Source of the DNA: Bacteroidales bacterium
GTDB taxonomy: Bacteria > Bacteroidota > Bacteroidia > Bacteroidales > Marinilabiliaceae
Direction of reading: 5' to 3'
Assembly: GCA_024401355.1 (NCBI GenBank)
Contig: JAKSLF010000002.1
Location: 62,001 to 126,000 of the forward strand
DNA length: 64,000 nucleotides
Shown: positions 1-64,000 of the stretch, one piece after another
How the letters are laid out: every line of letters begins with the position of its first letter
Numbering within the stretch: the stretch's first letter is position 1
Translations under genes and position numbers: made by a program
Notes under the pieces: generated by a model
Databases searched by the model: none
What the model was told of the DNA's origin: nothing
What the model saw: the letters and a program-made list of their open reading frames with translations, nothing else

Positions 1-395
1 TAGATCATGCTCAATACTGTATAGCTTATTGTAGCATATACAACTTTGGCTGTATAACCCCACTCAGCAACCTGTGGAAGCATGAGGAAACATGCTGCAA
101 CAGTCAGAGGAATACCACCATAAAGAAGGTATGAACGATACTTTCCGAGTTTAGGATTGTGGTTGTCGATATAACGACCTACAATAGGACTCCAGAAACA
201 GTCTATAAGTCTTACTGTGAGAATAAGTCCACCTACAAATGCTGGGTTGATCTTAAGTACTGTTGTCAAATACAACATCAGATAGGTCGCTACCGTCTGA
301 AAGATAAGGTTCTGTGCAAGGTCGCCCGAACCAAATCCGATTCGCTGCGCCCATGAGAGCTTATAAAAGCCCTTTGATTCTTGATTGTTTTCCAT
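1..395 (-). CDS. GPH-family sugar (glycoside-pentoside-hexuronide):cation symporter, N-terminal part
   Basis: The reading frame starts at ATG 395 and runs off the window edge, so only about 131 N-terminal residues are seen. It begins MENNQESKGFYKLSWAQ, followed by an IGFGSGDLAQNL segment and hydrophobic helices. The cytoplasmic loop GRYIDN...GKYRSYLLYGGIP matches the GPH/MelB signature (Asp, then a GK-R-pylL motif). Proteins of this family import glycosides or uronides with a cation across the inner membrane. The gene lies 27 bp downstream of the SGNH esterase gene and follows the GH115 gene in the same direction, so import of a released uronic acid or xylo-oligosaccharide is a reasonable inference. 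The substrate cannot be read from the sequence. Confidence 0.8.
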   Translation of the reverse strand, partial: MENNQESKGFYKLSWAQRIGFGSGDLAQNLIFQTVATYLMLYLTTVLKINPAFVGGLILTVRLIDCFWSPIVGRYIDNHNPKLGKYRSYLLYGGIPLTVAACFLMLPQVAEWGYTAKVVYATISYTVLSMI

Positions 396-422
396 TATGA
401 TTTTTTGTTTTGATTTGTCTCT

Positions 423-1640
423 TTATTCTGCCAACAACACTGGCCATGTAATCACTTTCGCTGCATATTTGCCCATCGCTTCATATCCTTTAGGACTAAG
501 ATGCAACCAGTCATCGCTATATTCCGCTATCAGTTTTTGTGGATCTGATGGGTCGCGGACAAGTTCGTCAAAGTCCAATATGCCATCTGCATATTCTCCT
601 TTTCTTATCCATTCATTAACCTCCTGTCGCGCTGCTTCATGAAAATGCGTAAAATACGAGTTGCCCTTGAATGGAGTGATCGTTCCAAGATACACTCTCA
701 TATTGGCTTTGTGAGCTTTGTCTATAAGTGTCTTGTATGCCTCGATAAGCTTTTCGGCTTTCTCTTCGCTCTTGCCTTTCCAGGCTCCACCTATATCATT
801 TACTCCCTCGAAGATTACCAACACACCGGCTCCTCTCTGACCAAGGATGTCTCTGTCAAATCTCTTCAAGGCTGGCTCACTCAGACCACCCTCTATCACG
901 GCATTGCCACCTATTCCAAGGTTCAATACTCCAACATGACCCTCGTATGCCTCTGCCAAGAAGTCTGTCCAGCGATTCTGCATGTTTGTTGTCGAACCGC
1001 GTCCGTCTGTTATGCTGTTACCCAATACCGAGATGCACTGCACATCACTTGTTGCCTTGACATCAAGCGATGCTATGCTGTACCAGTGGTCCAATTTCTC
1101 GCAATCCGAAAAGTCCGACTTTGGTTTGCTTTCACCTTTTATTATATATGATGTCGTACGGCTTCCACGATGTGTGGTTGGTTTCTCTGGTGTGTTTTTG
1201 CCATAGTTGATGGTGACGCTCAAGCGCTGCAATGGCTTGAGGTTGTATTTCAAGTCGTCGCAGAATACCGTCTTGCCTTTCTCTATGGTTACACTCTTCT
1301 TGCCGTTGAATGTGAGGTACTTGGCCGACTTTACATCTATCTTTTCAAGCTCACCAGCATCAGCGATGTATATTGATTTTATCTCTACATCTGTTTCGCT
1401 AAATTCATTTGACAACATCAGTCTGAGCACGTCGCCACCTAACGATACGTGGATTATCTGACGTATCGACCTGTTGCTAAGGCTCTCTTTTGGATAGTCC
1501 CATGGATCACGTGGCGCTTCTGCCGCTGCGGCCCATGTTCCTTTCCATTCTGTCTGCGCTACAGGCGCCTGTGCTGACGACATCGTTGTTCCAAGTGTCA
1601 TGGCCATCAACAACGCCATTATATTTTCTCTTATTCTCAT
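423..1640 (-). CDS. Secreted SGNH/GDSL-family hydrolase (probable carbohydrate esterase)
   Basis: An N-terminal signal peptide (MRIRENIMALLMAMTLG... ending SSAQA) indicates export. SGNH blocks are visible: GNSITDG with the catalytic Ser, LGIGGNA (block II Gly), FEGVNDIGG (block III Asn), and the C-terminal DDWLHLSPKGY with the Asp/His pair. A roughly 150-residue N-terminal region precedes the GDSL block, as in two-domain xylan-associated acetylesterases. A GTG at 1661 overlaps the GH115 stop codon by one base and would add seven residues; ATG 1640 gives a cleaner signal peptide and was preferred. The close coupling to GH115 suggests removal of acetyl or other esters from glucuronoxylan. The exact ester is unknown. 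Confidence 0.8.
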   Translation of the reverse strand: MRIRENIMALLMAMTLGTTMSSAQAPVAQTEWKGTWAAAAEAPRDPWDYPKESLSNRSIRQIIHVSLGGDVLRLMLSNEFSETDVEIKSIYIADAGELEKIDVKSAKYLTFNGKKSVTIEKGKTVFCDDLKYNLKPLQRLSVTINYGKNTPEKPTTHRGSRTTSYIIKGESKPKSDFSDCEKLDHWYSIASLDVKATSDVQCISVLGNSITDGRGSTTNMQNRWTDFLAEAYEGHVGVLNLGIGGNAVIEGGLSEPALKRFDRDILGQRGAGVLVIFEGVNDIGGAWKGKSEEKAEKLIEAYKTLIDKAHKANMRVYLGTITPFKGNSYFTHFHEAARQEVNEWIRKGEYADGILDFDELVRDPSDPQKLIAEYSDDWLHLSPKGYEAMGKYAAKVITWPVLLAE

Positions 1641-1660
1641 ATTAATATTATTTCTATTCA

Positions 1661-4201
1661 CTATTTCAACATCGTACTCTCTGTACCAAAGAGATGGCTC
1701 TTGCTATATCCACCATAGTCTATTACTATCTTCTCGAGTACCATGCCCGGCTCTATCGGACGTATTGTCAAGATGTGCTTTTTGCCACTTGTCACTTTGA
1801 GTGGAGTAATGGTCTCTATGACTCTTGTTGCTACTATGTCATACATCTCCCACTGGTTCTCTTCTGTGTATCGGCCATTGTAGTTCACTTCCACTTTCTC
1901 ACCACCATCTATTTCAACACTATATCTGTGACCCTCTTTTCTGAGGAATGGCAATGTCGAGTTTGTCACTACATGCACTTCCACTTCACTTACGCCATCA
2001 GGAAGTTCAAACGCATAGTCTATCGCAGCTCCTTCTGTCGAAGATGTATATGGCATCAATGCCATGGCCGACTTTGTTCGTCCGTATGTAGGTATGTTTG
2101 TCCATGCACCTGCCGAACTCTTGGCGTCATAATAGTGCTCTGCCTCTATTGCTACATAACCGTTGTTCGACTTGAACACAAAGCCCTTGGTCTTGTTTTC
2201 AGCTACTCTGTTAACTTTCAATCTGTAGTTCTTGTCTGGCTGCTGCCATATCTTGTAGCCAATGTGTGTCTGGTCCATCAGGTGGTTCCACTTGCCATTG
2301 TTCAACTTGTGGTATTCTACTGTCAACAGACTATCTCTGTCAAAACATTCATCCGCCTTGTCTGCCCAATAGTTCGCCTCAATGTTGCCTTGTTCATAAA
2401 GGTACTGATTCTGCGCCTGCGCATAATACATTTCATACATGTTTGCCATGCTCTGCACAGGGAACAATATCAACTGATAATATGCATTTCGATACTCCTC
2501 ATCCATCGCCATATATTGCCTCAAGGCTTCTGCTTCAAGGGCTTTGTACTCATTTACTACTTCCTTGAATTCTCCACTCGTAAGGTTATATGTCTTTGCA
2601 TTCAGCATCTCTGGTGTCACTCGTCCATTATACTGCAAATATTTCTCCAGTATCTCCTGCGCTTTCTTTGCATTCTGCTTGCCAAACGACTCTTCACAGA
2701 ATTGTGCCGTATGATCACGGAATGTCTCTGCTGTAAATTCATTCGGATTCCATGCCATCTTCAGGAAGAAGTCTATCGGATATTCCATTGGCTTCAAGTC
2801 ACCTACGTTCAATATCCATAGTTTGTCTATACCATACTGGTATGTCAGGTTCAACTGCTCCCACATGTGGGCAATTGGTGTGACGTTCGCCCATTTCGAA
2901 CACCTTGGCGCTCCAACATAGTCAACGTGATAATACATGCCCCATCCACCCTTGTGCTGTGTCGTTGGCACGTTACGTATGTTGCCCCAGTTGTCATCAC
3001 ATAGCAATATCAACACGTCATCTGGCACTCGCAAGCCGATGTCATACAGATGCTGCACTTCCTTATACAAGGCCCATACCTGCTGACGCTTCTCGGCTGG
3101 CTTGCCTGTCTCCTCTTTTATTATCTGACGCTGGTTCTTGAATATCTTCTCCATCAGACGTTTGTTGTATTCGTCCTGGCTCACATATTCATCATCATGA
3201 CCTTCTTTTCCACCCAAACCTGTGTCACCGTCACCTCGCATGCCGATTGTTATGAGGTCTTCGTTGTTTTTCGCACGTCTGATGCCTTCTCTGAAGAAGT
3301 CATCTATCACTTTCTGGTTTGTTGCATAGTCCCATGGACCATTTTCTTGGCGATGACGCGCCCACTCCTGATGGTTCCTCGCCATCGGCTCATGGTGCGA
3401 CGTTCCCATCATTATGCCCATTTCGTTCGCCAGTTCGCTGTTGCGAGTGTCATCTGCATAAAACGCATTTCCCCACATGGCTGGCCATAGGTAATTTCCT
3501 TTCAGACGCAACAACAACTCAAATACTTTCTCGTAAAAGTTGCTGTTAAATCCTTTTGCCAAAGCCGGATTGGCTGTCGGACATTCACTGTCCGGAAATT
3601 TCTCTTTCACCCATCCCGACAAACATGGCGCCTCATCGTTCAAGAAGATTCCTCTGTAACGAACCACTGGCTCACCATCTGTATATACTCCCTGCTTCAC
3701 ATATATCTCGTCATGCTTCTCAGCTGGCACATCTGCCCACCAATGCCATGGCGATACTCCTATCTGCTTCGCAAATTCATATATTCCATAGATTGTTCCT
3801 CGCTTGTCACTTCCGGCTATCACCATCTGATGATCCACCATCGTGATGATATATTTCTCAGTCTTGCCTTTCAGCAGACTACCGTCTATCTTCTTGTTTT
3901 TGACAAGTGTCTTTATCGTGTTCGATTTGTCTATTGTGCCTATCACTATCGACGGACGTATCCTCAACTCTGTCGAACAGTTGCTGCCCGTTACTTCCTC
4001 TATATCCCTCATGAGCGATTCTGCCGCTCTCTTCACTCCTGCATGCTCTTCTGCATCTATCGATATGCCAACTGTAGCACCTTTGCTGATTAGTAATTCA
4101 CTGCCATCTGTCTGTTTGTATACAACAAAAACATCTGCTGCCATGGCCGAAATTGCCATCGCACTACACAACACAATTGTACTTATCAGTTTTCTCAACA
4201 T
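1661..4201 (-). CDS. Glycoside hydrolase family 115 alpha-glucuronidase
   Basis: An 846-residue protein with signal peptide (MLRKLISTIVLCSAMAISAMAA) and typical GH115 features: an N-terminal GH20-like alpha/beta domain (GTIYGIYEFAKQIGVSPWHWW), the catalytic-domain blocks YRGIFLNDEAPCLSGW and GNYLWPAMWGNAFYADD, and a C-terminal beta-sandwich region. GH115 enzymes remove 4-O-methylglucuronic acid from internal or terminal xylose of glucuronoxylan. The length is normal for the family. A TAnnTTTG element about 90 bp upstream could drive this gene together with the esterase and transporter. No SusC/SusD pair is visible in the window, so this is either a partial utilisation cluster or one continuing beyond the left edge. 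Confidence 0.93.
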   Translation of the reverse strand: MLRKLISTIVLCSAMAISAMAADVFVVYKQTDGSELLISKGATVGISIDAEEHAGVKRAAESLMRDIEEVTGSNCSTELRIRPSIVIGTIDKSNTIKTLVKNKKIDGSLLKGKTEKYIITMVDHQMVIAGSDKRGTIYGIYEFAKQIGVSPWHWWADVPAEKHDEIYVKQGVYTDGEPVVRYRGIFLNDEAPCLSGWVKEKFPDSECPTANPALAKGFNSNFYEKVFELLLRLKGNYLWPAMWGNAFYADDTRNSELANEMGIMMGTSHHEPMARNHQEWARHRQENGPWDYATNQKVIDDFFREGIRRAKNNEDLITIGMRGDGDTGLGGKEGHDDEYVSQDEYNKRLMEKIFKNQRQIIKEETGKPAEKRQQVWALYKEVQHLYDIGLRVPDDVLILLCDDNWGNIRNVPTTQHKGGWGMYYHVDYVGAPRCSKWANVTPIAHMWEQLNLTYQYGIDKLWILNVGDLKPMEYPIDFFLKMAWNPNEFTAETFRDHTAQFCEESFGKQNAKKAQEILEKYLQYNGRVTPEMLNAKTYNLTSGEFKEVVNEYKALEAEALRQYMAMDEEYRNAYYQLILFPVQSMANMYEMYYAQAQNQYLYEQGNIEANYWADKADECFDRDSLLTVEYHKLNNGKWNHLMDQTHIGYKIWQQPDKNYRLKVNRVAENKTKGFVFKSNNGYVAIEAEHYYDAKSSAGAWTNIPTYGRTKSAMALMPYTSSTEGAAIDYAFELPDGVSEVEVHVVTNSTLPFLRKEGHRYSVEIDGGEKVEVNYNGRYTEENQWEMYDIVATRVIETITPLKVTSGKKHILTIRPIEPGMVLEKIVIDYGGYSKSHLFGTESTMLK

Positions 4202-4288
4202 TTCTTTTTTTTAGTTTTACACGTTCTAGCCCTCAACCGCACAATGATGATTCAACGCCAATCCGCACTTGAACACTTTTTAATATTG

Positions 4289-4296
4289 CAAAGGTA
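4289..4296 (-). promoter_or_regulatory. -7 element (TACCTTTG) of the GH115 operon
   Basis: On the minus strand this reads TACCTTTG, an exact match to the Bacteroidetes -7 consensus TAnnTTTG. It lies 88 bp upstream of the GH115 start. No clear -33 TTTG was found at the usual distance. Confidence 0.6.
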
Positions 4297-4372
4297 TGTA
4301 TTAAGCACTCTTTAACGAAAAAAAAGTGTTTCAAGGTTTTTCACTCACGTTACACGCAAACATACTTTCCCC

Positions 4373-4831
4373 CTATTTCAATATTTCTACTTCAACATCT
4401 ACTACTCCAGCTTTTTTCATGTCTATCGCATCTGCAGCGGCTCCCGACAGGTCTATTATTCGCCCAGCTACAAACGGACCTCGGTCGTTCACTCTCACTT
4501 TGACGCTCTTCCCGTTCGACATGTTTTTCACCTTTAGCATTGTGCCAAATTGCAATGTCTTGTGCGCACAGGTATAAGCTTTCTTGTCGTATGGCTCTCC
4601 ACTTGCGGTTTTCTTTCCGTGAAATTTGTCTGCATAGTATGATGCCTTGCCTTTCAGTATTTCTCCTTTCGACGATGTTTTACTTCCACTGTTCGTTGTG
4701 CTGCCTTTGCCGTTTATCTGGTCATATCTTATCGTCTTCGTTTTCGACGGCACTGCCGTTCTCGACGACGAACAGGCAACAAATGATGCAGCGATTATTG
4801 ACATCATTAGATATTTCAATAACACCTTCAT
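4373..4831 (-). CDS. rlpA: RlpA-family septal ring lytic transglycosylase (lipoprotein)
   Basis: A 152-residue lipoprotein. The signal sequence ends in the lipobox SFVAC, followed by a Ser/Thr/Lys-rich linker. The C-terminal double-psi beta-barrel carries ASYYADKFHGKKTASGE and VRVNDRGPFVAGRIIDLS, the RlpA signature that includes the catalytic Glu/Asp region. RlpA proteins cleave glycan strands in peptidoglycan, often at the septum. There is no SPOR domain, which is common for short Bacteroidetes RlpA. The start is 13 bp after the riboflavin synthase stop, so the two are probably co-transcribed. Confidence 0.88.
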   Translation of the reverse strand: MKVLLKYLMMSIIAASFVACSSSRTAVPSKTKTIRYDQINGKGSTTNSGSKTSSKGEILKGKASYYADKFHGKKTASGEPYDKKAYTCAHKTLQFGTMLKVKNMSNGKSVKVRVNDRGPFVAGRIIDLSGAAADAIDMKKAGVVDVEVEILK

Positions 4832-4844
4832 GCTCTATCGTCTT

Positions 4845-5444
4845 TTAGATCGCTGATATCCTCGCTATATATTTGCCTATGATGTCAAATTCCAGATTCA
4901 CCGTTGTGCCTTTCTCTATGTCACAGAAGTTTGTGTGGTCATGTGTATATGGTATTATGCCCACCTGGAATCCATCCGATTTGCTGTTCACTACGGTCAG
5001 ACTTACTCCATTGACACATACCGAGCCTTTTTCTACTGTCAGATAACCTTCCTTGGCTTTCTCTTTGTTTGGCTCGTAGTGGAAGGTATAATACCAGCTT
5101 CCACCGGCTTCCTCTACACCTACACACTCCGCTGTCTGGTCTACATGACCCTGCACGATATGTCCGTCTAGTCTGCCGTTCATTATCATGGAACGCTCTA
5201 CATTGACTTTGTCACCTACTTTCAGCTTGCCCAAATTCGACTTTTTCAATGTCTCAGCCATTGCTGTTACCGTATACTCGTTACCGCTGATGTTCACTAC
5301 CGTAAGGCATACTCCATTGTGAGCCACACTCTGGTCTATCTTCAACTCCGATGTAAACGGACATGTGAGCGTGAAGTGCTTGTTGCTCTGCTCATCTACA
5401 ATTTTTGTCACCACGGCTGTGGCCTCTACTATTCCTGAAAACAT
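4845..5444 (-). CDS. ribE: Riboflavin synthase alpha subunit
   Basis: A 199-residue protein starting MFSGIVEATA, the invariant riboflavin synthase N-terminus. Two tandem lumazine-binding repeats are visible: one with NGVCLTVV and GRLDGHIVQGHVD, the second with VNGVSLTVV and PYTHDHTNF. It dismutates two 6,7-dimethyl-8-ribityllumazine molecules into riboflavin. It heads a two-gene unit with rlpA. No FMN riboswitch is apparent in the 119 bp upstream. Confidence 0.95.
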   Translation of the reverse strand: MFSGIVEATAVVTKIVDEQSNKHFTLTCPFTSELKIDQSVAHNGVCLTVVNISGNEYTVTAMAETLKKSNLGKLKVGDKVNVERSMIMNGRLDGHIVQGHVDQTAECVGVEEAGGSWYYTFHYEPNKEKAKEGYLTVEKGSVCVNGVSLTVVNSKSDGFQVGIIPYTHDHTNFCDIEKGTTVNLEFDIIGKYIARISAI

Positions 5445-5472
5445 ACTATTTTCCTATTTTGCGTTTTTTACC

Positions 5473-5502
5473 AAAAAAGGCAGTCACCACAAAGCGACTG
5501 CC
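5473..5502 (-). terminator. Rho-independent terminator after ilvE
   Basis: On the minus strand GGCAGTC and GACTGCC form a 7-bp stem followed by TTTTTT. It sits 61 bp downstream of the ilvE stop and 28 bp upstream of the ribE start. Confidence 0.8.
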
Positions 5503-5563
5503 ATAAATTATCAATTATCAATTGTCATTGCGAAGCTGATGAGCACCGCGAACTAATTGTCAA

Positions 5564-6586
5564 TTAATCTATGATTCTAACCCAGCCATGTGTGTCAGGA
5601 GCATCACCATACTGTATCGCACGCAACTGGTTGTAAAGTTTGGTACATACAGGACCGCACTCGCCTTCCTTGCCAAAGGTATATGTCTTGTTCAAGTCAA
5701 GGTCATCTACTCGGCATATTGGACTGATAACCGCTGCTGTACCACACTCTGCTGCCTCCTCAAATGTTGCAAGCTCCTCTTCTGGTATCTGACGCTGCTC
5801 TACTGTCATGCCATTGTCCTTTGCCAACTGCTGCAAACTCATGTTTGTGATTGATGGCAATATTGATGTCGACTTTGGAGTGATGTACTTGTTGTCCTTT
5901 ATAGCAAAGAAGTTTGCTGGACCACACTCGTCAAGATACTTCTTCTCTTTTGCATCAAGATAAAGCACTGCCGAATAGCCCTTCTCCTTGCCTATCATGC
6001 CCGGACGCAACGATGCAGCATAGTTGCCACCTACCTTGAATGTTCCTGTGCCAAGCGGTGCCGCACGGTCATAGCCTCGCAAGATACATACTGGTGTCGA
6101 CTTGAAGCCATCCTTGAAGTATGGACCTACTGGCATTACAAACATTGCAAACAAATACTCTGTCGATGGATTTACACCAACTCGTGGCGAAACACCTATC
6201 AACAACGGACGGATATACAATGAACAGCCCGACTCGTATGGTGGTACAAATCGCTCGTTGAGCTTGATCACCTTTATTGCTGCTTCCTCAAATTTCTCTA
6301 TTGGCAATTTTGCCATCAATATGCCGTCACAAGTCTTCTGCAAGCGCTTTGCGTTCTCATCCATACGGAAGACTCGTATCTTACCATCCTTGCCTCTAAA
6401 TGCTTTCATTCCCTCAAATGCCTCCTGACCATAGTGGAGACATGTTGATGCCATGTGAATGTGAAGATTCTCATCCGAGCTAACCTCTAGTTCGCCCCAT
6501 TTGCCATCCTTGTAATAGCAACGTACATTATAGTCTGTCTTCATATACTGGAAGGCAAGGCTATTCCAATCGATACTGTTTTCCAT
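5564..6586 (-). CDS. ilvE: Branched-chain amino acid aminotransferase (class IV, PLP)
   Basis: A 340-residue class IV PLP aminotransferase of the longer BCAT type. Visible blocks are QEAFEGMKAFRG (substrate loop), GTGTFKVGGNYAASL containing the Schiff-base Lys, DECGPANFF and TFEEAAECGTAAVISPI. It catalyses the last step of Leu, Ile and Val synthesis and the first step of their breakdown. ATG 6586 (MENSIDWNS) was chosen; an in-frame GTG at 6607 would add only seven non-conserved residues. The gene is followed by its own terminator. Confidence 0.93.
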   Translation of the reverse strand: MENSIDWNSLAFQYMKTDYNVRCYYKDGKWGELEVSSDENLHIHMASTCLHYGQEAFEGMKAFRGKDGKIRVFRMDENAKRLQKTCDGILMAKLPIEKFEEAAIKVIKLNERFVPPYESGCSLYIRPLLIGVSPRVGVNPSTEYLFAMFVMPVGPYFKDGFKSTPVCILRGYDRAAPLGTGTFKVGGNYAASLRPGMIGKEKGYSAVLYLDAKEKKYLDECGPANFFAIKDNKYITPKSTSILPSITNMSLQQLAKDNGMTVEQRQIPEEELATFEEAAECGTAAVISPICRVDDLDLNKTYTFGKEGECGPVCTKLYNQLRAIQYGDAPDTHGWVRIID

Positions 6587-6687
6587 AGTTTCGTACTTAT
6601 TCGGCACTCCTTTTTATTGTGCCACGTTCTTTCATTCCGCTAAGATAATACTATTTATTGTAATTATCAATTGTTAATTATCAATTT

Positions 6688-8466
6688 TTAATTATTGATT
6701 ATTTCCGCCCAATGCGCTCTGCACTTCTCGACGTCCTGATTGGTTTCTGTCGTTCCCTTTATTATCGTATACTCATGGTACGCCTGATCCTCATTGTCAA
6801 GACCATAGCCTGTCGCCAATTTCTTCGAGAATTCTTTCTGCGCATCGGCTATCATGCTGTTCATGATGCTCGTGAAGCCGTTTGTCACCACCTTCCGGTT
6901 CTCTTCGTCTGTCTGACCATCTGCAGCATACTCGTCATGCGCCACTTTAGCACACCATACGGCTTTGTCTGTCTGGTAGTAGTTGGCCATGGTCTTGAAG
7001 GCTTTGGCTATGTCTGCTACCGATGTATACAGTCCCTCCGCAAGGTTTATCTCTAGGGTCTCCAACTGCTCTTTCGGCACTATCAGTCCTCCACAGTCTA
7101 CCCATTCCATCTCAGCACCAACTACGTCCTGATTCTTCATGTAACTGCTCACTACGTATGCCTGAGCCACTTCGTTATACGATTTAGCCGCCCTCGACAA
7201 CAACCCTTTCTGTATCCTGTATCCACCACACATCACGGTGTCTCCTGCTGTCTTCTCACACATCTCCGACGCTGTTCTCACTGCCGATATCATCTTGCCT
7301 ACGGTCAGCGGATTCAATACGTCTACCGTATAATGATCCCTCACTAACTCGTCCACTCGACCATCTCGTTTCAGCCATTTCCTCTCGTCCCTGAATATGC
7401 CTATCGTCCTCAGATTCTGTGCCGGCATCAGATAACTCTCACCATTTTTCTCCACCAAATACGAAAATGGGAATTGACTGGTGTCCGGATTCCCTTTGTG
7501 CTGACCGACTACCATTGTGTAGGCTCCTATACGCGCCGGCTCAAGCAGATAGCTTCCACTGCCTGTCTTGACTCCTCGCTCATATACTGCCTGGTGCGAC
7601 GGACCAAGTCTGTAGTGATGATTGCTCGCATTCGTAGCACTTCCGGCATTGAAGAATGAGTATATTCCTGCTATCAATAGCGAGGTCTTGTGATGCGACA
7701 CTGTAAACGGACCACAGAATGCCGATACTGCTTCTCCGTTAAACAACTGGCAGTTGCAGAATATCAGGCAGTTCTCCGCAAAGAATCCCGCACCCACCTG
7801 CGAACACTGACCTATGTATGTACTCTTGATGTTCGCTCCGTCGGTCAACTGCGCACCTTCCGCCAATACGAAATCGCGCGCTATAACGTTGTGTCCCACT
7901 ATCGTAGGCTGCACTTTACGCGACACTATCGTACCGTTTTCTAGCAACGAACATCCTTCGAGTCTTGCACCACGGCCCACGTTTACGTTTCTTATTGTCT
8001 GACAACCTATGATGGTTGCTCCTTCGCTTATCGTGGCCTTGCCCTTCACAGCTCTCGCCTCCATCTCTACAAGACGGTTATAACCAGCTACCATCAGCTG
8101 GTTATATCTGTGCATGGCTACTATATAGGCTATGTTGTTTGTCAGATCAGCCGAGAGTTTCACTTCTCTTCCGCCCGCTTCGTTCACTACTGCTACTTCG
8201 TGTCCTATGCCAAAGGTCGAATCACCGTCTGCCGCTATGGTGCCACAGTCTATTATCGTGACGTTGTTGCCTATTTTGTAGTTCGACAACTCTACTCTGA
8301 TGTTGCGCAACACTACGTGTTCACCTATCTCCACATGGCCGCCAAACGATACGTTCGTCACCGAGTCCAATACAAAGTCGTTAGGCACGTAGATGCTGCT
8401 CCAGTCTGCTGCCATGTTGCCCTTTTGTATGAGATGAGCTATCTCTATTGGTGTCAGATTTCTCAT
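6688..8466 (-). CDS. DUF4954 protein (left-handed beta-helix, sugar-nucleotidyl/acyltransferase-like)
   Basis: A 592-residue soluble protein. The N-terminal third shows hexapeptide-like turns (NVSFGGHVEIGEHVVLRN, NVTIIDCGTI, GATIIGCQTIRNVNVGRG, NVIARDFVLAEGAQL), typical of parallel beta-helix acyltransferase or pyrophosphorylase C-domains. The whole matches the Bacteroidetes family DUF4954; no catalytic role is established. ATG 8466 (MRNLTPIEI) is preferred over a TTG at 8475. It lies 38 bp after the YfhO-like gene, suggesting co-transcription and a possible link to glycan assembly. Confidence 0.82.
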   Translation of the reverse strand: MRNLTPIEIAHLIQKGNMAADWSSIYVPNDFVLDSVTNVSFGGHVEIGEHVVLRNIRVELSNYKIGNNVTIIDCGTIAADGDSTFGIGHEVAVVNEAGGREVKLSADLTNNIAYIVAMHRYNQLMVAGYNRLVEMEARAVKGKATISEGATIIGCQTIRNVNVGRGARLEGCSLLENGTIVSRKVQPTIVGHNVIARDFVLAEGAQLTDGANIKSTYIGQCSQVGAGFFAENCLIFCNCQLFNGEAVSAFCGPFTVSHHKTSLLIAGIYSFFNAGSATNASNHHYRLGPSHQAVYERGVKTGSGSYLLEPARIGAYTMVVGQHKGNPDTSQFPFSYLVEKNGESYLMPAQNLRTIGIFRDERKWLKRDGRVDELVRDHYTVDVLNPLTVGKMISAVRTASEMCEKTAGDTVMCGGYRIQKGLLSRAAKSYNEVAQAYVVSSYMKNQDVVGAEMEWVDCGGLIVPKEQLETLEINLAEGLYTSVADIAKAFKTMANYYQTDKAVWCAKVAHDEYAADGQTDEENRKVVTNGFTSIMNSMIADAQKEFSKKLATGYGLDNEDQAYHEYTIIKGTTETNQDVEKCRAHWAEIINN

Positions 8467-8504
8467 TTCTGTCAACTCATGTTTTTTAGGTTACTACTCT
8501 ATGT

Positions 8505-10994
8505 CTATTCCGCCTTCTTTTTCAGTCCCATAACTGCCGCACCTATTATCAGAAGTACAACAAGCACCGATCCTGCCATCGATACCATGTTACCTATCCT
8601 ATATGATTCTGGCCTGAATTCAAAGCGTATCTTGTGGTCGCCTGCCGGCAGGTTGAGCGCTCTCAATATATAGTCTGCATGCATTATCTCGGCTTCTTCG
8701 CCGTCTATGTACGCTTTCCATCCCTTGTCATAGTATATCTCGCTGAATACAGCCACTACGTCTTTCGATGAATGACTCTCATATTCTACTGCGTCAGGCA
8801 CATATTTTGTCCTCCTGATGCTCGCCGTGCTGTCTGCCTCACTCTTCGCTTTTTCGCTCTCCACTACAGCCACTCGTCTCAGGTCTTCACTGCCTATGGC
8901 AGCTATCGCTTCGTCTGCACTCCCTACGCTCTTCACTTTTTCTACTATCCATGCCGCACCCATCGCGTATGGATTTACCATCGGCTGCTGCTGTGGATTG
9001 TAGATGAAGTATTTTGTGTTCAGCATGTTCAGCGATGTCGCACTTGCCAGTGTCTTCTCTATGGCTTCATAGTCCTGGCTGCGCAATGCTCCTTGCAGTG
9101 TCTGGTATTCCGCACTCATATATCTGTCTATCACGTCCTGATATCTTCTCAGCTTCGCACCATGATAACCACCTACCGAATGATGGTAGTATGAGGTGTA
9201 TACTTCGTTAAACGGATTCGCATATAGCGACATCACTCTGTGTGGCTCTTTGTCTGCTAATATCGCTTTGTCTGCTGCCGACATGACAAATTCTTTTCTG
9301 TCGCTCTTCTTCTCGAAGTTCTTGTCACTTATGTAGCGCTTGTCTATCTGCCACAGGTCTATCAATATCAGAACGACTATTGTCGCCATAGCTATGTTTT
9401 CATTCAGCTTCCGTGTCGAGAAGAACCATAACGCCGACGATGCCAGTATTACAAATACGGCTGTTCTCATGGCGTCTGTCCTTGTCAATTCTATTCTCGC
9501 GTCTATGATGCCCTGCTGCAGTGTAGCATACACCGGATTTTCTTTTGCCATCTCAGCAAATTGCATCAGCTCTGCTTCCGACATGAAGTCATAGAATAGT
9601 GTCGGAGCCATCGCTATCAACAATGCTACACCTGCTGTCAAACCTATGGCACTGAAGAATTTTCCTGCCTCATATTTTATTCTCTCCGGATTCTCCCATA
9701 TCTCTTTCAGTCCCAGCATACCCAGCAACGGTATCGTTACTGTGGCTATGACTAGCGCCATCTCAACGGTTCTGAATTTGTTATACAATGGGAAGTAGTC
9801 AAACATCAGGTCGTTAAACAACGCAAAGTTCTTGCCCCATGCCAGCATTATCGATAATACTGTGGCAGCTATCAACCACCATTTCTCTCTCCCTTCATAA
9901 TAGAAACAACCAAGGAAAAAGAGGAAGCATATCACCGCTCCTACGTATACCGGACCCGATGTAAATGCTCTTCCACCCCAATATTTGCTCGCCTGCTGCG
10001 CCACTATGTCACGCAACTGACCATCCATCTTCTGCACGGCTTTGTTGTCATAGCCTATGGCTTCCGAGGCTCCACCCACTATGTTCGGTATAAGCAGTGT
10101 CGGAGTCTCATGCACTCCATAGCTCCAGCTGAAGGCATACTCCCTGTCCAGTCCAGCATCCTGCTTCGCTTCACCATTTTTCTGTGTCAGCTCCGAGGCT
10201 CCTCTTATCGAGTATTTTCCATATTCGTATGTCGTCCACAGGTTTGTCACTCCTGGCAATACCGCCAGCATTGCAGCTACTGCCAACACACCAATGCTCT
10301 TGCCATATTCACCTATCTTCTTGTCTTTCTGGGCATATATCAGCTTCGCCACTACTAGCGGTATCAGCGCTATCGCAAGATAATAGGTTATCTGCACATG
10401 GTTATACGCCACTTCTATGCCAAGCGCTACTGCTGTATAGATGCCACCCACGATTCTGCCTCGCATTCCCTCTGCGTTGAAGGTCATCATCACTCCTGCT
10501 ATAACGGCCGGCATCACCGCTATGGCGTATGCTTTCGTTATATGACCTGCTATTATTATTATCAGGTTATACGACCCAAAGGCAAAGGCTACAGCTCCTG
10601 CTACGGCCACCCACTTGTTCATCTTCAGGCTCACCATCAGCAGGTAGAAGCCTAGCATATACAAGAATACTATCGCTATTGTCGTATATGGCAGACCCAG
10701 ACGCACCCACTTGCTCATCGCATGGAAGATGTTGTTCGACGCGTCTCCTTTTATCTGATACGCTGGCATGCCACCAAACATCGAGTCTGTCCACTGAGCC
10801 TGCTCGCCTGTCTCTTTCTCATATTGTTTCAGCTCCTGGGCTGCTCCATACGCATGAGTGTTATCCATCTGTGGCAGTTCTTTGCCCTCCATCACCGGAT
10901 AGAAATAGATGGCGCTCAGCACCACAAAGCCCAATACTATGGCCAGATGAGGCCACAACTGATTCAACTGTTTCTTCAAGTTTTCTATATTCAT
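8505..10994 (-). CDS. YfhO-family polytopic membrane protein
   Basis: About 829 residues with many hydrophobic segments (for example HLAIVLGFVVLSAIYFYPV near the N-terminus and SMAGSVLVVLLIIGAAVMG at the C-terminus) and a soluble C-terminal region with EIYYDKGWKAYIDGEEAE. The N-terminal QMDNTHAYGA and SMFGGMPAYQI motifs match the YfhO/GT-C-like family, which in Gram-positives is involved in lipoteichoic acid glycosylation. Its Bacteroidetes substrate is unknown. ATG 10994 (MNIENLKKQ) is preferred; a GTG at 11018 would overlap the preceding gene's stop. The gene is 16 bp from the nucleotidyltransferase gene, so they are likely one transcript. Confidence 0.85.
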   Translation of the reverse strand: MNIENLKKQLNQLWPHLAIVLGFVVLSAIYFYPVMEGKELPQMDNTHAYGAAQELKQYEKETGEQAQWTDSMFGGMPAYQIKGDASNNIFHAMSKWVRLGLPYTTIAIVFLYMLGFYLLMVSLKMNKWVAVAGAVAFAFGSYNLIIIIAGHITKAYAIAVMPAVIAGVMMTFNAEGMRGRIVGGIYTAVALGIEVAYNHVQITYYLAIALIPLVVAKLIYAQKDKKIGEYGKSIGVLAVAAMLAVLPGVTNLWTTYEYGKYSIRGASELTQKNGEAKQDAGLDREYAFSWSYGVHETPTLLIPNIVGGASEAIGYDNKAVQKMDGQLRDIVAQQASKYWGGRAFTSGPVYVGAVICFLFFLGCFYYEGREKWWLIAATVLSIMLAWGKNFALFNDLMFDYFPLYNKFRTVEMALVIATVTIPLLGMLGLKEIWENPERIKYEAGKFFSAIGLTAGVALLIAMAPTLFYDFMSEAELMQFAEMAKENPVYATLQQGIIDARIELTRTDAMRTAVFVILASSALWFFSTRKLNENIAMATIVVLILIDLWQIDKRYISDKNFEKKSDRKEFVMSAADKAILADKEPHRVMSLYANPFNEVYTSYYHHSVGGYHGAKLRRYQDVIDRYMSAEYQTLQGALRSQDYEAIEKTLASATSLNMLNTKYFIYNPQQQPMVNPYAMGAAWIVEKVKSVGSADEAIAAIGSEDLRRVAVVESEKAKSEADSTASIRRTKYVPDAVEYESHSSKDVVAVFSEIYYDKGWKAYIDGEEAEIMHADYILRALNLPAGDHKIRFEFRPESYRIGNMVSMAGSVLVVLLIIGAAVMGLKKKAE

Positions 10995-11010
10995 TGTTTT
11001 ACTCTTTTTT

Positions 11011-12042
11011 CTATTCACGCTTGTTCCTGTATTTCAGGTCATGCATTATATCTTTTATATGCCCTATTGTTGGCTCCTCTGCTACCGACACCGCTATTGC
11101 TCTGCTCAATTTCCATGCACTGCGCAACCTTGTCCCGATACCATGCTTGAAGCCTAGGTTCATGTTCTCCAAGTATTTTGTATCTATCGCTATTGGCTCC
11201 ATGCCCGTAGCTTCCCATATTTTCCTCTGCTCCTCTTCCCCCATCATCGACGCAATTCTCCGCCATACGTCACACATCACTTCCCTACAATCCTCGTTCA
11301 GCGCTATCGCTCCCTCTATCATCCCTTTGATGTCCGCACCCTTGCGGGCCATCATCATCACTATGTCTGCCACCCAGCCTACTCTGACGCCCTTAGTCTC
11401 TCTGTTCACTACTAGATGCGTCGTCAGGTGATAAAGCATCAGCGAATCACTCAGCCGCCCGCCCACTATTTCGTCTCCTATCTCCCCCATTACGTTCATC
11501 TTGCTGTCCGGACCATAGAGGTTATAATGTATCTCTATCATCTGACCGCCATAATACAACGGATCTAGATGCGTCTTTAGCGACTCCTGCAGCACGTTCG
11601 TCCTGTAGTTGTGCGCTGTCTCATAACCCGCCTTCTTCAATATGTCATGCGCTCTATACGCATCCCTATGTCTCACCCACACGTCAATGTCACCTATGGC
11701 CCTCATCGACATCTCCGGATAATAGTCCCTCATCAGAGCCGCACCCTTAAGCAACACCATCTCTATCCCTTCTCCCTTCAGCAGCGATTCTGTGTGCTTT
11801 ATTATCTCTATGTTTTTTCGGTTTGTCATGAATGTCATCAGCACCATCTTCTGCAATGCCGACTTCAACACCTCCGCACCTTCTACTCCCCCATAATCCG
11901 TCATCAACCTGTGCATCAACCATCCAGCTACACCCTGCCGTGCCGCCTCCTCAGCAAGTGCCACAGCCTTCTCTGCCGTCATCCCCGACAACAGATCCGC
12001 CCGCACACGCAACGAACAAAGCTCAAGAATGGTTCTTACCAT
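11011..12042 (-). CDS. Nucleotidyltransferase family protein (PF14907-like)
   Basis: A 343-residue protein. The core reads VLLKGAALMRDYYPEMSMRAIGDIDVWV, with the GDIDVW acidic pair expected of the Pol-beta-like nucleotidyltransferase fold (Uncharacterised nucleotidyltransferase family). Such genes are often in polysaccharide or surface-biosynthesis regions; the substrate is unknown. Start choice: the in-frame TTG at 12087 lies upstream of a TAnnTTTG promoter element (12066-12073), so ATG 12042 (MVRTILELCS), 23 bp downstream of that element, is much more likely. Confidence 0.8.
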   Translation of the reverse strand: MVRTILELCSLRVRADLLSGMTAEKAVALAEEAARQGVAGWLMHRLMTDYGGVEGAEVLKSALQKMVLMTFMTNRKNIEIIKHTESLLKGEGIEMVLLKGAALMRDYYPEMSMRAIGDIDVWVRHRDAYRAHDILKKAGYETAHNYRTNVLQESLKTHLDPLYYGGQMIEIHYNLYGPDSKMNVMGEIGDEIVGGRLSDSLMLYHLTTHLVVNRETKGVRVGWVADIVMMMARKGADIKGMIEGAIALNEDCREVMCDVWRRIASMMGEEEQRKIWEATGMEPIAIDTKYLENMNLGFKHGIGTRLRSAWKLSRAIAVSVAEEPTIGHIKDIMHDLKYRNKRE

Positions 12043-12065
12043 GTCATCTCCATTTTTTAACCTCA

Positions 12066-12073
12066 CAAAGATA
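12066..12073 (-). promoter_or_regulatory. -7 element (TATCTTTG) of the nucleotidyltransferase/YfhO/DUF4954 unit
   Basis: Minus-strand TATCTTTG matches TAnnTTTG and lies just upstream of ATG 12042. It helps decide that start. Confidence 0.55.
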
Positions 12074-12161
12074 AAAAATCTTTCCAATCATTCCACCTCT
12101 CACACACACCATTTTTACTGGCAATCCTCCATCCGCTCCAAGTATCTACCGCCTCCCCCCC

Positions 12162-12196
12162 ATAAAACAAAAGCGGCAGAGCCATCGCCCTGCCGC
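12162..12196 (-). terminator. Rho-independent terminator after the outer-membrane barrel gene
   Basis: On the minus strand GCGGCAG pairs with CTGCCGC across a short loop, followed by a T-rich tract (TTTTGTTTTA). It sits 26 bp beyond the stop of the barrel gene. Confidence 0.75.
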
Positions 12197-12222
12197 ACTA
12201 TACACAAATCTAAACACTTGTT

Positions 12223-13029
12223 TTAGAAACGGAAACCAAACTTGAGAGTTGGTGTAGAGAGTATCTTTATGCTGTTGTGATCGCAAGCATATCTGTATGT
12301 ACCAGCTGGATCAACCATAATCACTGAATGCTGGTATGAGAATGGAGACACTTCAAGACCAAGTACGATGCCGCAGTTCAATACGCAATCCATACCTGCT
12401 ACAAGTGCACCCTGCAATGAATACATCTGACCTGCCTTGCTTGTACGAGAGTAGATGAGCTTTTCAATTCCCGCATCATCCTTCTCGCCTGTGTATGGCA
12501 ACTGAGTCTGGATTCTACCCATCTGTGTACCGAATCTTACACCGCCGTATGGGCTCAAGTGCTTGTTCGACAATGAGAAACGGTAGTTAGCACCAATTGT
12601 CGCATACCAGTTGGTAGTCATCTTGCCCTGGATGTACTTCTGGGATGGTGAGAGAGCCTCACCGTAGTATCCCTCTGCTGCCTCTACAAAGTTCTTCTCT
12701 GGTGTCATGTTGATGTTCATCGCGAACGATGCATTGACATCAAGGAAGTCTAGTATGAAGTAGTTTGCCTGTACACCCACCATGTTTACGAGACTGTTCG
12801 ATCCAACCTCACCCAAGTTGAGGTATATTCCTGGATCACTCTGAGCTATTCCAGTGGTCTCTTTAGAGTAGTCTGGCAAGAGGTACGATGTACCCTGGTT
12901 GAACATTGGGTTCTGACCCAAGATCACCGTAACCTGCTTACTGCCACTCTTACCACCTTCCTGCTGCTGAGCTACAGCTCCAACACAGAAGACTGTCAGA
13001 AGTGTTAATATACCAAATAATCTTGTCAT
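12223..13029 (-). CDS. Putative outer-membrane beta-barrel protein, unknown function
   Basis: A 268-residue protein with a signal peptide (MTRLFGILTLLTVFCVGAVAQ). The rest has alternating hydrophobic/polar beta-strand character and ends in aromatic TLKFGFRF, a typical barrel C-terminal strand. Segments such as YATIGANYRFSLSNKHLSPYGGVRFG resemble OmpW/OmpA-like small barrels. It lies 31 bp downstream of the coiled-coil lipoprotein gene and ends at a terminator, so the pair forms one operon. No enzymatic motif was recognised. Confidence 0.75.
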   Translation of the reverse strand: MTRLFGILTLLTVFCVGAVAQQQEGGKSGSKQVTVILGQNPMFNQGTSYLLPDYSKETTGIAQSDPGIYLNLGEVGSNSLVNMVGVQANYFILDFLDVNASFAMNINMTPEKNFVEAAEGYYGEALSPSQKYIQGKMTTNWYATIGANYRFSLSNKHLSPYGGVRFGTQMGRIQTQLPYTGEKDDAGIEKLIYSRTSKAGQMYSLQGALVAGMDCVLNCGIVLGLEVSPFSYQHSVIMVDPAGTYRYACDHNSIKILSTPTLKFGFRF

Positions 13030-13060
13030 TGTTATTGCTAACAGATTATCTTGATTTCAA

Positions 13061-15115
13061 TTATTCAGTGATTGTCTTAAGAACAAGCTCAAGTGAAGCA
13101 ACTGCTGCATCGAATTCAGCCTTAGCCTTGTCGTATGCTGCCTGAGCATCAACAACTGCCTTCTCTGCGTTCTCTACTGCAAGGTTGTATACTGCTGCAC
13201 CAGCCTTCTCCGTAATTGCCTTCTCCTTGAAGATCTTGAGAAGAGCCTCTTTCTGAGCTACTGCAACCTCTTTCTTAACCAATGCCTCTTCAGCATCCTC
13301 AATTGCCTGCTGCTTTGTGAGAATCTGCTTAGCTACGTATGTCTTAACGTCAGCCTCTGATACATAGTCACCGCTACCGATTGTTGCGTTATCAACCAAT
13401 GAGATAGCACCCTCTACTGCAGAGATAACTGTAGCAATCTCAGTCTTCTTTACATCAAGAACATCCTTCTCGTTGTTAAGTGGCTTCTTAGCATCTGTCT
13501 GAGCCTGAGTTGCATCAGCCTCTGCCTTCTTAGCAGCTGCTACAGCCTCAACGAGCTTGTTAAGAGATGCCTGATCAATCTTAGCATTGTATGCTGCAGT
13601 CTTGTCCTCGATAGTCTTGAGCTCTGACTTTACAGCGTTGTTAAGAGCGTTCCAGCCATTTGCCTGACCAATTTCCTTCTGAAGGTCAGCGATAGCGAGG
13701 AGAGCCTCCTGATATGCGCCGTATGAACCCTTACCAGAAAGTGTATGGTTCTTGTGCATGTCTGCAAGTTCGTCAGTTGTGAAAGCTGTGTAACGGAGCT
13801 CACCGTATGCCTTGTTAGAAGCAGCCTGGAAGTCGCTTTCCTTAGCAGACTCCTCTGATGTACCAAGAGCTGTCTTGTAAGCAGCCAACTTCTCAGTGTA
13901 ATCCTTAACGTCGTCGTCAGCAGTCTTCTTCAAATCCTTAGAAGCATTCTCAAGCTTAGTCTTGTCGATGTTCTTCTTAGCAACAATCTCAGCTGTTGCA
14001 GCATCAGCCTTACCCTGTGCGTATGACTTCAAATCAGCAAGCTTAGAAGCAGCATCGCTATTCTTGATAGTCTCCTTAGAAACGAGCTTACCACCCTTGA
14101 TCTCAAAGTTTGCAGGAGCTGTTACATCCTCAGCGATAGCTGTAGCAAGTTCGAATGAGAAATACTTAGCTGAGTCTGAGTATTCAGTAAGTTCCTTGTT
14201 GAGGTCCTTCTTAGCATCAGCGAGAGCATCCTCAGCAGCCTTAGTTGCCTGTGCGAGCTTCTTGTTCTCGAGAGCATCCTCAGCAGCCATCTCAGCGAGC
14301 TTAACGTCGATTACGTCCTTCTCGTCAGCGATAGCCTTCTCGTCAGCCTTCAACTGAGCAAGTTCCTTTGCCCATGACTCTGAATCCTTCTCCATGAGAG
14401 CCTTGAACTCCTCGAGTGCATTCTTAGCAAACTCAATTTTGAACTTCTCGAGCTCAACTGCCTGCTGTGCATCCTGTACATCGTTTGTAAGGCCGCGCTC
14501 AACTTCCAAGTTGTCCTTTGTCAAAAGGTCAGCTGCTGCTGCACGCTTCTTCTGTGCCTCTGTCAAATTGTTCTGTGCCGTTGTCAAAGCCTGAGTCTTT
14601 GTTACAACTGCAGCACGCTTTGTAGCAACTGATGGATACAATGTAGCGTTGTCTACGTCCTTCAACTGTGCGAGAGCAAGCTCTACCTTTGCAATTGCTT
14701 CCTTAGTTGTCTGATCCTGTGCAGCGATAGCAGCCTCAGTCTTGAGCTTCTCCACTGCGAGAAGTGACACCTGCTTCTCGAGATTAACTTCCTCAGCCTT
14801 GATCAAAGCTGCATTTGCAGCCTCTGCCACTGCAAGCGCAAGCTTCTTTGTAGCAAGAACTACTTCTTCCTCCTGATTCTTGATTAACTGGAGAGCTGCC
14901 TTAGCTTCCTGCTCTGCTGTCTCTGCGAGACGATATGCAGCGTTTGCCAATTCCATTTCAGCCTTAGCTCTCTGATATGCACCTTCACCATTGAGCTTTT
15001 CAGCCTGACCCTTGCGGAGAGCCTCAAGACCTGCAGGCTCGTCGTTGTCAATACAGCTAGTCATTGATACTGACATTGCTGCGAGTACTGACAAGAAAAC
15101 AATTTTCTTCTTCAT
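13061..15115 (-). CDS. Ala/Lys/Glu-rich coiled-coil lipoprotein, unknown function
   Basis: A 684-residue protein with lipobox SMTSC; Cys21 is the only cysteine. Nearly all of the mature chain is heptad-like Ala/Lys/Glu/Leu sequence with strong coiled-coil character, broken by a central region rich in Tyr/Gly (around residues 430-490). The phrase EKDVIDVK near residue 264 recurs as EKDVLDVK near 549, and VDNAT occurs in both halves, which hints at an old internal duplication. Codon choice is restricted compared with neighbouring genes and it has a full -33/-7 promoter, both suggesting high expression. A lipid-anchored fibrous spacer or stalk protein working with the downstream barrel is inference only. 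Confidence 0.8.
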   Translation of the reverse strand: MKKKIVFLSVLAAMSVSMTSCIDNDEPAGLEALRKGQAEKLNGEGAYQRAKAEMELANAAYRLAETAEQEAKAALQLIKNQEEEVVLATKKLALAVAEAANAALIKAEEVNLEKQVSLLAVEKLKTEAAIAAQDQTTKEAIAKVELALAQLKDVDNATLYPSVATKRAAVVTKTQALTTAQNNLTEAQKKRAAAADLLTKDNLEVERGLTNDVQDAQQAVELEKFKIEFAKNALEEFKALMEKDSESWAKELAQLKADEKAIADEKDVIDVKLAEMAAEDALENKKLAQATKAAEDALADAKKDLNKELTEYSDSAKYFSFELATAIAEDVTAPANFEIKGGKLVSKETIKNSDAASKLADLKSYAQGKADAATAEIVAKKNIDKTKLENASKDLKKTADDDVKDYTEKLAAYKTALGTSEESAKESDFQAASNKAYGELRYTAFTTDELADMHKNHTLSGKGSYGAYQEALLAIADLQKEIGQANGWNALNNAVKSELKTIEDKTAAYNAKIDQASLNKLVEAVAAAKKAEADATQAQTDAKKPLNNEKDVLDVKKTEIATVISAVEGAISLVDNATIGSGDYVSEADVKTYVAKQILTKQQAIEDAEEALVKKEVAVAQKEALLKIFKEKAITEKAGAAVYNLAVENAEKAVVDAQAAYDKAKAEFDAAVASLELVLKTITE

Positions 15116-15223
15116 TGTTTAATTTAATTGATTAATGATTTTCCGTTTATTAATTAATACTCTACACCAATTTTAGTGTACCAATTGTTCGAATGGTTTT
15201 ATCCACTCTCCCAATTGATGTTG

Positions 15224-15256
15224 CAAATATATAATTTTCTTCTAATTCACTCCAAA
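15224..15256 (-). promoter_or_regulatory. Promoter of the coiled-coil lipoprotein operon
   Basis: Minus-strand TTTG (15253-15256) and TATATTTG (15224-15231) are separated by 21 bp, close to the Bacteroidetes consensus TTTG-N19/20-TAnnTTTG. It lies 109 bp upstream of the start codon. Confidence 0.75.
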
Positions 15257-15322
15257 TTTTTTTCTATACTATTGACGAAAGTGCCGAATTAATTGACGAA
15301 CGACACGTACTTTACATAAAAG

Positions 15323-15364
15323 TGGTGACGAACGGCATTTTACTGGTGACGAACGGCATTTTAC
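15323..15364. repeat. Tandem 21-bp repeat, two exact copies
   Basis: The unit starts TGGTGACGAACGG and ends CATTTTAC; copies are 15323-15343 and 15344-15364 with no mismatch. A diverged relative (GACGAACGACACG...TACTTTAC) precedes them near 15294-15315. It lies about 105 bp past the ATPase stop and upstream of the lipoprotein promoter. Confidence 0.85.
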
Positions 15365-15470
15365 ACCACATTCACCTTTTTTCGTTCACTTTCTCTCTCC
15401 TCAATAAACCAACAATCATGCCAAAACTATACTATACACATCCCAATCCCACTTTTTACTCATTCCTATA

Positions 15471-16892
15471 CTAATTATTAAATAGGTCATCCATCACCAC
15501 TTCATTCGTAATGACACCAGAATGCACATTCCGCTTAACTCCCATCGTAGTAACCATCGTCAAATGAAGTGTTTTCGAAGTCCTTACAGCTTTCCTAAAC
15601 ATCTCACGCCTCTCTAATAGACGCTCCTCATACTGCTTTGTAATCTCATATTGGCCGTCTGCATACTTCATCTCACAAATGTTTATCACCTTGTCACCAC
15701 GGTCTATAAGCATGTCTATCTGTCCACCTTGCCCATCATTCCTGCCCGACCATGAATAGACATCAGCCGCAATTCCTGCTATGCCTAACTTCAACTTTAT
15801 CTGGTCAATATGACGCAGACACACCTGCTCAAATGCATATCCACTCCACGTGTTCTTTACATTGTCGCTCATCGTCGACCACGCCGAAGTGTTCTGCCCT
15901 TTGTAGTCACGTACAAAACGCAAATAAAATAATATGTACTGGTCTGTCAACTGATACAGCATGTCACGGCTCAACTTGCCGTATGAACAATAACTTCTGA
16001 CGAAATCACACTTTATCAGATTGTCTAGCACTTCTGTCAAGCCACCATTGTCTCGTATCTTTAGCGACTGCGTTATCTCCTGGCGGCTTAGCCCTTTCGA
16101 CTTTTTGGCTATAAGCTCTATCACTCGTCTGTGCGACTGCGCATCACCAAACAATGATCGGAATAGAAATTCATATTCGCTTCGCAACGGAGCATCACCA
16201 GAAAAAAACAAATAGTCTATATTCTGGTCAAGACTCTTCGTCCTGTCCATCATACTTAGATAGAACGGTGTGCCACCTACTGTCATGTAACATTGCATTA
16301 TCATCTTACGACTCCACTCGCAACCTATGCTTCTTAGGTATTCCTCCGACTCAGAAAGACTGAATTGATTCAGACATATCCTTCGCGTAACACGATTGTG
16401 CAGACCTCCCTTGTCACCAAGCAACTTGTTTATCATCCACGTCGTTGCCGAACCACACACTATCAGCTTCAAATTCTTTTGCGACGAACCCCACATGTTC
16501 CAGAACAACTCCAACGATCTTATGAAATTCGATTTGGGCGTGTCCATCCATGGCAATTCATCTATGAACACTACCACCTTCTCTTTTTTCAACGACTCCA
16601 GATACGAACGCAACACATCAAATGCCTCCTGCCAATTATTCAACGTCGGACACATCACTCCCGTATATCGAGATAATGTCTGCGCAAAAAAATACAATTG
16701 ATCCTTTTTCGAAACGCCAAATGCACCTGATATGTAGAAATCAAATTTCTCGTCGAAATACTGCTTTACCAGAAAAGTCTTGCCTATTCGTCGACGACCA
16801 TATACAGCCACAAACTCAGCCCTCTCAGAGTCATAACAATCCTGCAGAACTGCCATCTCACGCTTTCGGCCTATTATTTCACTCTTAGACAT
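15471..16892 (-). CDS. AAA ATPase (ATPase_2 / DUF234 family), unknown function
   Basis: A 473-residue protein. The N-terminal AAA domain has Walker A (GRRRIGKTFLV), Walker B (VVFIDELPWMD) and a sensor-like VCGSATTWM. The C-terminal DUF234-type region contains the nuclease-like pattern QIDMLIDRGD...NICEMKYADG, which resembles a PD-(D/E)XK motif (D, then E-x-K). These proteins are scattered and multicopy in Bacteroidetes and archaea; their role is unresolved. It stands alone, with repeat structures on both flanks and no partner gene. Confidence 0.85.
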   Translation of the reverse strand: MSKSEIIGRKREMAVLQDCYDSERAEFVAVYGRRRIGKTFLVKQYFDEKFDFYISGAFGVSKKDQLYFFAQTLSRYTGVMCPTLNNWQEAFDVLRSYLESLKKEKVVVFIDELPWMDTPKSNFIRSLELFWNMWGSSQKNLKLIVCGSATTWMINKLLGDKGGLHNRVTRRICLNQFSLSESEEYLRSIGCEWSRKMIMQCYMTVGGTPFYLSMMDRTKSLDQNIDYLFFSGDAPLRSEYEFLFRSLFGDAQSHRRVIELIAKKSKGLSRQEITQSLKIRDNGGLTEVLDNLIKCDFVRSYCSYGKLSRDMLYQLTDQYILFYLRFVRDYKGQNTSAWSTMSDNVKNTWSGYAFEQVCLRHIDQIKLKLGIAGIAADVYSWSGRNDGQGGQIDMLIDRGDKVINICEMKYADGQYEITKQYEERLLERREMFRKAVRTSKTLHLTMVTTMGVKRNVHSGVITNEVVMDDLFNN

Positions 16893-16932
16893 GTCGTTAT
16901 GATTTTTTTACATGGCAAATATAATAACTTTT

Positions 16933-17033
16933 TACCACTTATCGCACCACTATCACAAAAATACCACTGCGATAACTCCTTAAAAATACCACTTATCGCA
17001 CCACTATCGCAAAAATACCACTGCGATAACTCC
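16933..17033. repeat. Twin 47-bp repeats, each with an 8-bp inverted repeat
   Basis: Two copies, 16933-16979 and 16987-17033, differ at one base and are separated by 7 bp. Within each, TTATCGCA and TGCGATAA form an 8-bp perfect inverted repeat around a 21-nt loop (16939-16975; 16993-17029). They lie 41 bp upstream of the ATPase start codon, where its promoter or operator would be expected. Confidence 0.88.
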
Positions 17034-17175
17034 AATTTGCATTTTTACACCACCCCTCCGATTGATACTTTCAATCTGTAATTTTCACTTCTTACTACTT
17101 TCTACGGATGACTAAGCAATGCTTAACGGACTATTAAGACTCTTTCTAAACTGAGATTTCGTAAGCATATCCCGC

Positions 17176-18117
17176 CTACTGCTTGTTATTTGTCAATTGC
17201 ACATCTCCACTCCCCTTCATGCTCCAAAATATCCATATCAATGCTACAACCGACAATATAGGAAACAACGGACCCGGATTTTCTACCTCCCTCGTCAACA
17301 TATCTTCTATCGAACCTTCACCCATACTATATGCCAATATTACCAAACCATTGTTTACTGCATGTGCCACCATCGGACATATCAACGACCCAGTATATAT
17401 ATATAGTACGCACAATATTATTCCCAACACTACTCGTGGCAATATGCCATCAGCTTCCAGATGCAGAACAGCAAAAAACACTGCCGACAATATCGCCGCC
17501 GTTTTGTTGCTGAAAAACACTCTCCTCATCCTTCGGAATATCACGCCTCTGAAAAACATCTCCTCACTTATGGCTGGCACTATCGATACTACCACTATCG
17601 ATACCACCCACTTCCACCATACTTCCGTCGTTAGCATTTTCGCCATCAGCGGCACACTCGTCTCATGCACTTCTTTCATATATTCCCTTAACCACTCCAT
17701 CTGAGGCATCGCCAATATCTGCGCATTGAAATATGATGCCCACTCCACTAACGGCTGACACACCAATATGATTACCACCGACATTATTATTGCCCTGATG
17801 CCTACGTTCCACTTCACGTCACTTCCACACACTCGCTGCTCCACTACCATCACACCTATGAATCCCGCCAGAAGAAATGTAAATACATTGCTCAATCCCT
17901 CCGACAACATAAGCATCCAATATGGCATCTCTATACCATATATATTATATAGGTATGTAAATATTGCACTCGCTCCCGCCGAAAGCAACATAAGAGCCAT
18001 CAGCGACACAAACAATGTCCGCGTCGCCTTCACTCCCTCACCCATGTATTTAGGGTCGTTTATGTCAAAGTTATTGTAATAATCCTCCGACAGCTCTTCC
18101 TTATCTTCCTCCCTCAT
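17176..18117 (-). CDS. CPBP-family intramembrane glutamic endopeptidase
   Basis: A 313-residue polytopic membrane protein. The CPBP/Abi motifs are intact: SEEMFFRGVIFRR (EExxxR), FFAVLH (FxxxH) and PMVAHAVNN (HxxxN). The soluble acidic N-terminus (EEDKEELSEDYY) precedes the membrane helices. CPBP proteases include CAAX-processing Rce1 homologues; the bacterial substrates are mostly unknown. The gene starts 20 bp after the S41 protease stop, so the two proteases are probably co-expressed. Confidence 0.9.
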   Translation of the reverse strand: MREEDKEELSEDYYNNFDINDPKYMGEGVKATRTLFVSLMALMLLSAGASAIFTYLYNIYGIEMPYWMLMLSEGLSNVFTFLLAGFIGVMVVEQRVCGSDVKWNVGIRAIIMSVVIILVCQPLVEWASYFNAQILAMPQMEWLREYMKEVHETSVPLMAKMLTTEVWWKWVVSIVVVSIVPAISEEMFFRGVIFRRMRRVFFSNKTAAILSAVFFAVLHLEADGILPRVVLGIILCVLYIYTGSLICPMVAHAVNNGLVILAYSMGEGSIEDMLTREVENPGPLFPILSVVALIWIFWSMKGSGDVQLTNNKQ

Positions 18118-18137
18118 CCACTCAGATTCTTTTTCTT

Positions 18138-19838
18138 CTACAATGTTCTCTTGTCACCAGCATGGCTGGCCACACTTCCGTCTAGCAATCCCCTGTATGT
18201 TGCTTCATCATTTATCGTCTCCAGCGCTTTCTTCACCTCTATGTCACTCTTCAGGGCATGCTTAGCCGCACCTCTGTGATAATAGTACGACACCAGTATC
18301 TCTGCCTCTATCATCTCCTGCACCTCCTCACGAGCCACTTTCAGATCCTTCTCCAGGTTTGGCTCAAGCACTTTCTGCATCTCGTCAAACAACTGCTTGT
18401 TGCCATCATAATACTTGTCCCTCTGCGCCGCTTTCACCAGTTTCTTCAACTCTTCGTTCGACTCACTCTTATATGTGAATTTTGGCTGCTCCGATACAAA
18501 TTTGCAGAAATCAGCATAGTCACCATCTGTCAACGCAAATGTCTCCGCACTCGCTATTGTCTCATGATTCATCCTGTACTTTACCGCATATCTGAATATC
18601 ACGTCATTTGCCACTAGCGCGTATGCTATGTTCGACACTTCTGGCAACGTTACATGCACATCTGGCGATACACCACCGCCGTCATACACTTTTCTGCCAC
18701 CCTTGGTCTTGAATTCCGATATTAGCGAGTCTGCTACCAGACCTACCGCACCATCTTTGTCTCTGTGAGTGTAGTCTATCGCCTGTATGCAACGTCCCGA
18801 TGGTATGTAATACTTCGCTGTCGTCAACTTCAACGCACCGTTATACTCCACTTCGCGCGTGCTCTGCACCAGTCCCTTGCCAAACGATCTCTGACCCACT
18901 ATCACTGCCCTGTCCAGGTCCTGAAGCGCTCCAGCCACAATCTCTGCAGCCGACGCCGACCTTCTGCTCAGCAATACTACTATAGGTATCTCCGTGTCCA
19001 CTGGGTTCGATGGCGCTTTATATGTCTTGTCATACATGCTTATCTTGCCCCTGGTGCTCAACACTTCCGAACCCTTTGGCACAAACAGGTTCACTATCTT
19101 TATCGCCTCGTCCAGCAAGCCGCCAGGGTTGTCTCTCATGTCCAACACCAGTTTCTTCGCTCCCTTCGACTTCAAGTCATTCAGCGATTTCAATATTTCG
19201 CCCGAACAACCAGCCGTAAAGTTGTTGAAGTCTATATAGCCCGTCTCGTTGTCTAGCATTCCATAATATGCCACCGGATTGATCTGTACTTTCTCTCTCT
19301 TTATCGACTTGTCAAACCACTTGCTCACTCCTGGTCTCCACACTTTCAACTTAGCCTCTGTACCAGCCTCACCACGCAGGTTGTCGCTCACGTCGCTAAC
19401 CTTCATGCCTTTCGCACTCTTGCCGTTTATCTCTACTATGTAGTCACCATTGCGAAGTCCTGCCCTGTCTGCTGGCTTGCCCTCATATATCTCCCTGAAC
19501 ATCACATAGCATGTGTCCGACATCGAAATTATCGAACCAACACCACCATACTCACCTGTCGTCATGAAACGGAAGTCATCCATCTCCTCCTCAGGTATGT
19601 AGTTCGTATATGGGTCCAACGATCCAAGCATCTCGTCCACCGCCTTGCGAACCAACTTCTTCGGATCTGTCTGGTCCACATAATATGTGTTTATCTCCTT
19701 GAATACAGAATAGAATATGTCGAGGTTCTTTATCACCTCAAAGTTTCGCTTGTCATTGCCAAAACTTGTAAGCGTAACGCACAATGCACCCGCACATGCC
19801 ACTCCGCCTATCGCATATATTGCTTTCTTTAGTTTCAT
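18138..19838 (-). CDS. S41-family C-terminal processing protease (periplasmic)
   Basis: A 566-residue protein with an N-terminal hydrophobic signal/anchor (KKAIYAIGGVACAGALCVTL), a PDZ domain (GLRNGDYIVEINGKSAKG) and the S41 catalytic block: VLLSRRSASAAEIVAGALQ with the nucleophile Ser, and RSFGKGLVQ with the general-base Lys. It trims or degrades proteins from their C-termini in the periplasm. ATG 19838 (MKLKKAIYAIG) is chosen over a TTG at 19856. Confidence 0.92.
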   Translation of the reverse strand: MKLKKAIYAIGGVACAGALCVTLTSFGNDKRNFEVIKNLDIFYSVFKEINTYYVDQTDPKKLVRKAVDEMLGSLDPYTNYIPEEEMDDFRFMTTGEYGGVGSIISMSDTCYVMFREIYEGKPADRAGLRNGDYIVEINGKSAKGMKVSDVSDNLRGEAGTEAKLKVWRPGVSKWFDKSIKREKVQINPVAYYGMLDNETGYIDFNNFTAGCSGEILKSLNDLKSKGAKKLVLDMRDNPGGLLDEAIKIVNLFVPKGSEVLSTRGKISMYDKTYKAPSNPVDTEIPIVVLLSRRSASAAEIVAGALQDLDRAVIVGQRSFGKGLVQSTREVEYNGALKLTTAKYYIPSGRCIQAIDYTHRDKDGAVGLVADSLISEFKTKGGRKVYDGGGVSPDVHVTLPEVSNIAYALVANDVIFRYAVKYRMNHETIASAETFALTDGDYADFCKFVSEQPKFTYKSESNEELKKLVKAAQRDKYYDGNKQLFDEMQKVLEPNLEKDLKVAREEVQEMIEAEILVSYYYHRGAAKHALKSDIEVKKALETINDEATYRGLLDGSVASHAGDKRTL

Positions 19839-20181
19839 TTTTTTCACCTGTTTCAAAATGGAATGCCAATTTAATCATAAAAAGTGATTATGCCACTATT
19901 TTATAGCAACTTTTTTCTTTCCCAACCTCATTCACCTTACAACAACTGCTCTTCACAACCCCACTTTTTCATGCCTCATACGCCACTCATCACTACCATT
20001 CTCACCAACAGTCTTTCATTTTTCAGCCATGTTCACCCCCAAACCCACCATTTTTGTCACTCAACAACTACTTTAACCGCTCACCACTCCACCAACTCAC
20101 AATTAACTTTTTCCACTCACATAATTTCTTCTCCTTTGCAAAAAAAAGGAAAACATTTTTTCAATTAGTAATTAGTACAAC
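19839..20181. other. 343-bp divergent intergenic region between ctp and the oxidoreductase operon
   Basis: It must carry both divergent promoters, but no full TTTG/TAnnTTTG pair was found. The plus strand is strikingly poor in G (runs of C, T and A between about 19915 and 20110). CTCCTTTG at 20131-20138 is a weak -7-like match for the plus-strand genes. No open reading frame here looks real. Confidence 0.6.
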
Positions 20182-20451
20182 ATGTTCCATCATCTACTCC
20201 TTACCGCTGTCCACGCAACCATACAGCAGGGTAATGTCAACATCGACAACAACCGTTGCAAGGGATGTGGACTCTGTGTAGCCACTTGCCCAGCCAAGAC
20301 TCTACAACTGTCCAACAATGTCAACACACGCGGCTACAACTTCTCACAACAGCTCCGCCCCAATCGTTGCATAGGCTGCGCCTCCTGCGCACTCATCTGC
20401 CCCGACGCCTGCATCACAGTCTTCCGCACCGGCCTCCGCAAAACCATATAA
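20182..20451 (+). CDS. 2-oxoacid:ferredoxin oxidoreductase, delta (4Fe-4S) subunit
   Basis: An 89-residue ferredoxin-like protein with two 4Fe-4S motifs: CKGCGLCVATCP and CIGCASCALICP. It is the electron-transfer subunit of a four-subunit 2-oxoacid (2-oxoisovalerate or 2-oxoglutarate) oxidoreductase whose other subunits follow directly. It accepts electrons from the thiamine diphosphate site and passes them to ferredoxin. Confidence 0.9.
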   Translation: MFHHLLLTAVHATIQQGNVNIDNNRCKGCGLCVATCPAKTLQLSNNVNTRGYNFSQQLRPNRCIGCASCALICPDACITVFRTGLRKTI

Positions 20452-20465
20452 TCATACATAATACT

Positions 20466-21659
20466 ATGTTACTTAAAGGAAACGAAGCCCTGGCCCTTGC
20501 CGCTATAAGATACGGCGTCGACGCCTACTACGGCTACCCAATAACACCACAGAGTGAAATAATGGAAACTCTCATCGCACAAAAGCCATGGGAATCAACC
20601 GGCATGACTGTTCTCCAAGCCGAAAGCGAGGTCGCTGCCATCAATATGGTCTATGGTACCGCTGCCACCGGACGCATGGCTATGACTTCTTCATCCGGAC
20701 CAGGCATCAGCCTTATGCAAAATGGTATCTCATACCTCTGCGGAGCCAACCTCCCCTGCCTTATCGTCAACGTCATGCGTGGCGGTCCCGGACTCGGCAC
20801 TATCTCTCCTTCGCAGGCCGATTACTTCCAGGCTACACGAGGAGGCGGACACGGAGACTACCGCACTCTCGTACTCGCACCTTCAAGCGTACAGGAAATG
20901 GCCGACTTTGTCGCCATCGCTTTTCAGTGGGCTTTCCGCTACCGCAACCCCGCAATGATTCTCGCCGACGGCACCATCGGACAAATGATGGAGAAGGTCA
21001 CTCTCCCACCGTTCCAGCAACGACTCACAGCCAGCGAAGTGGCAAAACTGCATACCTGGGCTTCCACAGGACGACGCGAAGGACAACAACGCAATATCGT
21101 CTCATCGCTCGACCTCGACCCTGCAGCAATGGAACTCAAATGCCTCAACCGCGAACAACGCTACCAAGTTGCCATCGACAACGACGCTCGCCACCAGGCC
21201 ATACATTGCGACGATGCCGAAATACTCATCGTAGCTTTCGGCTCCGCAGCACGCATCTGCACCAAAACCGTACAGCTCGCACGACAGCAAGGCATCCGCG
21301 CCGGACTCTTCCGCCCTATCACACTTTGGCCTTTCCCTGCACAAGCTCTCCGCCAAGCCGCACAACACGCACAACATATATTAGTAGTCGAACTCAACGC
21401 CGGACAAATGATCGACGACGTCCGACTCGCCCTCACCACACAAAACAACCCAACCACAACACCCAACCTTCCCAATACATCAAACCACCCCAATACTCCC
21501 ACCATCACCCACTATGGCCGCCTAGGCGGAGTAGTCTTCACCCCCGAAGAAATTCTAAACCACATAAAAAACATACATACCGCACCACCCACACAAACCG
21601 CACCACCCACACAAACCACACCACCCACACAAACCGCACCATCCACTCCACCCCACTAA
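20466..21659 (+). CDS. 2-oxoacid:ferredoxin oxidoreductase, alpha subunit (VorB/KorA-like)
   Basis: A 397-residue protein starting MLLKGNEALALAAIRYG. The core is typical: YYGYPITPQSEIMETL, QAESEVAAINMVYGTAATG, TSSSGPGISLMQNG and MRGGPGLG. It binds part of the thiamine diphosphate/CoA site together with the beta subunit. Odd features: a Thr/Asn/Pro-rich insertion before HYGRLGG and a C-terminal tail of TAPPTQ-type repeats encoded by an 18-bp tandem array. Both make the chain longer than usual family members (about 350-360 residues, from memory). Confidence 0.92.
   Translation: MLLKGNEALALAAIRYGVDAYYGYPITPQSEIMETLIAQKPWESTGMTVLQAESEVAAINMVYGTAATGRMAMTSSSGPGISLMQNGISYLCGANLPCLIVNVMRGGPGLGTISPSQADYFQATRGGGHGDYRTLVLAPSSVQEMADFVAIAFQWAFRYRNPAMILADGTIGQMMEKVTLPPFQQRLTASEVAKLHTWASTGRREGQQRNIVSSLDLDPAAMELKCLNREQRYQVAIDNDARHQAIHCDDAEILIVAFGSAARICTKTVQLARQQGIRAGLFRPITLWPFPAQALRQAAQHAQHILVVELNAGQMIDDVRLALTTQNNPTTTPNLPNTSNHPNTPTITHYGRLGGVVFTPEEILNHIKNIHTAPPTQTAPPTQTTPPTQTAPSTPPH
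21579..21650 (+). repeat. 18-bp tandem array at the 3' end of the alpha-subunit gene
   Basis: About four units of an ACCGCACCACCCACACAA-type 18-mer encode Thr-Ala/Thr-Pro-Pro-Thr-Gln repeats. The first three units are nearly identical; the last is diverged. Confidence 0.85.
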
Positions 21660-21664
21660 CATCT

Positions 21665-21795
21665 GCCGCCTTGAGGTCTCGGCGTCAAGAAAAATGCCAT
21701 AAGCGTAGTGTTAGCACAAGGCACCGTTCAAGCGAAGCGCGTTTGACTTGTGCAACGTAGCGTTGGCATTTTTTAGCCAGAGAACTCACAGCGGC
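21665..21795. repeat. 131-bp imperfect palindrome within the oxidoreductase operon
   Basis: Nested complementary blocks pair in order: GCCGC/GCGGC, TGAG/CTCA, TCTC/GAGA, GGC/GCC, AAAAATGCCA/TGGCATTTTT (10 bp, 21690-21699 with 21764-21773) and GCACAAG/CTTGTGC (21714-21720 with 21747-21753). They enclose a further small hairpin. Transcribed RNA would form one long interrupted rod. Confidence 0.88.
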
Positions 21796-21810
21796 GAGCT
21801 CTTTGCTTCG

Positions 21811-21828
21811 TTTCTCTCGACAGAGAAA
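21811..21828 (+). other. Small hairpin before the beta-subunit gene
   Basis: TTTCTCT and AGAGAAA pair around a 4-nt loop, followed by an A-rich stretch up to the ATG at 21878. It could be a processing or translation-control hairpin; it lacks a U tract. Confidence 0.5.
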
Positions 21829-21877
21829 TGAAAAAAAAGAAGAAGAACAAAAAAAAGAAGAAATCTATAAAAACATT

Positions 21878-22612
21878 ATGTTGTTATACAAAAAACCCTC
21901 ACTACTAACCGACACCAACATGCACTACTGCCCTGGCTGCAGTCATGCCGTCGTCAACAAAATCATCGCCGAGGTACTCGAAGAAATGAATATCGGCACA
22001 GAAAATATCATCGGCGTCTCACCCGTCGGATGTGGCGTCTTCATCTACAACTATATCGACATCGACTGGGTCGAAGCCGCACACGGACGCGCACCTGCCG
22101 TTGCCACTGGCGTCAAACGCATGAACCCCGACAAACTAGTCTTCACATACCAAGGCGATGGTGAAGTAACTGCCATAGGCACCGGAGAAGTCATACATGC
22201 CTGCAACCGCGGAGAAAATATCGCCATCATCTTCATCAACAATGCTGTCTTCGGCATGACCAACGGACAGATGGCACCAACAACACCACTCGGCATGAAA
22301 ACTACCACTTGCCCCGACGGACGTGACCCACAACTCAACGGCTATCCACTGCCCATGGCACAGCTCTTCGCCGACATACAAGGCACCTGCTACGTCACCC
22401 GTCAGGCTGTCAACACCTACAAGGCTGTCAAAAACACCAAGAAAGCCATCCGACGAGCTTTCGACTACTCCCTACAACGCAAAGGTACCTCTGTTGTCGA
22501 AATAATATGCGCCTGCCCAACCAACTGGAAGATGACTCCCGTCGAAGCTAATAAATATATCTCCGACTTCTCCGTCAAGACTTTCCCACTGGGCGACCTC
22601 AAAAGACCATAA
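21878..22612 (+). CDS. 2-oxoacid:ferredoxin oxidoreductase, beta subunit (thiamine diphosphate-binding)
   Basis: A 244-residue protein starting MLLYKKPSLLTD. It shows MHYCPGCSHAVVNK, the thiamine diphosphate motif GDGEVTAIGTGE...NAVFGMTNGQ (GDG-x-N type) and CPTNWKMTP near the end. It catalyses the decarboxylation with the alpha subunit. A TTG at 21803 would add a lysine/glutamate-rich extension translated from hairpin DNA and was rejected. It lies 218 bp after the alpha gene, an unusually wide gap filled by the palindrome. Confidence 0.93.
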   Translation: MLLYKKPSLLTDTNMHYCPGCSHAVVNKIIAEVLEEMNIGTENIIGVSPVGCGVFIYNYIDIDWVEAAHGRAPAVATGVKRMNPDKLVFTYQGDGEVTAIGTGEVIHACNRGENIAIIFINNAVFGMTNGQMAPTTPLGMKTTTCPDGRDPQLNGYPLPMAQLFADIQGTCYVTRQAVNTYKAVKNTKKAIRRAFDYSLQRKGTSVVEIICACPTNWKMTPVEANKYISDFSVKTFPLGDLKRP

Positions 22613-22636
22613 TAACAATTCAAAAAAACATACACA

Positions 22637-23167
22637 ATGACTTGCGAAATACTCATAGCCGGATTTGGAGGACAAGGTGTCCTCTCCATGGGAAAAATTC
22701 TTGCCTACGCAGGCATAATGAATAACAAGGAGGTTACATGGCTCCCCTCCTACGGACCAGAACAGCGTGGCGGCACTTCCAACGTAACCGTCGTCATAAG
22801 CGACAATGCCATAAGTTCACCTATTGTCGACCATTTCGACGTCGTCATAGCACTCAACCAACAGTCGCTCACCAAATTTGAATCTAAGGTAAAACCAGAC
22901 GGACAACTTATCTACGATACCTACGGCATCACTACACCACCATCACGCACCGACATCCGCATCTACCCCATCGATGCCATGCAAACCGCTGTCAAAAACA
23001 ATATGCAGAAGATGTTCAACACCATAATCCTAGGAGCACTCATCGCCGTCAATCCTATTGTCAGCATCAACGATGTCATGCAGAGCCTCAAGAAGACTCT
23101 CCCCGAACGCTACCACCACCTACTGCCAGCCAACGAACAGGCACTTCACATAGGATTCAATTTATGA
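22637..23167 (+). CDS. 2-oxoacid:ferredoxin oxidoreductase, gamma subunit
   Basis: A 176-residue protein. The signature IAGFGGQGVLSMGKILA and SYGPEQRGGTSNVTVVIS identify the gamma (catalytic-domain) subunit of 2-oxoacid:acceptor oxidoreductases, which contributes to CoA binding. The order delta-alpha-beta-gamma is standard for this four-subunit type. The gene converges on the O-methyltransferase gene with only 14 bp between their stops. Confidence 0.93.
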   Translation: MTCEILIAGFGGQGVLSMGKILAYAGIMNNKEVTWLPSYGPEQRGGTSNVTVVISDNAISSPIVDHFDVVIALNQQSLTKFESKVKPDGQLIYDTYGITTPPSRTDIRIYPIDAMQTAVKNNMQKMFNTIILGALIAVNPIVSINDVMQSLKKTLPERYHHLLPANEQALHIGFNL

Positions 23168-23181
23168 ATGATGATTGTCTA

Positions 23182-23826
23182 TCACTTCTTGCGTATCAGC
23201 AACAAGCCGTCACGTATTGGCAGTATCACTTTCTCTACTCTGTCATCTGCAGCCACTATGTCATTGAATTTTTTTATCGCCTTCGTCTGAGCATCATTTT
23301 TCTCCTCTGGCTCTATCACGTGGCCATCCCACAGTATATTATCCGCCAATATATATCCGCCCTTCGCCAGACGTGGCATTATCAGTTCATAATACTTCGG
23401 ATAGTCCCTCTTGTTGGCATCCATAAACACAAAGTCAAACTCACCAGGCAACTCATCTATTATCTCTTTCACGTCGCCTATATGCAGATGCATCTTGTCT
23501 CGATGCTCGCTTGCTTCAAAAAATTTAGTTATTATAGGCTCCAGCTCGTCGTCTATCTCTACCGTATGTATCTCCGCGTCTTCACGCATTATTCCTTCTG
23601 CCATCGACAATGCCGAATACCCAGTAAAAGTACCCAACTCTAGTACCATTCGCGGATTGGCCATCCTTACAAGCATCTTCATCAGCGTTCCCTGCAGATG
23701 ACCACTCAGCATCCTTGGCGCCAAAACCTTTAGGTGCGTATATCTGTCTAGCTCATGCAACAACGCTGGCTCCTTGTCTATGTGTTCCGCTATATAGCGT
23801 TCCATCTCTATGCTTGTAAAATCCAT
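23182..23826 (-). CDS. Class I SAM-dependent O-methyltransferase
   Basis: A 214-residue protein of the caffeoyl-CoA/catechol O-methyltransferase family. The SAM-binding motif VLELGTFTGYSALSMA, the acidic EIDDE and the metal-site FVFMDANKRDY with ADNILWDG are clear. Small bacterial members methylate diverse hydroxyls; the substrate is not predictable. It starts 10 bp after the M16 peptidase gene in an apparent kdsB-M16-OMT operon. Confidence 0.9.
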   Translation of the reverse strand: MDFTSIEMERYIAEHIDKEPALLHELDRYTHLKVLAPRMLSGHLQGTLMKMLVRMANPRMVLELGTFTGYSALSMAEGIMREDAEIHTVEIDDELEPIITKFFEASEHRDKMHLHIGDVKEIIDELPGEFDFVFMDANKRDYPKYYELIMPRLAKGGYILADNILWDGHVIEPEEKNDAQTKAIKKFNDIVAADDRVEKVILPIRDGLLLIRKK

Positions 23827-23836
23827 CTCGCTCCTC

Positions 23837-25054
23837 CTAACTGTATATCAATATCGAAAGCCTCTCCGGGTGCACTACTTCGTTCGCCACATCCAGCAAC
23901 TCCTTGGCACTAACTGTCTCTATGTTCTTGCATGATGTCTCTATGTCGTCTGCCTGACCATACAGCAGCACACTTCGCCCTATGCTCAGCATCTGGTCCT
24001 CACCATTGTCTGCCGACAGCATCAACTGACCGCTCATCTGCCTCTTCAGCTTCTTCAATTGTATCTCCGTCAACGGCTTCATGCATATTCGTGCCAACTC
24101 CTTGTTCACTATGCGTATCGACCTCTCAAGGTTCTCTGCATCCGTACCGAAATAAAGGCTGAACAAGCCTGTGTCATAATATGGGTTATACTCCGTCTCT
24201 ACATTATACGCTATGCCGTTGCGTTCTCTCAATATGATGTTCAGACGCGAGTTCATACACGGACCACCTATCATGTTATTAAGCATATACATCGGCAGAC
24301 GCTTCTTGTCAAATGCATTAGGCGCTATACCGCCCATCACTACATGCCCCTGACTCGTATTCTTTACTATTCTCTGGCGTGTCCTCTCACGACCAACGGG
24401 CTTCTCCCTCGTCCATTGCCTCTTGTTCTCCGCTATACATCCATAATACTTCTCCGCTATGCGCACTACCTCTTTCCACGTCATACTGCCAAGCACACTC
24501 AACACCATCTGGTCCGTATTGTAGTTCCTCCTCATGAAGTCCCTCACCATCGTCCCGTCAAAGGTGGCAAGTCTCTCGCTGTCGCCCAGCACGTTGTGCC
24601 CAAACTCCTTGTTGAACACCACATCGTCAAAGTCGTCAAATATAAGCTCCGAAGGAGTGTCATTATACGACGATATCTCGTCCAATATGACTTCCTTCTC
24701 TTTTGCAAGTTCTCTCTCCGGAAATGTCGAGTTGAACACCATGTCGCTTATCAGCTCCGCTGCCCTGTCAAAATCCCTCTTCAGGAATGTCGCATGCACT
24801 ACAGTCTCCTCTTTCGTGGTGTATGCGTTCAGTTCGCCACCCACTTCGTCTATGCGGTTCAATATGTGAAACGCGCGTCTCTTGGCCGTACCCTTAAATA
24901 TGGTGTGCTCTATGAAGTGCGCCATGCCATACTCACTCTCGCGCTCGTCTCGCGACCCTACATTCACTATAAGGCCACAATAGCACACAGGACTCTCCGA
25001 TGGTATATGCACCACCCTTATCCCATTCGATAGAGTATGAACGTTGTAATGCAC
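23837..25054 (-). CDS. M16-family zinc metallopeptidase
   Basis: A 405-residue protein with the inverted zinc motif HFIEHTIFKGT (HxxEH) near residue 47 and the downstream Glu in the EVILDEISSY region, as in processing-peptidase/PqqL-type M16B enzymes. There is no obvious signal peptide, so it is probably cytoplasmic. The start is GTG (VHYNVHTLSNGIRV): no ATG or TTG lies upstream in frame before the kdsB stop, and the family N-terminus aligns from here. Confidence 0.9.
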   Translation of the reverse strand: MHYNVHTLSNGIRVVHIPSESPVCYCGLIVNVGSRDERESEYGMAHFIEHTIFKGTAKRRAFHILNRIDEVGGELNAYTTKEETVVHATFLKRDFDRAAELISDMVFNSTFPERELAKEKEVILDEISSYNDTPSELIFDDFDDVVFNKEFGHNVLGDSERLATFDGTMVRDFMRRNYNTDQMVLSVLGSMTWKEVVRIAEKYYGCIAENKRQWTREKPVGRERTRQRIVKNTSQGHVVMGGIAPNAFDKKRLPMYMLNNMIGGPCMNSRLNIILRERNGIAYNVETEYNPYYDTGLFSLYFGTDAENLERSIRIVNKELARICMKPLTEIQLKKLKRQMSGQLMLSADNGEDQMLSIGRSVLLYGQADDIETSCKNIETVSAKELLDVANEVVHPERLSILIYS

Positions 25055-25078
25055 CTCTAATTTTTTTACGTGGTCCGC

Positions 25079-25843
25079 CTAGATAAGTCCTCTCACCTTG
25101 AGCGCCTCGAGGTCCTCTGGAGTGTCTATCGACAAGCTTTCAAGCTCAGTCTCCATTACCGCAATGCTATAGCCATTCTCCAGCCATCGCAACTGCTCAA
25201 GACTCTCACACTTCTCCAATGTGCCACGCTCCAGTTTTGTAATCTCACGCAATATGTCTGCACGATAGCCATAAAGACCAATGTGATTATAATACTTGTG
25301 CTTCACATGCCACTCCTTCTCCTCTACACCACGCAAATACGGAATTGGCGATCTGCTGAAGTATAGTGCATTCCCCTGGACCGATACCACAACCTTTGGC
25401 TTGTTTGGATTGAACAGGTCCTGGCTGTTGTCAGCCACTTTTACCAAGGTCGCTATCTCCGTCTCTGCTTTCAGAAATGCTGATGCCAGCAACTCTATCT
25501 GCACCGGACTGATAAATGGCTCATCACCCTGTATGTTTATTACCGCATGATACTTCTTGCCACTGGCTGCCTCTACCTTTTCTATCGCTTCCTCACAACG
25601 GTCCGTACCACTCTGGTGCGTCGTCGCTGTCATCACTACTCTGCCGCCAAATGCCTTGACTGCGTTCTCTATGCGCTCATCGTCTGTTGCTACATAAACA
25701 TCTGGTAATACCTTCGACGCCTGCTCATATACACGCTGTATCATTGGCTTGCCACCTATGTCTGCCAATGGCTTGCCTGGGAATCTGCTCGACGCATAAC
25801 GGGCTGGTATGAGCCCAAGAATATTATTGAATTTCGTTTCCAT
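25079..25843 (-). CDS. kdsB: 3-deoxy-manno-octulosonate cytidylyltransferase
   Basis: A 254-residue protein. LIPARYASSRFPGKPLADIGGKPMI is the canonical KdsB N-terminal nucleotide-binding loop (written here split: LIPARYASSRFPGKP then LADIGGKPMI). NIQGDEPFI and the RSPIPYLR block are present. It activates Kdo as CMP-Kdo for lipopolysaccharide inner-core synthesis. It ends in TAG and is followed after 24 bp by the M16 peptidase. Confidence 0.95.
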   Translation of the reverse strand: METKFNNILGLIPARYASSRFPGKPLADIGGKPMIQRVYEQASKVLPDVYVATDDERIENAVKAFGGRVVMTATTHQSGTDRCEEAIEKVEAASGKKYHAVINIQGDEPFISPVQIELLASAFLKAETEIATLVKVADNSQDLFNPNKPKVVVSVQGNALYFSRSPIPYLRGVEEKEWHVKHKYYNHIGLYGYRADILREITKLERGTLEKCESLEQLRWLENGYSIAVMETELESLSIDTPEDLEALKVRGLI

Positions 25844-25892
25844 TATGGTACATGTTTATCCAACATCATGACCTCCTGCCACAATGCAACCG

Positions 25893-25900
25893 CAAAGATA
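25893..25900 (-). promoter_or_regulatory. -7 element (TATCTTTG) of the kdsB operon
   Basis: An exact minus-strand TAnnTTTG match, 49 bp upstream of the kdsB ATG, in the 91-bp gap after the SPOR-protein gene. Confidence 0.6.
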
Positions 25901-25934
25901 AATATTTTTTAGATTTATTGTTACCCCAACCGCA

Positions 25935-26963
25935 CTACTTCTTGTCACGAAGCACCCATGCGTTCTCAAATCCACTGATGTTCCTGAACGATTTGTTGTT
26001 GCGCACAGCCTCTGCATGCGTCTCAAAACAACCTGCCGACACTCTATATCGGCCATTCGAAGGCAATTTGTCCAAACCACTAACACCACGCGCCACCATC
26101 GACGAAATATATGTATCCGCCTCTTTCTCCGTCTTGAAACTGCCTACTATTATATAGAATTTCTCATCTTTCTCGTCCTCTCTACTCACTTCTGAAACCA
26201 TATTCCCCTCGCTCGAAGCATCCTCAGCCATATTCGAACCACTACCTGCACTAACACCCATTGCGCTACCAGCATCAACACCAGCCGCATTGTCTAAAAC
26301 CTCCACACTATTTTCCGCATTAACTGCCACATCCCCCATCGCACGCGAACTTACTACAGTCGACACTATCGGCACATTAAACGCCTCCGCAGCAATATTC
26401 GCCTGCGAATAACCATTCTCCACCGAAGCATCCCTTGTCTCCGGCGCAACCATCATCAGCCCTACTAGCACCGCTACAGATGCAGCAACACGCTTCAGAT
26501 AAGCATAGTTACGCATCTTGACTACATTGGCCGATGGCTTTACACATATTGGCTGAGCCGACAAACCATAACTCTCTACCAAATAATTGACATCGCTGTC
26601 CGCAACAAACGACACCTCCGTGCCAAACATCCTCAACACACCAACTCCCTCCAACGCCACACTGCCTCTTGCCTTCAACTGACGCTTCACTTCCTCAACA
26701 AACGACACAACCATGCCATTCGCCTCATCAATGCTCACGCCGTATGCCTCCGCAACGTAGCCTACAAGCACACCATCATTATGACAAAGGCTTTTATTGA
26801 ATACTATCTCCTTGCATGGAGGGAAAAGCAGACCTCGCTTCTTGTCTATGACCGCTGGTCGGCGACTCGACACAAACGCACCAAGCCCTGGCACAATCAG
26901 ACAATCATGCTCATATAGCAACTCCGCTATCCTCTCTGTTGTATGTAATATTGATGTACTCAT
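25935..26963 (-). CDS. HU-CCDC81 and SPOR domain membrane protein
   Basis: A 342-residue protein. The first ~140 residues contain two HU-like CCDC81 modules (LIVPGLGAFV; LEGVGVL). A single membrane segment lies at about residues 158-174 (VAASVAVLVGLMMV). A low-complexity periplasmic linker follows, then a C-terminal SPOR domain (FYIIVGSFKTEKEADTYI...YRVSAGCF) from about residue 265. SPOR domains bind denuded septal peptidoglycan; a cytoplasmic HU-like module on the same chain could link cell wall and nucleoid. That link is inference from domains. Confidence 0.88.
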   Translation of the reverse strand: MSTSILHTTERIAELLYEHDCLIVPGLGAFVSSRRPAVIDKKRGLLFPPCKEIVFNKSLCHNDGVLVGYVAEAYGVSIDEANGMVVSFVEEVKRQLKARGSVALEGVGVLRMFGTEVSFVADSDVNYLVESYGLSAQPICVKPSANVVKMRNYAYLKRVAASVAVLVGLMMVAPETRDASVENGYSQANIAAEAFNVPIVSTVVSSRAMGDVAVNAENSVEVLDNAAGVDAGSAMGVSAGSGSNMAEDASSEGNMVSEVSREDEKDEKFYIIVGSFKTEKEADTYISSMVARGVSGLDKLPSNGRYRVSAGCFETHAEAVRNNKSFRNISGFENAWVLRDKK

Positions 26964-26989
26964 AGCCTCATCATTATCTATCTACATTG

Positions 26990-26997
26990 CAAATGTA
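26990..26997 (-). promoter_or_regulatory. -7 element (TACATTTG) of the SPOR-protein gene
   Basis: Minus-strand TACATTTG matches TAnnTTTG and lies 26 bp upstream of the start codon. Confidence 0.5.
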
Positions 26998-27107
26998 TAC
27001 AAATGCTATGATATTATGAAAAAAACTTATTGCAGCATTGTTGATAACCATTGTTAATAACTTTTCTAACATCTGTATATCAACATCTTATGTGGTTCGG
27101 AAATAAT

Positions 27108-27521
27108 CTATATTATTCTTCCCGTTGTCATCACTCTTGATATGATTTCCTCTATTATCGGCATGTCCGTCTCCGGCCAGGCCAGACGCATCAACTGAAT
27201 AGGCATAAACCATTCCGCCCTCGAATGATTTGTCAATACTGCACGCCCATCAACCACTTCCGCAAAAAATGGATGCATCTCATACTCATTACCTTCACCA
27301 TCTTTTGTCACAAACGGCATCATCCCCTCAACAATCCTGATGTTCAACCCCATCTCCTCATTGATTCGTCTGACAACACATGCCTCCGCCGACTCGCCGT
27401 CTCGCATCATACCACCAGGAAACTCCCACTGCCCCGAATGCTTGACCATGCTACCACGACTGGCTGCTAGCACCATTCCATTCTTTATGATCACAGCGCA
27501 TGTGACGTGTATATTTGCCAT
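27108..27521 (-). CDS. Nudix hydrolase (MutT-like) with an altered Nudix box
   Basis: A 137-residue Nudix-fold protein (ANIHVTCAVIIKNGMVLAAS; GQWEFPGGMM). The Nudix box is GMMRDGESAEACVVRRINEEMGL: here the canonical R-E pair reads R-R, while the following E-E is intact (box split here as GMMRDGESAEACVV then RRINEEMGL). Family members hydrolyse (deoxy)nucleoside triphosphates such as 8-oxo-dGTP. The change removes a residue normally involved in metal binding or catalysis, so activity or specificity may differ. Confidence 0.85.
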   Translation of the reverse strand: MANIHVTCAVIIKNGMVLAASRGSMVKHSGQWEFPGGMMRDGESAEACVVRRINEEMGLNIRIVEGMMPFVTKDGEGNEYEMHPFFAEVVDGRAVLTNHSRAEWFMPIQLMRLAWPETDMPIIEEIISRVMTTGRII

Positions 27522-27574
27522 CTCAAAAGATCTCTGTTTTTGTTGATTTTATTATTCTTACTACAATCCAACCA

Positions 27575-28069
27575 CTAATATGGCGTCTTGTCGTCTTTGG
27601 CCGCCCACTCATTAAATGTCACGATCGACTCCTCATGCAGCATCTGCTCCTCAGGTATGTTTCGCTGACCTATCGGCTTCTCGATCTGACGGTAGATAAA
27701 ACTGTCATCAAAGTCTATCTTCGCCGCGTCAGCTTGAGTATTTCCATAATATATATGATGCAATCTCGCCCAATATATTGCCCCAAGACACATCGGACAA
27801 GGCTCACACGACGTGTATATCTCACAGCCTGACAAGTCAAATGTCTTCAAACTTGAAGTCGCATCACGTATCGCCGACACCTCTGCATGAGCTGTCGGAT
27901 CACAATTCGCCGTAACGCGGTTGACTCCTCGACCTACAATCTTGCCGTCCTTCACTATCACAGCACCAAACGGACCACCACCATTCGCCACATTCTCTGT
28001 AGCCAAACGTATAGCCTCACGCATGTACTGCTCTTTAGATTCCGAACTTATATCATTCTTTTTTGACAT
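27575..28069 (-). CDS. Nucleoside deaminase (guanine deaminase-like)
   Basis: A 164-residue cytidine-deaminase-fold protein with the zinc site HAEVSAIRDA (His and catalytic Glu) and PCPMCLGAIYWAR (two Cys). The C-terminal FDDSFIYRQI resembles the GuaD group of guanine deaminases rather than TadA. It would convert guanine to xanthine in the cytoplasm. It is a single gene near the Nudix hydrolase. Confidence 0.88.
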   Translation of the reverse strand: MSKKNDISSESKEQYMREAIRLATENVANGGGPFGAVIVKDGKIVGRGVNRVTANCDPTAHAEVSAIRDATSSLKTFDLSGCEIYTSCEPCPMCLGAIYWARLHHIYYGNTQADAAKIDFDDSFIYRQIEKPIGQRNIPEEQMLHEESIVTFNEWAAKDDKTPY

Positions 28070-28150
28070 TTCACCTAATTTTAACGCAAGATAAACAGAT
28101 TTGCCGAAATAAGCAAATCATTCCATTAAAAGATTTAATAGTATAAACAG

Positions 28151-28188
28151 AATTTGCCCCTCAAACCCTAAGGCCTGAGGGGCAAATT
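28151..28188. terminator. 13-bp perfect stem-loop after rpmF
   Basis: AATTTGCCCCTCA and TGAGGGGCAAATT pair perfectly around a 12-nt loop, 34 bp past the rpmF stop. It has no strong U tract on either strand, so it may act as a bidirectional or 3'-end stabilising structure. Confidence 0.7.
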
Positions 28189-28222
28189 CCACATCGCTTT
28201 TTAAGCAGTGTCCGAATGAGAA

Positions 28223-28408
28223 TTAAGCTGTAACTTCCTTCTCAACAGCAAGCTTTCCGCGATAGTAACCACATTCGCCACATACTGTGTGGAGCTGGAT
28301 AGCTGCACCGCAATTTGAGCATACACCAAGAGTAGGAGCTACTGCCTTGTAGTGTGTACGACGCTTTGCTGTACGAGTCTTCGAATGGTTTCGTTTAGGA
28401 TGTGCCAT
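28223..28408 (-). CDS. rpmF: 50S ribosomal protein L32
   Basis: A 61-residue basic protein beginning MAHPKRNHSKTRTAKRR, with the zinc-ribbon pairs CSNCG and CGECGYYRG. It is a large-subunit ribosomal protein. It lies 15 bp after the DUF177 gene, the near-universal yceD-rpmF arrangement. Confidence 0.97.
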   Translation of the reverse strand: MAHPKRNHSKTRTAKRRTHYKAVAPTLGVCSNCGAAIQLHTVCGECGYYRGKLAVEKEVTA

Positions 28409-28423
28409 TTTCTTGTTATTAAA

Positions 28424-28981
28424 TTATTGTTTATCAATTAGTCCCTTCAAAGCGTCCCATCGAGGATCTGTCGCCTCCATAATCGGCTTCTCTGGGTCTG
28501 TTTTCACTTCTGTTACCAAATATTGATTCAACTTCTCTAGCATCTCCGCATTACATGTCGGATTGCCATTTTCGTCTTCTGGATGTACAAATCTCATCGG
28601 CAAACTAACCGCCAAAATCTCATATATCCATTGAGCTACTGATATCTCATTCTCACCCTCGGCCAACTGGAAAAGCTCGTCAGAAATCTCCTCTGTCGTC
28701 TCACCAAATTTTACGACCATGTCCCCTTCGCATTCCTCTATCGGATAATCCATATCCTCCAGACATACGTCACATGGTACAGTAATCTTGCCATTGAGCT
28801 CAAAATGAAACCTCAACATCTGGCTGTTCTTGGTCATCTCCACCACAGCATCAATATCACCCCTCTCTATTAGCGAGTTGTCTATCTCCGCAAAGAAATC
28901 ATCACCAACTTTGTATCTAAAGTTGTGAACACCGTCAGCCATCGACTTAAACGGTATTACATATTTCTCTGCCTCTGCCAT
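28424..28981 (-). CDS. DUF177 (YceD-like) protein
   Basis: A 185-residue acidic protein. The DUF177 core has LNGKITVPCDVCLEDMDYPI, with the C-x2-C pair. YceD homologues are linked to 23S rRNA processing/accumulation. Its position directly upstream of rpmF supports the call. Confidence 0.92.
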   Translation of the reverse strand: MAEAEKYVIPFKSMADGVHNFRYKVGDDFFAEIDNSLIERGDIDAVVEMTKNSQMLRFHFELNGKITVPCDVCLEDMDYPIEECEGDMVVKFGETTEEISDELFQLAEGENEISVAQWIYEILAVSLPMRFVHPEDENGNPTCNAEMLEKLNQYLVTEVKTDPEKPIMEATDPRWDALKGLIDKQ

Positions 28982-29004
28982 TTCTCTAGATGCCTAAAAC
29001 GGCG

Positions 29005-29012
29005 CAAAGTTA
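29005..29012 (-). promoter_or_regulatory. -7 element (TAACTTTG) of DUF177-rpmF
   Basis: Minus-strand TAACTTTG matches TAnnTTTG, 23 bp upstream of the DUF177 ATG. Confidence 0.55.
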
Positions 29013-29091
29013 CTAAAAATTTTAATTTTACCATAACCTTGCACACTCTTTTTGTATTTTTATCTTAACTCTTTAATGCCAGATACTCTTT

Positions 29092-30120
29092 TTACTCTAT
29101 ATTCCTGCACTTCTTCTCCCAATTCCATGCCGATAAGAGCGTATCCTCTATGCTTGCCTCTGCCTTCCAACCAAGCTCATTGTTCGCCAATGTCGTGTCT
29201 GCCCATATCTTTTCTATGTCTCCTGCCCTTCGACCAACAATCTTATAAGGCAGATTTACACCTGTAGCCTTGATGAACGCATTGACAAGCTCCATGACCG
29301 AATAGCCATTACCTGTTCCAATATTAAAATACTCGTAGTTGACCTTGTTCTTACCAGATATAAGACGATTAATGGCAACAACATGAGCCTTTGAAAGGTC
29401 TACTACATTTATATAGTCTCTAATTGGTGTTCCGTCTGGTGTATTGTAATCGTTTCCAAAGATGCTCAATTCCTTTCGCAATCCAGCTGCCGTCTGCGTA
29501 ATATATGGCACAAGATTATTTGGAACACCTACAGGCGATTCACCTATCAATGCAGATGGATGAGCACCAATAGGATTGAAATACCTCAAAGCAAGGCATT
29601 TTGCCTGACTATTCACATGAGCAAAATCTCTGATTATATCTTCAGCAACCGCCTTCGTATTGCCGTATGGCGATTCTGCAGGCTTGCGAGGTGTTGTTTC
29701 TGTTACAGGCAATTTGTCTGGCTGGCCATAAACCGTGCATGACGACGAAAATACGAAGTTATTGACACCATACTCCTTCATGCACTCCAATAAGTTCATA
29801 AGTGCATTCAGATTGTTTCGATAGTACTCAAGAGGCTTTTGAACCGACTCACCAACAGCCTTGAAGGCTGCAAAATGAATAATTGCCTCTATATTAGTAT
29901 ATTTCTTGAAGAACTCATGCGTAAGCGCTCTGTCCGAAAGATCAAAACACTCAAACAAAGGACGCTTGCCTGTTATCTTCTCAATGTTATCAACAACTTC
30001 AGCTTTTGAATTAGAAAGATTATCTACTATTACTACGTCAAATCCAGCCTGCTGCAACTCCACAACCGTATGCGAACCAATAAAGCCAGTTCCGCCAGTA
30101 ACAAGAATTAATTTACTCAT
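29092..30120 (-). CDS. galE: UDP-glucose 4-epimerase
   Basis: A 342-residue short-chain dehydrogenase-fold epimerase. It shows TGGTGFIGSHTVVELQQAG (NAD-binding), SSSCTVYG (catalytic Ser region) and SPYGNTK (YxxxK). It interconverts UDP-glucose and UDP-galactose for envelope glycans and galactose use. It is monocistronic, with its own promoter. Confidence 0.96.
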   Translation of the reverse strand: MSKLILVTGGTGFIGSHTVVELQQAGFDVVIVDNLSNSKAEVVDNIEKITGKRPLFECFDLSDRALTHEFFKKYTNIEAIIHFAAFKAVGESVQKPLEYYRNNLNALMNLLECMKEYGVNNFVFSSSCTVYGQPDKLPVTETTPRKPAESPYGNTKAVAEDIIRDFAHVNSQAKCLALRYFNPIGAHPSALIGESPVGVPNNLVPYITQTAAGLRKELSIFGNDYNTPDGTPIRDYINVVDLSKAHVVAINRLISGKNKVNYEYFNIGTGNGYSVMELVNAFIKATGVNLPYKIVGRRAGDIEKIWADTTLANNELGWKAEASIEDTLLSAWNWEKKCRNIE

Positions 30121-30140
30121 GACTTTTTCTTTTTATATTG

Positions 30141-30148
30141 CAAAGATA
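30141..30148 (-). promoter_or_regulatory. -7 element (TATCTTTG) of galE
   Basis: An exact minus-strand TAnnTTTG match, 20 bp upstream of the galE ATG, giving a very short leader. Confidence 0.6.
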
Positions 30149-30658
30149 CATCTTTACCACAACATAACGATATTTTATCTGTTGTTTTTAAGTAACGTTA
30201 CATCTCTTATCTTATACCGAAATAGGCCCAAAAACAACTTTGACCATTTTGACCGTGACCATTCCACGTTTTCTGCATTATACTCCAAATAACTTACATG
30301 ATTAATAGTTAAATCGCCAACCCGCTATGTTAATTTAAGCACCCCTCCGTTAATGACATTTAATAATCTTTCACAATTCAGGCAACCTCGACTTTCGACA
30401 CTTTTCTCGGAGGGATAACGGTACCTTACCGTACCCTTACCATACCTTTTTGACTCCATTAAAAAAGGCATTTCTTTAAGCCTCTTTAACAATGGTCATG
30501 GTCAAAGTTGTCAAACTTGATTTCACTAATATTTTAACAATTGATTAACAAAGCCCAAAATAGATTTGACTTTAATTAGGGGTAAATTAACAACGACAAC
30601 TAACCTACTCAAACCATCCGACAACAACCTATATCATTTTTGCCCCAACATGAAACAC

Positions 30659-30692
30659 AAAAAAAAGAGGGAACGACATCGCCGCTCCCCCC
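30659..30692 (-). terminator. Rho-independent terminator after gldN
   Basis: On the minus strand a GGGAGCG...CGTTCCC stem is followed by eight Ts, 25 bp past the gldN stop. It marks the end of the T9SS operon. Confidence 0.8.
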
Positions 30693-30716
30693 TTACATAC
30701 ATATCATCAAGAAATA

Positions 30717-31601
30717 TTAGTATTCCCAAACGTCATGCTCTTTCAAGAAGATCACATTCTTGATTCGCTCTGCCTCAAGGTTTGTATCAACATTTCCAGA
30801 TGCCATTTCAAGAATGGTTCTGTTGTTATATACATTAGCCTCAGAATATACATAGCTACCGAAACGACGCTTAGCGAAGAGGTCATCAAATGAATCACGC
30901 TGTGCGTCATTCTTTGTGTTATATGCCTCCTGCTTCATCAAGAATGGACGAAGCTCTGGGAAGTATACCCAGAATGAAAGCACCTGGTCAATACGCTCAC
31001 CTGTCTCATCTGCCTTCTCAAGGATAGGGCAAATGGCAATGATGCGGACGTCCATACGGCTATACTTCTTGTCAAAGAACCATACCTCCTTTACGAGGAG
31101 CTTCTTTGCAAGTGTAGCATCCATCTCTGACTCTACAATCTGACGCTCGTACAAACCTGTTTCTGGGTTCTGAATTTCAACTGTATCTATACCTGCGCCG
31201 AACTTTGTCTTAATTGCTTCAAAGTCCATACGACGGTCAAATTCACGGCCAAATCCCAAACCAGAATCGTATGCAGTAAGTTCACCATGGCTTATGGCAT
31301 CAAGCATAATGCGCACAACTGACTTACGACCATCAATCGACCACTTCGTGGTTGGATAATAGAGTGGCAAATTCATTTTCTCACGCATATCAATAATGCG
31401 CCAAATAGTCTTCTGCCACATTACATCCGCCTCACGAACGTGTACATAAGGAATCGCCTTCTTATTTGCAATGTGCTCTTTCTTTGCAATGTTGTCAACA
31501 CCCTTGAATGGTGAGGCATCTGGAGCAGATTCATCTGTCTGGGCAAAACCCGACATAGAAACTGTCAGCATGAGAGCCATTATAGACAATAACCTTTTCA
31601 T
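30717..31601 (-). CDS. gldN: Type IX secretion/gliding protein GldN (PorN)
   Basis: A 294-residue periplasmic protein with signal peptide (KRLLSIMALMLTVSMSGFAQ). The conserved GldN blocks VMWQKTIWRIIDMREKMN, NLPLYYPT and VWFFDKKYSRMDVRIIAICP are present. With GldK it forms the outer-membrane-associated ring of the T9SS. It is the last gene of the locus, 19 bp after the gldM C-terminal segment. Confidence 0.95.
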   Translation of the reverse strand: MKRLLSIMALMLTVSMSGFAQTDESAPDASPFKGVDNIAKKEHIANKKAIPYVHVREADVMWQKTIWRIIDMREKMNLPLYYPTTKWSIDGRKSVVRIMLDAISHGELTAYDSGLGFGREFDRRMDFEAIKTKFGAGIDTVEIQNPETGLYERQIVESEMDATLAKKLLVKEVWFFDKKYSRMDVRIIAICPILEKADETGERIDQVLSFWVYFPELRPFLMKQEAYNTKNDAQRDSFDDLFAKRRFGSYVYSEANVYNNRTILEMASGNVDTNLEAERIKNVIFLKEHDVWEY

Positions 31602-31620
31602 ATTCTCAAATATTAATGAG

Positions 31621-31974
31621 TTAATCTACTGTAAATGACAGAGGGCTCAACTTTCTAACGCCACCAGGACCTGTTGCCTGAACGTCTTCTATATAGAACT
31701 TCTGTCCTTTCTGCAAACCGTTGATCAACGACTTCTGTGCTGGTGTGAATGAAGCACTTGTTGAACGTTCACTTGTCAAGAATCCAGCCTTTACTGTTGA
31801 TACAGTGAAAGCAGTAACCTTAAACTGTACATCCATCACGAAGTCCTTCATCTCAGCAAATACACCTGCCTGTGCCTTCAAGACTCGTGCCTTGATCTTA
31901 CCGCCTGACAAACCGCCGACTGTTGCCTCTGGATTTGGAACACGAAGCAAACGGAATTCCTTGCTACCAATTGA
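31621..31974 (-). pseudogene. GldM C-terminal domain, separated by an in-frame TAG
   Basis: 117 codons in the same frame as the upstream gldM segment, beginning SIGSKEFRLLRVPNPEATVGG and ending LSPLSFTVD. This is the conserved distal beta-domain of GldM/PorM that projects to the GldKN ring. It has no credible start of its own: TTG at 31950 is the first possible codon and lies inside conserved sequence. The sequence shows no further stop or frameshift and looks freshly intact. A single base change (AAG or CAG to TAG) would explain the split. Confidence 0.85.
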
Positions 31975-33180
31975 CTACACACCATCAGCTGTCTTTGCTG
32001 ATACGTTGATGCTTGCCTTTGCTGTATTGTTCGCTGGCTTAACAATCCATCCGCTACCAGAACGTGATATTGTTGCACCAGTTGCTGTTACATTCAAATC
32101 ACTTGTAGGTATACCTGCTGCAGATATATCTACTGGGTTGTCAAGACCAATGTAGAATGCATTCATCTTTGTAGGTGAAACTACTACTGAAGGCTCACCA
32201 ACCTCATACTCAGCATCTACATCGTATGACTTCAACTCACCTGTTACAGGATCAGGTATCTGAATTCTTGCTGAGAACTTCTTCTGACCTACTGAAGATG
32301 CAGGTACTTCATACTTACCCTGACCAGCCTCTACAGGAAGCTTCTCACCATTTACTGTAACAATAGGATCCATTGTCTCATCGTATGCAGCAAGCATGAT
32401 GTCTGCCTTATACTTCTGACCACGCAATACGTAGCTAGACTCTGGTATTACAAGAGGCTTAATTCCAGTAAACTTGAATGATGCCTCATCTACCTTTGCA
32501 TACAAATAATTAACAACGTCCGACTGTGAACTTCTAACGTCATTCTGAACCTTTGAAAGAATTGACATCGTAGCAGCCAATGGAAGGTGCTCTGTAATCT
32601 TGCCAATCCATGGCTCAGCAGGTTCTGTTGGATCTGACTGAACAGGATCAGTATTAAACTGCTCTCTGTAGGCTTCAGCCTTAGCTTCATCACCATCAAC
32701 TGTCTGAATGAGGAATTCACGATATTCATCAATCATTGTCTTAAGTGAATCGCCACGCGCACCTCCCTGCTCAACAATCATAAGCTGAGCAGCAATATCC
32801 TGGTTACTAACTGACAAGTAGTTGTCAGGTGTAAATGGACTCTCAGGTTCGCCTGGACCATCTGCTGTATATACCATCAAGCACTTATAGTACTGGATCT
32901 GCTTATACAAAGCATCAGCCTTTTCGCGAAGTTCAACAGCCTTCTGATACTTGTCGCCAGCCTTCTTTGGATTCTGCTCCTTGGCTGCCTCAAAATCAAA
33001 ATACTGCTTATTTATTTTCTGGTCTACGACCTTAGTCGAATTCTTGATACCATTATCCACAAGGATGAAGGCGTTCAAAAGGTCACCAGACACGTTCAAG
33101 GCAAGCATCGCTGTCAGCATGAGGTACATCATGCCGATCATTTTTTGCCTCGGGGTTTCGGGACAGTTACCACCACTCAT
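31975..33180 (-). CDS. gldM: Type IX secretion motor protein GldM (PorM), ending at a premature TAG
   Basis: 401 residues are translated from ATG 33180 to a TAG at 31975-31977. The N-terminus has the single membrane helix (MIGMMYLMLTAMLALNVS) that sits with GldL in the inner membrane to form the proton-driven motor; periplasmic domains follow. Joined to the 117 in-frame codons downstream the chain is about 519 residues, the usual GldM size. As annotated it lacks the C-terminal domain that contacts the GldK/GldN ring. Neighbouring gld genes are intact. Confidence 0.93.
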   Translation of the reverse strand: MSGGNCPETPRQKMIGMMYLMLTAMLALNVSGDLLNAFILVDNGIKNSTKVVDQKINKQYFDFEAAKEQNPKKAGDKYQKAVELREKADALYKQIQYYKCLMVYTADGPGEPESPFTPDNYLSVSNQDIAAQLMIVEQGGARGDSLKTMIDEYREFLIQTVDGDEAKAEAYREQFNTDPVQSDPTEPAEPWIGKITEHLPLAATMSILSKVQNDVRSSQSDVVNYLYAKVDEASFKFTGIKPLVIPESSYVLRGQKYKADIMLAAYDETMDPIVTVNGEKLPVEAGQGKYEVPASSVGQKKFSARIQIPDPVTGELKSYDVDAEYEVGEPSVVVSPTKMNAFYIGLDNPVDISAAGIPTSDLNVTATGATISRSGSGWIVKPANNTAKASINVSAKTADGV

Positions 33181-33225
33181 CGATAATCGATTTTTCTAAT
33201 TAATACTCTAGTTTACTACTCTCGA

Positions 33226-34050
33226 TTATCGGTTTGTAACAGCGCTGAGCATGTTGCCATAGATTGAGTTCAACTCACCTACTGTCTTGCTCAATGATGC
33301 TATCTGCTGACGATACTGCTTAACACCCTCTACTGATGCTGCAATCTCACTTGAGATTGATGCAAGACCACTTGCAAGAGCCTCTGTAGACTGTGCCTGA
33401 CCCTTCAAACCTGCCAACTGCTGTACGTATGCTGCATTTACTGCTGACATATTGCCCTTCAACTGCTCTGACAAGTCTGCCTGTGAAGCGATTGAATCAG
33501 CAAGCTTTGCACTTGATGCTGAGAACTTAGAGCCTACTTCTGCTACCTGGCTCTGTGCTGCAGCAAACTGGCTCAATGAGTCATTTGCAACCTTTACATT
33601 ATTAACGTATGCCTTTGTTGCTGATGTTGCATCAGTAAGGTCTGCCATCTGTGATGTTGTCGAAGCAAGCTTCTTTACACCCTCAGAAAGCTGGTTGATT
33701 GTTGTCTGGTCGATTGCACCAGCCGAAACCAAAGCTGAAAGTTCGCTTCCGCCACCATTGCCACCATTGCCATGTGACTTCTTTGAAGAGTTTACATCTG
33801 GCTCTTCGTCCAAGCCCAAAAGCTCTGGATAAACCAATGTCCAGTCTGGCATTGCATGAGGTGGCTCGAATGCTGACAAGAAGAAGATCAAGGCTTCTAC
33901 ACCAAGACCTGCTACAAGCATTACACCTGCTCCTGGGAAGTGCATGATCTTAAACAATGCACCAACGATTGCTACAGCTGCACCCCAGCCATACACATAG
34001 GCCATAATCTTCTTATAGCCCGGACTTTCAACTAATTCCTGTATACTCAT
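33226..34050 (-). CDS. gldL: Type IX secretion motor protein GldL (PorL)
   Basis: A 274-residue protein with two N-terminal membrane helices (YGWGAAVAIVGALFKIMHF; AGVMLVAGLGVEALIFFLS). The second contains the conserved Glu thought to carry the proton path. The cytoplasmic part is rich in Ala/Ser/Gln coiled coil. The FEPPHAMPDWTLVYPEL block is diagnostic. It forms the GldLM rotary motor. Confidence 0.95.
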   Translation of the reverse strand: MSIQELVESPGYKKIMAYVYGWGAAVAIVGALFKIMHFPGAGVMLVAGLGVEALIFFLSAFEPPHAMPDWTLVYPELLGLDEEPDVNSSKKSHGNGGNGGGSELSALVSAGAIDQTTINQLSEGVKKLASTTSQMADLTDATSATKAYVNNVKVANDSLSQFAAAQSQVAEVGSKFSASSAKLADSIASQADLSEQLKGNMSAVNAAYVQQLAGLKGQAQSTEALASGLASISSEIAASVEGVKQYRQQIASLSKTVGELNSIYGNMLSAVTNR

Positions 34051-34091
34051 AATTGCTAATTTATTTCTTGATTTGTATTATGTTTCTTTTT

Positions 34092-35417
34092 TTATTCACC
34101 AATGTAATCACGTACGCAACGGAATCCTATATAAGATGTTGCCGAATCCTGATATTCATACGAACGTGTTCCACACTGCATGTAATATGCAATATCCTTC
34201 CAAGAACCACCACGTATTACCTTTCTCTTCATTACATGAGATTCATCCGGACGAGCATTATACTTATAGTCAGGGTTGAAGTCATGTGTATAGGCGTATG
34301 AAGATTCATCAAATGCACTTGATGTCCACTCGGCTACGTTACCAGCCATGTCATACAGACCGTAATCATTTGGAGCGTATGATGCTATTGTTGTTGTTGA
34401 CGCAGCGCCATCGTCAACATAACGTCCTCTCAAAGGCTTGAAGTTCGCTACGAAACATCCACGGTCATTACGTGTGTAGTAACCACCCCATGGATAGATA
34501 CCTGCCTTGATACCACCTCGTGCTGCATATTCCCACTCAGCCTCTGTTGGGAGACGATAGTCCATCGCAAATGGCTGACCCGACTGATGCAAGAAGTTGT
34601 TCAAGAGGTTGCTTCGCCAAATACAGAACGCTGTAGCCTGCTTCCAGCTCACACCAACTACTGGATACTCATCGAATCCTGGATGCCAGAAATACATCTG
34701 TGTCCAAGGCTCGTTAAACGAATATGTAAAGTCTGCAATCCAGCAGAGTGTATCAGGATATACCAATACGCGGTCCTTCATGATGAATGATGAACGGTCC
34801 ACTATGTCACCAAGTTCACCCTTCGCGTCATATACCTGACCCTCGTACTGCTTTGTCTCGAAGTTATAACGGTTCGAACGCTTTGCTGCCTGCTGAAGGT
34901 CTACCCACTCATACTCATACTCAAGCTTACGTGTATCAAGCTCCTTGCGACGGAAAAATCTCTCCTTCTCAGGATAATACATCTCCTCGAGTATTTCTGC
35001 ATATTCTGTGTTGTACCAGTCAAGCTCTTCGTCCCAATTCAAGAATGGTGGGTCAATCTCATTGCCCATGGCATCCTCTGAAATAAGGAACTCGTCAAAC
35101 TGGTCTCCCAACAACCTACGTGCAATCGAGTCTCTTACCCAATATACAAACTGACGATACTCAGAGTTTGTAATCTCTGTCTCATCAATCCAGAACGAAC
35201 GCACTGTAACTGTCTTTGTCTGGGCGTTTGAAGTGCTCGCTACATCCTGCTCGTTCTGACCCATGTTGAAACTGCCCTGTGCAATGAAGAGCATTCCATA
35301 AGGATTAGGTTCAAAGAAACTAGCATTTCGCGAAACGCCGACCAACTCGCCACTTCCCGTGCCTCCGCAGCTGCTTAATAATAGCAGCGATAGCGCAAAT
35401 ACAATTATATTCTTCAT
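34092..35417 (-). CDS. gldK: Type IX secretion lipoprotein GldK (PorK)
   Basis: A 441-residue lipoprotein (lipobox LLSSC) with a formylglycine-generating-enzyme-like fold: FWIDETEITNSEYRQFV, YRLPTEAEWEYAARGG, DMAGNVAEWTSS and YIGFRCVRD. It forms the outer-membrane ring with GldN. It lies 18 bp after the PorP/SprF gene and 41 bp before gldL. Confidence 0.95.
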   Translation of the reverse strand: MKNIIVFALSLLLLSSCGGTGSGELVGVSRNASFFEPNPYGMLFIAQGSFNMGQNEQDVASTSNAQTKTVTVRSFWIDETEITNSEYRQFVYWVRDSIARRLLGDQFDEFLISEDAMGNEIDPPFLNWDEELDWYNTEYAEILEEMYYPEKERFFRRKELDTRKLEYEYEWVDLQQAAKRSNRYNFETKQYEGQVYDAKGELGDIVDRSSFIMKDRVLVYPDTLCWIADFTYSFNEPWTQMYFWHPGFDEYPVVGVSWKQATAFCIWRSNLLNNFLHQSGQPFAMDYRLPTEAEWEYAARGGIKAGIYPWGGYYTRNDRGCFVANFKPLRGRYVDDGAASTTTIASYAPNDYGLYDMAGNVAEWTSSAFDESSYAYTHDFNPDYKYNARPDESHVMKRKVIRGGSWKDIAYYMQCGTRSYEYQDSATSYIGFRCVRDYIGE

Positions 35418-35435
35418 AATAGCCTATATATCTAC

Positions 35436-36473
35436 TTAAAGTATTCTTACACTTTTATATCTCTTTGTTCGCTTCTCTACGTCAATGTTAAACGTGTAGC
35501 TTACATTGACTTCGTGCGAACCACTGTTATACCTACGCAAACCGGATAGGCACAAGTCATATGTGTATCCTACGTAAAGACCGTTAGAAAGGTTTAGCCC
35601 AAACTCAAAAAAAATTGCATCTTGAAGTCTGTAACCCATTCCAACAGCAAATTTACTCTTCATATTCACAAGCGCTGACATCTCCAACTGACTTGAAGCA
35701 AAGTCCGATTTGAAGAATATCCTCGGCTCCAGATTCATCACACTCGAGCCTAACTTGCGACCGGCTCCAAAAGTAACCACCGGCCTGGATTTTATCTCCG
35801 CACCACCTTTCATCTCCACTGTCGGAGCATTTAGATGCAGAAGTGACAAACTGACATAACTGACTTCCGACTGATAGAATCCACCTAATCCTACATCAAA
35901 TGTCGTGCCACTATCGTCTCCGCCCTGCAAAGCTTCATCCGAAGACTGGTGATAATCATTCTCTCCACCGTCCACTGATGGCTTCAGGTCTGATGTCTTG
36001 AAAGCAACGTTTATCACACCTAGCCTTGCACCTAACCCTAGGTATCCTTTCCCTAGCTCCAAGTGATAACTGTAGTTGCCATTTATGTTCATCGTCGTCA
36101 ATGGTCCCACCTTGTCATGAAAGACACTCACGCCGACTCCATGAAAACTCTTCAAGAATTTCACCTCTCCGTCAATACCCAATATCGTCGTTTGAGGCGC
36201 TCCATCAAAGCCTACCCATTGCTTTCTGAACGATCCAACTGCATTCCACGACCCAGTTTTTCCCGCAGCTCCAGGGTTCACTACAATGCCTAAATTAGCG
36301 CACCCGCCAAACTGCATCTCGTTCTGTGCCGAGACTTGTTGAATATTCAGACTGCAAAATAAAATAAAAAAGAGCAATAATACACCTATATTTGCATAAA
36401 ACATTTGTAAAATTTTCACATTTCTGAGAATTTCACAAATCTGCATCGGATTTTTCTCCAATTTAACAGGCAT
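35436..36473 (-). CDS. PorP/SprF family type IX secretion membrane protein
   Basis: A 345-residue protein. After a hydrophobic export signal (VLLLFFILFCSLNIQQVSA) the mature chain starts NEMQFGG and contains WNAVGSFRKQWVGFDGAPQT, the PorP/SprF signature, followed by beta-barrel strands ending VNVSYTFNI. PorP family proteins are outer-membrane partners of the T9SS. The signal peptide begins well inside the ORF, so initiation at an internal ATG (for example 36401) is possible; the first ATG is given. Confidence 0.9.
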   Translation of the reverse strand: MPVKLEKNPMQICEILRNVKILQMFYANIGVLLLFFILFCSLNIQQVSAQNEMQFGGCANLGIVVNPGAAGKTGSWNAVGSFRKQWVGFDGAPQTTILGIDGEVKFLKSFHGVGVSVFHDKVGPLTTMNINGNYSYHLELGKGYLGLGARLGVINVAFKTSDLKPSVDGGENDYHQSSDEALQGGDDSGTTFDVGLGGFYQSEVSYVSLSLLHLNAPTVEMKGGAEIKSRPVVTFGAGRKLGSSVMNLEPRIFFKSDFASSQLEMSALVNMKSKFAVGMGYRLQDAIFFEFGLNLSNGLYVGYTYDLCLSGLRRYNSGSHEVNVSYTFNIDVEKRTKRYKSVRIL

Positions 36474-36522
36474 ATTCTTATAACTCCACTATATCTTTAT
36501 TTTTTAATTTCAACACCAATAT

Positions 36523-38949
36523 TTATTTCTTGGCTGTTGCTTTTTTCACTTTTGACGACGCCTTTTTGGTCTTCGGTTGGTCATCTGTTGCCGCTTCTGC
36601 CGACGATGCGGCTTTTGCAGCTCGGCTTTTTACGCCACCATCCGACTCCTGCTTTTCATACAAAGCCTTGCAGTCATCAAATGTCAACTTGTCTGCTTCC
36701 GTCCCCTTAGGTATCTTGACATTGACTTTACCCCATGCTATGTATGGTCCCCAACGACCATTCAATATCTTGACGTTCACGTCTTCGTCAAACTCCTTTA
36801 TCAGTTTCTGACTGTCTGCCACTCGCTTCTCCTCTATTCTGACTATCGCAGCGTCAAGGTCTATTGTGTAAGGGTCATCTGTCTTCTTGAGCGACACAAA
36901 TTTCCCATCATGTCTGACATACGGACCAAAGCGACCAGTACCTATCACTACTTCCTTGCCCTCATATTCACCTATATGACGAGGCAATTCAAATAGTTGC
37001 AATGCTTCTTCAAGTGTTATCGTCTCCACATGCTGACCATGTTTCAACGATGAATATCTTCGTTGGTCGTTGTCTTCATCCGCATCACCTATCTGGGCCA
37101 TCGGACCAAAACGACCTACTCTAACACTCACCTGTTTGCCACTCTTCGGATCTATTCCCAATATTCTTTCACCAGTATTCTTGGCTGAATGCTCCATTGT
37201 GTCTTCCACTCTGACGTGGAATGGCTTGTAGAAGTCATCCATCACTTTCTGCCACTTGAGCGATCCGTCGGCTATTTCGTCAAACTGCTTCTCCACTTCT
37301 GCTGTGAAGTTATAATCCATAACTTCATCAAAATTTTGCAAAAGGAAGTCGTTTACAATCATTCCTATATCTGTTGGGAAGAGCTTGCTCTTCTCTGCAC
37401 CAGCCATTTCTGTCTTTTCCGACTCGTCAATACCTTTGTTCGTAAGCTTCAACTGCTTGTAGTTTCTTGGCTGTCCCTCACGACTTTCCTTGACTACATA
37501 ACCTCTCTGCTGTATGGTTGATATTGTCGGAGCATACGTAGATGGACGTCCAATGCCAAGCTCTTCAAGCTTATGGACCAAAGATGCTTCGTTATACCTT
37601 GGTGGCTTCTGGCTCCACTTCTCGCGCGAAACGATTTCTTTCATTCCCAATACGTCACCAACGGCTACACTTGGCAACAACGAACTGCTGTCGTCATTGC
37701 TGTCATCATCTGTCGATTCAGTATATACTTTTATGAAACCGTCAAACTTGATAACTTCTGCCGATGCTGTAAATTGAGCATCTGTATTGTCAGTCTTAAT
37801 ATGTATGGTTGTCTTCTCCAGTTTGGCTTCTGCCATCTGAGAAGCTATTGTCCTCTTCCATATTAATTCATATAGACGCTTTTCCTGAGATGTGCCGTCT
37901 ATCGTATGATTCTCTATGTGTGTCGGACGTATGGCTTCATGGGCTTCCTGAGCTCCTTTTGAGTTGGTCTTATATCTTCTTGTCTGAAGATATTCCTTGC
38001 CCATCATTCCTACAATCGCTCCTGCCGCACTCTTTATGGCTGCCTCTGCAAGGTTCACCGAGTCTGTTCGCATATATGTTATCAAGCCGGCTTCATACAG
38101 ATGCTGCGCTATCGACATAGTCTGCGAAACTGAATATCCAAGTTTGCGACTCGCTTCCTGTTGCAAGGTCGATGTTGTAAACGGAGGTGCTGGAGTTCTT
38201 GTCAAAGGCTTCTTCTCTACCATGTCTACAGTAAACCTCGATTTCTGCAACTGGCCAAGAAGTTCCTTCACTACATCCTTATCTTTGATTTTCTTTCCAA
38301 GCTCGGCCTTCAATTCATATTTCTGACCATCTTTGTTAAGCACAAAGGTTCCAATAGTCTGGAAAGCTGGCTGGGATTCGAATGCAAATATCTCTCTTTC
38401 CCTCTCTACTATTATTCTAACTGCTACCGACTGTACTCGGCCTGCAGACAACTGAGGTTTCACTTTTCGCCACAATACTGGTGACAACTCGAAGCCGACT
38501 AGGCGGTCCAACACTCTACGAGCCTGCTGGGCATTCACCAAGTTCATGTCTATCGTTCGAGGCGTCTTTATGGCATTCAATATGGCATCTTTGGTTATCT
38601 CATGGAATACGATACGCTTTGTAGTCTGTGCATCAAGACCCAATACTTCTGCCAAATGCCATGATATTGCTTCTCCTTCACGGTCTTCATCGGATGCCAA
38701 CCACACCGAACCAGCCCCTTTCGACAATTTTTTGAGATCAGTTACGACCTGCTGCTTGTCGTCTGGTATGATGTATTCCGGTTCATACCCATGCTCCACG
38801 TCTACACCAAAGTTATTCTTCTTCAAGTCTCGTATGTGACCATAGCTTGACTTGACAATGTAACCATCGCCAAGAAACTGCTCTATGGTCTTCGCTTTCG
38901 CTGGAGACTCGACTATAACCAGGTCATATATGTTTCCTTTATTTGCCAT
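36523..38949 (-). CDS. topA: DNA topoisomerase I
   Basis: An 808-residue type IA topoisomerase. It has the Toprim motif DLVIVESPAKAKTIEQFLG and DEDREGEAISWH, the active-site Tyr in LITYMRTDS, and, in place of zinc fingers, three C-terminal GRFGP/GRWGP repeats (for example VRVGRFGPMAQIG). A Lys/Ala-rich tail ends the protein. It relaxes negative supercoils. It is 49 bp upstream of the T9SS operon, on the same strand. Confidence 0.96.
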   Translation of the reverse strand: MANKGNIYDLVIVESPAKAKTIEQFLGDGYIVKSSYGHIRDLKKNNFGVDVEHGYEPEYIIPDDKQQVVTDLKKLSKGAGSVWLASDEDREGEAISWHLAEVLGLDAQTTKRIVFHEITKDAILNAIKTPRTIDMNLVNAQQARRVLDRLVGFELSPVLWRKVKPQLSAGRVQSVAVRIIVEREREIFAFESQPAFQTIGTFVLNKDGQKYELKAELGKKIKDKDVVKELLGQLQKSRFTVDMVEKKPLTRTPAPPFTTSTLQQEASRKLGYSVSQTMSIAQHLYEAGLITYMRTDSVNLAEAAIKSAAGAIVGMMGKEYLQTRRYKTNSKGAQEAHEAIRPTHIENHTIDGTSQEKRLYELIWKRTIASQMAEAKLEKTTIHIKTDNTDAQFTASAEVIKFDGFIKVYTESTDDDSNDDSSSLLPSVAVGDVLGMKEIVSREKWSQKPPRYNEASLVHKLEELGIGRPSTYAPTISTIQQRGYVVKESREGQPRNYKQLKLTNKGIDESEKTEMAGAEKSKLFPTDIGMIVNDFLLQNFDEVMDYNFTAEVEKQFDEIADGSLKWQKVMDDFYKPFHVRVEDTMEHSAKNTGERILGIDPKSGKQVSVRVGRFGPMAQIGDADEDNDQRRYSSLKHGQHVETITLEEALQLFELPRHIGEYEGKEVVIGTGRFGPYVRHDGKFVSLKKTDDPYTIDLDAAIVRIEEKRVADSQKLIKEFDEDVNVKILNGRWGPYIAWGKVNVKIPKGTEADKLTFDDCKALYEKQESDGGVKSRAAKAASSAEAATDDQPKTKKASSKVKKATAKK

Positions 38950-38991
38950 CTATATTCTTCTGTAGCATGATTGAATTAACCCAATTGAGGG

Positions 38992-38999
38992 CAAATTTA
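38992..38999 (-). promoter_or_regulatory. -7 element (TAAATTTG) of topA
   Basis: Minus-strand TAAATTTG matches TAnnTTTG, 42 bp upstream of topA. A TTTG lies 16 bp further upstream, somewhat closer than the usual spacing. Confidence 0.5.
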
Positions 39000-39097
39000 G
39001 CGATTTTCCCCAATACAAAAAAAAGTTTTGGCACTTACATTTATTTATTTTTCGCTTCTTTTTACCCAACTTTTTGATTTCTAACGGCTTCGCATTG

Positions 39098-39706
39098 TCA
39101 CTTCTCGTCCGTATCCATGTTCGTGACGCCACCACTCACTATGAATTTCATGACATCGGCCGAACTGTCGTCCAGTTTTTTGACTTTCGACCGTGGCACT
39201 ACTATCAGGTCACCCAATAGTCCGTATGAACTGGGAAGATATACTGCTACCATTCCTTCCGCTCCCATTTTTGCCATCTCTTCTTGCATCACAAACCCCA
39301 TTCTATGCAGTATTCCACTGTCGTCCATATTTACCAATACTGGCTGACCAAATTTTTTCTTCTTGCCGACAAATGCCGACATAAGGTCTTTGACTGACGA
39401 ATATACTATTCCAACCAATGGTGTCGTATTCAATATTCGATGCATGAGACCAGCTATCGGTGTCGAAAGTATTATTGGCATAATCCATCCTGCTATACAT
39501 ATCAGCACGACTATGGTCAATAGTCCCAATCCCGGTATGCCTCTTGCTTCCAGGTGTTCCGAGATATATGGTATGCTGCTTATCAGTTCGTCTATATATT
39601 TCACTGCTGTGATAGTCACATATAGCGTGACCACAACTGGCACTATATATAGCAATCCCTGAAGGAAGTAGCCAACCAGCTTTTTTATTATCTCTTTACC
39701 CTTCAT
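39098..39706 (-). CDS. DUF502 inner-membrane protein
   Basis: A 202-residue membrane protein with helices near residues 12-32 and 60-85. It has the family phrases GIPGLGLLTIVVLI, LNTTPLVGIVYSSVKDL and PVLVNMDD. DUF502 function is unknown. It begins 7 bp after fbp, so it is in the HTCS-fbp transcript. Confidence 0.88.
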   Translation of the reverse strand: MKGKEIIKKLVGYFLQGLLYIVPVVVTLYVTITAVKYIDELISSIPYISEHLEARGIPGLGLLTIVVLICIAGWIMPIILSTPIAGLMHRILNTTPLVGIVYSSVKDLMSAFVGKKKKFGQPVLVNMDDSGILHRMGFVMQEEMAKMGAEGMVAVYLPSSYGLLGDLIVVPRSKVKKLDDSSADVMKFIVSGGVTNMDTDEK

Positions 39707-39713
39707 CTGCCTG

Positions 39714-41684
39714 TTATGCTTTTTCTTTTATTACACCCTGACGATATGCCACAAGCAGTTTCCTCAGGTTGTCTATCTGGCTTTGCAATTCTCTTCCTCG
39801 ATCGGTATCCCTTACAAGCATTCTGTGGTATTTGAATTCCTGAAGCTGCACTCGGCTGTGAATGTCCGATCCTTCTTCTACGGCTTTCTCTTTGCTCTCA
39901 AATGCTTCGTGCTGCACGAGTTGAAGTCCATGACTATTATATATAAGGGTATAACCTGCGATTCCCGTTGTCTCATGATATGGTTTCGAGAATCCTCCGT
40001 CAATAACCAGTCGCTTGCCATCTGCTCTCATTGGCGATTCACCTCTCGTCGTTCTGACTGGTGTGTGACCATTGATTATTCGCGAATTTTCCGGATCAAG
40101 TCCAAATTCTTTCAATATATACTCACATGTCTCAACATGGTTCGCCAATTCATAATAACAACCTTTCATCTCTCGGTTTACTTCTTCTACATCTATGAAA
40201 TACCTTTCAAAGGTTGTCATCTTGTCCTTATTATATAATGGAGAATCCGGACCACACCACAAATACCACATGTAGTCCACCGATACGTCGTTCCCTCTGT
40301 TATCTTTAGATGCGAAATAGGCGGTCCTCACTAGCTGGTCTATCTTCTCCATCATGGCTTTACCCTTATATTTCTTGCCATCTATTTCCACTTCCTTGAA
40401 ACTGCCATCTTCATTCAACGGAAGAGCTGCATGATACAACAAACAGTTGTTCCTGACTAGGAACAGGCTACCATGCTTGTAGAAGCATCTGAGGTGTTTC
40501 TGTAGTTTCTCCGAGTGGGTAAATGAATGGTGAAGCTGATTCATCAGCAACTCTTCTTCTACACTCAGCTTATAAGGGTCTTTAGGGTCTATCGTCGGGA
40601 AGTTCTTGTCCTTGAGCTCATACGATACTCCATTGATGACTATTGTTCCCTTCTCGTAGTCTATATTATTGAGCAGACATCTGTCGTTCATGCCATATTC
40701 CGGACGACGTTTTATGATCTGCCCCTCAAGCTTGAACTGTATGATAGATATTGCTTTGTGCATTTTCGACATCAACTGCATCGATCTGCTCATTCGGCTG
40801 TTCTCCTCAAATTCCTGTGCCTGGAACACTACACAAGGGTCATCACCATACGTGTCAATTGCGAATGTAGCCAATGGCAACAGGTTTATCGAATACCCTT
40901 CCTCCAATGTCTCTACGTTGGCATAGCGTATAGAAATTCTCACCACGTTGGCTATCAACGCAAGGTTGCCTAGCGCTGCACCCATCCATGAGATGTCATG
41001 ATTACCCCACTGTATATCGAAGTCATGGTATTCACATAGTGTTTCCATGATGTCGTATGCACCTGAACCTCGGTCATATACGTCACCCACTATGTGCAAC
41101 GTGTCGATGACCAGCCTGTGTATAAGCTCACTTATCGCTATGATGAATTCCTCTGATCTGCCTATGTCTACTATCGAGTTTATGAGTGACGAGTAATAGT
41201 TCTGCTTGTCACTGTCTGTCTGGCTCTCATACAATAGCTCTTCTATCACGTATGCAAATTCAGGCGGCAACGATTTCCTGACTTTCGAATGTGTATATTT
41301 CGATGCAACTACTCGAGCCACAGCCACTACCTGAAATAGTGTAGTCCTATACCAGTCGTCGATGTCGATATCTGTCTTCTTTACCTGCTCAAGCTTTTCT
41401 GCCGGATAATATATTAACGAGCACAGCGAATCCCTGTCCTGCTGACGCATGTTCATGCCGAATATGTCATCCACTTTTCGGCGTATTACACCCGAGGCAT
41501 TTTTCAGCACATGAGTAAATGCTATATTCTCTCCATGCAAGTCCGACAAAAAGTGTTCTGTTCCTTTGGGCAGACTAAGTATAGCCTGAAGGTTCACTAT
41601 CTCTGTCGCCGCACTTGATATGGTTGGAAATTTCTCGGCCAATAGGTTGAGATATCTTTCGTCTTTTATTACGTCTTCTAACAT
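39714..41684 (-). CDS. fbp: Class III fructose-1,6-bisphosphatase
   Basis: A 656-residue calcineurin-like metallophosphatase of the Firmicutes/Bacteroidetes FBPase III family. Metal-binding blocks are FLSDLHGENIAF, HIVGDVYDRGSGA, WGNHDISWMGA and IINGHTPVRTTRGESP. It converts fructose-1,6-bisphosphate to fructose-6-phosphate, committing carbon to gluconeogenesis. It starts 10 bp after the HTCS regulator stop. Confidence 0.94.
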   Translation of the reverse strand: MLEDVIKDERYLNLLAEKFPTISSAATEIVNLQAILSLPKGTEHFLSDLHGENIAFTHVLKNASGVIRRKVDDIFGMNMRQQDRDSLCSLIYYPAEKLEQVKKTDIDIDDWYRTTLFQVVAVARVVASKYTHSKVRKSLPPEFAYVIEELLYESQTDSDKQNYYSSLINSIVDIGRSEEFIIAISELIHRLVIDTLHIVGDVYDRGSGAYDIMETLCEYHDFDIQWGNHDISWMGAALGNLALIANVVRISIRYANVETLEEGYSINLLPLATFAIDTYGDDPCVVFQAQEFEENSRMSRSMQLMSKMHKAISIIQFKLEGQIIKRRPEYGMNDRCLLNNIDYEKGTIVINGVSYELKDKNFPTIDPKDPYKLSVEEELLMNQLHHSFTHSEKLQKHLRCFYKHGSLFLVRNNCLLYHAALPLNEDGSFKEVEIDGKKYKGKAMMEKIDQLVRTAYFASKDNRGNDVSVDYMWYLWCGPDSPLYNKDKMTTFERYFIDVEEVNREMKGCYYELANHVETCEYILKEFGLDPENSRIINGHTPVRTTRGESPMRADGKRLVIDGGFSKPYHETTGIAGYTLIYNSHGLQLVQHEAFESKEKAVEEGSDIHSRVQLQEFKYHRMLVRDTDRGRELQSQIDNLRKLLVAYRQGVIKEKA

Positions 41685-41694
41685 TGCTTTCTAT

Positions 41695-44600
41695 TCAATT
41701 TTGTTCTGGTTCTTGAGCGTTTTCTAGCCGTTCATTCATATACTCTTTCGGAGACACTCCATAAAAGTCCTTGAATGATGTACTGAAATGTGATAGGTTC
41801 GTAAAACCTAAGGCATACGCTACATCCGATATGTTCAGTTTCTTTTCACACAATAGTATTCCAGCTTGCTTAAGCCTGATGTTCTTTATGAAGTCACGTG
41901 CACTCTGGTTTGTCAACTCTTTCAGTTTTCTGTGCATGTGCACTCTACTCATTCCGACATGGTCTGCCAACTTTTCCACATTTAGCGACGAGTCGGAAAT
42001 GTTTGCATCAATGAATGCTGTCACTTTCTCCATCAGGGCTTCATCTGCACTCTTCAAGGTGACTTTCTTCTGAGGCTTATGCTCTGTTCTCATCTCACCT
42101 ATCTTGCTCATCACGCGATCCCTGTTTTCCATTATGCTCCACAATGTGTTGTTCAACACTTCTATGTCAAATGGTTTGGCAATGTACGCGTCTGCACCTA
42201 GAATGAGTCCCTTGTTCCTGTCCTCATCCGAGTGCTTTGCCGTGAGCAGGATTACCGGTATGTGGTTGATGTTTATATTCGATTTCACTTTCTTGCAGAG
42301 TGTCATACCATCCATCTCCGGCATCATCACATCCGACACTACTGCGTCATATTTGTCTTTAAGAAGCATGTCATAGGCATCTTTGCCGTTCATGCATGAA
42401 TTGACTTTATAATGCTTCGACAATTCATTGACCAAATACGAATTCACCTCAGGCTCATCGTCCACTACCAAGATGCGTTTTTTCGTTGTTGCCCTATGAC
42501 GTTTCTCGTCAAATATTCGTCGAGTATAGTTCTCTACTGGAAGCTCCTTCTCTATCACGTTCTCCGTCGATGTTTCTTCAGCTACCTGCTCGTCTTCCTG
42601 ATGACGAGGTATCACTACTCTGAATATAGCACCTTTCTTCCCATCGGTTCTGTTATCGGCTTCTATTGTTCCATTGTGCATCTCTACCACACTTCTAGTA
42701 AAGTGCAAGCCAATACCGGTTCCATTATATGCAGCAGTTTCACTATTTTCTATCTGATAGAATCTGTCAAAGATGCGTTCCAACTTATCCTGAGCTATGC
42801 CATTTCCCGTATCCGCTACTTCTATGACTATGTTTTCGCCTTCTTCTTTCAACGTCGTCTTTATCTCACCTCGTTCAGGGGTGAACTTCAAGGCATTCGA
42901 ATAGAGGTTTATCATTACTTTGTCAAAGAGGTCTCTGTCTACAGCCACTTTTGTGTCCGACATTCTGCTCTCTACCGGCATCGCTATTTTTTTCTTTGAC
43001 GACACGTATTCAAAGTTCGCATTTATCTCCTCTATCATTTTTTTCAGGTCTGTCACTTTGAACGACATCTTCATCTGTCCCTTTTCTATTTTCCTCATGT
43101 CCAATAGCTGGTTTATCAGATGCAATATTCTCAATGAGTTCCTGTATATCATTTCATATTTTCTGCCCGTTTCCTCATTGCTGCCTTGACTCAACAACTC
43201 CTTTATTGGATTTATAATGAGTGTCAATGGTGTTCGTATCTCATGCGAGATGTTAAAGAAAAACTGGAATTTTTCCTCCTCTATATTTCTCTCATACTCC
43301 TGGCGCAACAGCTCTCGCTTGATGTATGCTCTCTGTTTCAACGATATAATGATAAAGAATATCGCCATAATTATTATTATCACATACAACATTATTGCCC
43401 ATTTCGTCTGCCACCACAATGCTCTGATCTCTATATCTATTGTCTTCGTATGAGATATATTGCCACCCAATTTCGATTTTATGTATAGCTTATAGTCTCC
43501 AGGCTTCAAGTTCGAATAGCTTATCTGGGACACTCCATTTGCTGTACTATGCCAGTTCGTGTCAAAGCCTTCTAGTTTGTATTCATAATTCACTAGCTCT
43601 GGATTGACGAAGTTAAAGGTCGAAAGGTCTAGTGTGATGGTTTTGTCTGCGTATGAATAGACTATCTTGTCTGCATCCATTATATATTTGTCCAGCACAT
43701 CAATTCCGTTCGATGTGTCACCCACTCTCACTTCCCTTCCATCCAGATGCAGTCTGGTCACTTCAACTCTCATCGCTATGCTGTCTGGAATGATGTTCGA
43801 TGGCATAAAGCTTGTCATTCCATTGGTTCCTCCGAAATACAGACGTCCATTATTATCTTCACTTACAGCCGCTCTCGAAAACTGGTCGCCCTGAAGACCA
43901 TCGTATGCATAGAAGTTGTTGAATCTGTTCAGTCTCTCATCATATCGGCTCAAGCCTTTGTTCGTGCTGACCCACACGCGTCTCGACTTGTCTATCGCAA
44001 TGCCCACCGCTACATCTGTTGCAAGTCCATCAATCTGCCCCATCACTTTCGCAATGTTCATAAATGGGTCATACTTTATCAGTCCTTCACTCGTCGCCAT
44101 CCATAGACACGATGCTTCGTCAGTAGCTACATGATATACTACTTTGTTCTTTACTATGTTATACAACGCACTGTCCAAAGCAACAAATTTCCCTACTGCC
44201 GCATCATAACAGCATAATCCCTTATACGTTCCCATCCACATCCTGTAACCATCCGATACAATGCTGTTTATCCAGTTGTTTATCGGTTCGTTTCTCCTGA
44301 AGTCTGGCGATTCCGACAATGATATATACGCTGTTGCTGTTCCACCTGCTACCTTATATACACCACTTCCGTATGTTCCTACAAAATGACCTCCCATCGG
44401 ATTTTCCTCTACACACACTACTCGACCATTATAACGATCCGACGATTTCAGAAGTATGCTGTTAAGGTCTTTCGATTGATGAGTCCTCTTGTTATATTCC
44501 ACAAGTCCAGCATCATATCCAGCAAGCATTAGGGTTTCACTATCATCGCCCTTGGCTATTCCCATCACTGTGCTCGGAACACCTTTAGCTATGTGTTCTG

Positions 44601-45738
44601 TTGTCCCGTTGTCTCTCACATAGTACATTCCATCACCATCCGTTCCTATCCATATTCCATCCACGTCCCTCATGACAGACATTACACTTGCCGATCCTAT
44701 GTTATAGCTGCTGTTCGGCTTATATCCATATCCATCAAATGGAGTCGACAATTTCGGTATCATGACAACTCCCTTCTGGAAGACGCCAAGCCACATATTG
44801 CCATTCCTGTCAAACAATATTGAATGTATCTTCGCTTTACCAAAGTCTATCTGAGGTATGAAGATGTCTAGTTCCGTCTCCTCTCCTGTCGACAAATCTC
44901 TCTTGTATAGACCATCTCCATCTGTTCCAATATACAGACTGCCATTCTGAGCTAAAATCGATGAGACAAAGATGCCACGCGACATACCCGTCCTTTTGAA
45001 TGTAGCCGATTTCTCATCATATTTATATAAGCCACCATTGTCTGCACTTAGGTATACGTCTCCATTTGCCTCCACTACAAAGGCATCCTCCATTCTCTGA
45101 CCATCACTATCTATCTTGATATATTCTATCTTGCGCTTTTCTACATTATATCTATAGACAAGTTTGTTAGAAGAAGCGACAACCCACAAATATCCTTTCT
45201 TGTCACATATCATAGATGACACATAATCTGCACCCGAATCCATCTTCAAGTGAGTGTCCAAAACCTGATCCTCGACATATTTCAATACTCCGCGTCCCGA
45301 TGTGGCTATCCATATCCTTCCCCTCTGGTCCTCCGCTATGTCTGTCACATGCGCCTCCATCTCTACACCTTTCGATATTATCGGAACTTCTTCAAAGATG
45401 TCTTTCTCGCGATTGTACTTCTGAAGACCGTTCATGGTACCTATCCATAACCTTCCACTACTGTCTTCAAACACTTTATGGACGTAGTTGCTGTTCAACC
45501 TTCCTTCACTCTTGCCACACCTATTCTTCTGTGTGTGGTATACCACCATATCTGTTCCATCAAACCTGTTCAGTCCGTCCTCTGTCGTTATCCACACGTA
45601 ACCTCGCGAATCCTGATACACCTGATTGACAAGGCTGTTCGACAACCCTCGTTCTGTCGTTATCAGTATCGGATTCTGAGCTCGTATGCCTACCAACATA
45701 CTTACCAATATTCCAACAACTAGCGCTAACCGATTCAT
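41695..45738 (-). CDS. Hybrid two-component system regulator (HTCS), beta-propeller sensor
   Basis: A 1347-residue one-chain sensor/regulator. Order: signal peptide; ~700 residues of Reg_prop propeller repeats (DSRGYVWITTEDGLNRFDG type); Y_Y_Y domain; one membrane helix (MLYVIIIIMAIFFIIISL); HisKA with NISHEIRTPL; HATPase; receiver from about residue 1088 with phospho-acceptor Asp near 1136 (VVSDVMMPEMDG); AraC-type DNA-binding domain from about 1235. Such proteins sense oligosaccharides in the periplasm and activate SusC/D loci. None is adjacent here; instead fbp follows at 10 bp. Confidence 0.95.
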   Translation of the reverse strand: MNRLALVVGILVSMLVGIRAQNPILITTERGLSNSLVNQVYQDSRGYVWITTEDGLNRFDGTDMVVYHTQKNRCGKSEGRLNSNYVHKVFEDSSGRLWIGTMNGLQKYNREKDIFEEVPIISKGVEMEAHVTDIAEDQRGRIWIATSGRGVLKYVEDQVLDTHLKMDSGADYVSSMICDKKGYLWVVASSNKLVYRYNVEKRKIEYIKIDSDGQRMEDAFVVEANGDVYLSADNGGLYKYDEKSATFKRTGMSRGIFVSSILAQNGSLYIGTDGDGLYKRDLSTGEETELDIFIPQIDFGKAKIHSILFDRNGNMWLGVFQKGVVMIPKLSTPFDGYGYKPNSSYNIGSASVMSVMRDVDGIWIGTDGDGMYYVRDNGTTEHIAKGVPSTVMGIAKGDDSETLMLAGYDAGLVEYNKRTHQSKDLNSILLKSSDRYNGRVVCVEENPMGGHFVGTYGSGVYKVAGGTATAYISLSESPDFRRNEPINNWINSIVSDGYRMWMGTYKGLCCYDAAVGKFVALDSALYNIVKNKVVYHVATDEASCLWMATSEGLIKYDPFMNIAKVMGQIDGLATDVAVGIAIDKSRRVWVSTNKGLSRYDERLNRFNNFYAYDGLQGDQFSRAAVSEDNNGRLYFGGTNGMTSFMPSNIIPDSIAMRVEVTRLHLDGREVRVGDTSNGIDVLDKYIMDADKIVYSYADKTITLDLSTFNFVNPELVNYEYKLEGFDTNWHSTANGVSQISYSNLKPGDYKLYIKSKLGGNISHTKTIDIEIRALWWQTKWAIMLYVIIIIMAIFFIIISLKQRAYIKRELLRQEYERNIEEEKFQFFFNISHEIRTPLTLIINPIKELLSQGSNEETGRKYEMIYRNSLRILHLINQLLDMRKIEKGQMKMSFKVTDLKKMIEEINANFEYVSSKKKIAMPVESRMSDTKVAVDRDLFDKVMINLYSNALKFTPERGEIKTTLKEEGENIVIEVADTGNGIAQDKLERIFDRFYQIENSETAAYNGTGIGLHFTRSVVEMHNGTIEADNRTDGKKGAIFRVVIPRHQEDEQVAEETSTENVIEKELPVENYTRRIFDEKRHRATTKKRILVVDDEPEVNSYLVNELSKHYKVNSCMNGKDAYDMLLKDKYDAVVSDVMMPEMDGMTLCKKVKSNININHIPVILLTAKHSDEDRNKGLILGADAYIAKPFDIEVLNNTLWSIMENRDRVMSKIGEMRTEHKPQKKVTLKSADEALMEKVTAFIDANISDSSLNVEKLADHVGMSRVHMHRKLKELTNQSARDFIKNIRLKQAGILLCEKKLNISDVAYALGFTNLSHFSTSFKDFYGVSPKEYMNERLENAQEPEQN

Positions 45739-45797
45739 ACTTAGTTCCTAATCCAGTGTCTGTCTGATTTTATGATGCTATATTTTCTTTATCATCT

Positions 45798-46208
45798 TTA
45801 TTTCAACGAAAAGTTTATCGGTATCGTATACGACACTTTCACAACTTTTCCCTTATGCTTGCCCGGCGACCATTTTGGCATCGATTTGACTACTCTCATC
45901 GCTTCCTCATCCAGTAACGGATGCACCGAACGAGCTATTTTTACGTCCGATGTGCTACCATTTGTGTCTACCACAAATGATACAAACACACGACCCTGAA
46001 GCTTCTTTTTACTCGCTTCCTCCGGATATTGTACGTTGTTTGTTACGTAGTTGCGCAATGCTTCATCACCACCCGGAAATATTGGCATCTGCTCCACTAT
46101 GATGTACACTTCGTCACCATCACGTGTCACCGAGGCATTGCCGTCAATTGTCGACAGAAGCCCAAACATTACACCCAATACAGCTAATAGTCTTTTCATC
46201 TTTCCCAT
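45798..46208 (-). CDS. TonB C-terminal domain protein without anchor or Pro-rich linker
   Basis: About 136 residues: a signal-peptide-like N-terminus (MKRLLAVLGVMFGLLSTIDG) and almost at once a TonB C-terminal domain (EQMPIFPGGDEALRNYV...QGRVFVSFVVDTNG...IPINFSL). Its core closely matches the adjacent TonB but lacks the proline-rich spacer. Start candidates are ATG 46208 and ATG 46199; TTG 46217 was rejected. It may be a soluble or shortly tethered periplasmic TonB domain. Confidence 0.82.
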   Translation of the reverse strand: MGKMKRLLAVLGVMFGLLSTIDGNASVTRDGDEVYIIVEQMPIFPGGDEALRNYVTNNVQYPEEASKKKLQGRVFVSFVVDTNGSTSDVKIARSVHPLLDEEAMRVVKSMPKWSPGKHKGKVVKVSYTIPINFSLK

Positions 46209-46261
46209 AACTCTCAACTTTTATTGTTCAACGTTTCGTTTCTGTTCTCTTTCTATAACCC

Positions 46262-46295
46262 AAAAAAGGTTGTCCCAGATTATTCCGAGACAACC
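46262..46295 (-). terminator. Rho-independent terminator after the TonB gene
   Basis: On the minus strand GGTTGTC and GACAACC form the stem, followed by six Ts. It separates the two TonB-domain genes. Confidence 0.85.
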
Positions 46296-46340
46296 CTCTT
46301 ATTGGTATCGTATGATATGGGGCTATCCCACATTCACATC

Positions 46341-47027
46341 TTACTGGAGGACGAAATTGATAGGCACTGTGTAAGATACCTTTACGGCCTTACCACGCTG
46401 CATACCTGGTGTCCACTTTGGCATTGACTGTACTACTCGTACTGCCTCCTTGTCAAGGTTTGGATCAAATGGACGTGCTACCTTCACGTTTGTTACTTCA
46501 CCCTTCTGGTTTACAACGAACGAAACGAATACACGACCCTGAATGCCATTCTCCTGTGCAATTACAGGATACTTGACCGACTGTGCAAGGTACTTTCTCA
46601 AAGCGTCATCACCGCCCGGGAATACTGGCATCTGCTCTACGATGAGGAATACTTCCTCCTCTTCTACAGGCTCTTCTTCCTGAACTTCTACCTCAACGAA
46701 CTCAATCTCCGTGTTCTCGTCTGCTTCTGTATCCATCAGCTCGAGCTCATCGTTGATCTCTGTCTTGTCGTCCACAATATTTATGATGTCGACCATCTTT
46801 GGTGGTGGTGGTGGTGGTGGTGGCTTTATCTCTTCCTGCTTCGTGATAGGAACCATCTCCTCCTCAACTACGACATCATCTGTCATAGCGCTCACGTCTA
46901 TCTTGCTGTCCTTGCTCGACCACTCGAATGCTGCAAGCACCAATCCGAGGACGATTGCAAGGCCAATCTCGGAGAACAACCCCTTCTTGTTCTCAAGGTC
47001 AGCGCGAGGTGTCTTTTTGATTTCCAT
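46341..47027 (-). CDS. tonB: Energy transducer TonB
   Basis: A 228-residue protein. It has a short cytoplasmic tail, one membrane anchor (FSEIGLAIVLGLVLAAFEW), a polyproline stretch (KPPPPPPPPK), a Glu-rich spacer and a C-terminal TonB domain (EQMPVFPGGDDALRKYL...PKWTPGMQRGKAVKVSY). It transmits inner-membrane energy to TonB-dependent outer-membrane transporters. No exbB/exbD is adjacent. Confidence 0.92.
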   Translation of the reverse strand: MEIKKTPRADLENKKGLFSEIGLAIVLGLVLAAFEWSSKDSKIDVSAMTDDVVVEEEMVPITKQEEIKPPPPPPPPKMVDIINIVDDKTEINDELELMDTEADENTEIEFVEVEVQEEEPVEEEEVFLIVEQMPVFPGGDDALRKYLAQSVKYPVIAQENGIQGRVFVSFVVNQKGEVTNVKVARPFDPNLDKEAVRVVQSMPKWTPGMQRGKAVKVSYTVPINFVLQ

Positions 47028-47232
47028 AGGTTTAACAATTTGAGCGCAATGCTCGTTTATTTCAAGTCAAGTATTTTCTTTGTTTTCGAGTGCAAGTTAC
47101 ACTTTTTATTTCATATTTAAGTTATTTTTTTGCTTTTTTATTTAAAAATATTTGATTTCAAAAGCTACAAACAACTTCTCAACTTCTCAGTTTAACTCGC
47201 ATTTTTTATCTAACTACTCTAATGTCAATTCA

Positions 47233-48516
47233 TTAGATGCCAGAAAAAGCACTCTTTATCTTCTCCACATAATCAAGCTTCTCCCATGTGAAAAATTCGA
47301 GTTCCCTCTCTATCTTCTGGCCATTCACATTAAATGACACTTTCGACGTATATGGTTTTCTGCCTACATGACCGTATGAAGCTGTCGGACCATAAATCGG
47401 ATTCTTCAAACCGAATCTCTTTATTATGGCACTCGGACGCATATCAAACAACGACATCACTTTCTCTGCTATCTCACCATCTGTATAGTTCACTTTAGAT
47501 GTCCCGTATGTGTTGACATACAGTCCTACTGGCTCTGCTACACCTATGGCGTATGCTACCTGTACCAATACCTCATCAGCTATTCCTGCTGCTACAAGGT
47601 TCTTGGCGATATGACGTGTCGCATAGGCTGCCGAACGGTCCACTTTCGAAGGATCCTTGCCAGAGAAGGCTCCACCACCATGCGCTCCCTTGCCACCGTA
47701 TGTGTCTACTATTATCTTACGGCCGGTCAAACCTGTGTCGCCATTTGGTCCGCCTATTACAAACTTTCCTGTTGGGTTCACAAAGAGCTTGTAGCCGTTC
47801 GCAAACAGTTTCTGCTGAGCTGCTGGAAGCTTTGTGACCACTCTCTTTATCAATATCTCTTCTACGTCTTTTCTTATCTGGGCCAACATTTCGCTATCTG
47901 CCTGGTCCTGACTCTTACCCGAACCTGCCAACACAAATTCATCATGCTGTGTCGACACTACTATTGTGTCTATCTTGCTTGGCGTGTTGTCGTTGTTATA
48001 TTCTATTGTAACCTGGCTCTTCGCATCCGGTCTCAAGTATGTCATAACTTTGCCTTCGCGACGTATCTCGTCAAGTTCGAGCAACAATTTATGAGCAAGA
48101 TAAATTGGCAGCGGCATGTAGTCTTCTGTGTCTTTGCAGGCATAGCCAAACATCATTCCCTGGTCGCCTGCACCTTGCTCCTTCTCCTCTGCTCTCTCTA
48201 CGCCTCGGTTGATATCAGCCGACTGGGCATGTAATGCCGAGATGATGCCACACGAACCTGCGTCATACTTATACTCAGCTTTGTTGTAGCCGATGCGGTC
48301 TATTACCTCACGGGCAACTTCATCTACGTTTACAACTCCCTGCGACTTGATCTCGCCTGCTACTACTGTCAAGCCTGTTGTGACAAGTGTCTCACATGCC
48401 ACCTTCGACTCTGCATCCTGCACTAGCAAGTTGTCAAGAACCGCATCCGATATCTGGTCTGCCACTTTGTCTGGATGACCTGCCGATACCGACTCTGATG
48501 TAAAATAATATCCCAT
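47233..48516 (-). CDS. metK: S-adenosylmethionine synthase
   Basis: A 427-residue protein starting [21 protein letters not shown] (only 20 residues quoted: [20 protein letters not shown]), the canonical MetK N-terminus. The [15 protein letters not shown] motif and the [16 protein letters not shown] phosphate-binding block are present. It makes SAM from methionine and ATP. An upstream in-frame ATG at 48576 lies inside the predicted riboswitch and would add 20 non-family residues, so ATG 48516 was chosen. Confidence 0.95.
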
Positions 48517-48569
48517 CTTCAATTTAGATAATGTGTTGTTATTAAATAGTGATGGAAAGATAGAAGGAA

Positions 48570-48622
48570 AATGCATTTTAGCACTTTTTTATAGTGGTTG
48601 CAATAGGCAAATCCATCCACTC
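48570..48622 (-). promoter_or_regulatory. SAM-II-type riboswitch in the metK leader
   Basis: On the minus strand a P1 stem AGTGG/CCACT (48617-48621 with 48593-48597) encloses a loop with GGATTT and TATTGCAA, followed by an A-rich linker and GCTAAAA (48576-48582). The same elements in the same order (GAUUU, UAUUGCAA closing the loop, GCUAAAA 3') define the SAM-II pseudoknot as I remember it. It begins about 17 bp downstream of the -7 element and precedes the SAM-forming gene, so feedback control is the natural reading. Confidence 0.75.
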
Positions 48623-48638
48623 TTTCTCTTTCAGTGTG

Positions 48639-48646
48639 CAAATATA
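48639..48646 (-). promoter_or_regulatory. -7 element (TATATTTG) of metK
   Basis: An exact minus-strand TAnnTTTG match. Initiation a few bases downstream would place the riboswitch at the very 5' end of the transcript. Confidence 0.65.
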
Positions 48647-48648
48647 GT

Positions 48649-48679
48649 CACTTCAATTCTATTTATCACCTTTGAAGTG
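48649..48679. promoter_or_regulatory. Inverted repeat overlapping the metK -33 region
   Basis: CACTTCAA (48649-48656) and TTGAAGTG (48672-48679) form an 8-bp perfect inverted repeat with a 15-bp spacer. It sits immediately upstream of the -7 element, where a dimeric regulator could bind. Confidence 0.6.
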
Positions 48680-48728
48680 CACTTTTAATTTTCTTTAGAC
48701 TTTCTTTCCCCTTCGTTGACTCCTTTTC

Positions 48729-49631
48729 TCATTCCGCCTCCTCTATTTCTCCTTGTCCACCCGACACTCTCATCTTCACTCTCGCACCCATCACCAGCGG
48801 CTTGTTCACTTCCTGACCATGTCCAGCCTCAAAACCTGTCCATACCGGATAACCATACTCTTTTACAGCATCCACTATTATCTCTGTCGCTGTCTTGCCA
48901 AAGGCTGTAGCGCCATCTTTCATTCCTGTATATTGACCAACTACCACTCCTTTCAATTCTTTCAGAAATCCAGAATATTTCAGATTCTGAACCATTCTGT
49001 CTATATGATAGTTGTATTCGCTAAGGTCTTCTATGAATAATATCTTGCCCTTGGGATCTATATCTGCTGGTGTCGCTCTCAACGAATAGACCAACGACAA
49101 GTTTCCTCCTACAAGCACTCCTTCCGACTCTCCTTCTACGCTTCCTTCTCCCGCTCTTCCCTTTGTCACATATTTCTCCCCACTCATTATCTCCATCATC
49201 TGCTTCACGTCTTCACTATCCATTCCGTGATGTGCCACATGCTTTATCATAGGTCCATGCAGACTCTTCTTCCCATGCTTCACCATCATCGAGTGTATTG
49301 CTGTGATATCACTGAATCCCACTATCCACTTGTCACATCTGTCCCACTCTCGCTCGTCTATCCCCTGCAATGTTCTGACCGCTCCATATCCTCCACGTGC
49401 ACATATTATTGCGTCAATGTCGTCTCTCCTCATCGCTTCTACCAGGTCAGCAGCTCTCTCGCTGTCTTCTGCCGAAAACACTCCTCTCTTGCATCCCACT
49501 ACGTGTGGCATGATTTCCACTTCATAGCCTCGCTCCCTGATTTTCTCTACACCTTCCTCTAACAGCGACTCGTCTATCGTACCCGATGGCGACACTATCG
49601 CTATCTTTCCGCCTTCTTTCAACTGTCTCAT
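48729..49631 (-). CDS. LD-carboxypeptidase (peptidase family S66)
   Basis: A 300-residue protein. KIAIVSPSG opens the family; ICARGGYGAVR and VGFSDITAIH (nucleophile Ser) plus GFEAGHGQE (catalytic His) complete the S66 signature. It removes the terminal D-Ala from murein tetrapeptides during cell-wall recycling in the cytoplasm. It starts only 3 bp after the PAS kinase gene, so it is translationally coupled to it. Confidence 0.93.
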   Translation of the reverse strand: MRQLKEGGKIAIVSPSGTIDESLLEEGVEKIRERGYEVEIMPHVVGCKRGVFSAEDSERAADLVEAMRRDDIDAIICARGGYGAVRTLQGIDEREWDRCDKWIVGFSDITAIHSMMVKHGKKSLHGPMIKHVAHHGMDSEDVKQMMEIMSGEKYVTKGRAGEGSVEGESEGVLVGGNLSLVYSLRATPADIDPKGKILFIEDLSEYNYHIDRMVQNLKYSGFLKELKGVVVGQYTGMKDGATAFGKTATEIIVDAVKEYGYPVWTGFEAGHGQEVNKPLVMGARVKMRVSGGQGEIEEAE

Positions 49632-49634
49632 CGT

Positions 49635-52600
49635 CTACTTTCCTTCTTTTATGTTCTTCTCCTGGTCTATCTCTTTCAATATCTTTATTACTATCGATTT
49701 GAATTTCTCACTCGATATTGGCTGCTTCACCATGACTGACGCTCCCGCTGACTCTATAGCTTCTACGTCTATATCCGGACCAGTGGCGTACAGTACTATC
49801 ACTTTATGCTCTGGACCATAACTCCTCAACGATGCTACCACCACCGATGTCGAGTCACCAAACAACTGCTGGTCCACTATCGTCAGCGACGGTTTCTTCT
49901 CCAGCCACAACGACATGAAGACATGCTCCTGATCCACTATCAAGTCTCGACCATCAAGTGCATACGAGACAAATTGTATCGTCTCGTTGTTGTTACACAG
50001 CAACATTATGTCTTTTCCACGAGCCGCCTTGTGCTTGTTCAAGTCCGACGGATCTATATATGGTAATATCAATTCAAATGTCGATCCTTCTCCCTCTGTC
50101 GATCTCACCTTCACTTTTCCACCCATCTCCTTCGCCAAACCTCGGCATATCGAAAGTCCCAATCCTGTTCCTACCGAGAATACGTCAAGCTTCACGTATG
50201 GGTCAAACACTCTGTCTATCTGCGAAGCGGCAATGCCACATCCTGTATCACTAACACTGAACACTACGTCATTGCCCACACGCTCAACTCCCATCTCCAC
50301 TTTTCCTGTGGCGGTAAACTTAAACGCATTGTTTACGAAATGTTCCAGTATCTTCGATATTCTCGCACCATCACAGCACATCCGCAATTCGCCTTCTACT
50401 TTTCGTGTTACGAAATCCACTTTCGGACGCTGTACATAGTTGCACTTTTTGTGCACTTCGTCTATCAGAGTGTTTACATCCGATACCGAATATTCCACCT
50501 CCAATGTTCCAGCCTCTATCTGCGACAGGTCCATTATCGATTCTATGATGTTCAGCAAAAGGTCGTTGTTAGCATGCACTATCTCCGAATATATCGTCGC
50601 CTCATTGCTCTCCACGCTGCTCGATATCAAGTCCGAGAATCCGACTATCGCATTCAGCGGCGTCCTTATCTCATGGCTCATATTCGCCAGGAACTGCGAC
50701 TTCAGCATGTCGGCTTTCTCTGCCTTATGACGTGCCTCTATCAGCATCTTCTCGTTCTCTTTCGTCTGCGTTATGTCTATCGAGATACCTGTTATCGCTT
50801 CCGACGACCTGACAAACTGTACCTTTATATAATGCATCATTCCATCTGAGTGATTTACTCTCAACTCATATTGGAACGACTCTATGTCTCCAACGAATAT
50901 TCGTCCCAGAAGCGATCCATACACTTCTAGGTCCTCGTCTACAACTCTGTCAAGCACGGTCAGACTTCTCACGTATGGCTGATCTGCCGATACACCAAGG
51001 TTTATGTTCCACTGCTCCGATACATAGCCGCTCTTCGTGTCCGAAAACCAGCACACACCAACTTTCGCAAATTTTCCGATCTCCAGGAAGTATCTCTGGA
51101 ATATGTCTATCTGCTTCGCCTGTCTTATCACGTTGCTGTTGTCAGTCACAACCACCATGTAGCCCGTCAGCTCACCTTTCGTATAGAGCTTCGACATCTT
51201 GTATATCAGCTCTATCATGCCACTCTTCGATGTGGCATAATGAACTATGCTCATGTTGTAGTTTATTGCATACGACACTTCGTCTTTCTCTCTTATCTCC
51301 TGCTTCTGCTCGTCTGTCAGATTCGGATTCTCATATATGTTGAGACCAAGAGCCGACTTGACACTCGACATTCCAAACAACTCTACCGCCGTATTATTTA
51401 TATAGGTAAGAACTCCTTCCGAATTGAAGAATTCTATCGCCGCCGGCATCTTGTTGTATATCGAGTTCTGCAACTCCGTCTCCTGCTTCTTCTTCTGGTT
51501 CTGTCTTATCTCCTCCTCTATGCTTCGCGACACACCTACTACCTGCACTGGCATTCCACCAACTCTGCGTCCTGCTGCTTTTCCCCTCACTTCGTTCCAT
51601 TCCATCTTGCCCGTCTCCAGACTCCTTATTCGCACCCTCATGTTCAATGTGTCCGTCTCTCCCAACGCTATCGACTCCAACGCTCTGTTGAATCTTACCA
51701 GATCACTCGAATGTATCTTTCGCGATACAGCCTTCTCGTTCGCACTCTTCATGCTCAGCATCTCGCGTCCCCTGTGCACATGGCTCACTCTCTCATCCGT
51801 CAAGCAGTCCCACGTCCATGTTGTCATGTTACCAGCATGGCAAGCCTCATTCGTCAGATATAGCTGATCATTCATCTTCTCCAGCAACGACAACCTGTTA
51901 AGACATATCGCTACCCATTTCGATATCATTATCAGCCACTGCTTGTCAAACGCACTCCACACATGACGCGTCGGACTCAACACGCCCAACACACCCCATA
52001 TCTTTCCGTCATCAGTCTTTATCGGAGATATTATTGCCGACACAACTCCATTCCTCACCAGAAACCTTCTCTCCAGTTCCCACTTGTCACCCAAGCCCGT
52101 ATTTCTGTCAAGCACTATCGTCTCGCCCGTCTCACACGATTTCCTTATCCATCGAGAATACAAAGGATATAACTTGCTGACCGCACTTCCATTCCTGTCT
52201 ATCAACGTTCCGCCCACATAGTCCAGTATCGACATCATGTCTCCACCATCCCATCTCAACATTCCAGCCCTTACGCCAACCATCTGCATCCTTATCGTCG
52301 ACAACAGCTGATGGACTCCCTCATAGAAGGTGCTCAAGTCCGACATCAGATTAAACGATTTCATCATCGGCTCCAACGTCTCAACTCCTATGTTAGCCAC
52401 AGCTCGCTCACCAACTTCCTCTTCCGTCATCTGACGCGCTGTACCCAAATAATGCATATAGCCGTCACCATCCCTATATTCCTGCAGCTTCTGCGCGCTG
52501 AGCCATACTATTCCTCCCACTGCCGATATCGGCAATGCACGCTCATTCACTTCATCCGGACGAAGCTTCATCATGTCCGCCCTGAAGTCCTCAGGCATCT

Positions 52601-52757
52601 TCAGCAACAGCTGCTGAACAGTCAGCTTCGTGTTCTCAAAACCCAACATGCCACACAGACCCTCACTCATCGTGAGAGTTTGCTCGTCAACGCAAAGGTC
52701 CCAAAAATAGACTCCTTTGCCCATCAACGTGTTTAATATCGTCTGTGTTGCATCCAT
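49635..52757 (-). CDS. Multi-PAS/GAF hybrid histidine kinase with degenerate receiver
   Basis: A 1040-residue protein without membrane helices. An N-terminal PAS-like region and a GAF-like segment (about 150-300) precede further PAS modules (about 310-665). HisKA has His at about 695 (ANMSHEIRTPLNAIVGF); HATPase follows with NNAFKF, SDTGCGIA and GTGLGLSICRGLA. The C-terminal receiver-like domain (about 915-1030) keeps the phospho-acceptor Asp (PSLTIVDQQ) and Lys (VMVKQP), but the usual N-terminal acidic pair is Asn-Asn (LLCNNNE). No DNA-binding output is present. Confidence 0.9.
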   Translation of the reverse strand: MDATQTILNTLMGKGVYFWDLCVDEQTLTMSEGLCGMLGFENTKLTVQQLLLKMPEDFRADMMKLRPDEVNERALPISAVGGIVWLSAQKLQEYRDGDGYMHYLGTARQMTEEEVGERAVANIGVETLEPMMKSFNLMSDLSTFYEGVHQLLSTIRMQMVGVRAGMLRWDGGDMMSILDYVGGTLIDRNGSAVSKLYPLYSRWIRKSCETGETIVLDRNTGLGDKWELERRFLVRNGVVSAIISPIKTDDGKIWGVLGVLSPTRHVWSAFDKQWLIMISKWVAICLNRLSLLEKMNDQLYLTNEACHAGNMTTWTWDCLTDERVSHVHRGREMLSMKSANEKAVSRKIHSSDLVRFNRALESIALGETDTLNMRVRIRSLETGKMEWNEVRGKAAGRRVGGMPVQVVGVSRSIEEEIRQNQKKKQETELQNSIYNKMPAAIEFFNSEGVLTYINNTAVELFGMSSVKSALGLNIYENPNLTDEQKQEIREKDEVSYAINYNMSIVHYATSKSGMIELIYKMSKLYTKGELTGYMVVVTDNSNVIRQAKQIDIFQRYFLEIGKFAKVGVCWFSDTKSGYVSEQWNINLGVSADQPYVRSLTVLDRVVDEDLEVYGSLLGRIFVGDIESFQYELRVNHSDGMMHYIKVQFVRSSEAITGISIDITQTKENEKMLIEARHKAEKADMLKSQFLANMSHEIRTPLNAIVGFSDLISSSVESNEATIYSEIVHANNDLLLNIIESIMDLSQIEAGTLEVEYSVSDVNTLIDEVHKKCNYVQRPKVDFVTRKVEGELRMCCDGARISKILEHFVNNAFKFTATGKVEMGVERVGNDVVFSVSDTGCGIAASQIDRVFDPYVKLDVFSVGTGLGLSICRGLAKEMGGKVKVRSTEGEGSTFELILPYIDPSDLNKHKAARGKDIMLLCNNNETIQFVSYALDGRDLIVDQEHVFMSLWLEKKPSLTIVDQQLFGDSTSVVVASLRSYGPEHKVIVLYATGPDIDVEAIESAGASVMVKQPISSEKFKSIVIKILKEIDQEKNIKEGK

Positions 52758-52850
52758 CCTTTTTCTTATACCCGATTACCGGACTTTTACCGCTTAATTT
52801 ATAGCCCGAAAAACCGTATTTCGTAAAATTATACAATTATACAATCATTT

Positions 52851-52858
52851 CCAAATAT
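52851..52858 (-). promoter_or_regulatory. -7 element (TATATTTG) of the hybrid kinase operon
   Basis: An exact minus-strand TAnnTTTG match, 93 bp upstream of the kinase ATG. Confidence 0.55.
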
Positions 52859-52917
52859 AAAGAACACTATTTACAACTGATTGCACATTTCGACCACTAT
52901 CTGTATCCCACTTTGAC

Positions 52918-52953
52918 AAAAAAAACGACTGGCCACGTCTCCGCAACCAGTCG
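52918..52953 (-). terminator. Rho-independent terminator after the tRNA-Gln pair
   Basis: On the minus strand CGACTGG and CCAGTCG pair and are followed by eight Ts, 16 bp past the end of tRNA-Gln(TTG). Confidence 0.85.
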
Positions 52954-52969
52954 CTCACACATCGCTTCG

Positions 52970-53040
52970 TTGTTCCACGGGGATTCGAACCTCGACTAAG
53001 AGAACCAAAATCTCCTGTACTGCCATTATACTATAGGACA
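52970..53040 (-). tRNA. tRNA-Gln (anticodon TTG)
   Basis: A 71-nt cloverleaf with acceptor TGTCCTA/TGGAACA, D-arm AGTATAATGGCAGTAC, anticodon loop TTTTGGT (anticodon TTG) and T-arm CGAGG-TTCGAAT-CCCCG. Two C-A mismatches are visible: position 4/69 in the acceptor and the third pair of the T stem. CCA is not encoded. It reads CAA (and CAG by wobble). Confidence 0.9.
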
Positions 53041-53054
53041 ATCCCAAATGCAAA

Positions 53055-53080
53055 GTAGGAACCTCTTCGGTACCTACTAA
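53055..53080. other. Hairpin between the two tRNA-Gln genes
   Basis: AGTAGG-AACC and GGTA-CCTACT blocks pair around a short loop, with an A/T tract on one side. It lies in the 72-bp spacer and may guide processing of the tandem tRNA transcript. Confidence 0.5.
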
Positions 53081-53112
53081 AAAAAATAGGGAGTCGTTTG
53101 CTCCCTATCTTG

Positions 53113-53183
53113 TTGCCCCGGAATGAATCGAACACTCGCCAAAAGAACCAGAATCTTCTGTACTACCATTATACTACAGGGCA
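53113..53183 (-). tRNA. tRNA-Gln (anticodon CTG)
   Basis: A 71-nt cloverleaf: acceptor TGCCCTG/CGGGGCA (one G-T pair), D-arm AGTATAATGGTAGTAC, anticodon loop TTCTGGT (anticodon CTG) and T-arm GAGTG-TTCGATT-CATTC. It reads CAG and is first in the tandem transcript. Confidence 0.92.
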
Positions 53184-53224
53184 ATCCTAATGTCAACCAA
53201 GAGGTTTATCTCTCAATTGCGATG

Positions 53225-53232
53225 CAAAGGTA
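53225..53232 (-). promoter_or_regulatory. -7 element (TACCTTTG) of the tRNA-Gln operon
   Basis: An exact minus-strand TAnnTTTG match, 41 bp upstream of tRNA-Gln(CTG). Confidence 0.6.
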
Positions 53233-53428
53233 CAACGCATTTTTCTTTTTACCAAAACATCTGCCGTTTTTTTTCAAAAAATTTTTCCACACTCCGTTTT
53301 TTCACTAATTTTATCTCGCGTTTCATTTACTCATTTTATCGAACCTTCAACCTTATCTTACCATAGGGATACCGTAAGGATACCGTAGGAATGACTCTTT
53401 GATCGCATCGCTATTTTTTTTCGATTTT

Positions 53429-55684
53429 ATGCTCTTTTTCAACAGACATATCGAGCGCTTTGTCGCTCTTCTCGTTTCTCTCTTTTCTCTCGTGGTCTAT
53501 GTAGCCACTCTCGCTCCCTCTGTCTCTCTTTGGGATAGCGGCGAGTTCATCGTCTGCGCCCGCTACCTCGAGGTCGGACATCCGCCCGGAGCTCCTGTCT
53601 ATTTCCTCCTGGCCCACTTTTTCTCGCTCTTCGCTTCCTCACCCGCCAATGTTGCCTGGTGCGTCAATCTCTTTTCTGCTGTCTCCATGGCTCTCGCTTC
53701 CGGGTTCCTCTTTCTCGTGTCTGTCTATGTTCTCCGCATGGCTTCACCTTCAGCCAGCCGCATCCTGACTATATTTTCTTCTGCCATCGGAGCTCTCTCA
53801 TTCTCTTTCGCTTTCTCTGTCTGGAGTTCAGCTGTCGAGGCCGAGGTCTACGCTCTCTCTATTCTTTTCACCTCTTTTTCACTCTGGCTCGTCCTCAAGT
53901 GGCAATCGTCTCGCGACAATCGTCTTCTGCTTGTTCTTGCTCTCGTCGTCGGACTCTCATGCGGTGTCCATCTCCTCTGTCTTCTCATCATTCCTGTTGC
54001 CACTCTCGTGGTCGGACGCTCTCTCTACGGTTCTTCATGGCAAACTACCTTTTTGTCTCTCCTCGCTGGATTCGCTCTACTCGGAATCATCTTTTTCGTC
54101 ATTATATGCAATGGTCTTCAGCCAGCAATGTTTCTCGAAAAGCTCCTTTGCGTCAAGGCTGGTCTGCCTTTCCATAGCGGTTTTATTCTCTTCCTCTCCC
54201 TCCTTTTCCTTTCACTCTTTATCGCTCTTTTCCTCTCCATAAAATTCCATCATCTCCATGCCGCCATCCTTTTCTCTCTCCTCTTCCTCATCGGTTTCAC
54301 TCCTAATACCTATATTATAATAAGGTCTTCGGCCAATCCTACTCTCAATCTCAACCAACCCGACAATGTCTTCGGTCTCCATTCTTTCCTCAACCGCGAG
54401 CAATATGGTAGCCGACCACTCCTCTATGGACCTTGGTATGGAAGCAAACCTTCTGGCATTGCGTCTGAACTACGCTATCGTCGCGACTCTCTAAGCTACA
54501 CCGCTTACAATAAAGGTATTTGCTACGAATATCCTGCTTCCGAACAGGTGGTATTCCCTCGCATGTACAACTCTTCGCAGTCCGAACTATACTCCAATTG
54601 GGTCACTATCCCAGAAGGAACCACTCCTACTCTGGTCGACGAACTACATTTCTTCTTCTCCTACCAACTCGGACACATGTTTTTCCGCTACCTCATGGAC
54701 AATTTTGCTCTCGTTTTCTTCCCTTTCCTCTTGGCTGTAATCGGTTTTCTCGGTTTTTCTCTTTCTGCCAACGGACGTTTCTCGCTCCTGATTTCTCTAC
54801 TTCTACTTTTTATCATGGGACCAGCTTTGGCTCTCTATCTTAATATGCCACCTGCCGAACCTCGCGAACGCGACTATATTTATATAGGTGCTTATTTCGC
54901 TTTCGCTATCTTCATCGCTGCTGGCTCTTTCTACTCTCTCTCTTTTGCTGTCTCCCGATTTCGCAACAACTCTGTCACCTTTCTCCTCGCCATCATCCTT
55001 TTGCTCGCTTCACCTTTAGCACTTTTGGCAACCAACTATAGCGTCTGCGACTGCTCTAACGATTTCCGTGCTCTCGACAACGCCCGCAATCATCTCGACT
55101 CATGCGACGAAAACGCCGTCCTTTTCACCGAAGGCGACAACGACACTTATCCTCTGTGGTATCTCCAGGAGGTCGAAGGGTTCCGCACCGATGTACGTGT
55201 TGTCAATTTCGGACTTCTTGGTGCCGACTGGTATGTCTCACAAATGACTCGTGCCACTCGCGGCTGTTTGCCTCTGCGATTCTCCATCCCTGTCAGTTCC
55301 TATGCCGAAGGACTTCTTCCAGACGCTTTCATAAGTACTGTCAACAACGATACTGTCGATGTCTCAACTATTGTCAACAACATAGCACAAGGCAACAACA
55401 CCATGCAACTCAGCAATGGCGACTATGTCAATTTCATCACTTCATCACACCTCCGCTTCATCGTTGGCAACGACTCTATCGTCACTTCACCTGTCAACGG
55501 CTCGCTCTATCGCAACGCAATCGCTTTCCTCGACATCGTTGCTTCCAACGCCAACTTAGCCAACTCCTCACCATCTCATCCATTCCGACCTGTCTACTAT
55601 GTTTCCTATTCGACAGCTCCTCGTCTCTTCGGCTTACCAGTCGAACAGACCGATTCTTTACCCATTATCCGACTGCACCCATAA
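53429..55684 (+). CDS. DUF2723 polytopic membrane protein (GT-C-like)
   Basis: A 751-residue protein with many membrane helices. The N-terminal LAPSVSLWDSGEFIV and GHPPGAPVYFLLAHFF are the DUF2723 signature, with the Asp expected at a GT-C glycosyltransferase active site. The C-terminal soluble region has EGDNDTYPLWYLQEVEGFR. ATG 53429 (MLFFNRHIERF) is chosen over TTG 53399. From memory, many Bacteroidetes members exceed 1000 residues because of a TPR-like tail; this one ends soon after the conserved block. A mannosyl-type transferase role is inference. Confidence 0.88.
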   Translation: MLFFNRHIERFVALLVSLFSLVVYVATLAPSVSLWDSGEFIVCARYLEVGHPPGAPVYFLLAHFFSLFASSPANVAWCVNLFSAVSMALASGFLFLVSVYVLRMASPSASRILTIFSSAIGALSFSFAFSVWSSAVEAEVYALSILFTSFSLWLVLKWQSSRDNRLLLVLALVVGLSCGVHLLCLLIIPVATLVVGRSLYGSSWQTTFLSLLAGFALLGIIFFVIICNGLQPAMFLEKLLCVKAGLPFHSGFILFLSLLFLSLFIALFLSIKFHHLHAAILFSLLFLIGFTPNTYIIIRSSANPTLNLNQPDNVFGLHSFLNREQYGSRPLLYGPWYGSKPSGIASELRYRRDSLSYTAYNKGICYEYPASEQVVFPRMYNSSQSELYSNWVTIPEGTTPTLVDELHFFFSYQLGHMFFRYLMDNFALVFFPFLLAVIGFLGFSLSANGRFSLLISLLLLFIMGPALALYLNMPPAEPRERDYIYIGAYFAFAIFIAAGSFYSLSFAVSRFRNNSVTFLLAIILLLASPLALLATNYSVCDCSNDFRALDNARNHLDSCDENAVLFTEGDNDTYPLWYLQEVEGFRTDVRVVNFGLLGADWYVSQMTRATRGCLPLRFSIPVSSYAEGLLPDAFISTVNNDTVDVSTIVNNIAQGNNTMQLSNGDYVNFITSSHLRFIVGNDSIVTSPVNGSLYRNAIAFLDIVASNANLANSSPSHPFRPVYYVSYSTAPRLFGLPVEQTDSLPIIRLHP

Positions 55685-55761
55685 TCACCACATTTCAAGT
55701 CTCTTGCATCCATATCTATTCACGAGCACATATTTTTTTCGAAAAATATTTACACAATCTC

Positions 55762-55792
55762 TTGGATGTTTCAAAAAAACACTCTACCTTTG
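55762..55792 (+). promoter_or_regulatory. Promoter of tRNA-Phe
   Basis: TTGG (55762-55765, near-match to TTTG) and TACCTTTG (55785-55792) are 19 bp apart. The tRNA starts 39 bp downstream. Confidence 0.6.
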
Positions 55793-55831
55793 CACTCGCA
55801 ATCGGGAAGTTACTCGTTGCAACAAAATGAT

Positions 55832-55904
<73 letters not shown>

Positions 55905-55910
55905 CTCGAA

Positions 55911-55940
55911 AGCCTCTCATTCCGAGAGGCTTTTTCTTTT
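55911..55940 (+). terminator. Rho-independent terminator after tRNA-Phe
   Basis: AGCCTCTC and GAGAGGCT form an 8-bp perfect stem followed by TTTTTCTTTT. Confidence 0.9.
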
Positions 55941-56011
55941 TATCCCCACACATACTTCCCGTTCAACCAAAAAAATTGCCAATTCTCAATTGCCAATTCT
56001 CAATTATTACT

Positions 56012-56019
56012 TACCTTTG
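56012..56019 (+). promoter_or_regulatory. -7 element (TACCTTTG) of panC-panD
   Basis: An exact TAnnTTTG match 58 bp upstream of panC, just after a 2 x 14-bp tandem repeat (55976-56003). Confidence 0.6.
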
Positions 56020-56077
56020 CACCAAATTTTTATTTGAGCGACCCTCTTAGGTCAACTTTATAATTATTTATACGGCA

Positions 56078-56926
56078 ATGAAAATTGTTTCTACAATAGC
56101 CTCTCTCAAGGCTGCTGTCGCCGAGGCCCGCAAGGCCGGCAAGGTTATTGGACTCGTTCCTACTATGGGAGCCCTTCACAAAGGACATCTCTCACTCGTG
56201 CGCAAGGCTTGTGAGGAATGCCAGTTCGTTGTTGTCAGCGTTTTTGTCAACCCTACTCAGTTCAACAACCCTGAAGACCTCCGCACATACCCTCGCACTC
56301 TCGATGCCGACACTAAGCTTCTTGCCGACAATACCAATGCTGATATCGTTTTCGCACCTTCTGTCGAAGAGGTCTATCCAGAACCCGACACTCGCCAATT
56401 CGCATTTGGTCCTATCGCCGAGGTCATGGAAGGCAAATACCGCCCAGGACACTTCAACGGAGTAGCTCAGATCGTCAGCAAACTCTTCTACTTCGTCGAG
56501 CCTGACAAGGCATTCTTCGGAGAAAAGGACTTCCAGCAGCTCGCCATTATCCGACAGATGGTCAAGGATCTTAATCTCAACATCAACATCATTCCTTGCC
56601 CTATCATCCGCGAAGACGACGGACTTGCTGTCAGCTCACGCAACACTCTGCTCGAACCACAGTTCCGCAAGGTGGCTCCACACATCAACGCCACTCTCCG
56701 CGCTTCTGTCTTCAAGCAGACTTACCTCACACCTGCCGAAACTATCGATTGGGTCACTAAGGAAATCAACTCTTTCGGCAACCTCGAACTCGAATACTAT
56801 AGCATCGTCGACGGACTCACTCTCCAGCCTATTACCAACTGGAGCGACTCTTCATACGTCGTTGGTTGCATAACTGTATATGCAGGTAAAGTCCGACTCA
56901 TCGACAATGTCTGCTACAAATCATAA
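56078..56926 (+). CDS. panC: Pantothenate synthetase
   Basis: A 282-residue ATP-dependent ligase joining pantoate and beta-alanine. Family motifs are [17 protein letters not shown] (HxGH-like), [33 protein letters not shown] and SSRNTLL. It is followed after 25 bp by panD, which supplies beta-alanine. Confidence 0.96.
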
Positions 56927-56951
56927 TTACAAATTGTGAATTTATTTAGCC

Positions 56952-57305
56952 ATGTTCATACACGTCGTTAAGTCTAAGCTCCATAATGTCCATGTGACTG
57001 AATCCGACCTCAACTATGTCGGAAGCATCACTATCGACGAAGATCTCATGGATGCTGCCAACATACTCGAAAACGAAAAAGTACAGGTTGTCAACAACAA
57101 CAATGGCGAACGTTTCGAAACCTACGTCATCAAGGGTGAACGCGGTTCGGGCGTCATCTGCCTCAATGGTGCTGCCGCTCGCAAAGTGGCTGTCGGCGAC
57201 GTCGTAATCATCATCGCATACGCTATGATTGACTACAACGAAGCAAAAACTTTCAAGCCTACGTTCGTCTTCCCCGACACCAAGACCAACCGACTTGTAA
57301 AATAA
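56952..57305 (+). CDS. panD: Aspartate 1-decarboxylase (pyruvoyl)
   Basis: A 117-residue proenzyme. The self-cleavage Gly-Ser is in [10 protein letters not shown], giving a pyruvoyl group on the new N-terminus; [19 protein letters not shown] is the second conserved block. It produces beta-alanine for PanC. Confidence 0.96.
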
Positions 57306-57317
57306 CCGCTTATCTAC

Positions 57318-57348
57318 TTTGTAATCTCCTTTGTTTTTCCTATTTTTG
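57318..57348 (+). promoter_or_regulatory. Promoter of purH-mreBCD
   Basis: TTTG (57318-57321) and TATTTTTG (57341-57348) are separated by exactly 19 bp, a full Bacteroidetes consensus. The leader contains an AGCCG...CGGCT stem (57359-57391) before purH. Confidence 0.8.
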
Positions 57349-57418
57349 CGCATAATTTAGCCGCAACGGTGTTTTTGTCGCCAAAACGGCTGCTATCGAT
57401 AGGAAAATACATACAACA

Positions 57419-58945
57419 ATGAGTAATACAAAGAAGATCAAATCCGCACTCATCTCGGTTTTCTACAAGGACAACGGCCTTGACGAGATTGTAAAAAAAC
57501 TCAACAGCCTCGGCGTTAAACTCTACTCTACCGGAGGCACTCAGAAGTTCATCGAAGAACTCGGCATCCCTGTGACTGCTGTTGAAGACATCACTGGCTA
57601 CCCTTCTATTCTCGGCGGCCGCGTCAAGACTCTCCACCCATCTGTATTCGGCGGTATCCTCGCTCGTCGCGACAATGCCACTGACCTCGAGCAGATGAAG
57701 AAATACGATATTCCTGAGATTGATCTCGTTATTGTTGACCTCTATCCTTTCGAACAGACTGTTGCTTCAGGCGCTGAACACCAGGCTATCATCGAAAAAA
57801 TCGATATAGGTGGCATCTCACTCATCCGCGGTGCCGCTAAAAACTACAAGGATGTAATCATCGTTCCTTCTGTCAAGCAGTATCAGATGCTCGCCAACCT
57901 CCTCAACGAGAAGAACGGCACAAGCGAGGAAGAAGATCGTATCGTTTTCGCAAGAGAGGCATTCAAGGTTTCTAGCCTCTACGACAGCGCTATCTTCAGC
58001 TACTTCGACAAGGACGACCACTCTGCACTCCGCATCTGCGGCGACGACAAGAAGGCTCTCCGCTATGGCGAGAACCCTCACCAGAAGGGCGAGTTCTACG
58101 GCGACTTCGAAGGTATGTTCGACCAGATTCATGGTAAGGAGATCTCTTACAACAACCTCCTCGACATCGACGCAGCTGTCAACCTCATCAACGACTTCGA
58201 CGAAACTACAGTTGCTATCCTCAAGCACAACAACGCTTGCGGCCTCGCTTCTCGCAAGACCGTTTGCGAAGCATGGAAGGACGCTCTCGCTGGCGACCCA
58301 GAATCAGCATTCGGTGGTATCGTAATTACAAACGTTGAGATTGACAAGGCAACAGCTGAAGAGATGAACTCAATCTTCTTCGAAGTTGTTATCGCTCCTT
58401 CATATACAGAAGATGCTCTCGAAGTTCTCAAGACTAAGAAGAACCGCATCATCCTTATCCAGAAGAACAAGGAAGTTGGTGGCAAGACAGTTCGTTCATG
58501 CCTCAATGGTGTTCTCGTACAGGACCGCGATACTGCTACAGAGACTGCAACTCAGCTCGAGAACAAGGGCGGCCGCCCTGCAACTCCAGCCGAAATCGAA
58601 GACCTCCTCTTCGCTAATAAGATCGTTAAGCACACCAAGTCTAACGCTATCGTACTTGCTAAGAACAAGCAGCTCATCGGCTCGGGTATGGGTCAGACTT
58701 CACGTGTCAACTCTCTCCGTCATGCTATCGAGAAAGCTAAGCACTTCAACCTCGACCTCAACGGCGCTGTTATGGCTTCCGACGCTTTCTTCCCATTCGG
58801 CGACAGTGTAGAGATTGCTCACCAGGCTGGTATCACTTCGGTTATCGAACCTGGCGGATCTATCCGCGACCAGGAGACTATCGACTACTGCGTTAACAAC
58901 AAGTTGGCACTCGTCTTCTCAGGCGTACGCCACTTCAAGCACTAA
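57419..58945 (+). CDS. purH: Bifunctional AICAR transformylase/IMP cyclohydrolase
   Basis: A 508-residue protein performing the last two steps of IMP synthesis. The N-terminal cyclohydrolase part has LYSTGGTQKF and GGRVKTLHPSVFGGIL; the C-terminal transformylase part has LRYGENPHQKG, LKHNNACGLA and AFGGIV. It is 16 bp from mreB, an apparent operon linking purine supply and cell-shape genes. Confidence 0.96.
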   Translation: MSNTKKIKSALISVFYKDNGLDEIVKKLNSLGVKLYSTGGTQKFIEELGIPVTAVEDITGYPSILGGRVKTLHPSVFGGILARRDNATDLEQMKKYDIPEIDLVIVDLYPFEQTVASGAEHQAIIEKIDIGGISLIRGAAKNYKDVIIVPSVKQYQMLANLLNEKNGTSEEEDRIVFAREAFKVSSLYDSAIFSYFDKDDHSALRICGDDKKALRYGENPHQKGEFYGDFEGMFDQIHGKEISYNNLLDIDAAVNLINDFDETTVAILKHNNACGLASRKTVCEAWKDALAGDPESAFGGIVITNVEIDKATAEEMNSIFFEVVIAPSYTEDALEVLKTKKNRIILIQKNKEVGGKTVRSCLNGVLVQDRDTATETATQLENKGGRPATPAEIEDLLFANKIVKHTKSNAIVLAKNKQLIGSGMGQTSRVNSLRHAIEKAKHFNLDLNGAVMASDAFFPFGDSVEIAHQAGITSVIEPGGSIRDQETIDYCVNNKLALVFSGVRHFKH

Positions 58946-58961
58946 AATAAATTAAGATACT

Positions 58962-59984
58962 ATGGCACTCTTTTCTTTTCTGACCCAGGAACTCGCCATG
59001 GACTTGGGTACAGCAAACACCATTATCATCCAGAATGATAAGATTATGGTGAATGAGCCATCTATCGTTGCCCTCGACCGCCGTACCGACCGCACTATGG
59101 CTATCGGACAGAAGGCACGACAGATGCATGGAAAGACACACGATAACATCTATACTATCCGTCCTCTCCGCGATGGCGTTATCGCCGACTTTAATGCGGC
59201 AGAGAAGATGATCCGAGGCATGATAAAGCTGCTTCCACAGCCTAAGTTCTTCAACCCATCACTTACAATGGTTATCTGCGTTCCTTCTGGCTCTACCGAA
59301 GTGGAACTTCGTGCTGTCCGCGACTCGGCTGAACATGCTGGCGGACGTGAGGTCTACATGATCTACGAACCTATGGCCGCAGCTATCGGTATCGGCATCG
59401 ATGTAGAAGCTCCACAGGGTAACATGATTGTCGACATAGGTGGTGGTACTACCGAAATCGCTGTCATCTCGCTTGGTGGTATCGTAACTAACAAGTCTAT
59501 CCGCATCGCTGGTGACGACCTCACTAACGATATCATGGAATATATGCGTCGCCAGCATAATATTAAGGTAGGCGAACGCACAGCCGAGGAAATCAAGATC
59601 CGAGTAGGTTCTGCTCTTCCTGAACTCGAGTGTCCACCTGACGATTTCATCGTTCAAGGTCCTAACCAGATGACAGCACTTCCTATCGAAGTTCCTGTCT
59701 CTTACCAGGAGATTTCTCATAGCCTCGAGAAGTCTGTATCGAAAATCGAGCAGGCTGTTCTCGCTGCCCTCGAGCAGACTCCTCCTGAACTCTACGCCGA
59801 TATCGTCAACAACGGTATCTATCTTACTGGTGGTGGAGCACTCCTCAGAGGTCTCGACAAGCGTCTTCAGGACAAGATCAACATTCCGTTCCACATCGCA
59901 GAGAATCCACTTCTCTCGGTTGCTATCGGTACTGGAATAGCTCTTAAGAACCGCCACCGCGGTCTCCCTTACTTGCTCCGATAA
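58962..59984 (+). CDS. mreB: Rod shape-determining protein MreB
   Basis: A 340-residue actin-like ATPase: MDLGTANTIIIQND (phosphate 1), VDIGGGTTEIAVISLGG (phosphate 2) and LTGGGALLRGLDKR (adenosine). It forms membrane filaments that guide lateral wall synthesis with MreC, MreD, RodA and PBP2. Confidence 0.97.
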   Translation: MALFSFLTQELAMDLGTANTIIIQNDKIMVNEPSIVALDRRTDRTMAIGQKARQMHGKTHDNIYTIRPLRDGVIADFNAAEKMIRGMIKLLPQPKFFNPSLTMVICVPSGSTEVELRAVRDSAEHAGGREVYMIYEPMAAAIGIGIDVEAPQGNMIVDIGGGTTEIAVISLGGIVTNKSIRIAGDDLTNDIMEYMRRQHNIKVGERTAEEIKIRVGSALPELECPPDDFIVQGPNQMTALPIEVPVSYQEISHSLEKSVSKIEQAVLAALEQTPPELYADIVNNGIYLTGGGALLRGLDKRLQDKINIPFHIAENPLLSVAIGTGIALKNRHRGLPYLLR

Positions 59985-59999
59985 TCAAACAACAATATC

Positions 60000-60031
60000 G
60001 TAGAGACGGAATCATTGCATTTCGTCTCTAC
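60000..60031 (+). promoter_or_regulatory. Stem-loop between mreB and mreC
   Basis: GTAGAGACG and CGTCTCTAC form a 9-bp perfect stem (extended by A/T pairs) with an AT-rich 3' flank. It could act as a leaky terminator or mRNA-stability element lowering mreC relative to mreB. Confidence 0.65.
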
Positions 60032-60053
60032 TTTATATTTATAAATTTCTGTC

Positions 60054-60887
60054 TTGCGTAACTTTTTCTACTTCCTCGCTCGCCACGCTACGTTCCTCTT
60101 TTTCCTTATTCTCGAGGGACTTTGCCTCCTGCTGGTATTCAATTTCAACGACTACCACAAGACGGCACTTCTTAGCTCGTCCAATGCCATTTGTAGTTCA
60201 TACTACTCGGCACAGGATGGCGTCAGCCACTATTTCCACCTTGGCAGCGCCAACGAACAACTCGTTGAAGAAAATGCACAACTGCGCAACCAAATCTCAC
60301 TGCTCAAACAGCAACTCGAACTTCTCAAGGATACTGGCAACGTCAAACTGCTTGCCGACTCTATCCAGAAGTATCACTACATTGCCGCCCATGTCATCAA
60401 TAGTTCGACTAATCGTTCACGCAACTATCTCACTATCGACAAGGGTACAAAAAACGGCATCCAACGTGACATGTTCGTCATCAATGGTAGCGGTGTAGTC
60501 GGACTCGTCAGCGCCGTCTCTACACATTATGCTACTATCCTTCCTTTAGTCAATACAAGTATGCACCTTTCAGTCAAGCTTGCTCACACCAACTACCGTG
60601 GACAGCTTATCTGGAATGGCGTATCTCCTAAATACGCACTCATGGTCGATGTTCCAGAACACGCCGCAGTCGCTGTTGGTGATAGCATCGTCACGAGTGG
60701 TTCCTCATCCTTCTTCCCTGAAGGAATTCTCGTCGGACAAATCGACGAAGTCAATATGGATAAAAACGGCGGCTTCTATCGTCTGAATATACAACTCGCA
60801 ACCGATTTCAACTCCGTCTACGATGTTGAGGTCATCGAAAACAAACAGCAGACAGAACAACGCCTTCTCGAATCTAAAAACAACTGA
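60054..60887 (+). CDS. mreC: Rod shape-determining protein MreC
   Basis: A 277-residue membrane-anchored protein: N-terminal helix (ATFLFFLILEGLCLLLVF), coiled coil near residues 62-95, then the MreC beta-barrel (VINSSTNRSRNYLTIDKG; GVVGLVS; SGSSSFFPEGILVGQI). Initiation is at TTG: the family N-terminus MRNFFYFLARH aligns from here and no ATG is available before the anchor. Confidence 0.93.
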   Translation: MRNFFYFLARHATFLFFLILEGLCLLLVFNFNDYHKTALLSSSNAICSSYYSAQDGVSHYFHLGSANEQLVEENAQLRNQISLLKQQLELLKDTGNVKLLADSIQKYHYIAAHVINSSTNRSRNYLTIDKGTKNGIQRDMFVINGSGVVGLVSAVSTHYATILPLVNTSMHLSVKLAHTNYRGQLIWNGVSPKYALMVDVPEHAAVAVGDSIVTSGSSSFFPEGILVGQIDEVNMDKNGGFYRLNIQLATDFNSVYDVEVIENKQQTEQRLLESKNN

Positions 60888-60892
60888 TACAG

Positions 60893-61417
60893 ATGTCGTC
60901 AAATTCCATCAAAATAGTAATCCTTTTCATTGTATGCATGCTGCTGCAGCTCCTCATCTTCAATAATCTGCAGATCTCGGGCTTCATCAATCCGTATGCC
61001 TACATACTTGTCATACTGACACTCCCATTCGGATTGTCAACACCTCTAACTATGGTTGTTGCTCTTGTGAGTGGTCTCACTATCGACCTTTTCTGCAACA
61101 CACCAGGTATGCACGCATTCGCCTGTGTACTCATCGGATACCTTCGCCAGTATGTCCTTAAGTTCATCGCTTTCCGCGAAGAGTACAAATCCGACTCACT
61201 TCCTTCCATGAATACCTACGGACTCATCTGGTATGCTAAGTATGCAGCCATCATGGTTGTCATACACCATTTCGCACTTTTCTTTATCGAACAGTTCGAC
61301 TCGCTCTTCTTCTGGCCTACACTTTTGCGTATCATCCTCTCGAGCATCGTGACAATCATTTTCCTCCTCGTGGCACAGTTCTTTATTCCACGAGATGGAG
61401 CCGCTTCTATCGACTAA
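60893..61417 (+). CDS. mreD: Rod shape-determining protein MreD
   Basis: A 174-residue polytopic inner-membrane protein with about five hydrophobic segments (IVILFIVCMLLQLLIFNNLQ; SGLTIDLFCNTPGMHAFACV). Its size and position 5 bp after mreC identify it. It is part of the elongasome. Confidence 0.9.
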   Translation: MSSNSIKIVILFIVCMLLQLLIFNNLQISGFINPYAYILVILTLPFGLSTPLTMVVALVSGLTIDLFCNTPGMHAFACVLIGYLRQYVLKFIAFREEYKSDSLPSMNTYGLIWYAKYAAIMVVIHHFALFFIEQFDSLFFWPTLLRIILSSIVTIIFLLVAQFFIPRDGAASID

Positions 61418-61468
61418 AAGTCAGTTTTTCCCTCCTGACGGACAAAACTCACCCATATTTATCCATAC

Positions 61469-61510
61469 TTTTTGACATTCATTAGTTTTTCCCCCATCGA
61501 ATGTCAAAAA
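61469..61510. terminator. 12-bp perfect inverted repeat after mreD
   Basis: TTTTTGACATTC (61469-61480) and GAATGTCAAAAA (61499-61510) pair perfectly around an 18-nt spacer, 51 bp past the mreD stop. With no trailing U tract on the plus strand it could equally be an operator for the next gene, whose -7 element begins 28 bp downstream. Confidence 0.6.
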
Positions 61511-61538
61511 ACCAACCGCCTTTTCACATCCCTTAACC

Positions 61539-61546
61539 TACCTTTG
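61539..61546 (+). promoter_or_regulatory. -7 element (TACCTTTG) of the secreted-protein gene
   Basis: An exact TAnnTTTG match, 65 bp upstream of the ATG at 61612. Confidence 0.6.
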
Positions 61547-61611
61547 CAATGTCGACCTGATAGAACAGACGACATTAATTATCGAATTATAAACTCAAAT
61601 TTTATTACACC

Positions 61612-62394
61612 ATGAAGAAATTTATACTCTCTTTGGCTGCCCTCGCATTCGCAGGCATTGCAGCAAACGCACAGGACGCAACAGATGAATATTTCGACAT
61701 CGCAAACAATCCACTTGACAATGTAACTAGTGAAAAGCCAGTAGAAAAAAACAGTGTAAAAAATTTCTATAAATCGACAGAAACATCATTGTCTTTTTCT
61801 ATGTATGCCCTTTACCAAAAAAGTGAGAAGAATGCAGATGTCGATGCAGAAGGACTTGGATGGATATCTTATGAAACAAAAGGAAGCAGTTCTGCTGTAA
61901 CATGGGAAGCTATTGATGATTTCGCTGGTTCAGAATATTATTTTGGAGAAAGTTCCTCAACTGTAGAACCTCGAGTTGCTACTTGTAAAGCATCAGGAGA
62001 CAACAAAGAATATACAATGCAAGTTACAGGTATTGCTAAAGTTGGTGCTCTTGTTAATTCAAAGTCAACAAGCATAACAATGTATTTGTCTGTATACGAA
62101 GGCAAAAAACTTGTAAAGACTGCTAGCTCTAATGCAAACAAGTTTGAAGCAATATATGTTGGAGGCCTTGACAAGAGCAAGGTATATACAATAAAATTAT
62201 ACAACGATGATTCTGCCAAGAGTGGTAATAGCCACATTGCTGAGGTTATTTTCTACAATGAAAACAATTCTACTCCAGTAGAAGACATCGAGGCTGAGAA
62301 TGCTTCTAAGGTGGTTAAGACTATCGAGAATGGCCAGATCATCATCATCAAGAATGGTGTTAAGTACAACGTACTTGGTCAGATTGTTAAGTAA
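61612..62394 (+). CDS. Secreted protein with T9SS-like C-terminal tail, unknown function
   Basis: A 260-residue protein. A signal peptide (KKFILSLAALAFAGIAANAQ) is followed by an unrecognised beta-rich body (Ser/Thr/Tyr-rich) and a C-terminal segment NASKVVKTIENGQIIIIKNG...YNVLGQIVK. That ending resembles the short type IX sorting tails of Prevotella-like species (from memory). Codons are more A/T-rich than the flanking mreD and mrdA. It has its own promoter and terminator and interrupts the usual mreD-mrdA junction. Confidence 0.75.
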   Translation: MKKFILSLAALAFAGIAANAQDATDEYFDIANNPLDNVTSEKPVEKNSVKNFYKSTETSLSFSMYALYQKSEKNADVDAEGLGWISYETKGSSSAVTWEAIDDFAGSEYYFGESSSTVEPRVATCKASGDNKEYTMQVTGIAKVGALVNSKSTSITMYLSVYEGKKLVKTASSNANKFEAIYVGGLDKSKVYTIKLYNDDSAKSGNSHIAEVIFYNENNSTPVEDIEAENASKVVKTIENGQIIIIKNGVKYNVLGQIVK

Positions 62395-62428
62395 ATCTTA
62401 CTAATAATTTTTCTTCATAATTATATAA

Positions 62429-62465
62429 CAGTCCGTGTGGCTATGCCATGCGGATTGTTTTTTTT
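62429..62465 (+). terminator. Rho-independent terminator after the secreted-protein gene
   Basis: CAGTCCG...CGGATTG with an inner GGC/GCC pair forms the stem, followed by at least eight Ts. Confidence 0.85.
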
Positions 62466-62508
62466 AGGCTAAAACTACGAGTGAGGGAAAAATCTCATTT
62501 GTTTTCAG

Positions 62509-62516
62509 TATCTTTG
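62509..62516 (+). promoter_or_regulatory. -7 element (TATCTTTG) of mrdA
   Basis: An exact TAnnTTTG match 26 bp upstream of the mrdA ATG, showing mrdA has its own promoter here. Confidence 0.6.
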
Positions 62517-62542
62517 TCAAAGATTATTAGACACATCCAGTA

Positions 62543-64000
62543 ATGTACGACACCCGTAAAATAGTCATCATACTTATCATGGTCTTCGTGGCCATGGCTA
62601 TCATCATACGCCTCTTCTGCGTACAGATTCTCGACAACACATACAAGCTTACCGCCGAGAGCAATTCACGACGCAAGGAGATTCAATATCCATCACGAGG
62701 TCTTATCTTCGACCGCAACGGCAAACTGCTGGTATCCAACCAGGCTGTCTATGACATCATGATTGTCCCTCGTGAAGTACACGACCTCGATAGCGCTGAT
62801 TTCTGCTCAACTGTCGGCATCGAAATGGACGACCTTCGTAACCTCTTCAAAGAACTACGACAGAATATCCGTCGTCGTCGAGCTTCGTCCTACAAGCCAT
62901 CAGTCTTTATCAAACAGCTGTCGGGCGAACGTTTTGCCGCCTTCCAGGAAAAAATGTACCGCTTCAACGGCTTCTATGCACAGCGTCGTACTCTCCGCAA
63001 ATATGAATATCCTTGTGCGGCCCACGTCCTTGGATACGTCGGAGAAGTCAACGAAAATATGATCAAGAAGAACCCTTACTACTCACAGGGTGACTATATC
63101 GGCATCAGCGGCATCGAGAGTTCTTTCGAAAGTTACCTCCGTGGCGAAAAAGGTGTCAACTACCTCATGGTCGACGTACTCGGACGATCAAAAGGTGAGT
63201 TTCGCGATGGCGAATTCGACACAACGGCCGTAAGCGGAAAAGACCTCACACTCTCACTCGACATCGAACTTCAGAAATATGGCGAGCAGCTCATGCAAGG
63301 CAAAACTGGCTCCATAGTAGCCATCAGACCAGCAACAGGCGAAATTCTCTGCATGGTGTCGGCTCCTTCATACGATCCGTCGCTTCTCATTGGACGCGAC
63401 CGATCAGTCAACTTTCCAATCTTGAGTTCCGATCCACTCAAACCACTCTTCAACCGTGCCATACAGGCATGGTATCCACCAGGATCGACATTCAAGACCA
63501 TCAATGCCCTTATCGGACTTCAGGAAGGCGTCGTTACGGAAAACTCTAAATTCCCTTGTAACCACGGATATTCAATAGGTAGTTTCCACCTCGGATGCCA
63601 TGGACACATGTCGCCACTCGATTTGCGTCAGTCAATCCAGCATTCGTGCAACGGATATTATTGCTACGAGTTCCGTTCAATTCTTGATGCTCCAAAATTT
63701 GGCGGAGCACACAAAGCACTTGAAGTTTGGAAAGACCATCTTGTCAAGTTTGGTCTTGGCTATCGACTCGGCATCGACATCGCAAACGAGAACCGAGGTT
63801 TTGTGCCAAATACCGCCTATTACGACAAGGCCAAAGGACCATATTGGAACTCCCTTGGAGTCATTTCACTCTCAATCGGACAGGGCGAGCTTCTCCTCAC
63901 ACCTATACAGCTGTGTAATGTAGCTGCCACAATTGCCAACAAAGGATGGTTCTATACGCCTCATGTTGTCCATCACATCGAAGGCGAACAGATAGATTCG
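62543..64000 (+). CDS. mrdA: Penicillin-binding protein 2 (transpeptidase), N-terminal part
   Basis: 486 codons to the window edge, open throughout. A signal anchor (IVIILIMVFVAMAIIIRLF) is followed by the dimerisation domain (YPSRGLIFDRNGKLLVSNQ; GISGIESSFESYLRG) and the transpeptidase domain with the active-site SxxK in YPPGSTFKTINA and the SCN motif in QHSCNGYY. The KTG motif lies beyond the window. It is the elongation-specific D,D-transpeptidase working with MreBCD and RodA. Confidence 0.95.
   Translation, partial: MYDTRKIVIILIMVFVAMAIIIRLFCVQILDNTYKLTAESNSRRKEIQYPSRGLIFDRNGKLLVSNQAVYDIMIVPREVHDLDSADFCSTVGIEMDDLRNLFKELRQNIRRRRASSYKPSVFIKQLSGERFAAFQEKMYRFNGFYAQRRTLRKYEYPCAAHVLGYVGEVNENMIKKNPYYSQGDYIGISGIESSFESYLRGEKGVNYLMVDVLGRSKGEFRDGEFDTTAVSGKDLTLSLDIELQKYGEQLMQGKTGSIVAIRPATGEILCMVSAPSYDPSLLIGRDRSVNFPILSSDPLKPLFNRAIQAWYPPGSTFKTINALIGLQEGVVTENSKFPCNHGYSIGSFHLGCHGHMSPLDLRQSIQHSCNGYYCYEFRSILDAPKFGGAHKALEVWKDHLVKFGLGYRLGIDIANENRGFVPNTAYYDKAKGPYWNSLGVISLSIGQGELLLTPIQLCNVAATIANKGWFYTPHVVHHIEGEQIDS

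Follow-up and report, generated by a model that had tools for sequence, protein, structure and literature searches.

The window (the whole 64,000-nucleotide stretch of DNA analyzed) carries a cluster of type IX secretion system (T9SS) genes on its minus strand. Here gldM is placed between gldL and gldN, with the gldK-gldL-gldM-gldN order retained, and its reading frame is interrupted by a premature in-frame TAG that is present in the assembly. The features of the cluster are as follows:

30717..31601, minus strand: gldN (TIGR03523), over the curated cut-off, uninterrupted
31621..31974, minus strand: 3′ part of gldM, 117 open and conserved codons covering D4 and the preceding end of D3, followed by TAA (31621-31623)
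31975..31977, minus strand: premature TAG of gldM in the context GTG TAG TCA, inside D3; a sense residue in aligned relatives
31975..33180, minus strand: 5′ part of gldM, 401 codons with the membrane helix, D1, D2 and most of D3, terminated by the premature TAG
33226..34050, minus strand: gldL (TIGR03513), over the curated cut-off, uninterrupted
34092..35417, minus strand: gldK (TIGR03525), over the curated cut-off, uninterrupted
35436..36473, minus strand: PorP/SprF-family gene (TIGR03519), over the curated cut-off, uninterrupted

A sequence-only reading of this DNA had described gldM as cut by an in-frame TAG with 117 codons of recognizable GldM sequence behind it, and the other gld genes as intact. 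Both observations were borne out, the latter by the curated cut-offs listed above and the former by open reading frames, Pfam, TIGR03517 and codon usage. Pfam searches of the 5′ part of gldM returned GldM_1st, GldM_2nd and GldM_3rd, while the 3′ part gave GldM_4th with 76.8 bits, the whole match (residues 13-115 of the 3′ piece) lying downstream of the TAG. The two parts aligned to positions 6-391 and 398-514 of the 524 positions of TIGR03517, and with the stop read through the gene scored 331.6 bits against a cut-off of 180, spanning positions 6-514. The four GldM domains do not share one open frame, as D4 is found only beyond the TAG. Codon usage of the 117-codon extension is gene-like and these codons contain no further lesions.

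The same reading held that the stop removes exactly the C-terminal domain. D4 is indeed lost, but the TAG lies inside D3 and the end of that domain is lost as well. Ahead of the TAG, 68 of the 82 positions of the GldM_3rd profile are matched. Residue 395 of the gene product aligns with residue 388 of the GldM chain 6ys8 (513 residues), which places the TAG near 6ys8 residue 395; D3 of Flavobacterium johnsoniae GldM is described as residues 321-405 and D4 as 406-513 (PMC5790014). Since the stop falls inside D3, the end of D3 is removed along with D4. According to the same description, the D3 domains of GldM swap strand 7 (PMC5790014), and we infer that the lost piece includes this swapped strand.

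The source genome (G000) is a draft metagenome genome of 2,916,331 bases in 69 contigs, with a completeness of 85.13. It has a single GldM_4th match, the one in the interrupted gldM, and the assembled genome thus yielded no other complete gldM. Among the relatives compared, the interruption was found only in this genome. We searched 71 genomes of the family and obtained 67 near-full-length copies of gldM, of which only the source copy carries an internal stop; among the remaining genomes, two had contig-broken gldM fragments and two had no match. The lesion, predicted to be disabling, occurs in one of 67 copies and is absent from the relatives. An order-wide search of 218 genomes (200 with a match) gave the same picture, the stop occurring only in the source genome among the 150 matches listed. 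We also examined the column of the TAG in an alignment built from 110 loci, a set in which some genomes are doubled because the same genome is held in two collections. After removal of nine loci without a downstream match and of the source copy, the column contained varied sense residues in the 100 relatives, most commonly glutamine, arginine or lysine, with a gap in one.

To evaluate selection on the two parts of gldM, we compared the source copy with its nearest relative (L023). The dN/dS ratio was 0.079 downstream and 0.151 upstream of the TAG, rough values since dS exceeds 1, which also makes for a weak bound on age. Against relatives other than L023, conservation is lower in the downstream than in the upstream part, and the same is true of the gldM of L023 itself. 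Identity to L029 was 61.7% (source) and 60.0% (L023) in the downstream part, and 76.0% and 76.1%, respectively, in the upstream part; for L013 the downstream values were 41.2% and 42.1%. Relative to L029, then, D4 shows no faster change in the source gldM than in that of L023. Downstream identities to four more distant relatives were 36.0-39.5% for the source and 38.6-44.6% for L023, a comparison that we set aside because the aligned lengths differ (114 vs. 101-102). Relaxed selection downstream of the TAG was not detected, a result that a very recent lesion would give as well. With no clear sign of decay in the 3′ part, these comparisons suggest that the stop is very recent, is absent from living cells, or is read through.

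We then asked whether TAG acts as an ordinary stop in this genome. The release factor gene RF1 (prfA) is intact (452.2 bits, uninterrupted). In 262 source genes supported by a relative, the terminator is TAG in 62, TAA in 157 and TGA in 43; TAG terminators are commoner here than in G004, a genome of the same genus (36 of 238). A second in-frame stop within five codons follows 16 of the 62 TAG, 45 of the 157 TAA and 19 of the 43 TGA genes. Backup stops are thus no closer in the TAG genes than in the others, which gives no sign of an added safeguard. The 32 tRNAs listed were free of CTA and TTA anticodons; tRNAs for Ala, Lys, Tyr and Cys are likewise missing, so the set is incomplete. In-frame TAGs amounted to two per 93,567 aligned residues in a sampled comparison with G004. 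These data do not support a general reassignment of TAG in the source genome. The sequence-only reading had also pointed, as a speculation, to a tRNA-Gln(CTG) as a possible reader of the TAG. This tRNA does lie in the window (53112-53183), where it adjoins a tRNA-Gln(TTG). Such tRNAs are the normal pair for CAG and CAA, and together with the intact RF1 and the frequent use of TAG as a terminator this speaks against amber read-through by tRNA-Gln(CTG).

Two further TAGs in the window, at 25079 and 49635, each with a long open frame behind it, were examined as candidate gene interruptions and rejected, each separating unrelated neighboring genes that happen to share a frame. At 25079 a kdsB-like gene is followed by an M16 peptidase gene, and at 49635 a histidine kinase gene by an S66 peptidase gene. 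The window also encodes a secreted-looking protein of 260 residues (61612-62394), which had been read as a T9SS-like cargo. By eye its C-terminus does resemble a short type IX sorting tail, but no match was obtained to Pfam, NCBIfam or the sorting-tail profile (TIGR04183, E ≤ 0.01).

A second T9SS gene of the source genome is interrupted in the same manner. porQ (L217; contig 3, 16363-17262, minus strand) contains one in-frame TAG at 17050-17052, and its two pieces, of 101 and 236 residues, align to positions 4-93 and 97-335 of the 335 positions of T9SS_PorQ (NF033711). No solved structure related to the downstream piece was found at E ≤ 0.001. A published description has PorQ anchoring PorZ (PMC7463736). 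In turn, porV, located on contig 45 by a search for the PorV/PorQ family, is intact. TAG thus interrupts two of the seven type IX components examined (gldK, gldL, gldM, gldN, the PorP-family gene, porV and porQ). The genome contains 26 sorting-tail matches, 20 of them over the cut-off and none with a stop. A search with TIGR04189 returned nothing in the source genome and nothing in the controls either, and is hence uninformative. We did not find the translocon gene sprA (PF14349) in the source assembly, while it is present in 11 of 12 other genomes of the genus that were searched. In G004, sprA is adjacent to thiL and ruvA and follows them, and none of the three was found in the source assembly (the ruvA query matched 12 of 14 control genomes; the thiL query had no positive control). 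As all three genes are missing, an assembly gap is likelier than loss of sprA; the absence of sprA probably reflects such a gap, and we rejected it as proof of T9SS loss.

To find out how common interrupted genes are, we performed a homology scan of a 44% sample of the source genome against a sample of G004, which gave 260 gene pairs. Among 23 source rows flagged, three were kept. Twelve of the 20 dropped rows had several stops and were shadow reading frames, open over at least 0.95 of their length in another frame; three had stops upstream of the likely start (two of them judged by eye), and five fell under overlap or end rules. The three interrupted genes, out of about 248 pairs, are gldM (TAG), a lipoprotein-like gene (TAG) and a gene for a large protein (TAA). 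In the lipoprotein-like gene (L231:7347-8261; contig 3) the TAG is at 52612-52614, near the gene start; the gene shows 57% identity to a 305-residue protein of G004, and its downstream part has no family match. The large protein of about 1,600 residues (L206:11537-16540; contig 2) is split by a TAA at 73826-73828, while its counterpart in G004 is a single frame of 1,593 residues; neither half nor the counterpart matched Pfam. No frameshifts were flagged in this sample with a test that requires a further match at E ≤ 1e-15 in a different frame, a threshold that misses short remnants. porQ was inside the source sample but had no partner in that of G004. Scans made without reference proteins were insensitive, as porQ was missed although its stretch was covered, and a family search of the candidate pairs that they produced returned no halves of a shared family and missed the L206 pair, which is a real case.

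In G004, at most one of about 270 genes is interrupted (L260, by a TAA; 39% identity, with no better open frame), a case that is possibly genuine; three more single-stop rows of that genome were shadow frames. The difference between the two genomes (three of 260 vs. none of 276) was not significant (p 0.11), and an excess of interruptions in the source is therefore not firm. T9SS genes (two of seven) were enriched over other genes (two of 250) in a rough Fisher test (p 0.004), yet this enrichment is post hoc, since the analysis started from gldM, porQ was sought on purpose and the 2/250 is approximate. Of the four interruptions found, those in gldM, porQ and the lipoprotein-like gene are TAGs with a serine codon directly behind them; with only four cases, no weight can be given to such a pattern.

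Among the options that the sequence-only reading had left unranked, recent inactivation gains support from the similar lesion that this genome carries in porQ. From these sequence comparisons we favor, at a probability of roughly 0.55, the interpretation that the TAG of gldM represents a true nonsense allele of recent origin and that the gldM and porQ stops cripple the T9SS in the sampled population. This would mean that the cells carry the stops, have a truncated GldM without function and no longer secrete by the T9SS. Having retained its membrane helix together with D1 and D2, the truncated protein could remain a partner of the GldL motor, while it would be deprived of the end of D3 and of D4, the contact domain for the GldN/GldK ring. 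In two-hybrid assays PorM D4 alone was reported as sufficient for contact with PorN, whereas contact with PorK required D2-D4 (PMC5790014), and in the PorKN ring structure D4 is placed on PorN, to which it was cross-linked by a disulphide (PMC12421860). The motor would then no longer drive the outer-membrane ring, leaving little or no type IX secretion. With the second nonsense codon in porQ, the system would be disabled twice over, and this second hit is what speaks most for a real loss. Several observations count against a nonsense allele. It is seen in one draft genome. What weighs most is that the system otherwise shows no decay, with its 26 sorting tails free of stops and gldK, gldL, gldN and porV intact. 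Ordinary pseudogenes often carry frameshifts, and none were flagged in the sample.

The same observations are consistent with a base error in the draft, or with a rare allele of a strain mixture that entered the consensus, in which case the gldM of the population would be intact and the system working. We consider this the main rival, possible though less probable. The draft state of the genome (69 contigs, completeness 85.13) allows for it, and single stops with no frameshift flagged are the pattern that substitution errors would leave. The wholly conserved and open downstream part of gldM, the intact cargo tails and other T9SS components, and the uninterrupted frames of all 66 other near-full-length copies in the family also agree with a working system. 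Yet the contigs are long (the longest among those listed has 280,441 bases), which argues against very low coverage. Moreover, to produce the three nonsense codons among the 93,567 aligned residues, roughly two errors per 10,000 bases would be required, which is high for a short-read consensus; this is a soft estimate that assumes about one in 20 random substitutions to give a stop and counts three events including gldM. Finally, errors ought not to cluster in one system.

Partial read-through of the TAG, with full-length GldM made at a low or regulated level, we regard as unlikely. It would explain the purifying selection on the downstream frame and the use of the same codon, with a serine codon after it, in gldM, porQ and the lipoprotein-like gene, and a suppressor tRNA could be hidden among the several isotypes missing from the assembly. 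However, RF1 is intact, TAG ends 62 of the 262 genes, more than in G004, with a second stop no closer, the 32 listed tRNAs include no suppressor anticodon, very few in-frame TAGs occur and one of the interruptions is a TAA. It is more doubtful still that the three TAGs are tolerated because they are sometimes translated and that read-through switches on type IX secretion, with, for instance, a tRNA missing from the assembly or a TAG-recoding phage during infection as the source of the suppressor. A GldM made of two pieces, the second started inside the frame and joining the first, appears very improbable. The whole GldM_4th match does fall in the downstream piece, and a TTG at 31950 could serve as a start, but the piece has no ATG before codon 41 and, as judged by eye, lacks both a signal peptide and a membrane helix, which would leave it cytoplasmic although D4 must be periplasmic. 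Such an arrangement would also part the end of D3 from the rest of the domain, and in all 66 other near-full-length family genes GldM is one frame. The in-frame TAGs in the three genes could at first sight point to a genome-wide reassignment of TAG to an amino acid, which is the least credible explanation of all; we rejected it on the intact RF1, the frequency of TAG as a terminator and the rarity of in-frame TAG (two in the aligned residues).

The source gldM shares with GldM/PorM of known T9SS the domain order, the helix region and the gldK-gldL-gldM-gldN order. It differs from them by the single in-frame TAG in D3 and by a predicted product without the end of D3 and D4. Like ordinary nonsense pseudogenes or recent loss-of-function alleles, it has a single stop in an otherwise intact frame and is one of few genes so affected. 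Unlike ordinary pseudogenes it shows neither a frameshift nor relaxed selection downstream, so that it would be either very recent or no pseudogene. TAG-recoded crAss-like phages of Bacteroidales hosts read TAG as glutamine. Like them, the source has an in-frame TAG, and its genome belongs to the order of their hosts, but here the gene is a chromosomal gldM, RF1 is present, TAG is a common terminator and no suppressor tRNA was found. A text search for literature joining the type IX secretion system, GldM and nonsense mutation returned nothing.

If the stops were errors, this genome would be an example of a draft that fakes loss of secretion. Read-through, only if shown, would make the case matter much more. 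If, as we favor, the stops occur in the cells, the T9SS would at present be disappearing from a gut-type Bacteroidales lineage that keeps at least 20 recognizable type IX cargo tails, and this lineage would offer a natural test of T9SS dispensability.
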